Both the position numbers and the translations under genes were made by a program. The notes under the pieces are model-generated. The model was not told where the DNA came from and did not search any database. It was given only the letters and a program-made list of their open reading frames with translations. From assembly GCA_026713285.1 (NCBI GenBank), contig JAPOOT010000249.1, positions 1 to 38,246 on the forward strand: 38,246 bases of DNA, in the 5' to 3' direction. This document shows positions 1 to 38,246 of the stretch, one piece after another; position 1 is the first letter of the stretch; every line of letters starts with the position of its first letter. Origin of the DNA: Gemmatimonadota bacterium. GTDB taxonomy: Bacteria > JAAXHH01.

Positions 1-411
1 TACCGATCCGGCCATGTAGTACCCGAATACCATCCATGCGCCGCCCGCGACCATCGCGGCGAAGGCTGCGATCCGGCGGCTGGGAGCGGTCCCGTTCCCG
101 GTGCTCCGTCCGCCCCATGCCGCGATCGTTCCGACCAGGATCCCTTCGATCCCCTTGATGACGAGCGTCCACGGCGCCCAGATGAAGTAGCCGCCCAGCG
201 CGTCGGCCAGGGCGGAACCGACACCGCCCGCGAGGCCGCCGATTCGCCAGCCGAAGAGGAGGGCGATGGTCATGAGCATGGCGTCGCCCAGATTGATGTA
301 TCCCTGCGTAGCCGGATTGGGGATCCGTATGATCAGCGTCGCCAGCGTCATGAGCGCGATCATGAGCGAGGCCAGCGTCATCTTCCGGATTGTAATGTTC
401 ATCGCGGCCAT
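1..411 (-). CDS. ECF transporter S component (substrate-binding membrane subunit), C-terminus cut by window edge
   Basis: My reverse-strand translation MAAMNITIRKMTLASLMIALMTLATLIIRIPNPATQGYINLGDAMLMTIALLFGWRIGGLAGGVGSALADALGGYFIWAPWTLVIKGIEGILVG... is open to base 1. The INLGDAxLM...GGxAGGxGSALADxLGGYxIWAPxTLxIKGxEG pattern is typical of ECF-type S components. It is not in the ORF track because it runs off the edge. Confidence 0.8.
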   Translation of the reverse strand, partial: MAAMNITIRKMTLASLMIALMTLATLIIRIPNPATQGYINLGDAMLMTIALLFGWRIGGLAGGVGSALADALGGYFIWAPWTLVIKGIEGILVGTIAAWGGRSTGNGTAPSRRIAAFAAMVAGGAWMVFGYYMAGSV

Positions 412-416
412 TTTGC

Positions 417-839
417 TTATCCCTGCCAGTGGTACAGCATCAGGTAGACCAGCACACCGGTGACTGACACGTAAAGCCAGATCGGCAGGGTCCACCTCGC
501 CAGTGGCGCGTGACGCTCGAAACGGCCCGTCAGCGCGTGCCGCAGCGTCAGCACGACCATGGGCACGATGGCCGTCGCCAGGATCGTATGGCTGATCAGG
601 ATGGTGAAATACACGTAACGCGTCCAACCTTCGCCGGTGAAGGGCGTGCTTCCGTGATAGAAGTGGTAAATCAGATAGGTCGTGAGGAACAGGATCGACG
701 ACGCGACCGCACCCAGCATGCACGCTCTGTGTGCGGAGATTCTGCGTTTCCTGATGTTGATATAGCCCGCGACCAGAAAAGATGCGCTGACTGTGTTCAG
801 GCAGGCGTTCACCAGGGGGAGGTCGGAGATCTCCAGCAT
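417..839 (-). CDS. DUF420 family membrane protein (cytochrome oxidase assembly-associated)
   Basis: 140 aa, four-TM hydrophobic profile with H-rich motifs (SHTILA, YHFYHGSTPFTGEGWTRYVYFTILISHT) typical of DUF420; 4 bp downstream of the ctaB-like gene. Confidence 0.8.
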   Translation of the reverse strand: MLEISDLPLVNACLNTVSASFLVAGYINIRKRRISAHRACMLGAVASSILFLTTYLIYHFYHGSTPFTGEGWTRYVYFTILISHTILATAIVPMVVLTLRHALTGRFERHAPLARWTLPIWLYVSVTGVLVYLMLYHWQG

Positions 840-842
840 GCT

Positions 843-1688
843 TTATACCTTGTCATAGGCCATCACCGAGAACTGGACGAGCAGGAACACCAGGGACGCG
901 AAGAACAGGGTCCGGGCCGAAGCCAGGGTCCGGGTCACGGTCAGGTGAATGGCGAAAGCGAGCAGTCCCAGTCCGGCGGCGAGCGCGACGTAGAAATACA
1001 GGACACCGGCGATGCCGAGTATGGTCGGGACCAGGCTGAAAGCGGTCAGTGCCAGGCAGTTGATCAGGATCTGCACGCTCGTGAACCGGCCTTCGGGATC
1101 GACGGCGGGCAACAGTTGAAATCCTGCGCGGGCGTAGTCTTCGCGGAAGAGCCAGGCCAGCGCGAGGGCGTGGGGCATCTGCCAGAGGAAGAGGATGGCG
1201 AAGAGGACGCCGGCCTCCAGCCCCAGGTCGTTCCGGGCCGCAGCCCATCCCGTCACCGGGGGCAACGCGCCCGGGACCGCGCCGAATACGGTCGACAGCG
1301 TCGTGCGGTGTTTGAGCGGCGTGTATAGAAAAAGGTAGGTGGCGGTAATCGCCGCGGTGACCGAGCAGCTCAGCAGGTTGACCACCAGCGCCAGGTACAG
1401 CAGGCCCGCGGCCGTGATGGCCACGCCGAACCCGAGGGCCTGCGCGGGCCGCAACTTCCCCGCGGGGAGCGGACGCGACCGGGTTCGACGCATCAGCGCG
1501 TCCCGGTCTCTTTCCAAGAACTGGTTCAGGGCGAGCGTGCCCCCGGCCGCCAGGGCGGTTCCGGCCAGCGTATGCAGCAGTAGCAGCCAGTCCACCGGTC
1601 CGTCGGAACCCAGGTAGAACCCGACGCAGGTGGTCAGAACCAGCATGATGACCAGGCCGGGCTTGGTCAGGGCGATGAAGTCCTTCAT
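843..1688 (-). CDS. ctaB: Protoheme IX farnesyltransferase (heme O synthase)
   Basis: 281 aa UbiA-superfamily; NQFLERDRDALMRRTRSRPLPAGKL and YTPLKHRTTLSTVFGAVPGALPPVTGW are heme O synthase signatures. Confidence 0.93.
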   Translation of the reverse strand: MKDFIALTKPGLVIMLVLTTCVGFYLGSDGPVDWLLLLHTLAGTALAAGGTLALNQFLERDRDALMRRTRSRPLPAGKLRPAQALGFGVAITAAGLLYLALVVNLLSCSVTAAITATYLFLYTPLKHRTTLSTVFGAVPGALPPVTGWAAARNDLGLEAGVLFAILFLWQMPHALALAWLFREDYARAGFQLLPAVDPEGRFTSVQILINCLALTAFSLVPTILGIAGVLYFYVALAAGLGLLAFAIHLTVTRTLASARTLFFASLVFLLVQFSVMAYDKV

Positions 1689-1816
1689 GGACAGGCCTCC
1701 CCGGCCTGATGGATGGCCGCTTCAACGGTGAACTGCAGCGCCGAAGCCCTTAAGATGGAAGCGGCGTCCGGCCCGTTCTCCGTCCCGCGGCATGCCCGGG
1801 GCTGTCGTTCGCGAAC

Positions 1817-2317
1817 TCAGACAGAGACGTTCATGGTCAGCAGGATCAGGCCCAGCAGTACCGCCGCAGCGAAAAGCACGGCGCCCACGATACCCGACGC
1901 CCTGGACTTGAAACCGATACTGCCGTCATCGAGGACCCGGGGTTCCAGCAGCCTGACCGCGTGGTGCACGATTAGCGCGATGACGATCAGGAGCTTGACG
2001 GTCATCAGCGCTTCGTAGCCCGGGGGAAGCAGTGGATATAGCTCCGGATGGGACGACATCGCCCGGGCGGCCAACCCATCCATGATCCGGTTGTACAGGC
2101 TGAACGAACCGCTCACGACCAGGATGATGATCGCCGTCCAGGAAACGCGCCGGAATATGGCGCCGGTCCTGCGCATGATCTCCACGCGCTCCTCCGATGC
2201 CCTGCCCGACCGGAGCGCCGGGGTGAGCGCGACGAGGACGTAGAAGAAACCGCCCGCCCAGAGTACAACGCCCAGTACGTGCAGCCACATCCACAGTATC
2301 TTCGTATCAAACAGCAT
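1817..2317 (-). CDS. CopD-like / copper-resistance D-domain integral membrane protein
   Basis: Translation from internal ATG (cat at 2315-2317): MLFDTKILWMWLHVLGVVLWAGGFFYVLVALTPAL...; WLHVLGVVLWAGG and several TM segments. The longer ORF start at 2539 looks non-coding. Confidence 0.65.
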   Translation of the reverse strand: MLFDTKILWMWLHVLGVVLWAGGFFYVLVALTPALRSGRASEERVEIMRRTGAIFRRVSWTAIIILVVSGSFSLYNRIMDGLAARAMSSHPELYPLLPPGYEALMTVKLLIVIALIVHHAVRLLEPRVLDDGSIGFKSRASGIVGAVLFAAAVLLGLILLTMNVSV

Positions 2318-2470
2318 AACCGTCTTCCTCCCATTCCTGAGCGGACCGTCTAACGGCCGCGGATCCGTGCGTCGAGGTCGAGGCCGCACGTGTTGGCCGG
2401 CGGCCTGCAGACTCCTGCAAAATGCCCGGTTCGGACCGTTGCTGTCAATCTGTTTTTGACTGCGCCGAAC

Positions 2471-2516
2471 CGCGTGACAACCGATTGAAAGCACGCGTGA
2501 CAACCGACTGAAAGCA
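2471..2516 (+). repeat. Two tandem 23-bp direct repeats (cgcgtgacaaccgaYtgaaagca)
   Basis: Copies at 2471-2493 and 2494-2516 differ at one position; they end 1 nt before a consensus -35 box. Confidence 0.9.
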
Positions 2517-2517
2517 G

Positions 2518-2545
2518 TTGACATAAGACGCCCGCGCACTATAAT
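2518..2545 (+). promoter_or_regulatory. Perfect-consensus sigma70-type promoter TTGACA-N16-TATAAT upstream of ROK gene
   Basis: TTGACA at 2518-2523, 16-nt spacer, TATAAT at 2540-2545. Confidence 0.8.
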
Positions 2546-2553
2546 TACTGCAT

Positions 2554-2585
2554 GCTTTCCTGCAAAGCCGGAAGGCGGTTTTTTT
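2554..2585 (+). terminator. Terminator-like hairpin followed by T7, immediately downstream of the promoter (possible attenuator or 5' stem-loop)
   Basis: GCTTTCC (2554-2560), 9-nt loop, GGAAGGC (2570-2576; one G-U pair), then GG and seven T (2579-2585). Confidence 0.5.
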
Positions 2586-2616
2586 AACTGCCGGATCCAT
2601 TCCCAGACCCGCGACC

Positions 2617-3615
2617 ATGTCCCAGCCAGACCGGAACGCCCCTTACCTTCTGGGCCACGACGTCGGCGGAACCAAGCTGGCCGTGGTAATCGCCGACCGG
2701 AACGGGAACATCCTGCACAAAGTCCGGCGGCCGACGGAAGCCGAGCGGGGACCGGAAGCCGTGGTGGCGACGCTGGTGGAGATGTCCCGCGAAGCCATGG
2801 CGCGCGCCTGCCTCTCTTCGTCGGACCTGGCCGGTGTCGGCGTTAGTTGCGGCGGCCCCCTGGACACGGAAACCGGCGTGGTCTACGCGCCGCCCAATCT
2901 CCCGGGCTGGGACGAGGTACCGCTTAAAGCGTGGCTCGAAGATGCGCTGTCGCTGCCGGCTTACGTCGAAAACGACGCCAACGCCGGCGCCCTGGCGGAG
3001 TGGTCCTTCGGGGCAGGCCGGGGCTTCCGCCACATGGTATACATGACCATGAGCACCGGCATCGGCGGCGGCATCATACTCGACGGCAGGCTCTACCGCG
3101 GTCCGAACGACACGGCCGGCGAAGTGGGGCACATGACCATCGTCGAGAACGGTCCGGCCTGCGGTTGCGGAAAGCGCGGTTGCCTCGAGTCCCTGTGTTC
3201 GGGACCATCGATCGCCAGGCGGGCCCGGGAGAAGGCGCAAGCGGCGCCGGACTCGCTCCTGATCGCACTCGCAGGCGGCGACCCGGACCGCATTACGGCG
3301 GAAACCGTCATGGACGCGGCCAGGAAAAACGACCCGTGCGCCCGGGAAATCGTGGATGAGACGGCACGGTACATGGCCGCCGGACTGGGGAACATCGTGA
3401 ATATGCTGAACCCGGAAATCATTGTAGTCGGCACCATCCTGGTCAAAGCCGGGGATCTGCTCCTGGAACCCATTCGCGAATACCTTCGGCGCGAAACCTG
3501 GGAGCGGGTCTACGACACGGTGCGCGTCGAGCCCGCCGGACTGGGAGACGAAGTGGGCGATCTCGCCGCCATTGCCGTGATCAGGCAGGCGGTGCAAACT
3601 GAAGGGAGCGGCTAG
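2617..3615 (+). CDS. ROK family sugar kinase / glucokinase-like protein
   Basis: 332 aa; GHDVGGTKLAVVIAD, ENDANAGALAEWSFGAGRG, STGIGGGIILDGRLYRG, GHMTIVENGPACGCGKRGCLESLCSG (ROK zinc motif). Confidence 0.93.
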   Translation: MSQPDRNAPYLLGHDVGGTKLAVVIADRNGNILHKVRRPTEAERGPEAVVATLVEMSREAMARACLSSSDLAGVGVSCGGPLDTETGVVYAPPNLPGWDEVPLKAWLEDALSLPAYVENDANAGALAEWSFGAGRGFRHMVYMTMSTGIGGGIILDGRLYRGPNDTAGEVGHMTIVENGPACGCGKRGCLESLCSGPSIARRAREKAQAAPDSLLIALAGGDPDRITAETVMDAARKNDPCAREIVDETARYMAAGLGNIVNMLNPEIIVVGTILVKAGDLLLEPIREYLRRETWERVYDTVRVEPAGLGDEVGDLAAIAVIRQAVQTEGSG

Positions 3616-3619
3616 GACT

Positions 3620-4933
3620 TTGGACTGGAACGCGATGGGGCGGGAAGCCGTACAACTGCTTAGCGAGTACCTGCGGATCGACACGACGAATCCTCCGGGC
3701 AACGAGGACCGCGCGACCGCCTTCCTGGACCGTGTCCTTACCGAAGAAGGCATCGACTGCCAGGTCCACCAATCCGCTCCGGGCCGGTCCAACCTCTACG
3801 CGAGACTGAGAGGGGACGATTCGAAGCGGGCCGTCGTGTTGCTGAGTCACAGCGACGTGGTTCCCGCCGATCGTGCGTACTGGTCGGTCGACCCCTTCGC
3901 CGGGTTGGTCAGGGACGGATACATCTGGGGACGGGGCGCGCTGGACATGAAGAACCTGGGCATCGCCGAACTGGTGGTGTTTCTCGCGCTGCACAGGAAC
4001 CGTTTTCCCCTGAAACGGGACGTCGTATTTCTCGTCACCGCCGACGAGGAGGCCGGCGGAGCGGCCGGCGCCCGCTGGATCACCCGGAACCGGCCGGAAC
4101 TCGTCTCGGACGCGGAGTTTCTGATCAATGAAAGCGGCAAGGGCCGGCTCGAAAATGGCAGGGCCGTCTATTCCATCGACATCACCGAGAAATCGCCTTT
4201 CTGGATCCGCCTGGTCGCCCGCGGCGAACCAGGCCACGGTTCCCGCCCGAAACCCCATTCCGCCGTTAACCGGCTCATACGCGCCCTGAACGCCATCATG
4301 GCCTACACGCCGCCCATCAAGGTGACGGACGCGGCCGAGCGGTACTTCAAAGGCATCGCGCACCTGCAGAAAGACGGTTACCGCGAACGATTCGCGAATA
4401 TCAGGGAGTCCGTCCGGGACGGCCGGTTCCTGTCGGACCTGATCCGTAACCAGCATTACGCGGCGATTCTCCGCAATACCATCTCGATAACCATGTTGCA
4501 GGGCAGCGACAAAATCAATATCATACCCCAGGCGGCGACGGCCGAACTGGACTGCAGGCTGCTTCCGGGTGAAGATCCCGGAGACTTCGTCCGGGACTTG
4601 AAAAACGTGGTCGGCGACGACGGGATCGAAATGGAGACCATACTGAACTTCGGGAACACGTCCTCACCCTTCGATTCGCACCTGGTCGACGCGGTGCGCG
4701 ACGTCGTATCCCGGCACCATGAGCGCGCGGAGGTCGTACCGAACATTCTCTCGGGTTTTACGGACAGCCACTACTTCCGAGAGCTGGGTATACACTGCTA
4801 CGGCTTCATGCCTTTTCTGCTGGTCGACGAAGAACTTCGACGTATCCACGGCAACGACGAACGCATCTCCGTGGAGAACATGGAACGGGGCCCGAGGATG
4901 CTCTACGAAGTAATGGAAGAACTCTGCGGCTGA
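3620..4933 (+). CDS. M20/M25/M40 family metallo-hydrolase (peptidase)
   Basis: 437 aa; LLSHSDVVPAD, WGRGALDMKNLG, TADEEAGG motifs. Start may be TTG 3620 or ATG 3635. Confidence 0.9.
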   Translation: MDWNAMGREAVQLLSEYLRIDTTNPPGNEDRATAFLDRVLTEEGIDCQVHQSAPGRSNLYARLRGDDSKRAVVLLSHSDVVPADRAYWSVDPFAGLVRDGYIWGRGALDMKNLGIAELVVFLALHRNRFPLKRDVVFLVTADEEAGGAAGARWITRNRPELVSDAEFLINESGKGRLENGRAVYSIDITEKSPFWIRLVARGEPGHGSRPKPHSAVNRLIRALNAIMAYTPPIKVTDAAERYFKGIAHLQKDGYRERFANIRESVRDGRFLSDLIRNQHYAAILRNTISITMLQGSDKINIIPQAATAELDCRLLPGEDPGDFVRDLKNVVGDDGIEMETILNFGNTSSPFDSHLVDAVRDVVSRHHERAEVVPNILSGFTDSHYFRELGIHCYGFMPFLLVDEELRRIHGNDERISVENMERGPRMLYEVMEELCG

Positions 4934-4955
4934 CACCGAATTGAGGAGACGTAAC

Positions 4956-5918
4956 ATGGAAGCGATTCGTATTCACGAGTTTGGCGAACCAGGCGTTATG
5001 AACCTCGAATCCTGCCCGGACCTCCAGGCCGGCCACGGGCAGATCCTGGTGGACCTGCGGGCCGCCGGCGTGAATCCGGTGGACACCTATATCCGCGCGG
5101 GCACTTACGCCATGAAACCCGACCTGCCGTTCACGCCGGGCATGGACGGTGCCGGCACCGTGGCCGCGGTCGGTGACGATACTGCCCACGTCTCCGTGGG
5201 CGACCGGGTGTACCTGGCCGGCACGCTCACCGGTACCTACGCATCCCAGGCCCTTTGTTCCGCGAACCAGGTCCATCCGCTGCCGGAGAACGTGTCATTC
5301 GCCCAAGGCGCGGGGGTTTACGTGCCGTACGCGACGGCCTGGCGCGGCCTTTTTCAGCGGGCGTCGGGCCGGGCCGGAGAAACCGTACTCGTTCACGGCG
5401 CCAGTGGCGGAGTCGGCATCGCGGCCGTACAGCTCGCGCGGGCGGCCGGCATGACGGTCATCGGGACGGCCGGTTCCGAACGTGGCGCGGCCCTGGTATC
5501 GGAACAGGGCGCCCATCACGTGGTCGATCATCATGAAGCCGACTACACGGATCAGATCATGAATCTCACCGGCGGCCGGGGCGTCGACGTGATCATGGAA
5601 ATGCTGGCGAACGTCAATCTGGACAGGGACCTGAACATGCTGGCCTTCGGCGGCAGAGTCGTCGTCATCGGAAACCGGGGCGTGATCGAGATCAACCCCC
5701 GGGACGCCATGGCACGCGACGCCAGTATCCTGGGCATGGTCCTGCTGCTGGCCCCGGAGGAAGACCTGGCCGCGATCCACGCCGGGTTGTACGCCGGGCT
5801 GGAAAACGGAACCCTCAACCCGGTGGTCGGCAAGGCGTTGCCGCTGGCCGAAGCGGCGCAGTCCCATGTCGCCGTGATGGAACCGGGCGCATACGGAAAA
5901 ATCGTCCTGTTACCCTGA
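4956..5918 (+). CDS. NADPH:quinone oxidoreductase-like MDR (zinc-independent alcohol dehydrogenase superfamily)
   Basis: MEAIRIHEFGEPGVMNLE..., AAGVNPVDTYIRAG, PGMDGAGTV, VHGASGGVGIAAVQLARAAG. ATG at 4956, with GAGG just upstream. Confidence 0.9.
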   Translation: MEAIRIHEFGEPGVMNLESCPDLQAGHGQILVDLRAAGVNPVDTYIRAGTYAMKPDLPFTPGMDGAGTVAAVGDDTAHVSVGDRVYLAGTLTGTYASQALCSANQVHPLPENVSFAQGAGVYVPYATAWRGLFQRASGRAGETVLVHGASGGVGIAAVQLARAAGMTVIGTAGSERGAALVSEQGAHHVVDHHEADYTDQIMNLTGGRGVDVIMEMLANVNLDRDLNMLAFGGRVVVIGNRGVIEINPRDAMARDASILGMVLLLAPEEDLAAIHAGLYAGLENGTLNPVVGKALPLAEAAQSHVAVMEPGAYGKIVLLP

Positions 5919-6020
5919 ACCACGGACACGATCCGTACGCCGGCCGGCCCGAACCGGGCGTCCTGGCGCCGGCACGGACCACGCGTTCACGCCGCTGCGC
6001 GGCGCACAAAGGAAACCGCC

Positions 6021-7148
6021 ATGGCTAATCCTCTCGTCCAACTCGCACGGCACGGCCAGAGCTTCTGGCTGGACAACATCAGCCGCGACCTGATCGCATC
6101 GGGCCGGTTGAGCAGACTGATCGAGGAGGACGGGCTGAAGGGCATGACCTCGAATCCGGCTATTTTCGAGAAAGCCATCATGGGGAGTACGGATTACGAC
6201 GACGACATCGGGCTGATGGCGGCGCAGGGACGCAACGCCGTGGAAATCTACGAGGCACTTGCGGTTGCGGATATACGGCAGGCCGCCGACCGGCTGTCCG
6301 CCGTGTATGACGCCACCGAAGGCGCCGACGGTTACGTGAGTCTGGAGGTATCCCCGGAACTCGCTGATGACACTGCGGGAACAGTCGCCGAAGCCCGACG
6401 GCTGTGGGAGGAAGTGGACCGCGGGAACGTCATGATCAAAGTACCGGCGACCCGGGCGGGCATACCGGCCGTTCGTCGGTTGATCGGCGAGGGATTGAAT
6501 ATCAACGTAACGCTGCTGTTCTCCAGGGCCGTGTACGAGACCGTGGCCGAAGCCTACATCGGCGGGCTCGAGGACCGCCTTGCCGCGGGGAGAGCGATCG
6601 GCGGCACGGCGAGCGTGGCCAGTTTCTTCATCAGCCGGATCGATACGCTCGTCGACGCATTGCTGGCCGAACGGGAAGCGCAGGCCGACGATCCGGAGGT
6701 ACGTGCCATGATCCGGGGCCTGATCGGCAAGACGGCCATCGCCAACGGCAAGACGACCTACCAACTGTACAAGGCGCTGTACGCGACGCCGCGCTGGAAC
6801 GCGCTGGCCGAAAAAGGCGCCAGGCCGCAAAGGCTGCTGTGGGCCAGCACGAGTACCAAGAACCCTGACTACCGGGACGTGCTGTACGTCGAAGAATTGA
6901 TTGGAAAAGACACCATCAATACGCTGCCCGATGAAACCCTGGGCGCCTTCCGCGATCACGGGCGCCTGTCCGACACCCTTGAAGCCCACATCGACGAAGC
7001 CGGATCGGTTCTGGCCAATGTGGAGAAAGCCGGAATCTCGATGGAACGGGTATCCGACCAGCTTGTGGAAGAAGGGGTGATGAAATTCGTGGACCCCTTC
7101 GTGAAACTGATGGAAGCCATAGAACAAAAGCGTCTGCAGCCGGCCTGA
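6021..7148 (+). CDS. tal: Transaldolase
   Basis: 375 aa; [74 protein letters not shown]. Confidence 0.95.
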
Positions 7149-7191
7149 TCGCCTGCTGAGTTTATATCGTCGGAGACCAGGGGAGGCGCGC

Positions 7192-8148
7192 ATGCAGTTG
7201 GGCATGGTCGGACTCGGCCGGATGGGCGGCAACATGACGCGGCGGTTGCTGCGCGGCGGCCACGAAGTCGTCGCGTACGACCGGGACAGCGCAGCGGTCG
7301 GCCGGGCGGAACAAGAAGGCGCTACCGGCGCATCCACGCTGCGCGATCTCGTGGCCGGTCTCCACGCGCCCCGCGCGGTCTGGATCATGGTGCCGGCCGG
7401 CGACGTCACGGAACGGACCATTGACGAACTGGCCGAAGCACTGTTTCCGGGCGATACCGTCATCGACGGAGGAAACACCTATTTCAAGGACGACGTCGCC
7501 CGCGCCGAGAAACTGTCCGCCCGCAAGCTGCACTACGTCGACGTGGGTACCAGCGGTGGCGTCTGGGGCCTTGAGAGAGGCTATTGCATGACCATCGGAG
7601 GTCCCGCGGGGATCGTCGAACGCCTGGACCCGCTTTTCCGGACGCTGGCCCCCGGTCCCGGCTCAAACGCCCGGAAGGGCTATGTACACGTGGGACCGGC
7701 GGGCGCGGGGCACTTCGTCAAGATGATCCATAACGGGATCGAATACGGCATGATGCAGGCCTTTGCCGAGGGCCTTGAAATCCTCCGGGAATCCGGGTCA
7801 GACCGCGTGGACCCGCGCCATCGGTACGACCTGGACCTGCACGACATAGCCGAAGTATGGCGGCACGGGAGCGTGGTCAGTTCCTGGCTACTGGATCTTC
7901 TTGAGATTTCCCTGCGGGAGGACCGGGACCTGTCGGCCTATTCCGGATACGTGCAGGACTCCGGGGAGGGCAGGTGGACCGTGCAGACGGCCATCGAAGA
8001 AGACGTGCCCGCCCACGTGCTCACGGCCTCGCTGTTCACCAGGTTCCAGTCGCGTCAGGACGATTCCTACGCGGCGCGGGTGCTTTCGGCCCTGCGCCAC
8101 CAGTTCGGAGGACACGTGGAACAGAAGCGGAACGGGGGAGGACCGTGA
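7192..8148 (+). CDS. gnd: 6-phosphogluconate dehydrogenase (short, decarboxylating type)
   Basis: 318 aa; [76 protein letters not shown]. Confidence 0.93.
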
Positions 8149-8798
8149 TCCAGATCTCGCCATCCATCCTGTCGGCGGATTTCACCCGGCTGGCCGAGGA
8201 GGTCCGTGCGGTGGAACGCGCCGGCGCAGACCGGATACATATCGACGTCATGGATGGCCGGTTCGTGCCGAATATCTCCATGGGGCCCTTCATCGTCGAG
8301 GCAATCGACTCCCTCACGGACCTGCCGCTCGAAGCCCACCTGATGATCGAGGAACCGGACCGGTACGTCGGAGTGTTCATGGACGCCGGGGCGGACGTGA
8401 TTATCGTGCACCAGGAGAACACCCCCCACCTCCACAGGGTGGTGCAGTCCGTCAGGGAACGGGGCATTCAGGCCGGGGTCGCCCTGAATCCGGCCACGCC
8501 CGCACACGTCCTCGACGAGATCATCGACGAACTCGATCTCGTCCTTGTCATGTCCGTCAACCCGGGGTTCTCGGGGCAACGGTTCATCGATTCCGTACTG
8601 CCGAAGATCCGGCAGGTCCGAGGGACCATATCGGACCGGGGACTCGAATGCGACCTGGAGGTGGACGGCGGCGTGAACGCCGATACAGCGCCCGACGCCG
8701 TGTCGGCCGGCGTAAACATCCTGGTGGCCGCCACGGCCGTATTCAAGCATCCGGACGGTGTCGCGGACGGTATTCGGCTGTTGCGAGAATGCGCCTGA
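8145..8798 (+). CDS. rpe: Ribulose-phosphate 3-epimerase
   Basis: GTG start at 8145 overlapping the gnd stop (GTGA). [62 protein letters not shown]. Confidence 0.94.
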
Positions 8799-8837
8799 CC
8801 TCAGGCGTCCCGTTCGCCCCGGAACACCGCTTCACCG

Positions 8838-10223
8838 TCAGACTACCGCCCTTTTCCAGGTTCCCTTGAAGAAGCGCTTGAGTGTAAGCAGGCCCTGCAA
8901 TACCGCCGCCGCGAGCCAGGCGATCCATATGCCCGTCACGTCCAGCCCGAGGGGAAAGGCGAGGACGTAGGAAAACACGAGCATGATGCCCCACTGCGAG
9001 AACAGCGTGTAGTACAGGGACGGCCGGGTCTCGCCGCCGCCGGCCAGCACGCCGCTGGCCACGATGGACAGTGCGGAGAATACCTGGGCGATAGCAAAGA
9101 AACGCAGCATGACGGAGCTGATGCTAAGGACCATCTCGTCCGTCGTGAATACGGCTGCGATCGCATGGGCGAATATCCAGATCAAGGCCGAACCGGCCCC
9201 GATCATGACCATGCAGAGCAGGATCGTCTGCCCGCCATATTGCTCGGCCGACCGGATCTGGCGTCCGCCGAGCCTTTGCCCGACCAGGGAGGTCGCCGCG
9301 ACAGAGAAGGCCAGGGCGGGCATGATCGCGAAGAGGCGGATCTGAAAACCCATAGTCAGGGCCGCGATGGCCGCCGTGGGCCGGTTCACCCCAGATATCA
9401 CCCGGTACAGGAGCACACGGGCCCCGTTTCTGAAGAACCCCGACGCGCCCGATGGAAGACCGATGTCGAGCATGCGGGACATGATGCCCCAGTCCGGTTT
9501 CAAGCGCCATTTCCTCGAGAGACGTACCTGTCCGCGGCCCCGGATCAGGATCGCCATCCCGATGACGCATCCCGCCAGCCGGGAGATGATCATGCCCACG
9601 GCCGCGCCGGCCACGCCCATTGCGGGCATTCCCCAGGTTCCGAAGATTAGCGCGTAGGACGTCGCGCATTTGACGATTATGACGATGACGGAGATCTTCA
9701 GCGGGGTGCGGGTGTCGCCGACGCCTCCGAAGATGGCGCTCATCACGTAGTTGAGGATCATGAAGATCATGCCGGCGAAATAGAGTCTCAGGAAAAGGAT
9801 GCCGTGGGCAAGCACCTCTTCCGGAGCGCCGAGGAGGACCAGCGCGGGCCGGGTGAGCACGATGCTGACGGCCGCGAGACCCAGGGCCAGGTATATACCC
9901 ATCAGGATCGCCTGCTGGCCGGTCCGGCTTACGTCGCCGTGCCTGCCCGCCCCGTAGTACTGGGCCACCAGCGTCCTCGTTCCCCCGGTGATCGAAATGG
10001 CCATGACCATGACGATAAACACGATCTGCCGGCTCATGCCGATGGCGGAGATCGCCGCGGGACCGATGAATCCCACGAGGTATATGTCGACGAGACCTTC
10101 GGTGGCGTCGATGAGCGAAGCGACGACGACGGGCCAGGCGATGGCCCAGACGTGGCGCAGTACCCGGGAAGGCGGAACTTCGTTTTCGGCCGGTTTCGGG
10201 GAAACGGCGTCATGGTCGGGCAT
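8838..10223 (-). CDS. MATE family efflux transporter
   Basis: ATG at 10223 (MPDHDAVSPKPAENE...); multi-TM, with GGTRTLVAQYYGAGR, FGGVGDTRTPLKISV, ATSLVGQRLG. Confidence 0.88.
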   Translation of the reverse strand: MPDHDAVSPKPAENEVPPSRVLRHVWAIAWPVVVASLIDATEGLVDIYLVGFIGPAAISAIGMSRQIVFIVMVMAISITGGTRTLVAQYYGAGRHGDVSRTGQQAILMGIYLALGLAAVSIVLTRPALVLLGAPEEVLAHGILFLRLYFAGMIFMILNYVMSAIFGGVGDTRTPLKISVIVIIVKCATSYALIFGTWGMPAMGVAGAAVGMIISRLAGCVIGMAILIRGRGQVRLSRKWRLKPDWGIMSRMLDIGLPSGASGFFRNGARVLLYRVISGVNRPTAAIAALTMGFQIRLFAIMPALAFSVAATSLVGQRLGGRQIRSAEQYGGQTILLCMVMIGAGSALIWIFAHAIAAVFTTDEMVLSISSVMLRFFAIAQVFSALSIVASGVLAGGGETRPSLYYTLFSQWGIMLVFSYVLAFPLGLDVTGIWIAWLAAAVLQGLLTLKRFFKGTWKRAVV

Positions 10224-10418
10224 GGCGTTCAATGTATGCGCCGGACAGCGAATCGGCAAGGTAATTCAGCGGCTGGACTGCGCCTGCCCAAGTTGTTGTC
10301 TGAACGGCAGATAAGAAAACAGATGACAGGACAGACGGTACGCTGTATATCTACTCTGTAACAATCCGCAACCCGCATTCGGACATACTGATGGGTCAGG
10401 CTGTATCGAGCAGGAGGC

Positions 10419-11720
<1,302 letters not shown>

Positions 11721-11746
11721 GGCGGTCGATCCGCCCGGACGACAAA

Positions 11747-11776
11747 AAGGGGCTGGCGCGTACGCGCCAGCCCCTT
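11747..11776 (-). terminator. Rho-independent terminator for the minus-strand tRNA-Glu
   Basis: 14-bp perfect stem AAGGGGCTGGCGCG/CGCGCCAGCCCCTT with a 2-nt loop. Reading the minus strand, the stem is followed by a T-rich run (complement of aaaa at 11744-11748). Confidence 0.8.
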
Positions 11777-11809
11777 CCCATATCTGGTCTGTTCAGGTCT
11801 GTTTCGTAT

Positions 11810-11883
11810 GACCCCAACGGGATTTGAACCCGTGTTGCCGCCGTGAAAGGGCGGTGTCCTTGGCCAGGCTAGACGATGGGGTC
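11810..11883 (-). tRNA. tRNA-Glu (anticodon TTC)
   Basis: Reverse complement GACCCCATCGTCTAGCCTGGCCAAGGACACCGCCCTTTCACGGCGGCAACACGGGTTCAAATCCCGTTGGGGTC. Acceptor GACCCCA/TGGGGTC, anticodon stem CCGCC-CTTTCAC-GGCGG, T-loop GGTTCAAATC. Confidence 0.95.
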
Positions 11884-11941
11884 GCGGACCCTCAAAAGCC
11901 GTCCTAAAATACGGAACGGGACTTCCAAAGGCAAGCCTTTT

Positions 11942-13183
11942 TTACCCCTCGTAACCCATGTCCTTCCATATGCGACGGGCGTATGGGATATGTTCCGGAG
12001 CCGGGTCGCGACGGCCGAGTATGCTGGGAGGCGGCTGTCCCGGTCCGGCATGTCCGGGCCAGGGCGACCAGTGGTCGTTCTCCCAGGATTTCCGGTCGTC
12101 TTCTTCCCTGAAATCGGGCACCTCGAAGGGGCGCCCGTCTTCCAGCGCGCTTTTCCAGGCCAGGATGCCCACCGACGACATGGCCACGCCGCGGTAGACG
12201 TCCAGGAAGGGCTGTTCGCCCGAACGGATGGCCCGGGCAAAGTGGAAACTGGTCCAGAAGTCGCCGCCCCCGTGCCCCGCCTCGCGGGCGAGATCGCCGT
12301 GTTCGGGCCAGTCCGGCCGGTATACCCGTTCCGCTTTCTGGCCGGGTTCCAGGTGCCACGGCTCATGCCACACCCGCACCTCTCCCGGTCCGAAGTATCC
12401 GGGTCCCCGCGTGATCTCCATGGCGCCCCGTTCGCCGTGCACGCGGTACCAGTTGCTGTGGCCCGGCATACTGAGTCCGAAGATCCGGAACACCGCGCCG
12501 TTGTCCATGCGGCAGAGGATGACAGACCCAGGGTCTCCTCTCCTGAGCGTGAGGGTGCGCTCGGGCCGCGCGATGGCCAGGGCGTTCACGCCAACCGGCC
12601 GCGTATCGGTGATGCATACCAGCGGAGCCAGGGCGTGGGTGCAGTAATAGGTGGAGGGAATCCACGCACGCCAGTGGTCGAATCCCGGTGACAGGCGGAG
12701 GCTGTCGTCCCGGGCCATGGGGTGGTTGTACTCCCCCTCGGCATAGGTTACCTCGCCGATCTCCCCCTCGCCGTACAACCGGTGCATCTCCTGATTGAAG
12801 ACCGTGTACGGATAGTTCTCGGCCAACATGTAAATCCGGCCGGTCTCCTCCACGGTCCGGCACAGGGCCACCCCCTCGGCCAGGGTGGCGTTGGAGGCCG
12901 TCTCGCTCATGACGTGCCGCCCCGCCCGCAGGGCCTTGATGGCGAACGGCGCGTGTTCGTGGAAGTAGTTGGCCAGGACGACGGCGTCCATGTCGTGGGC
13001 GAGGAATGCGTCGTAATCGGTGTACGCGGCGACGGAGAGTTCCCCGGCCAACTGCAGCAGCCGCTCCTCCCAGGTGTCGCACAGCGCCACGAGCTTCATG
13101 CCCACGGCGCTGGACGCGGTCTGCGCGAAACTCTTCCCGCGGCCCACGCCTACTACGCCCACACGGATCGGCTGATCGTTCAT
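11942..13183 (-). CDS. Gfo/Idh/MocA family oxidoreductase
   Basis: 413 aa; IRVGVVGVGRGKSFAQTA, DMDAVVLANYFHEHAPFAIKALRAGRHVMSETASNATLAEG. Confidence 0.9.
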   Translation of the reverse strand: MNDQPIRVGVVGVGRGKSFAQTASSAVGMKLVALCDTWEERLLQLAGELSVAAYTDYDAFLAHDMDAVVLANYFHEHAPFAIKALRAGRHVMSETASNATLAEGVALCRTVEETGRIYMLAENYPYTVFNQEMHRLYGEGEIGEVTYAEGEYNHPMARDDSLRLSPGFDHWRAWIPSTYYCTHALAPLVCITDTRPVGVNALAIARPERTLTLRRGDPGSVILCRMDNGAVFRIFGLSMPGHSNWYRVHGERGAMEITRGPGYFGPGEVRVWHEPWHLEPGQKAERVYRPDWPEHGDLAREAGHGGGDFWTSFHFARAIRSGEQPFLDVYRGVAMSSVGILAWKSALEDGRPFEVPDFREEDDRKSWENDHWSPWPGHAGPGQPPPSILGRRDPAPEHIPYARRIWKDMGYEG

Positions 13184-13297
13184 GGTTCGCCTTCGCTCAG
13201 GATGCGCCTTCGTTCATGGTTCATCTTTGTTCATGGTTCATCTTTGTTCATGGTGCGCCGTCGTTCATGGTGCGCCGTCGTTCAGGACGCTTCCCTC
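13179..13297 (-). repeat. Seven 17-bp tandem repeats filling the gap between HAD stop and Gfo/Idh start
   Basis: Units (+ strand): ttcatggttcgccttcg, ctcaggatgcgccttcg, ttcatggttcatctttg x2, ttcatggtgcgccgtcg x2, ttcaggacgcttccctc. The array contains the Gfo/Idh ATG and reaches the HAD stop. Confidence 0.93.
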
Positions 13298-14000
13298 ATG
13301 ACAGGCCAATCAGTCCGGGGACATCCGTCAATGTGTTGATGGTGGGCAGGCGATATCGCCCGTACTTGTCGTACCGATCGATGAGGAGGGCGTCCAGGCC
13401 GATGCGTTCTGCGGGCAGGATGTCCTCCTCCGGGTAATCCCCGATATACAGGATGCGGCCGATCGGGGTTTCCGCACGATCCAGGGCCAGGCGGAAGATC
13501 TCCTCGTCGGGCTTTTCACATCCGACTTCGGCGGAAACGACGAGGAAGGAGAAGTACCGGTCCAGGTCGAGCCGCTCCAGGACCAGCGCGAGGTGTTCCG
13601 ACCAGTTCGACAGCACCCCGAGGCGCATGCCGCGGGCCTTCAGCACTTCCAGCGTGGGCCGTACGTCCCCGTACACCTCCAGGTACCTGCCGTCCTGGAA
13701 CCGGTCGTAATACGCCTGCAGCCCCTGCGCCAGGTCACCCTCGACGCCCGCTCCGTTCAACACGTGGGCGTAGAGATCCAGAAAGTACCGGCGCGTCTGC
13801 TCCGGCGTGCTCATGCGTCCTTCGCGAAGCCGGAACCGCGGTTCCTCCATGGATTTCGAAAGCGCGGCCTTCACCTGGTTCAGCGTCACCTCGGTCCCGA
13901 GCTCCCCGGCCGCGACAACAAAGAACTCCTCGAAGAAATCCGGAGAATCCCGGCCGACGAGGGTACCCGCCGCATCAAAAATCACGGTATCGTAGAACAT
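13296..14000 (-). CDS. HAD family hydrolase (YjjG/FMN-phosphatase-like)
   Basis: 234 aa; YDTVIFDAAGTLVGRD, LGVLSNWSEHL, GCEKPDEEIFRLAL, ILYIGDYPEEDILPAERIGLDALLIDR. Confidence 0.9.
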   Translation of the reverse strand: MFYDTVIFDAAGTLVGRDSPDFFEEFFVVAAGELGTEVTLNQVKAALSKSMEEPRFRLREGRMSTPEQTRRYFLDLYAHVLNGAGVEGDLAQGLQAYYDRFQDGRYLEVYGDVRPTLEVLKARGMRLGVLSNWSEHLALVLERLDLDRYFSFLVVSAEVGCEKPDEEIFRLALDRAETPIGRILYIGDYPEEDILPAERIGLDALLIDRYDKYGRYRLPTINTLTDVPGLIGLS

Positions 14001-14030
14001 GGAGGATCCGTGCCTTCGCCGGCAAACCGG

Positions 14031-15041
14031 TCACTCTGCGGGCATGCCCCATTTTTCGGCGGCGAGTTTCTTCACGGCGGGGTTTACGAGGCCGTCGTCG
14101 GGCCAGCGGCCACTGAGAATGGTGACCAGTTGCCGGCCTGCTTTTCTTGCGCGCTCGATCCCACCCCGAACCGACGCGGAAGCGTAATGGGGTGTGAGGA
14201 CTACATTATCCATCTTGCGCAGCGGGTTGTCCGGAGCCGGGGGCTCCTGCTCCTGCACGTCCAGCCCCGCGCCGGCGAGCCGCCCTTCCTGCAACGCCTC
14301 GATGAGCGCCTTTTCGTCAACGACCTTGCCGCGTCCCGTGTTGATGAAGTAGGCGGAGGGTTTCATGTTCCGGAAATCCCGCTCCCCGATGATGTGGTGG
14401 GTACTGGGCGTCAGGGGAACATGGCACGAAACGAAGTCGGATTCCTTGAACAGCGTTTCCTGGTCCACCATGGTCACGCCCCAGGGATCGGCGGCGGCCT
14501 GGCTGACGAAGGGATCGCAGGCAGTGATACGCAGATCGAAACCGGTGGCGATCTTCGCCATGGCCCGGCCGATATTCCCGAAGGACACGAGGCCGAGGGT
14601 TTGCTCGTATACAGGTTGAATGGTGCCGCGGCTGACGGGGGTGCCTTCGATCATGGACCGGTTGATGGGCATCAGCCGGCGGGCGCACGCAAGCAGCAGC
14701 ATCATGGCGTGCTGGGCGACCTCCCGTTCGAAAACGCCCTGGATGTTGTATACGATGATCCCCCGTTCCGTGGCCGCTTCCACGTCGATGAAGTCCACGC
14801 CGATCCCGCCCGCGCCCACGACGCGTATGCGGTCGGGCAGTTGCTCCACGGTTTCCCGATTATAGGTCAGGCCGCCCTGGGTAAAGCCGTCCACGTCCCG
14901 GGCCTCTTCCAGCATTTCCTCTAGTGTGCTGAAGGGACGTATCCTGAGCTCGGCGCCAATCGTTTCCAGTTCGTCCCTGATATACTGATTGGGACCGGGA
15001 TTGTCGGGATTGCCGGGCGCGAGAATGGTAAATCGAGCCAT
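14031..15041 (-). CDS. D-2-hydroxyacid dehydrogenase (phosphoglycerate dehydrogenase-like, NAD-binding)
   Basis: ATG at 15041 (MARFTILAPGNPDNPGP). LGLVSFGNIGRAMAKIATGFDLRITACDPF, FINTGRGKVVDEKALIEALQEGRLAGAGLDVQEQEP. Confidence 0.9.
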   Translation of the reverse strand: MARFTILAPGNPDNPGPNQYIRDELETIGAELRIRPFSTLEEMLEEARDVDGFTQGGLTYNRETVEQLPDRIRVVGAGGIGVDFIDVEAATERGIIVYNIQGVFEREVAQHAMMLLLACARRLMPINRSMIEGTPVSRGTIQPVYEQTLGLVSFGNIGRAMAKIATGFDLRITACDPFVSQAAADPWGVTMVDQETLFKESDFVSCHVPLTPSTHHIIGERDFRNMKPSAYFINTGRGKVVDEKALIEALQEGRLAGAGLDVQEQEPPAPDNPLRKMDNVVLTPHYASASVRGGIERARKAGRQLVTILSGRWPDDGLVNPAVKKLAAEKWGMPAE

Positions 15042-15374
15042 GCGGACTCCTTGGAATGGGGGGTATCGGGTCACCTGGACCAGTGAAAAGTAACCCGGTA
15101 TCTTGGGAATGGCAACATGAGATTTCGACAGCGGTTCAATGCGCTGTCATGTCAGGCGCCATGGGGTGCAACGAACCATCCGGATGGGTGAGTTCGCGCG
15201 GCAGGATCACCCAAATATCCCTTGCCCTGACCTGAATATCGTTGATTTTAGTGGAGACTGACTACACGAGGGATGGGTACGCGCATACCGCTTTCTTTAA
15301 CTTCCGTGAGTATATCCAATCCTCGGCCTGACACAGTTGCACCTACAATATACTGGATTCACCCCGGAGGAACC

Positions 15375-16658
15375 ATGCAATCAATCGCCCTTTTGCTGAC
15401 CGGCCTGTGTCTCGTCGCGCTGACATCCGCCTGTGCGCCGGCCGAAGAACCCCTGCCTGAAGATCCTGTCGAACGCGCCAGGGCACTGCACGCGAAAGTC
15501 CCGCTGATCGACGGGCACAACGACCTGCCCTGGCAGATTCGCAGGAAGGCGAACCGGGACGTCTGGTCGATTGACATCGCCGAATCGCAGCCGGACCTGC
15601 ACACCGACATTCCCCGCCTGCGCGAGGGCATGCTCGGGGCCCAGTTCTGGTCGGTTTACGTACCCGCTTCCATGCAGGGTAAAGAAGCCGTGCGCGCGAC
15701 CATGGAGGAAATCGATATCGTGTACCAGATGGCCGCCCGGTATCCGGACACGTTCCAACTGGCCGCTACGGCGGACGAAGTGGAAGCGGCCTTCGCGGCA
15801 GGCAGGATCGCGTCCATGTTGGGCATTGAAGGAGGACATTCCATCGATTCCTCCCTGGGCGCGCTCCGCATGTTCCACCGGCTGGGCGTCGGATACATGA
15901 CGCTGACTCACAGCCGCAACGTGCCCTGGGCCGATTCGGCTACTGACACCGTCGCGGTTGACGGCCTGACGGAATTCGGAAAAGAGGTGGTCCGGGAGAT
16001 GAACCGCCTGGGCATGCTGGTGGACCTGTCCCACGTCTCCCCGGCGACCATGCGGGACGCCCTGGACGTGTCGGAGGCCCCCGTCATCTTCAGCCATTCC
16101 TCGTCCCTGGCCAAGTGCAACCACGTGCGAAATGTTCCCGACGACGTCCTGGAGCGCCTGGTCGAGAACAACGGCGTGGTCATGGTCACCTTCGTACCCG
16201 CCTATATCTCGGAAGAAACCCGCCTGCACGGCGTGAAGCGCAACGAAGAGCGGGAGCGGCTCGCGGCGATGCCGGGCAGTACGGATGAATCGGTGGCGGA
16301 AGGCATGGCCACCTGGAACGAGGCCAATCCCACGCCGCCTGCCACCCTCGCACAGGTGGCCGACCATATCGATCACATCCGGCAGGTGGCCGGCATCGAT
16401 TACATCGGTATCGGCGGGGATTACGACGGCATTTCCACGGTTCCGGTGGGGCTGGAGGACGTGTCCACCTATCCCATGCTGACGGCCGAACTGATCCGGA
16501 GGGGTTATTCGGACGAGGATGTCCTGAAGATCCTCGGGCGCAACGTGCTGCGCGTGATGCGTGAAGCGGAGGCGGTGGCGGCAAGACTGCAGCAGGAGCG
16601 CCATGCCTCTGGCGCCCGCATCGAAGTGCTGGACGGAGAAACTACGATTGAGGAATAG
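15375..16658 (+). CDS. Membrane dipeptidase (peptidase M19), lipoprotein
   Basis: ATG at 15375 with GGAGG upstream; lipobox LTSAC; LIDGHNDLPWQIR, GIEGGHSID, YMTLTHSRNVPWADSATD, VDLSHVSPATMRDAL, YIGIGGDYDG. Confidence 0.93.
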   Translation: MQSIALLLTGLCLVALTSACAPAEEPLPEDPVERARALHAKVPLIDGHNDLPWQIRRKANRDVWSIDIAESQPDLHTDIPRLREGMLGAQFWSVYVPASMQGKEAVRATMEEIDIVYQMAARYPDTFQLAATADEVEAAFAAGRIASMLGIEGGHSIDSSLGALRMFHRLGVGYMTLTHSRNVPWADSATDTVAVDGLTEFGKEVVREMNRLGMLVDLSHVSPATMRDALDVSEAPVIFSHSSSLAKCNHVRNVPDDVLERLVENNGVVMVTFVPAYISEETRLHGVKRNEERERLAAMPGSTDESVAEGMATWNEANPTPPATLAQVADHIDHIRQVAGIDYIGIGGDYDGISTVPVGLEDVSTYPMLTAELIRRGYSDEDVLKILGRNVLRVMREAEAVAARLQQERHASGARIEVLDGETTIEE

Positions 16659-16679
16659 ACGCGGCAGGCGCCGGCCCGG

Positions 16680-16754
16680 GGCAATGGCGCCACCGCACAA
16701 CCCAGGCAAGGGCGCCACCGTACAACCCAGGCAAGGGCGCCACCGTACAACCAC
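16680..16754 (+). repeat. Three tandem 25-bp repeats (ggcaagggcgccaccgtacaaccca) with degenerate copies continuing to about 16809
   Basis: Units 16680-16704, 16705-16729 and 16730-16754 are near identical. Degenerate continuations ggtagggccttcaccatataatccgtca and ggggcgtcaccggatgacca follow. Confidence 0.88.
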
Positions 16755-16868
16755 AACCAGGTAGGGCCTTCACCATATAATCCGTCAGGGGCGTCACCGG
16801 ATGACCAGATGGAGTGTCACAGCGGAACTCCGTACATTGATCAGCCCCCGAAGACCTTGTAAACACCC

Positions 16869-17621
16869 ATGAACGAATCGCAGATCAGACAGTTGCTCCA
16901 ACAGGTCCGCGCCGGCGACCTGTCGGTTGACGAGGCGTCGAGCAGGCTGCGGTCCTTGCCCTTCGAGGACCTCGGTTACGCGCGGGTGGACCACCACAGG
17001 GCGATGCGGTGCGGGTTCCCCGAGGTGATCTTCTGCACGGGGAAGACCGACGGCCAGGTGGCCGGTATCGCGGAACGCATTGTCGCGTCTGGGAGCGACC
17101 TGCTCGCCACCCGGGCGACTCCGGCCATGTACGACGCCGTGGCGGCGCGGTGTCCCGGCGCGGAGTACCACGAGGCGGCCCGGACGATCGTGGTCCAGGA
17201 TTCCTGGCGGGACCTGGGCATCGGCGAGGTATTGGTCGTCTCGGCGGGCACGAGCGATATCCCGGTGGCCGAAGAAGCCGCGGTTACGGCCCGGGTACTG
17301 GGCAATCGGGTCGAGTGTCTCTACGACGTCGGCGTGGCCGGCATCCACCGGCTCCTTTCCCACCATGAGGCCATCATGAACGCATCGGTGCTCGTCGTCG
17401 CGGCGGGCATGGAGGGCGCCCTGCCCAGCGTGGTCGGCGGAATGGTCTCCAGACCGGTGATCGCCGTGCCGACCAGCGTCGGGTATGGCGCCAGTTTCAA
17501 CGGACTGGCGGCGCTCCTGGCCATGCTGAACAGCTGCGCTTCGGGCGTTACGGTGGTGAATATCGACGGCGGGTTCAACGCCGGTTACGCGGCCGGCCTC
17601 ATCAATCGGAAACACGAATAG
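16869..17621 (+). CDS. larB: Nickel pincer cofactor biosynthesis protein LarB
   Basis: 250 aa; VDEASSRLRSLPFEDLGYARVDHHRAMRCGFPEVIFCTGKT, VVSAGTSDIPVAEEAAVTARVLGNRVECLYDVGVAGIHRLL, VVAAGMEGALPSVVGGMVSRPVIAVPTSVGYGASFNGLAALLAMLNSCASGVTVVNIDGGFNAGYAA. Confidence 0.95.
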   Translation: MNESQIRQLLQQVRAGDLSVDEASSRLRSLPFEDLGYARVDHHRAMRCGFPEVIFCTGKTDGQVAGIAERIVASGSDLLATRATPAMYDAVAARCPGAEYHEAARTIVVQDSWRDLGIGEVLVVSAGTSDIPVAEEAAVTARVLGNRVECLYDVGVAGIHRLLSHHEAIMNASVLVVAAGMEGALPSVVGGMVSRPVIAVPTSVGYGASFNGLAALLAMLNSCASGVTVVNIDGGFNAGYAAGLINRKHE

Positions 17622-17623
17622 GG

Positions 17624-18799
17624 ATGGCGGGTCCAATGGCTTTGGCAGGATACTTCGACCAGTTGTCCGGCCTTACCGCGGACATGCTGCTCGCCGCGAT
17701 GATCGACGCGGGAGTGGACCCAATCGCGCTTGAAGCAGCCATGAAGAGCCATCATGGCGTGGATTGCGGGATCAACGTTACTGAGGGGCGTGTCGCCGGG
17801 AACCGGGTGACGTACACCACGCTGTCGTGTGCCGAGGCGTCCGTGCCAGAGACCTGCCGGGCCATGCCGGGAGGCGGAGCGGACACACCGGCCGCCGTTC
17901 TCATCGGGAGGGTGATCGACCACCTGGAAAAGAACGTAAACGGACTGCGGGGGACGGAGGACCTGGCGCCGACCATGGAAGCGCTGGGCGGACGTCGCAC
18001 GGCCCTGCGCATTCTGCTCCTCTGCAACGCCCTCCACCTGCTCGGAATCGAATCCCTCCACCACGTAGCGCTGCCCTTTGCCGCGGGCATCGAATCCACG
18101 CCGCCACTCCAGGCCGCCCTGATGAGAGGCGCCGCAATAAAACCCGTCGACCACGCCCCCATAGACCTGCCGGGATGCGCCTTTTTAACCGCCTTGTCGG
18201 CGGGACCGATGAACACAGCCGGTTTCACGCTGCGGAACATGGGCTACGGGGGGGACGACGCTGACCGGGGAGATGGGCACGTCGCCAGGCTGTGTACGGG
18301 CGAGGCCGGCGAAGAGGCCGGCGAAGAGGCTGGAGAAGTGGCCGGCGGGGGTTCCGTGCAGATCCTGGAAACGCAGATCGACGACATGAATCCGCAGTTC
18401 TACGGCCACGTCGTGGACCTGCTGCTCGAAGCCGGTGCGCTGGATGCCTTCCTTACACCGGTGATCATGAAGAAAAACCGGCCGGGCGTACTGCTCACCG
18501 TGCTTGCGCCGGCCGCATTGACCGGGCGGTTGTCCGGGCTGATCTTCCGGGAAACGACGACCATAGGCCTCAGAACTTACCCCGTCTCCCGCCGCGTCCT
18601 GCCCCGTAGCGAAGCCGTCGTTGAAACCCGCTACGGCGCGATCCGGATCAAGGTCGTGGAACACGGGGATTCCCGGCGATATACCCCCGAATACGAAGAC
18701 TGCCGCCAGGCTGCGCTCAGCAGCGGCGTTCCACTCGCCGACGTGTATGCGGCCGTCCGGGAAGCCGCCGGCCGCGTGGCACCGGATCATCTGCCTTGA
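17624..18799 (+). CDS. larC: LarC-like nickel insertion protein with divergent N-terminal domain
   Basis: Strong C-domain: VQILETQIDDMNPQFYGHVVDLLLEAGALDAFLTPVIMKKNRPGVLLTVL...LIFRETTTIGLRTYPVSRRVLPR...YTPEYEDCRQAA. N-domain YFDQLSGLTADMLLAAMIDAGVDP is weakly LarC1-like. Start may be ATG 17636. Confidence 0.85.
   Translation: MAGPMALAGYFDQLSGLTADMLLAAMIDAGVDPIALEAAMKSHHGVDCGINVTEGRVAGNRVTYTTLSCAEASVPETCRAMPGGGADTPAAVLIGRVIDHLEKNVNGLRGTEDLAPTMEALGGRRTALRILLLCNALHLLGIESLHHVALPFAAGIESTPPLQAALMRGAAIKPVDHAPIDLPGCAFLTALSAGPMNTAGFTLRNMGYGGDDADRGDGHVARLCTGEAGEEAGEEAGEVAGGGSVQILETQIDDMNPQFYGHVVDLLLEAGALDAFLTPVIMKKNRPGVLLTVLAPAALTGRLSGLIFRETTTIGLRTYPVSRRVLPRSEAVVETRYGAIRIKVVEHGDSRRYTPEYEDCRQAALSSGVPLADVYAAVREAAGRVAPDHLP
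18302..18345 (+). repeat. 12-bp in-frame tandem repeat at the LarC N/C domain junction
   Basis: gaggccggcgaa gaggccggcgaa gaggctggagaa gtggccggc encodes EAGEEAGEEAGEVAG. Confidence 0.8.
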
Positions 18800-20655
18800 T
18801 CGTCGCCGAGGACGTAACGTTCAGTTACCGGGTCCAGCCGGGAAACGTGGCCCCCACGCTGCGAGGCCTGTCCTTAGAAATCGGCGAATCCGAAAGCGTG
18901 GCCGTGATCGGTCCCAACGGCTCGGGAAAGAGCACCCTCGCCCGCTGTTTAAACGGGTTGATCGTACCCCAGTCCGGCCGGGTCCTGGTGGATGGCCTGG
19001 ATACGGCCGAACCGTCGAACACGTGGCAGGTCCACCAGCGAACCGGGATGATCTTCCAGAACCCGGACAACCAGCTGGTCTCGACCACGGTTGAACGTGA
19101 GGTGGCTTTCGGGCTCGAAAACCTCGGCCTGCCTTCCAGGGAGATCCACCGGCGGGTCGCGTGGGCGCTCGACCGGTTCCACCTGGCAAAGTACCGCCAT
19201 TATCCGCCCCATAAGCTGTCCGGCGGCGAAAAACAACGCGTGGCTATCGCTTCCGTGGTCGCGATGCGTCCCCGGTACCTCATTTGCGATGAGCCCACCT
19301 CGTCGCTGGACCCCGGCGACCGGCGGGACATCCTCGGCCTGCTCCTGTCGATCGTGGATGAATACCGGCTCAGCGTGGTCTTCATCACGCAGTCTCCCGA
19401 GGAAGCCGTCCGGATGGACCGTATCGCGATGGTGGTGGATGGGGCCGTCGCAGCCGAGGGGCCGCCGGAGGAAGTATTCCGGGATACGGAACGGCTCGCG
19501 GCGCACGGACTCGAGGCGCCGCTGTCCGAGCGGCTGTCGGACGCCTTGCGCGCACGCGGGCTTCCGGTACCGGCCGGTACCGTCCATCCCGAATCCCTGG
19601 TGCAGTGGCTTTCCGGCAGGATGCCCAGGCCGCCGTCCCGTCTGCCGGGGACCATGCCATCGGCCGATGCCCGTTCGGAGATTGTTGAGAAACCGGTCGA
19701 TCCGCCGGCGGGGGCGATTCCGGCCACGCCGCCGATCATCGAATTCGACCGGGTGTGCCATACCTATTCCCCCGGAACTTCCCTGGCGATCTCGGCGTTG
19801 CGCGATGTGACCACCCGGGTTTACCCCGGGGAGTGCGTCGCGCTGACCGGACCGAACGGTTCCGGTAAGTCCACGATGATCCAGCACATGAACCGCCTGC
19901 TGAAAGCGGATTCGGGCACGGTTCGGGTCGAGGGTGGGGACGTAACCTCCAAGGAAACCGACCTGCGGAAGCTGCGTCAGAAGGTGGGGCTGGTCTTCCA
20001 GTTCCCGGAAGCCCAGTTGTTCGAGGAAACCGTTTTCGACGACGTGGCCTTCGGTCCAAGGCAAACAGGCACGGAAGATTCGGAAATCCAGGATCTGGTG
20101 AACCGGGCGCTCGAACGGGCCCGACTCGATCCCGCACGGTTCTCGCATCGGCATCCCCTGTCGCTAAGCGGCGGAGAAAAACGCAGGGCCGCGATCGCCG
20201 GGATCCTGGTCATGGAACCATCCGTCCTCGCCCTCGACGAGCCCACGTCCGGTCTCGATCCGCAAAGCGTACGACAGGTCGAGGCGATTTTCAAAACCTG
20301 CAAGGATGGGGGCGCGACCCTTTTCCTGATCACCCATGACATGGACCTGGTCTCCCGCCTGGCGGACCGGGTCATGGTCATGGAGAACGGCGGCATCGCG
20401 TCGGACACCACGCCGGAGCGCCTGTTCGCCCGGGAGGCCGCGGTCGACGCGTCCGCGCAGGGGCAGGCGGATCTGTCCGGGCGGCAAGAGCGGCCCGGGC
20501 TGCCGGGTCTATGCAACCTGTTGACCGCCGTCCACGCGGCAGGGATTCCCGTCGATCCCGGCTGTTTCAATCTGGAAGAAGCCGCGGACATGATCCGCGC
20601 GAGCTTAGGCCGTGGAAACGACCACTCGAACCCCGGGGGAGAAGAGACATGCTAG
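18796..20655 (+). CDS. Fused double ATPase of an ECF/cobalt-nickel-type ABC transporter (EcfA-EcfA')
   Basis: 619 aa, TTG start overlapping the larC stop (TTGA). Two complete NBDs: GPNGSGKSTLARCLNGL...LSGGEKQRVAIASVVAMRPRYLICDEPTSSLDP and GPNGSGKSTMIQHMNRLL...LSGGEKRRAAIAGILVMEPSVLALDEPTSGLDP. Confidence 0.9.
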   Translation: MIVAEDVTFSYRVQPGNVAPTLRGLSLEIGESESVAVIGPNGSGKSTLARCLNGLIVPQSGRVLVDGLDTAEPSNTWQVHQRTGMIFQNPDNQLVSTTVEREVAFGLENLGLPSREIHRRVAWALDRFHLAKYRHYPPHKLSGGEKQRVAIASVVAMRPRYLICDEPTSSLDPGDRRDILGLLLSIVDEYRLSVVFITQSPEEAVRMDRIAMVVDGAVAAEGPPEEVFRDTERLAAHGLEAPLSERLSDALRARGLPVPAGTVHPESLVQWLSGRMPRPPSRLPGTMPSADARSEIVEKPVDPPAGAIPATPPIIEFDRVCHTYSPGTSLAISALRDVTTRVYPGECVALTGPNGSGKSTMIQHMNRLLKADSGTVRVEGGDVTSKETDLRKLRQKVGLVFQFPEAQLFEETVFDDVAFGPRQTGTEDSEIQDLVNRALERARLDPARFSHRHPLSLSGGEKRRAAIAGILVMEPSVLALDEPTSGLDPQSVRQVEAIFKTCKDGGATLFLITHDMDLVSRLADRVMVMENGGIASDTTPERLFAREAAVDASAQGQADLSGRQERPGLPGLCNLLTAVHAAGIPVDPGCFNLEEAADMIRASLGRGNDHSNPGGEETC

Positions 20656-21542
20656 TCGACATCCACACCAACCTGATGTGGTACCCGGATCACATGTCCG
20701 ATGAATTCGTTGAATTCGCCTATGCGGCGAAGAAGGCCAAGATGCGCTTGTCCGACGATGTTTACTACGCGGGCCACGCGGACCGGTACAAGAACGCCTT
20801 CGACTCTACGCCCGAAACGCTGCTCAAGGCGACAGAGGACTGCGACAGGGTGGTCGTGTTCGGGTTGAAGGCGCCATACTGCGGGGTGAACGTGCCCCAG
20901 GAGCTCGTCGCGGGATTCGTGGCGGAAAACGCGGACCGTTTCATCGGCTGGTGTTCCGTCGATCCCAATGACGAGGACGCCGTCGAACAGCTCGAATACA
21001 ACGTAAACGAACTCGGCCTGCGCGGGCTGAAAGTCGCGCCGATCTACCAGCATTTCGACCCCCGGGACCCGGCGTATCTTCCCCTGTTCAGGAAAGCGGA
21101 AACGCTGGATATCCCCGTCATCTGGCACCAGGGCACGTCCTTCGTGCGGCTGGGTCCCCTCAAGTGGGCCAATCCTATTCAGCTCGAGGACATCGCGGTG
21201 GCGTGCCCGGACCTGCGGATGATGATCGCCCACATGGGACATCCGTGGGAGGACGAATGCGTAGTCCTGATCCGAAAGCATCCGAACCTCTACGCGGACA
21301 TATCGGCGCTGCACTACCGCCCGCTGCGCCATTACATGGCATTCATGTCCGCCCTGGAGTACGGGGTGGAGCACAAGTTGATCTTCGGTTCCGATTTTCC
21401 ATCGGCTACGCCGGCGCAGGTCATAGCGGGACAGTGGAAGGTGAACGACGTGGCGCGGAATACGTCCCTGCCCGTTTTTCCGGAAGAGGCCATACACAAC
21501 ATGATTTATGAAAACTGGAAGGCGTTCCTGCGGGAAGCATAA
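20649..21542 (+). CDS. Amidohydrolase family (amidohydrolase_2-type TIM-barrel) protein
   Basis: ATG at 20649 inside the ORF, with GGGGGAGAAGAG upstream. MLVDIHTNLMWYPDHM, GLRGLKVAPIYQHFDP, IPVIWHQGTSF, MIAHMGHPWEDE, LIFGSDFPSATP. Confidence 0.85.
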   Translation: MLVDIHTNLMWYPDHMSDEFVEFAYAAKKAKMRLSDDVYYAGHADRYKNAFDSTPETLLKATEDCDRVVVFGLKAPYCGVNVPQELVAGFVAENADRFIGWCSVDPNDEDAVEQLEYNVNELGLRGLKVAPIYQHFDPRDPAYLPLFRKAETLDIPVIWHQGTSFVRLGPLKWANPIQLEDIAVACPDLRMMIAHMGHPWEDECVVLIRKHPNLYADISALHYRPLRHYMAFMSALEYGVEHKLIFGSDFPSATPAQVIAGQWKVNDVARNTSLPVFPEEAIHNMIYENWKAFLREA

Positions 21543-21572
21543 AAAAGGGGCGGCCAGTGCATGGCCGCCCTT
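21543..21572 (-). terminator. Rho-independent terminator for the pal/tol operon
   Basis: Stem GGGCGGCCA/TGGCCGCCC. Reading the minus strand it is followed by a T run (complement of aaaaaa at 21541-21546). Confidence 0.75.
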
Positions 21573-21602
21573 GTACGACACGTTACCCGTGGTGCTTTCG
21601 GC

Positions 21603-22256
21603 TTACTTCCGCATAAGCTCCACTCGGCGGTTCTGCGACCACGCGCTTTCGTCGCTGCCCATGACCGCCGGCTTCTCTGCACCGAAACTGACGGTTTCGA
21701 TGCGGCTGTCCGCCACACCCGCATCCACGAGGTAGGTCTTGACCGCCTGGGCGCGCCGTTCGCCCAGCGCCAGGTTGTATTCGATCGTACCCCGCTCATC
21801 AGCGTGGCCCTCGACAACCACCATGTCTTCGGGCTGGTACTCCCGCAACTTCTGGGCGTTCTCATCCAGAGCCGGCCGCTGGTCTTCCCGGACATTGGAA
21901 CGGTCGTAATTGAAGTAGATGGTCGACAGAGACATCATCTCTGCATGCAGGGCTGCCGCCTCGGCGGCGAGCCTGGCTTCCTCTTCTGCCAACCGCCGGG
22001 CCTCTTCTTCCGCGGCGAGCCTGGCTTCCTCTTCTGCCAACCGCCGGGCCTCTTCTTCCGCAGCGAGCCTGGCTTCCTCTTCTGCGCGCACCGCCCTGAG
22101 GGAATCCTCTACGGCCCGCTGCCGCTCGGCTTCCATGGCGGCCAGCTCCTCCGCGGAAGGTCCCCGGGATACGGCGCAGCACGCACCCATCCACACGGGT
22201 GCGGCGACCAGAACGCTGAGCGCCAGCATCGAAGCCGTATTGCTCCATCGTTTCAT
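21603..22256 (-). CDS. pal: Peptidoglycan-associated lipoprotein (OmpA/Pal family)
   Basis: ATG at 22256 with AAAGGAG upstream; MKRWSNTASMLALSVLVAAPVWMGACC lipobox; IYFNYDRSNVREDQRPALDENAQKLREYQPEDMVVVEGHADERGTIEYNLALGERRAQAVKTYLVDAGV. Confidence 0.93.
   Translation of the reverse strand: MKRWSNTASMLALSVLVAAPVWMGACCAVSRGPSAEELAAMEAERQRAVEDSLRAVRAEEEARLAAEEEARRLAEEEARLAAEEEARRLAEEEARLAAEAAALHAEMMSLSTIYFNYDRSNVREDQRPALDENAQKLREYQPEDMVVVEGHADERGTIEYNLALGERRAQAVKTYLVDAGVADSRIETVSFGAEKPAVMGSDESAWSQNRRVELMRK
21965..22085 (-). repeat. 48-bp tandem repeat (about 2.5 copies) within pal
   Basis: cggcgagcctggcttcctcttctgccaaccgccgggcctcttcttccg at 21965-22012 and 22013-22060, partial copy to 22085; encodes a repeated AEEEARRLAEEEARLA helix. 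Confidence 0.92.
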
Positions 22257-22468
22257 GAAGAACTCCTTTCCCATAGTTGGGTTACCCATACAGCGCAATT
22301 CGGATTAATCTAGCCGTTTATCGCTTAACATCCGTTTCAACCATTGCGGCAATCCAGCAGTGCAGCAAAAACCAGGCATGAATCTACCATTTCATCAAAA
22401 TCACGTATAGTTGATCCTGCCTCACTTCCACAACATAATCTCGGATTCGGTTGCCAAAGTAAAGGAAA

Positions 22469-23275
22469 TTATTCGTCCGACATCAGATCCAGTCTCATTC
22501 TTGCGAGCTGGGCCTCCTCGGTACCTGGAAACTCGCCGACGACGCGTTCCAGGTAGGACCTCGCCGCGGGCAGTTCCTTCCTGGCGACTTTGATGAAGGC
22601 GATCTTCAGCAGCGTGGCAGGGACCTTGTTTCCGTCCGGGTAGGCGCTCAACACCTGCTCGTAGGCGTCTAGCGCCTGGGTATACAGGCTCTGCGCATAG
22701 TAGCAATCGCCGATATAGTACTGCGCGTCATCCGACAGGTCCGATTCCGGAAAATACGCCATGTACTGGGAAAACTGCCGGACCGCCACGTCATAACTGC
22801 CCTGCTGGTAGTCTCTCAAGGCGAGGTCGTACAGTTCGCCGGGGTCGACGGTTCGTGGCTGCCCCGTGGAAGAAGTATCCGGCCGTTCGGTGGCGCTCCA
22901 CTGGGCCTGAAGCCTCTCCAGACTGCGAACCAGGGCCGAGAACTGACGGTCGCTTTCCGAGATACGCGTAGCGAGGATCTGCAACTGGCTTTCCAGGCCG
23001 CTGACCCGCTGTCCCAGGTCCGCCCGCATTTCCCACATCTCGTTCATCTGTTCCCGCATCAGGGTTTCAAGGCGTCCGATGTGGACCTTCAGCGAGTCGA
23101 TGTCCTCCTGGAGGGCGACTTCCTCGCGCATGACCTGCATCTGGGCCCGCAGATGCGTGGTGTCGTTCTTCAGGTTGGTCAGGTCGGACTGCACGCCGCA
23201 CGCGCCTGCAAAGACCATGGCGCAAAGGGCCGACAGGATGCATCGGGCGCGGTTCGTTGAAGACCTTACGCTCAT
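22469..23275 (-). CDS. ybgF: Tol-Pal system protein YbgF/CpoB (coiled coil plus TPR)
   Basis: 268 aa; N-terminal coiled coil, C-terminal YDLALRDYQQGSYDVAVRQFSQYMAYFPESDLSDDAQYYIGDCYYAQ...FPGTEEAQLARMRL. Confidence 0.9.
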   Translation of the reverse strand: MSVRSSTNRARCILSALCAMVFAGACGVQSDLTNLKNDTTHLRAQMQVMREEVALQEDIDSLKVHIGRLETLMREQMNEMWEMRADLGQRVSGLESQLQILATRISESDRQFSALVRSLERLQAQWSATERPDTSSTGQPRTVDPGELYDLALRDYQQGSYDVAVRQFSQYMAYFPESDLSDDAQYYIGDCYYAQSLYTQALDAYEQVLSAYPDGNKVPATLLKIAFIKVARKELPAARSYLERVVGEFPGTEEAQLARMRLDLMSDE

Positions 23276-23285
23276 CTTATCTCTT

Positions 23286-24773
23286 TCATTCGTCCAGGAC
23301 CGTTACGATGCCGTCGGGTCTTGGCCCCCAACTGGGTTGACGGTTGTTTCCCTCGGTGACGACGGGGTGGACGTCCCCCCCGTTCCAATACATGCGGTAG
23401 ACGTGGTACTCGTTCCTGCGGGTCCGGTCGGAACTGAAAAGGATCTGCAGGCCATCCGGGGACCAGGTCGGGTTTACGTTGTCGCCTTCCCGTCCGCGGA
23501 CACCCGTTAGTTTCACGATGTTGCTTCCGTTGACATCGCAGGTATAGATGTTGAAGACCCGTTCGGAGCCTCCCTGCCGTCTCGGCACCAGGTCGCCGCC
23601 CACGAAGGCGATGCGGTCGCCCCGGGGCGACCATGCGGGCGAACCGTTGTAACCCCCTTCGAAGGTGATCCGATGGTCGTTCGAACCGTCTATATTGATA
23701 ACGAAAAGGTGCTTCTGTGTCAATCGGTCCGACATATATACCACCTGGTCCCCCCGCGGTGACCAGGACGGCGAAACGTTGATCCCGTAACCGGTCGCCA
23801 GCGGGATCAGCCTGCTTCCGTTCAGCGTGCTGATGTAGAGCTTTGAAAGCCCCTCCGGGATCAAGCCCAGGATCAGGTGCCGGCCATCCGGCGACCAGTG
23901 TGGTGACAACACCGTTTTGCCATCGAAAGAAACCTTGCTGGTTTCACCGCTCCGCAGGTCGAGGTAATACAGTTCGTGGGGGCCGTCCCTGTAGGACGTG
24001 TAGGCGATCCGGGTGCCATCCGGCGACCAGTTCGGCGAGTATTTCCGGGATCGGTCCCGGGTCAACTGGCGGACATTGAATCCGTCGTAGTCCGACATGT
24101 ACAGTTCCGGCGCGCCGCTGCGCTGGGAGACGAATACGATGCGGGTCTGCGCGATGCCCCGGTCCCCGGTCAACTGGAATACGATGTCGTCCGCCATGAG
24201 ATGGACGATCCGCCTCAGGGTCAGATCGAAGGCGGCGTACCCCTTCTCCACGATCGTTCGCCGGGTACCCACGTCGATCAGCCGCAAAGCGATTTCCACC
24301 TGGGACCCCGAGACTTCGTACGATCCCGACACCATGACCTGCACCGACAGCTTGCGAAGCAACTCGAGATCCACCTCGCCGGCCGCGTCCAGGAACACAT
24401 AGGTCGTGTCGCCGGAAACGTCCGTCAGCACCTGCGAGCCGCCGTCCTCTACGACCCGGGCCGGGATGGAAAGGTCCCGCACGGCGAACACGCCGGAATA
24501 CGCAAGGTCCCGCATGAGCACCTGGTTGATGGTGTCCCGCAGGGCGGCGTGCAACTCCGTTCCATCCGCGGGCGAGAAGGGCTTGAAAGCGATCGGTATG
24601 CGGGGGGAGACGCGGGCCTGTACGCTGAGATTGACCTCGTCCTGGCCCGATACGGTCTTTTCGCCGAGGGAGGGCAGGACGATTGCCGCAAGGAGCAACC
24701 GCAACGGCCAGGCCCAACCCGGCCGACGGCATGGTCTTTTCTTCGCGGATTTACTGTGCAGGAATTCGATCAT
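23286..24773 (-). CDS. tolB: Tol-Pal system beta-propeller protein TolB
   Basis: ATG at 24773; RLIDVGTRRTIVEKGYAAFDLTLRRIVHLMADDIVFQLTGDRGIAQTRIVFVS and PD40 repeats (PNWSPDGTRIAYTSYRDG, PHWSPDGRHLILGL, PSWSPRGDQVVYMSDR, PTWSPDGLQILFSSDR). Confidence 0.95.
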   Translation of the reverse strand: MIEFLHSKSAKKRPCRRPGWAWPLRLLLAAIVLPSLGEKTVSGQDEVNLSVQARVSPRIPIAFKPFSPADGTELHAALRDTINQVLMRDLAYSGVFAVRDLSIPARVVEDGGSQVLTDVSGDTTYVFLDAAGEVDLELLRKLSVQVMVSGSYEVSGSQVEIALRLIDVGTRRTIVEKGYAAFDLTLRRIVHLMADDIVFQLTGDRGIAQTRIVFVSQRSGAPELYMSDYDGFNVRQLTRDRSRKYSPNWSPDGTRIAYTSYRDGPHELYYLDLRSGETSKVSFDGKTVLSPHWSPDGRHLILGLIPEGLSKLYISTLNGSRLIPLATGYGINVSPSWSPRGDQVVYMSDRLTQKHLFVINIDGSNDHRITFEGGYNGSPAWSPRGDRIAFVGGDLVPRRQGGSERVFNIYTCDVNGSNIVKLTGVRGREGDNVNPTWSPDGLQILFSSDRTRRNEYHVYRMYWNGGDVHPVVTEGNNRQPSWGPRPDGIVTVLDE

Positions 24774-24807
24774 GGCTTCTGGGTGATTTAAGACGGTCGC
24801 GCCTGCT

Positions 24808-25431
24808 TCATAACGCGTATTGAAAGGCGAAATGCACGCCCAGATAGGATTTCCGGTAACCTTCAGGCAGCGGCGGCAGCGGGTCGGCCGCATTCAACGC
24901 CCGCTGTGCCGCAAGGTCGAAGACCGGGTTGGAAGACGAGTGCGTAACGACGGCGCCGGTAATCCGGCCCGACCGTACCACGCGGAAATAAATGACCGTC
25001 TCGAGGTGCGTAACGCCCAGCATCCTGGGCACCGTGAAATGCTGCCGTATCTTTCTCTGCATCATGCCGAGGTAGTATGGAAACTCGAAGTTCCGCTCGT
25101 CCAGGCGGATTTCCGGGGAATCCGTCTCGAAAGACCGGGGCGTTTCCGGACCGGGATCCGGTTGTTCGGGCACCAGTCGCGGTGTCCGTTCGAGCGCCAG
25201 CGCCGCCTCCTCCTGCGGAGCGGCGGCCTCCTTCCGCGAGACGACTTCGAAGTCCTCGTCGACCAGAGGTGGACGCCGAATCGATGGCGTTTCGCCCAGC
25301 GTTACCAGGTCGACCCGGTAGACCTGCTGATCCCGGGAAGACGCCGTTGAGGGCCACCAGGTGTTCCATCCGATGAGCCCGGCGATGGCCGCGATATGCA
25401 GGATGCCTGAAGCCCAGATCATGCGTGTCAT
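24808..25431 (-). CDS. TolA/TonB-like energy transducer (TonB C-terminal domain)
   Basis: 207 aa; N-terminal TM anchor, Pro/Glu-rich middle, C-terminal TVPRMLGVTHLETVIYFRVVRSGRITGAVVTHSSSNPVFDLAAQRALNAADPLPPLPEGYRKSYLGVHFAFQY. Confidence 0.9.
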   Translation of the reverse strand: MTRMIWASGILHIAAIAGLIGWNTWWPSTASSRDQQVYRVDLVTLGETPSIRRPPLVDEDFEVVSRKEAAAPQEEAALALERTPRLVPEQPDPGPETPRSFETDSPEIRLDERNFEFPYYLGMMQRKIRQHFTVPRMLGVTHLETVIYFRVVRSGRITGAVVTHSSSNPVFDLAAQRALNAADPLPPLPEGYRKSYLGVHFAFQYAL

Positions 25432-25850
25432 TGTCGTGACGGTCTCAGACTGGTCGCCAGTCCTATCTGGGTGACACCGTGCTCCTTGAGTTTATCCAGC
25501 ACGGCAATAACGGTGCCGTAGGGCACCCGTTCGTCTCCGCGGACAAACACCGGTTTATCCTGCCGCTCCTCGAATATCGCCTGGAACACCCCGTCGAACT
25601 GGCTGATCGAAAGCTCCCGGTCTTCCAGGTACAGCGAACCCTCGCTCGTCACCGTGATAACCAGTCCTTCGGCCAGATCCGGCGCGGCCGCGGTCGCCTT
25701 GGGCAGGTCCACCTGGACGCCGCTCTGGATCATCGGCGTCGTGATCATGAAGATGATCAGCAGCACGGTCATCACGTCGACCAGCGCCGTCACGTTGATT
25801 TCAGACAGGGCGCGGGGCGAACCCGCGCTATTGAAATCAAACGAGTTCAT
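25428..25850 (-). CDS. tolR: TolR/ExbD biopolymer transport protein
   Basis: 140 aa; SEINVTALVDVMTVLLIIFMITTPMIQSGVQVDLPKA; ATGA overlap with the downstream gene. Confidence 0.93.
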   Translation of the reverse strand: MNSFDFNSAGSPRALSEINVTALVDVMTVLLIIFMITTPMIQSGVQVDLPKATAAAPDLAEGLVITVTSEGSLYLEDRELSISQFDGVFQAIFEERQDKPVFVRGDERVPYGTVIAVLDKLKEHGVTQIGLATSLRPSRQ

Positions 25851-26535
25851 GGCGTCCCCGCAACTGGAGGATGTTCAAGACCGCGGTGGCCAGGTCCTCT
25901 AGCTCCAGGCCCAGATCTCTCGACCGCTGCACGAAGTAGTTGTACGCCACCATGGCCGGGATGGCCACGGCAAGGCCGGCGATCGTCGTGATCAAGGCCT
26001 CCGCGATACCGGGCGCCACGACGACGATGTTGGTGGAGCCCTTGGTACTGATGTCCAGAAAAGCGGTCATGACGCCCCACACCGTTCCGAACAGGCCGAG
26101 AAACGGGCACACGCTTCCCGCGGTGGCCAGTACGGGCAGTCTATTCTCGAACCGGGCCAGTTCCCGGTGGGCGGCCAGCCGCAGGTCGCGATAGACGGAT
26201 TCCAGCAGGTCCTGGTCGATCTCCCGGGACCGGTCAGCTTCTCCATCCCGGGGAGAGAAGGCCGACGCATGCTTCTCGTACACCTCGCGGAACACCACGG
26301 CGGCGGGACTGCAGGGCCACTTTGAAGCGGCGGTATAGACCTGGTTGTAATTGCGCTGCGACTGGAAGAAAGCAAGGAAATGCCGTGACTGCGCCTGGGC
26401 CCGTCGAAAGTACCGCCAGCGCTCCGCCATGATCGCCCATGAAACGATGGAGAAGATCAGAAGGACGACAATGACGACTTTTGCGACGGTGCCCGAATCC
26501 AGAATCAGATTCAGGATACTGACTTCGGATGACAA
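25837..26535 (-). CDS. tolQ: TolQ/MotA/ExbB proton channel family protein
   Basis: ATAGSVCPFLGLFGTVWGVMTAFLDISTKGSTNIVVVAPGIAEALITTIAGLAVAIPAMVAYNYF. Likely TTG start at 26535 (MSSEVSILNLILDSG) after AAAGGA, because the ORF-track start at 26616 lies in the promoter. Confidence 0.9.
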   Translation of the reverse strand: MSSEVSILNLILDSGTVAKVVIVVLLIFSIVSWAIMAERWRYFRRAQAQSRHFLAFFQSQRNYNQVYTAASKWPCSPAAVVFREVYEKHASAFSPRDGEADRSREIDQDLLESVYRDLRLAAHRELARFENRLPVLATAGSVCPFLGLFGTVWGVMTAFLDISTKGSTNIVVVAPGIAEALITTIAGLAVAIPAMVAYNYFVQRSRDLGLELEDLATAVLNILQLRGRHELV

Positions 26536-26588
26536 AGCGCGTTCATTTCCTTTCGAAAGAACTCGTGTCCCTTCCCCGGCGGCTTGAA

Positions 26589-26616
26589 AGTATGAACACG
26601 CCAGCGTGGGTGTCAA
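26589..26616 (-). promoter_or_regulatory. Candidate sigma70 promoter of the tol operon
   Basis: Minus strand TTGACA-CCCACGCTGGCGTGTT(16)-CATACT about 55 nt before the inferred tolQ start. Confidence 0.6.
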
Positions 26617-26646
26617 GCATTAACGGACACTGTATCCGGCCGATCC

Positions 26647-27600
26647 CTACGTCCATATCAGCGCGACTTCAACGGCCAGGTTAGGATGGCCGTCGATCAG
26701 TTCGACTGCTTCGGCAATGCGATGCACGGGGTACACGTGGGTCAGAAGGGGACGCAGCCTGACGGCTTCGATGCCGGCCAACCTCAATCCCTTCTCCACC
26801 AGGTAGGGCGTTTCATGCGGTTGCTCGCGGCCCATGATCAGTTGGAGCGATCGTTCCGACCAATCCCCCAGATCGATGGACATCGGGTGTGTAACGGTTT
26901 TGAGGACGACGAGTTTTCCGCCCGGCCGCAGCATCGCCGCGCACTGGTTGAAAGAAGCCTCGTTGCCGGCGCATTCAAGGCATATGTCCACGCCCTGGCC
27001 ACCGGTCCTCTCCATGACGCGCCGGCGGACATCTTCCGTCGAGGCATTGATCACGGTGTCCGCCCCGGCACTCCGCGCCCGCTGCAGGCGCGTCGCGTGC
27101 AGATCAGACGCGATCACGGTCGTGGCGCCCGATAGGCGCGCGACCTGGGTGCTCAGCAACCCGGTGGTTCCCGCGCCGCTGACGAGAACCGATCTGCCTT
27201 TCACCTGCGCGCGTTCCACGCCGTTCAATACCGTGGGCATGAGGGTAGAGATGGCGCCTTCTTCAAAACTGATGCCGTTCGGCAATTTTACGATGTGGTA
27301 CGCGGGTACGCTATGGTATTCCGACAGGCCGCCTTCGGTATGGCAGGCAACGACGCGGTCGCCCTGCTTGAGCGACTTCACGCGCCCGCCGAAGGACTCG
27401 ATGATTCCCGTAAAACTCCTGCAGAAAGTCGCGGGACGGCCGTTGGCATCCGGCGCCGGATCGATGTTGATCCCTGCGGCACCCCGGTGCGGCAGAACGC
27501 ATGCCCGCGCCTTCACCAGCACTTCCAGGTCGTTGCAAGCAGGGACGGCGCTGCCGGATACCCCGGGGCTTCCATCCGAGTCCGGCGTCTGTTTCCGCAT
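26647..27600 (-). CDS. MDR/zinc-binding-alcohol-dehydrogenase-superfamily protein
   Basis: 317 aa; SLKQGDRVVACHTEGGLSEYHSVPA, RSVLVSGAGTTGLLSTQVARLSGATTVIASD, CLECAGNEASFNQCAAMLRPGGKLVVLKT. Confidence 0.82.
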   Translation of the reverse strand: MRKQTPDSDGSPGVSGSAVPACNDLEVLVKARACVLPHRGAAGINIDPAPDANGRPATFCRSFTGIIESFGGRVKSLKQGDRVVACHTEGGLSEYHSVPAYHIVKLPNGISFEEGAISTLMPTVLNGVERAQVKGRSVLVSGAGTTGLLSTQVARLSGATTVIASDLHATRLQRARSAGADTVINASTEDVRRRVMERTGGQGVDICLECAGNEASFNQCAAMLRPGGKLVVLKTVTHPMSIDLGDWSERSLQLIMGREQPHETPYLVEKGLRLAGIEAVRLRPLLTHVYPVHRIAEAVELIDGHPNLAVEVALIWT

Positions 27601-27711
27601 GGCGGCCTCTTCGTTGTACGGAATGCGGACCGGCTCGTGCGAACGGAGCGATCGGCAGGACCGGCAGGCGGGTCATCTGCGCATCTCTCCGCCGACCGGT
27701 CGGGCCATGGA

Positions 27712-28644
27712 TTACCAGTATTCCTCGAAGTGTATGTTGCCCTTGTCCCTGCGATGATCCGCCTTGAAGCCACGCGCTTCGAGCAGCTCGACCATGCCGG
27801 TTGGCGAGGGATAGGACTTGTCGCCTTCCCTGGTGTATTTGGGCACGCCGATCATGTCCGGGTTTCCACAGATGTACACGTGGGTCCTTTCCGGATCCAG
27901 GACGATACCGGTCTGATCCTCCAGCTCCCCGGTCCTCACCAGGTCTTGTATATACACCTTTCGGTTGAGGTTCTGCGCTTCCCGGGTGGTGAGCGTGATG
28001 TAATGATAATTCGGATGCAGGCGCTCAAGCCGCTCGTTGGTGGCCTGGTAACCCAGGTCCCGGGCGTATCGCACGCAGACCAAAGATATGATGGCGGGTT
28101 TGTGGCCGTTACGCATCAGATCGGCTATCATGCAGTTGTGGGGCGCCTCGCCGGTGCCCGTCGCCGCAAAAATGACCTGGTCGTCCGGAGCTATGTGTTC
28201 CAGGGTGTAGTGGCCGGTCACCTTCGGCCCCATCCAGAGCCGGTCGCCCTCCTTCAGCATCCACAGTCTGGGCGTGAGCGAAGGATCCTGGCCTTCTTCG
28301 CCGTCGCGGGCCACGAGCGTAATGTAGAACTCGTAGAAATCCATGTCCGCCGGATCCAGCAATTGGCCGGGATCGTCCTCGTACATGGGAAAGGACATGG
28401 AGTAGGCGCGGCGGACGAGTTTGTTCTTGAGTTTCTCGTTTACGTCCTCGTTATGGGCCGGATCGTTGGTGGGTTCCCAGTCGCCCAGGCCGAGGGTGGT
28501 GTACTGCCCGGGTTGGTACGGCGGGAGATCTTCGTCCGGTTTCACCCGGATGATCCAGAGTTCGGGATTCAGTTCATGGATTTCGGTAAGTGTGGCGTTA
28601 TAGTGCTGCTCCCTTAAGGCTCTGATCTCTTCTGTCGTATGCAT
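27712..28644 (-). CDS. Ferredoxin--NADP+ reductase-like flavoprotein
   Basis: ATG at 28644; YQPGQYTTLGLG, RRAYSMSFPMYED, GPKVTGHYTLEHIAPDDQVIFAATGTGEAPHNCMIADL, VYICGNPDMIG, GFKADHRRDKGNIHFEEYW. Confidence 0.9.
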   Translation of the reverse strand: MHTTEEIRALREQHYNATLTEIHELNPELWIIRVKPDEDLPPYQPGQYTTLGLGDWEPTNDPAHNEDVNEKLKNKLVRRAYSMSFPMYEDDPGQLLDPADMDFYEFYITLVARDGEEGQDPSLTPRLWMLKEGDRLWMGPKVTGHYTLEHIAPDDQVIFAATGTGEAPHNCMIADLMRNGHKPAIISLVCVRYARDLGYQATNERLERLHPNYHYITLTTREAQNLNRKVYIQDLVRTGELEDQTGIVLDPERTHVYICGNPDMIGVPKYTREGDKSYPSPTGMVELLEARGFKADHRRDKGNIHFEEYW

Positions 28645-28726
28645 GTATACCTGCCGTATCTCCGCGTTCGGGCAATGGTGATTCAAAGAAGGATGGACCG
28701 ACCGCGGCCGATGCTGGAGGAGTTTC

Positions 28727-31700
28727 CTAGAAATCGGCGCCGATCGTGAAGAAGAACTGGGTATCGTTCAGCGCATTCCTAAGACGGTACGAACGCGTGC
28801 CTGGAAACTCGGACTCCAGTCCCCCGGGCACAGTGGGAAGGTTCTCGTTGTTGTACCAGGAGGGCCGTTTACCCAGGTCGAACTGACGGGCTATATCGAA
28901 CTTAAGTATCAGGAAACCCACACGGGCCCGCGCACCGATGCCGTAGGCCACGGCGACCGGACCGCCCGACAGTTCTTCCATCATGCCGGGCCCCAACCCG
29001 TTGTCCCGCATCAGCGACCCGTCGACGAAGTCTCCCACATTGGGATAGCCCGCATACTGATTGGCCTGCACGGCGCTTGTGTTCTGGTCCCACGCACTGC
29101 CTGCGTCGATGAACAACGAGCCCCGGATCTGCTGGAAGACCAGCGGCAGCGGCCACCCCATGGCCAGCACATCGACTAAAGGAAAACGGAACTCCGCGTT
29201 GACCATCGCGACCTTGCTCCCCCAGACGGACCAGTAGTTGGCGCCACGGAAATCATAGGGCCCGCCAAAGGGAAAGAGTTCCTGGTCGCGCCCCTCGCTG
29301 GCCAGTCCGAACAGACGAAAGGCAAAGGCGTACCGCTGCAACACGTTGATGTACGTTCGGTAATCGATGAAGGCGCGCGTGTACTGGAGTTCGCCGAATG
29401 TCGGGGTTATTTCGATGCGGCCCCGGGCGCCGGCGATCGGACCGGTAACGCCATAGAGCGTGTGATCGGTGACCAGGGCGGCGGTGGGCTGCACGAAATT
29501 CACGCTGCCCAGGCTCCCGCGCCGGTTCCGTCGGATGCCGAAGTAATTGAAACTCACGTCCACCAGTTCACGGGACCTGTGCACCCCCTGGATACCCAGT
29601 TCCAGGCGGCTGAACTTGCTGAAAGGCCGGCTTACGAAGAGATGCACGCCGCGATTGATCTGGGTCGTAACCTGGGTAAGGATGGGGCTCTGGTAGTTGT
29701 AGAACAGATCATAGCTGTACTGAAAAGCCGCCACGCTCCAGTTGACGCGCCGAGTCAGGTTGGTGTACTGGAGCAGCAGGTTCGCGTCCGTCAGGGAACC
29801 GAATACATTGGCTCCCACCAGAATCTTGTGATTATTCAGGATATCGCTGAAGGAAAGAAGGGAACTGCCCACCAGACCGACGTTCGTGGCGTAACCCGCA
29901 TTCCCGCCGATATAGTCGAGGCCGAAGTCGGGGGAGTACTTCTTCTTCGTGAATGTGCCGTCGATCCATGCGGTAGTATCCGGCAATTCGCCACCCGGCC
30001 CGATTCCTCTGGCGACGGGACCGAAAGGAAACTCCGGCTGCTGCAGAAGATCGGAACTTCCTGTCTCTTCCGGCTCCTCCCGCGGTGTGGTTTCATTCGT
30101 GGCGGACGTCGTATCGGGAGGTTCTGTAAGTACGGTCTGGATCGTGGTGACCTTCTCCTCGGCAACCTTCCCCTCGGTAACCTTTTCCTCGTCCTGTGCT
30201 GAAATCGACTGACTCGTCTCGGCGTCGGCATCGGAGTCCGGTGACGCGGACTCGGTACCGTCGATCGCCACTTCCGGGTCCGGCGACGTACCATCGCCGT
30301 CCTCGCCGTCGGCGGTTTCTTCCGTAGGTTCGGTCCTGAGCGGAGGGGCCAGTTGCGCTGCGTCGGGTGAGGCGCCGGGCGTCGCCGATTTTGCGTGATC
30401 GTAGGGCTCTTTCATCAGCGATACCGGATCGCTGATGGAGAACAGGTCGAATCCGCCCCAGGACAGGGAAGAAAAAACCATCCGGTCAGCCTTCTGCGCC
30501 CAGCTTATGGCGGGGCCCGCGGCCGTAACGTTGGTCACCCCGGTGAGGATGTTGGTAATCTGGTAGGTCTCGCCTGATTTCATGTCCCGAATAAAAATAT
30601 TGGAAATACCGGTGCGGTCCGATATGAAGGCGATCTTCTCGCCATCGGCGGACCATTGAGGCGAGATGCTTTTTCCGATCTGGTCAGGGATCTTTTCGAC
30701 TTCCCCCGTGGCCAGGTCGTATACCGCCAGTTGCTGATAACCGAAAGTGAGCGTCCGGAAATTGGTCACGTCGCCCCGGTCCGTGGAAAAAGCGATCTGG
30801 CTGCCGTCAGGCGACCACACGGGATCACGATCGGTGTACCGGTCCTGGGTCAGGGCGCGCAGGTTCTCTCCCGTGGCGTCTATCACGTACAGGTCCGACT
30901 GTCCGCCCTGCAGGCCGACGAAGACCAGCTGGCTGCCGTCGGGCGACCAACTCGGCGACGTGGCGCCGTCGAGATCGACCTTGATGCGCCGGACGACCTT
31001 CCTCCTCCTCACGTCCATGATATACAAGGCGTCCCGCGCCCCCACCTTGGCCGGGAAGGCGATGTACTGCTCATCGGGCGACCAGGAAATAGACGTGGAG
31101 AAAAACCGGAGGGACTCGAAATCGGCCGAGCGTTCGCCCTCGACCAGCTTGGAGATCACCTCGCCGTTGATGGCGGAGGCCAGGTAGATGTCGTTGTACA
31201 GGCTTTTATTTGAGATGAAAACCAGCTTGTCTCCACGCGGCGAAATCGCCGGGGCGAGATGTATACCCGCCCGGGATTCCCTGACGTCGGTCAGTTGCCG
31301 GGCAAAGGCCTGCGGCTTTTCGTATTCCTTGATCTGTGGCAGGTAGGTCTGGCGCACGTGCTCGTTCCATTCGTCGGAGAGCTTCTCGATATCCTTGCCG
31401 ATGGACGAACGGAAGGCTTCGTCCACGTTTCGCAGGCGGCCGACCTTGCGGAGTATCTCGCCGATCTTGCGATCTCCGTACCGGTCGCCTATGTAGGCGA
31501 AGAGCGCCTGGCCGAACCGGTAGACGCCGAAACTGTAGTCCATGGCGGGGATGGACGCCGGGAGATATCCCTGCAGCGCCGCGTCGCGCAGCCACATGTG
31601 GGTATAGGCGTCGATTCGGCCCAGGGACAGGTACTCCGCCATGCCCTCCATGAACCACAGCGGGGCGATGAAGGCCATGGGATTCAGGATGGAGACGCCG

Positions 31701-32164
31701 GGACCGGCGCCGTAGATCGCGTCACCCTGGAAGGCGTGAACGAGTTCGTGGGTGAGTACGTGCTCCAGTTCCGCGTACGATCCCGTGAAGGGCAGCAGTA
31801 TGCGGTTCTTGTTGAATTCCGTCACGCCGCCGGTGCCCTCGCTGATGAAGCCCGGCAGGACGTTGGTCTGCTGGAAATCGGTATGGGAGGCGTACAGGAT
31901 GATCGGGATCTTGTCGCTGAACCTGTGCTGCAGTATGCGGCTCAGACGGTTATAGGACCGTTCCGCCATCCGTGCGGCATCGTAGGCCGCCTCTTCCTCT
32001 CCCTGGTAGAAGTAGATTTCGAAGTGGGGCGTGGAGATGATTTCCCACTTGAAGTCGCGGTATTGGACCTTGTTCCGCCCGAAGTAATCCCCCTGGGCGA
32101 ACGCTGCCGCAGGCATGGCCAGCAGGCACAGGAACGCCAGAATAAACCGCAACCTATGTGGCAT
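28727..32164 (-). CDS. Multidomain envelope protein: peptidase-MA-like metalloprotease, TolB/PD40 beta-propeller, Omp85-like surface-antigen barrel
   Basis: ATG at 32164 with signal peptide MPHRLRFILAFLCLLAMPAAAFAQ; LEHVLTHELVHAFQG...WFMEGMAEYLSLG (HExxH plus downstream Glu); several SPDG PD40 repeats; C-terminal FPFGGPYDFRGANYWSVWGSKVAMVNAEFRFPLVDVL and terminal FTIGADF. Confidence 0.85.
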   Translation of the reverse strand: MPHRLRFILAFLCLLAMPAAAFAQGDYFGRNKVQYRDFKWEIISTPHFEIYFYQGEEEAAYDAARMAERSYNRLSRILQHRFSDKIPIILYASHTDFQQTNVLPGFISEGTGGVTEFNKNRILLPFTGSYAELEHVLTHELVHAFQGDAIYGAGPGVSILNPMAFIAPLWFMEGMAEYLSLGRIDAYTHMWLRDAALQGYLPASIPAMDYSFGVYRFGQALFAYIGDRYGDRKIGEILRKVGRLRNVDEAFRSSIGKDIEKLSDEWNEHVRQTYLPQIKEYEKPQAFARQLTDVRESRAGIHLAPAISPRGDKLVFISNKSLYNDIYLASAINGEVISKLVEGERSADFESLRFFSTSISWSPDEQYIAFPAKVGARDALYIMDVRRRKVVRRIKVDLDGATSPSWSPDGSQLVFVGLQGGQSDLYVIDATGENLRALTQDRYTDRDPVWSPDGSQIAFSTDRGDVTNFRTLTFGYQQLAVYDLATGEVEKIPDQIGKSISPQWSADGEKIAFISDRTGISNIFIRDMKSGETYQITNILTGVTNVTAAGPAISWAQKADRMVFSSLSWGGFDLFSISDPVSLMKEPYDHAKSATPGASPDAAQLAPPLRTEPTEETADGEDGDGTSPDPEVAIDGTESASPDSDADAETSQSISAQDEEKVTEGKVAEEKVTTIQTVLTEPPDTTSATNETTPREEPEETGSSDLLQQPEFPFGPVARGIGPGGELPDTTAWIDGTFTKKKYSPDFGLDYIGGNAGYATNVGLVGSSLLSFSDILNNHKILVGANVFGSLTDANLLLQYTNLTRRVNWSVAAFQYSYDLFYNYQSPILTQVTTQINRGVHLFVSRPFSKFSRLELGIQGVHRSRELVDVSFNYFGIRRNRRGSLGSVNFVQPTAALVTDHTLYGVTGPIAGARGRIEITPTFGELQYTRAFIDYRTYINVLQRYAFAFRLFGLASEGRDQELFPFGGPYDFRGANYWSVWGSKVAMVNAEFRFPLVDVLAMGWPLPLVFQQIRGSLFIDAGSAWDQNTSAVQANQYAGYPNVGDFVDGSLMRDNGLGPGMMEELSGGPVAVAYGIGARARVGFLILKFDIARQFDLGKRPSWYNNENLPTVPGGLESEFPGTRSYRLRNALNDTQFFFTIGADF

Positions 32165-32274
32165 TTTCAGTCTCCTTGACGATGGACACATCTTACGGGA
32201 ACCCGCACTTGGTGTCAAGCCAATATTGGACCTCCGGGAACCGTTCGGCGTAGCGGAACAAGCCCGCCCTGGAC

Positions 32275-32316
32275 AAGTCCATACTCGATTGCACCAAAGT
32301 CCATACTCGATTGCAC
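32275..32316. repeat. Direct repeat, two 20-bp identical copies at 22-bp spacing, upstream of the peptidase-Omp85 gene
   Basis: aagtccatactcgattgcac at 32275-32294 and 32297-32316. Confidence 0.9.
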
Positions 32317-32462
32317 GAAAAACCGCACACAAAGTTTCGATTTTATGCACGCGACCGGTTCCCGCACCGTGCGGAACGGCAATGAGCGGGCGCCGGAAGC
32401 GTCCGCCGTCATATTCAGCTGTCCGTATTCAAAGGGTTGACAACCCGCTCGGAGGGGATCTT

Positions 32463-35237
32463 TCAGAAACGCACCGCCACGCCGGCGGAAAGCAACCGGC
32501 CGATTTCAGGCGCACCGATGAAGGAACGGTATTTGTTGTTGAAAAGGTTGCTGGCTTCCACGCTGAAAGTAAGGGGCGCGAACTCGTACGCGGCGTTTAC
32601 ATCGAATAGCGTATAGGAGTCGATAGGCCCTCCGTACACGCCGTCCATCATGGGGAAGGGGCCTCTGTAACTGAGCTTTCCACCCAGGGTCAGGGGCCAT
32701 TTGGACGGCCGGAACGTAACGCCTCCGCTGAACTTGTGCTTCGGCGCGTTGAGGGGAACGTCGCCGAGGCTTTCCACGTTCTCGAACAGGTTCTGGTTGA
32801 TGAAGGAGTAGCCGCCCGTGATGTTCCAGGACCGGTTGGGGAAATAGGAAAACCCCATGTCGGCGCCGTAGACCGTGACGTCGCCGAAATTCCGGTAAGT
32901 CAACGCCACCGCCGTGGGATCGGAAACCTCCTCCGGCGTGATGGTTCCGAAGGGGATCATCGCGGCGCCGTCCGCGATCTGTTCGATGTATCCGTTGATT
33001 TCATCCCCGTGGTCGCCGTTCCCGTTGCCGCCGAGACCCGGTTGGTCGAGCAGAACGATCAGACTGGCAAGCAGCGCGTTCTCGGGGGCGGCCAGATAGT
33101 CGTCGATACCCTGTCTCAGTGCGGTTCGGACAGACTCGGCGTCGAGAAACACGGAAGGCGTGAAAATCCACAGAGGCAGGGTATAGTCGGTCATCTGCGT
33201 GCGGTAGAAATCGGCTGCCAGGACCAGTTTGTTCTTGATCACACCCTTGTATCCGACCTCGAAGGTCTGCGTTATGGTCGGGCGTATCTTGTCTAAGTCC
33301 TGGACGGATGATGCGTCCAGGGGAACGAATTCTTCCGTTTCAGGACTGAGCAGCCCCAGGCTGTTCCTCAGTCCCGAGAGCTGCACAGGGATCACGTTGG
33401 TGAACTGCGCGGCCAGCTCCGGCGTTACGATGCCCCCGCTGTCCCGACCCAGTTGCCTGACCATCTCAGCGACGAACAGTTCCCTTGCCGCACCCCACAG
33501 CATGTTGTTCGCGACCGGATCATCAAGACGCAGGAAGGTATCCCTCGACAGCCCGGAAACCGTGGCGAAAGGCGACCGGTACATGGGGAGGCCGGCTTCG
33601 TCCCGGCGGAATGTGAAGGCGTTGGCCGCGCCGTAGGACCGGATGTCGATGGTGTTGTCGGGTCCCAGGCCCAGGTCGCCGAAAAGCGCGCCGAAACCAA
33701 AGGCATCGTTGACGGCCTTCAAGTCCAGCGAGAACGTCGTCACCGTCGGCGTGTTGAACGCCCGGTTATAGGTGAACCTGAAGGTGCTTTCCGGATTGGG
33801 CTTGAGTACCAGCGCCGCCCTGGGCGAGAATACAACGTTATCGAGCCTGTTGTGCTCATCCAGGCGGCCGGCCAGCATCAGGCTCACCTCGTCGGTAAAC
33901 CTGGTCTCGCTCTGCAGGTAGACCCCGTATTCGTTGGTCTGGTCATCGTCCTCGTTGTCGCCGTGAATGGTCCCCTCGGTCCGGGGACGGGTGAGCAGCA
34001 GGTCCGCCCCGTAGACGAACTGCTGTCGCTGGCCGATGTCCCTGGTGTGCTGCAACTGCATGACCGTCAGCGACGACTTGTCCACGATGCTTTCATCGGT
34101 GCGAAGAAGCCTGGTTTCTCCCGCATCGCTCTTGTTGTAGAAGAACTGGCCGAACCAGCCCTTGTACTGCATGCGGCCCTGGAGATGTGTATACAGCCAG
34201 TCTTTGCCCTGTGCCGAGCCCTGTCCCGTCATCTGGATACTGCTGCTTTTGGAGTACCCGGCCGATGTGATGAACGTCAGTTCTTCCGTAGGCCGCAAGT
34301 CGAGCCTGATCTCTCCGTACTGGCCTTCGATACCAAAATCCCGCGGCACGATTTCTTCCGGATCGTGGAATTCCCAGTCCCGGGCCTTCAGGTACTTGCC
34401 GGAGATCTTGAGTCCGATCTTGTCGTTGACGCTGCTGGCATGGCGGAAGGAGGCCTTGCGCAGGCTGCGTTCTCCCCCGGAAAGGGATACGAAGTTGCCC
34501 TCCGACCCGAATGGGGAGCGCGAAATGATGTGCATCACGCCGTTGGAGCTGTTGGGACCGTAAAGCGCAGAACCCGGGCCCCGGACGATCTCGATGCGTT
34601 CGATGTCCTCGCTGGTGATGGGAATGACTTGGAAGGAGTTGATACGTAACGACGGGATCCGCGCGATCCGGTTGTCCACCATGGTAAGCAGGAGACCCGA
34701 TATCGCCTTGTTGAATCCCCGGATCACGGTGCTGGCCTGTACGACGCCCGTCTTCGCGTAATCGACGCCGCTGAGGTCCTTGATGTGTTCGTTGACGGCC
34801 AGCGCCTGGGAATCCCTGATGTCCCGCATTTCGATCACTTCGACGGACGCCGGAGCGTCCAGGGCCTTTTCACGCTTGCGGGAGGCCGAGACCACGACCT
34901 CCTGGCCCACGAGCACCGAGGCGGCCAGCACGAAATCCCTTGCCGTGCGCGCACCGCCGCGAACCATGACCCCGGACGTGGTAAACGACTCGTAACCCAG
35001 GAAAGTAACGGAGACCTCGTACACCCCGGCGGGAAGTCCGTCTACACGGTACATTCCCCTGTCATCGCTCGTCGAGCCCCGCAACCCATCGATCGCGGGA
35101 CTTTTGACCACGACGGTGGCTCCGAAGAGAAACTCTCCGCTGTCCGATACGATCCTGCCGGCCAGACTGCCCGTCTCCTGCGCCGCCGCCGGGACCGCCG
35201 TCATGATCAGGGCCATCAAAAGGCCTGACAGTCGCAT
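32463..35237 (-). CDS. TonB-dependent receptor with N-terminal carboxypeptidase-regulatory-like domain
   Basis: ATG at 35237 with AGGAAGGA upstream; signal peptide MRLSGLLMALIMTAVPAAAQ; LAGRIVSDSGEFLFGATVVV...GVYEVSVTFLGYESF; plug VIRGFNKAISGLLLTMVDNR, IERIEIVRGPGSALYGPNSSNGVMHIISR; terminal VRF. Confidence 0.93.
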   Translation of the reverse strand: MRLSGLLMALIMTAVPAAAQETGSLAGRIVSDSGEFLFGATVVVKSPAIDGLRGSTSDDRGMYRVDGLPAGVYEVSVTFLGYESFTTSGVMVRGGARTARDFVLAASVLVGQEVVVSASRKREKALDAPASVEVIEMRDIRDSQALAVNEHIKDLSGVDYAKTGVVQASTVIRGFNKAISGLLLTMVDNRIARIPSLRINSFQVIPITSEDIERIEIVRGPGSALYGPNSSNGVMHIISRSPFGSEGNFVSLSGGERSLRKASFRHASSVNDKIGLKISGKYLKARDWEFHDPEEIVPRDFGIEGQYGEIRLDLRPTEELTFITSAGYSKSSSIQMTGQGSAQGKDWLYTHLQGRMQYKGWFGQFFYNKSDAGETRLLRTDESIVDKSSLTVMQLQHTRDIGQRQQFVYGADLLLTRPRTEGTIHGDNEDDDQTNEYGVYLQSETRFTDEVSLMLAGRLDEHNRLDNVVFSPRAALVLKPNPESTFRFTYNRAFNTPTVTTFSLDLKAVNDAFGFGALFGDLGLGPDNTIDIRSYGAANAFTFRRDEAGLPMYRSPFATVSGLSRDTFLRLDDPVANNMLWGAARELFVAEMVRQLGRDSGGIVTPELAAQFTNVIPVQLSGLRNSLGLLSPETEEFVPLDASSVQDLDKIRPTITQTFEVGYKGVIKNKLVLAADFYRTQMTDYTLPLWIFTPSVFLDAESVRTALRQGIDDYLAAPENALLASLIVLLDQPGLGGNGNGDHGDEINGYIEQIADGAAMIPFGTITPEEVSDPTAVALTYRNFGDVTVYGADMGFSYFPNRSWNITGGYSFINQNLFENVESLGDVPLNAPKHKFSGGVTFRPSKWPLTLGGKLSYRGPFPMMDGVYGGPIDSYTLFDVNAAYEFAPLTFSVEASNLFNNKYRSFIGAPEIGRLLSAGVAVRF

Positions 35238-35271
35238 CTGAGCGATTCCTTCCTGCATGGATGAGCCGTGA

Positions 35272-35324
35272 GAAATAAAGGGGCCGGCGCCGACGCGGTA
35301 TCGGTCTTTATTTCGCGTCGGCGC
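35272..35324 (-). promoter_or_regulatory. Structured leader/intergenic element (long-range stem plus potential pseudoknot) before TonB receptor
   Basis: 11-bp perfect stem GCGCCGACGCG (35287-35297)/CGCGTCGGCGC (35314-35324); GAAATAAAG (35272-35280) is complementary to CTTTATTTC (35306-35314) within the loop. Confidence 0.5.
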
Positions 35325-35406
35325 GGCTAAGCTATTCACACTACCTAATTACTTATAGAATATGAACATATGCGGATTTGTCAAGCGAATTACCGCCTGC
35401 CTTGGA

Positions 35407-38241
35407 TCAGAATCGCACCGCAAGACCCGCCATGACCATGCGCCCGATCATCGGCGCTCCGACAAACGCCTGGTACTCGCTGTTGAACAGATTCCCGGCC
35501 TCTACGCTAAGGGTGAGATTCGAGAACACGTAGGAGACATTCAAGTCCACAACGGAATGAGACTCCACGTCCCCCGCATACACGCCATCGGCCATCTCGA
35601 ATGGCCCGCGGTAACGAATGCGGGCGCCGAGGGTGAGCGGCGTGCCCGACGGCTTGAACCCGATCGCCATGGACAACTTGTCACGCGGCGCGTTCAACGG
35701 TATGTCATCGAGGCCATCCACGTTCTCAAACAGGTTCGTGTTGATATGGGAATAGCTGCCCGACAGGTTCCACGCGTCGCTGGGATGATAGGAGAACCCG
35801 ATGTCCGCGCCGTAGTACGAAACTTCCCCGAAGTTGCGGTAAGTCAGCATCACGGCATTGGGGTCCGTAGCCTCTGCCGGGGTCACCGTGCCGAACGGTA
35901 TCGAAGCCGCCGTACTCGTGAATATCCCTGCCAGTTCGTCCACCGGCGATCCGTTTCCGTTGCCGCCCAGGCCCAGTGCGGGATCGTCGATCGCCGCGGC
36001 GATCTGGGCCAACTGCGCGTTCTCCGGAAGGGCCAGTTGCTGCGCGATCCCCGCTCCCAGGGCCGTGCTCAGCGGTCCGGGATCGAGGAAGACATTGGGC
36101 GTCACGATATGAATCGAGCTGATGAAATCGTGGATCTTGTTCCGGTAGAAATCCGCGGTCAGCACCAGCTTGTTGCCGATGACGCCTTTGTATCCCACTT
36201 CAAACGTCTCGGTAATGGACGGTCTCATCGGGTCGATGTCCCTGACCGCAGACGGATCGACCGGATTGAAGGTACCCGTGCCCGTGTCCAGTATGCCCAG
36301 CGAATTCGTGAGCCCCGGCAGGGCGGACGGGATGACGCCCGGGAAAGCGGCGGCCAGTTGCGCCGCCTGCTGGGATGCCAGTTGCCCCGCGTTCTGAGCC
36401 GGAATCCCAAGCGAAATCAAATACTGCGTGATGAGGGGGACCGCCAGTCCCTGGAGCTGCGGCGTAAGCTGCGCCAGTACCGCCCCGCGGGCTACGCCCC
36501 AGAGGAGATTGGTGCTGGCCGGATCGTTCATGGGGAGATAGGTGTCCACGGGCAGCCCTGCCACGGGAGCGAAAGGCGAACGGTACATGGGCAGGCCGTT
36601 GTCTCCACGTCGGAACGAGAACTGCGAGTTGACGCCCTGCGTGCGCAGATCGATGGTGCGGTCCGGTCCCAGGCCCAGGGCGCCGAAATTCCTGCCCAGA
36701 CCGTATGGATCGGAACTCGCAATCAGATCGAGAAAGTAATGCACCGAACTGGGTGTGCCGAACGCCCGGTTGTACGTCAGCCTGAGCGTACTCTCCGTCG
36801 AAGGCTTGATTACCAGGGCCGCGCGGGGTGAGAACACCGGGTCTTCGATCTTGCTGTGCTCGTCCAGCCGGCCGGCCAGCATCAGGCTGACCTGGTCGTT
36901 CAGGACCGTTTCGCTTTGAATGTAGAGGCCATACTCATCCAGATTGTCGCGGTCTTCGAATTGACCGTGGGTCGTGTTGCCAGTGTTGGGCCGGGTCAGC
37001 AACACGTCCGCGCCATAGGTGAACTGCTGCCGGTCGCCCAGTCCGAAATTATGCTGAAGCTGCATCACGGTCAATCTCGAGGTATCCACGATCGGCTGGT
37101 TGGTCCGGAGCAGCTTGGTCTCGCCCGCGTCGTTCATGTTGAGAAAGATCTGGGCGAACCAGCCCTTGTACTGCGTCCGCGCCTGGAAGAACCGGGTGGA
37201 CCAGTCGACGGCCTGCGCCGCGCCCTGCCCGGTCATCTGAATGGCTTTGATCCGGGAATACCCCGCCGAGCCGATGATGGACAGGTCGTCCGTGGGACGA
37301 AGGTCGACTCGTATCTCCCCGAGCAGACGTTCGTTGTCGGCATCCCGGGGACTGACCTCCGCGGGGTCGTTGTATTCCCATTCCCGGGCCTTCGAATACT
37401 CGCCCGAAACCTTGAACCCTATCTTTTCGTCGACACTGCTGGCGTGCCGGAAGGTCGCCTTGCGCAGACTGCGCTCCCCGCCGTACACGGCCAACGAGTT
37501 GCCTTCCGAACCGATGGGCGAGCGGGTCACGATGTGCATGACCCCGTTGGCGCTGTTGGGACCGTAAAGGGCGGAACCCGGTCCGCGGACGACCTCGATG
37601 CGCTGGATGTCCTCGCTCGTGATGGGAATGGCACTGCCCATGTTGAGCCGGAGCGAGGCGATCCGCGCGATCCGGTTGTCCACCATCTGCAGGAGGGACC
37701 CGGTAAACGTGCGGTTGAATCCCCGGATCACAGTGGAGCTCTGGGAAACGCCGACCTTGGCCTGGTCCACGCCGCCCAGGTCCTTGATATAGTCGGTTAC
37801 CGACAGCGACGGCCGGTTCATGATCTCGTCCAGCTCGACCACGGATACGGAAGCCGGCGCGTCGAGCAGCTTCTCCTGTTTACGCGACGCGGAAACCACG
37901 ACCTGCTGCCCGATCAGCGTCGTAGCCGCAAGGCCGATGTCAAGCCGCGTGGTTTCACCGCCCCGGACCGCCACGGCGGCCATGGTGACCGATTCATAGC
38001 CTAGAAAGGAGGCCGTCACGTCATATACGCCAGACGGCAGGCCGTCGACACGAAAGGCCCCCTCGCCGTCGCTCGTCGTTCCGCGCAATTCATCGATCGC
38101 GTCACCCCCGATCACGATATTGGCGCCGATCAACGCCATTCCGTCTTCGGCCGCGATCCTGCCGGCCAGGCTGCCGGTCTCCTGGGCCGCCGCCGGCCAA
38201 ACGCTGAACAGCAAGAGCAGCATCACGCTCGTAGTGCGCAT
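35407..38241 (-). CDS. TonB-dependent receptor (tandem paralog of the adjacent one)
   Basis: 944 aa; signal peptide MRTTSVMLLLLFSVWPAAAQ; LAGRIAAEDGMALIGANIVI; VIRGFNRTFTGSLLQMVDNR; IQRIEVVRGPGSALYGPNSANGVMHIVTRSPIGSEGNS; terminal VRF. Confidence 0.93.
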   Translation of the reverse strand: MRTTSVMLLLLFSVWPAAAQETGSLAGRIAAEDGMALIGANIVIGGDAIDELRGTTSDGEGAFRVDGLPSGVYDVTASFLGYESVTMAAVAVRGGETTRLDIGLAATTLIGQQVVVSASRKQEKLLDAPASVSVVELDEIMNRPSLSVTDYIKDLGGVDQAKVGVSQSSTVIRGFNRTFTGSLLQMVDNRIARIASLRLNMGSAIPITSEDIQRIEVVRGPGSALYGPNSANGVMHIVTRSPIGSEGNSLAVYGGERSLRKATFRHASSVDEKIGFKVSGEYSKAREWEYNDPAEVSPRDADNERLLGEIRVDLRPTDDLSIIGSAGYSRIKAIQMTGQGAAQAVDWSTRFFQARTQYKGWFAQIFLNMNDAGETKLLRTNQPIVDTSRLTVMQLQHNFGLGDRQQFTYGADVLLTRPNTGNTTHGQFEDRDNLDEYGLYIQSETVLNDQVSLMLAGRLDEHSKIEDPVFSPRAALVIKPSTESTLRLTYNRAFGTPSSVHYFLDLIASSDPYGLGRNFGALGLGPDRTIDLRTQGVNSQFSFRRGDNGLPMYRSPFAPVAGLPVDTYLPMNDPASTNLLWGVARGAVLAQLTPQLQGLAVPLITQYLISLGIPAQNAGQLASQQAAQLAAAFPGVIPSALPGLTNSLGILDTGTGTFNPVDPSAVRDIDPMRPSITETFEVGYKGVIGNKLVLTADFYRNKIHDFISSIHIVTPNVFLDPGPLSTALGAGIAQQLALPENAQLAQIAAAIDDPALGLGGNGNGSPVDELAGIFTSTAASIPFGTVTPAEATDPNAVMLTYRNFGEVSYYGADIGFSYHPSDAWNLSGSYSHINTNLFENVDGLDDIPLNAPRDKLSMAIGFKPSGTPLTLGARIRYRGPFEMADGVYAGDVESHSVVDLNVSYVFSNLTLSVEAGNLFNSEYQAFVGAPMIGRMVMAGLAVRF

Positions 38242-38246
38242 AATGA

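Follow-up and report, generated by a model that had tools for sequence, protein, structure and literature searches.

A tandem array of stop/start-overlapping units between a HAD-family hydrolase gene and a Gfo/Idh oxidoreductase gene, probably a slippage-copied translation-initiation module

The gap between a HAD-family hydrolase gene and the Gfo/Idh/MocA-family oxidoreductase gene that follows it is filled by a tandem array of short units, in which a stop codon and a start codon overlap at every link provided that CTG is accepted as a start. We consider this array to be, probably, a coupled translation-initiation module that slippage has duplicated in tandem to varying copy numbers, tolerated because its length is 2 mod 3; ribosomes could cross it by restarting stepwise. 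It lies in a 38,246-nucleotide stretch of DNA, analysed as a whole and here called the window, from the genome of a sponge-type bacterium placed in a Ca. Latescibacterota genus known from MAGs.

All features of the junction are on the minus strand. The HAD-family ORF (13296..14000; Pfam PF00702/PF13419) ends in a TGA (13298-13296) that shares bases with the ATG opening the chain. The origin of the chain is the HAD stop itself, a correction to an earlier sequence-only reading, and the first link is a 14-nt unit (ATGAGGGAAGCGTC, 13299-13286) whose TGA is the HAD stop and whose micro-ORF reads MREAS*. Six 17-nt units follow: CTGAACGACGGCGCACC, with a CTG start (LNDGAP*, 13285-13269); ATGAACGACGGCGCACC (MNDGAP*, 13268-13252); two consecutive copies of ATGAACAAAGATGAACC (MNKDEP*, 13251-13235 and 13234-13218); ATGAACGAAGGCGCATC (MNEGAS*, 13217-13201); and CTGAGCGAAGGCGAACC, again with a CTG start (LSEGEP*, 13200-13184). 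The Gfo/Idh ORF (11942..13183; PF01408; ATGAACGATCAG) then opens at an ATGA at 13183. The existence of a tandem array, claimed previously, is confirmed by the sequence and by TRF (13176-13284, period 17, 6.4 copies), and the peptides MNDGAP*, MNKDEP* (twice) and MNEGAS* are encoded as described; of the seven 17-bp units counted before, the 17-nt repeat stands, with the number amended to six full units plus one of 14 nt. Because all unit boundaries are NTGA and all unit lengths 2 mod 3, a start overlaps the prior stop at every link from the HAD stop onward. CTG stands at two of the seven unit starts, and the chain is therefore interrupted twice if ATG, GTG and TTG alone count; the break formerly placed in the second-to-last unit (CTG at 13200) is real but is not the sole one, the other falling at 13285.

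Shine-Dalgarno (SD) pairing is weak at the ATG units of this array (-1.1 to -2.1 kcal/mol). The unit at 13184-13200, which carries the GAAGG SD-like sequence of Gfo/Idh, is represented in congeners by a single orthologous unit, RTGAACGAGGACGAACC. Against shuffles of 200 kb of the window genome, the chains found in the array (three with ATG/GTG only, and seven with NTGA, counted from the HAD stop) were both beyond any shuffle; NTGA chains of four appeared about 0.3 times, and none was longer. The array of about 120 nt is within reach of ordinary reads, and copy number was taken from MAG assemblies. GC content is 62.5% in the window alone and 63.1% in the congener sample, and 57.6% in the 200-kb sample of the window genome (G000 contigs C1-C21, window included); this MAG, listed with 5.9% contamination, may contain foreign contigs. 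Gfo/Idh is immediately followed, on its own strand, by a tRNA-Glu gene (TTC anticodon, 11809-11883).

Eleven congeners share the HAD-Gfo gene order, with Gfo 90-93% identical and an ATGA start in all. All compared genomes are MAGs, one per species, with gene starts from a simple caller and tblastn alignment. The gap measures 30-115 nt across species and differs greatly in sequence, and it is assembled from comparable 14- or 17-nt pieces: NTGA, an optional 3 nt, a GGA-rich stretch and a spacer. Comparison of unit number between relatives, which the sequence-only reading had proposed, gave six 17-nt units in the window genome, two in G009 and one in most species; G002 and G006 each have two 14-nt units. 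Matches to the junction motif followed the same distribution (six in the window genome, two in G009, about one in other species) and fell at the HAD-Gfo junction only, and a search of the genus for a dispersed repeat family found none, with the exception of one two-mismatch match lacking an NTGA start in G005. An unbroken chain links the HAD stop with the start of Gfo in 8 of 12 species with CTG allowed and in 6 of 12 with ATG, GTG and TTG only. In the four species without one, the chain ends at TAG or TAA (G007, G011) or the HAD stop is TAA (G001, G009). A small NTG-started ORF closes on the Gfo ATGA in 12 of 12 species. The Gfo/Idh orthologue of another genus (G013:C9) is broken across two reading frames and contains an in-frame TGA; the SD region of this gene (ACGAGGACAAACCATGA) is similar to the unit but lacks an NTGA 17 nt upstream. 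The spacer between the 2-hydroxyacid dehydrogenase and HAD genes (14001-14030) varies strongly among congeners in length and sequence, with GGAT and the CC ahead of the ATG as the exceptions.

That such modules multiply with the overlap kept is seen most clearly at a different junction, between RecO and a PfkB kinase. It was found through a search for four RTGA at 17-nt spacing, which identified an array in G002 whose ends coincide with the RecO stop and the PfkB start. The RecO-PfkB gap is -4 in six species (G000, G001, G004, G006, G009, G011), -1 in G007, +13 in G005, G008 and G010, +30 in G003 and +47 in G002; the values -4, +13, +30 and +47 correspond to a canonical ATGA overlap that has received 0, 1, 2 or 3 inserts, each precisely 17 nt long. 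ATGA is kept at both ends of every unit (MRKRKP* and similar), with 8 of 8 unit starts retaining it in five species, and the start downstream of each unit has a good SD (-5.6 to -8.1 kcal/mol). The HAD-Gfo and RecO-PfkB units are unlike in sequence. The Gfo tree would allow either a single gain of the RecO-PfkB unit followed by loss in G006, or more than one gain. The termination-reinitiation geometry suggested earlier is thus conserved in kind, with full chains in two-thirds of the species at HAD-Gfo when CTG is counted and 0-3 units at RecO-PfkB, and is broken in the remaining third at HAD-Gfo.

Both junctions combine near-identical tandem units with copy numbers that differ between close relatives, as expected of a slippage-generated VNTR. 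Tandem duplications (11-31 nt, at least 80% identity) were present in 39 of 165 G005 spacers (400 kb) compared with 3.6 in shuffles, an excess of about tenfold, and in 7 coding segments of equal length; the genus therefore makes tandem repeats freely. The generic start context in the genus, with GGA about 8-10 nt upstream and CC just before the ATG, matches the body of the unit, which identifies the unit as a duplicated translation-initiation region. Replication slippage or unequal exchange is the most likely origin of the copies on this comparative evidence, and slippage duplication of the start region, offered previously as an alternative to a relay, is borne out by the copy-number differences between species, the common spacer duplications and the homologous single unit in most congeners. 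In the mechanism that we propose, one module would comprise an NTGA start on the previous stop, a short purine-rich SD-like stretch and a spacer with CC at its end. Replication slippage or unequal exchange would generate further copies, and each 17- or 14-nt copy, its length being 2 mod 3, would bring a fresh start codon onto the stop before it; a lengthening spacer would be tolerable because every copy keeps the stop/start overlap. A ribosome finishing HAD would then restart on successive six-codon micro-ORFs and lastly on Gfo/Idh, a stepwise passage that we infer from the geometry of the units.

The same array might be a neutral minisatellite, in which slippage expanded a spacer that includes the start region while Gfo/Idh uses its own SD with no relay; the ATGA phase would then be a by-product, since the copied segment contains ATGA. 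We regard this as quite possible, if not the expected outcome. Spacer duplications in G005 are not only common but have lags in all residue classes with no clear preference (17, 14 and 8 for 2, 0 and 1 mod 3). Among 384 genomes, 17-nt RTGA arrays occurred in 19, 16-nt arrays in 30 and 14-nt arrays in 48 (the last count inflated by 7-mers), so that the search of other genomes that had been suggested showed no preference for the coupling phase. NTGA chains were in no genome-wide excess over shuffles in 200 kb of the window genome. The last unit diverges about as much as Gfo/Idh 4-fold sites (0.20 versus 0.25 per column, P 0.18), and strong conservation of the micro-ORF start was not found by comparison with those sites (TGA columns P 0.08; whole unit P 0.18). 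On the other side, the RecO-PfkB inserts are all exact multiples of 17 with ATGA retained throughout, whereas other junctions are irregular in length, and complete HAD-Gfo chains (8/12) exceed the G005 background of 12 in 59 TGA-ended junctions of 20-130 nt. Shuffled HAD-Gfo gaps would give 2.6 complete chains (P 5e-5), or 5.8 with the last unit kept (P 0.04), although both P values take species as independent and are too small because species share ancestry; over testable junctions, both focal junctions included, complete chains were slightly above shuffles (35 versus 27). On these figures, and with divergence near the 4-fold rate, selection acting on the micro-ORFs is at most possible. That duplications at overlapping junctions survive only if 2 mod 3, through a translated micro-ORF relay keeping coupling over more than 100 nt, seems to us rather doubtful; if coupling is important to these pairs, phase may matter, since a 2 mod 3 duplication leaves an overlap at each step. 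In about 600 kb of aligned genome, only about six -4 junctions vary in length, of which three keep the chain, and some -4 junctions grew longer and lost it.

Copy number itself could be the selected trait if unit number set the Gfo/Idh:HAD ratio as a contingency-type switch. Copy number does vary between species at two junctions, but the units have diverged by substitution, so the array is not a fast-flipping, identical one; both HAD and Gfo/Idh belong to ordinary metabolic families, and many congeners have just 1-3 units. We therefore judge a selected switch very unlikely, and the copy-number-tunable device of the sequence-only reading finds no support in the comparison, given the chains broken in a third of species, the lack of enrichment elsewhere, arrays of non-coupling period that are equally common and unit conservation not above that of 4-fold sites; that copy number serves regulation as its dedicated function is not supported. 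The array might also act at the DNA or RNA level, as a series of operators or other binding sites, as a promoter or as a structured leader; intergenic tandem repeats can be protein sites. Searches of the array found no promoter- or terminator-like sites, no unusual RNA fold (z -0.62) and no Rfam match, a 17-bp period does not hold one DNA face, and homologous gaps preserve the start/SD layout and not a common repeat number, making such an element extremely improbable.

Among known systems, the stepwise module proposed here has close counterparts in the canonical 4-nt ATGA overlaps of translational coupling by termination-reinitiation and in the mycobacterial interspersed repetitive units (MIRUs). 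The same overlap occurs at each link, and the RecO-PfkB junction without units is exactly a canonical one; the difference is that here the overlap is repeated via micro-ORFs, bridging gaps of 30-115 nt. MIRU copies are tandem and variable in number, with units of tens of bp. In a MIRU, an intergenic repeat, the small ORF is tied to the adjoining one through a -4 nt overlap of the ATGA type, which is thought to allow the insert to occupy a start while expression hardly changes (PMC12548453). A repeat ORF is likewise tied to the flanking gene by a -4 overlap here, in all 12 species at Gfo and in five at RecO-PfkB. The units here, however, are 14-17 nt, unlike between junctions and without a dispersed family, and look locally duplicated rather than mobile; the array would thus work like MIRU yet is none, its units being far shorter, junction-specific and not dispersed. 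Minisatellites and VNTRs expanded by slippage likewise have a short spacer unit of variable copy number, a kind of repeat common in this genus, but the unit here includes an SD and a start codon and keeps the stop/start phase. The TAACTGA repeats of marine Beggiatoaceae are short direct repeats just upstream of start codons for which a role in translation has been proposed (PMC4679880), a likeness in position and candidate role; the 7-nt repeat differs in stopping all three frames and often replacing the SD, and no stop/start overlap chain is described in the passages considered.

Coupling requires overlap or a very short distance, and in Haloferax and E. coli reporters a spacing of about 20 nt nearly abolishes it (PMC10666635); by those data, gaps of 30-115 nt alone would be too long for coupling. 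Another study, cited in a review (PMC12548453), found little harm from spacing up to +25 nt. In E. coli, coupling was unchanged on depletion of ribosome recycling factor, which speaks against reinitiation being the principal mechanism of coupling in that species (PMC7538156). Should ribosomes really pass along the chain, it would show how the spacer of a coupled pair can grow while coupling is kept, and these junctions would offer natural constructs with 0, 1, 2, 3 and 7 steps on which to measure repeated termination-reinitiation, a process in dispute (PMC10666635 versus PMC7538156). If they do not, the array is still a clear case of slippage-copied start signals, and calls for caution when gene starts are annotated in genomes of this kind.

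Units of 16 nt restore the overlap at every second copy only. A junction in G001:C2 measures 33 nt through two such units, a pair (32 nt) that is in phase, where six species have a 1-nt gap. In G010 (C48:6883-6950), a 16-nt GTGA-unit array directly follows the stop of a carbon-nitrogen hydrolase gene and is absent from the congeners examined; this CN_hydrolase-His_Phos array was rejected as a third case, as the real downstream start is probably further on. Other tandem repeats in the window are a 25-nt unit repeated 2.9 times just after the M19 peptidase gene (16680-16752), a 23-nt unit present twice (2471-2516) and a 22-nt unit present twice (32275-32320).
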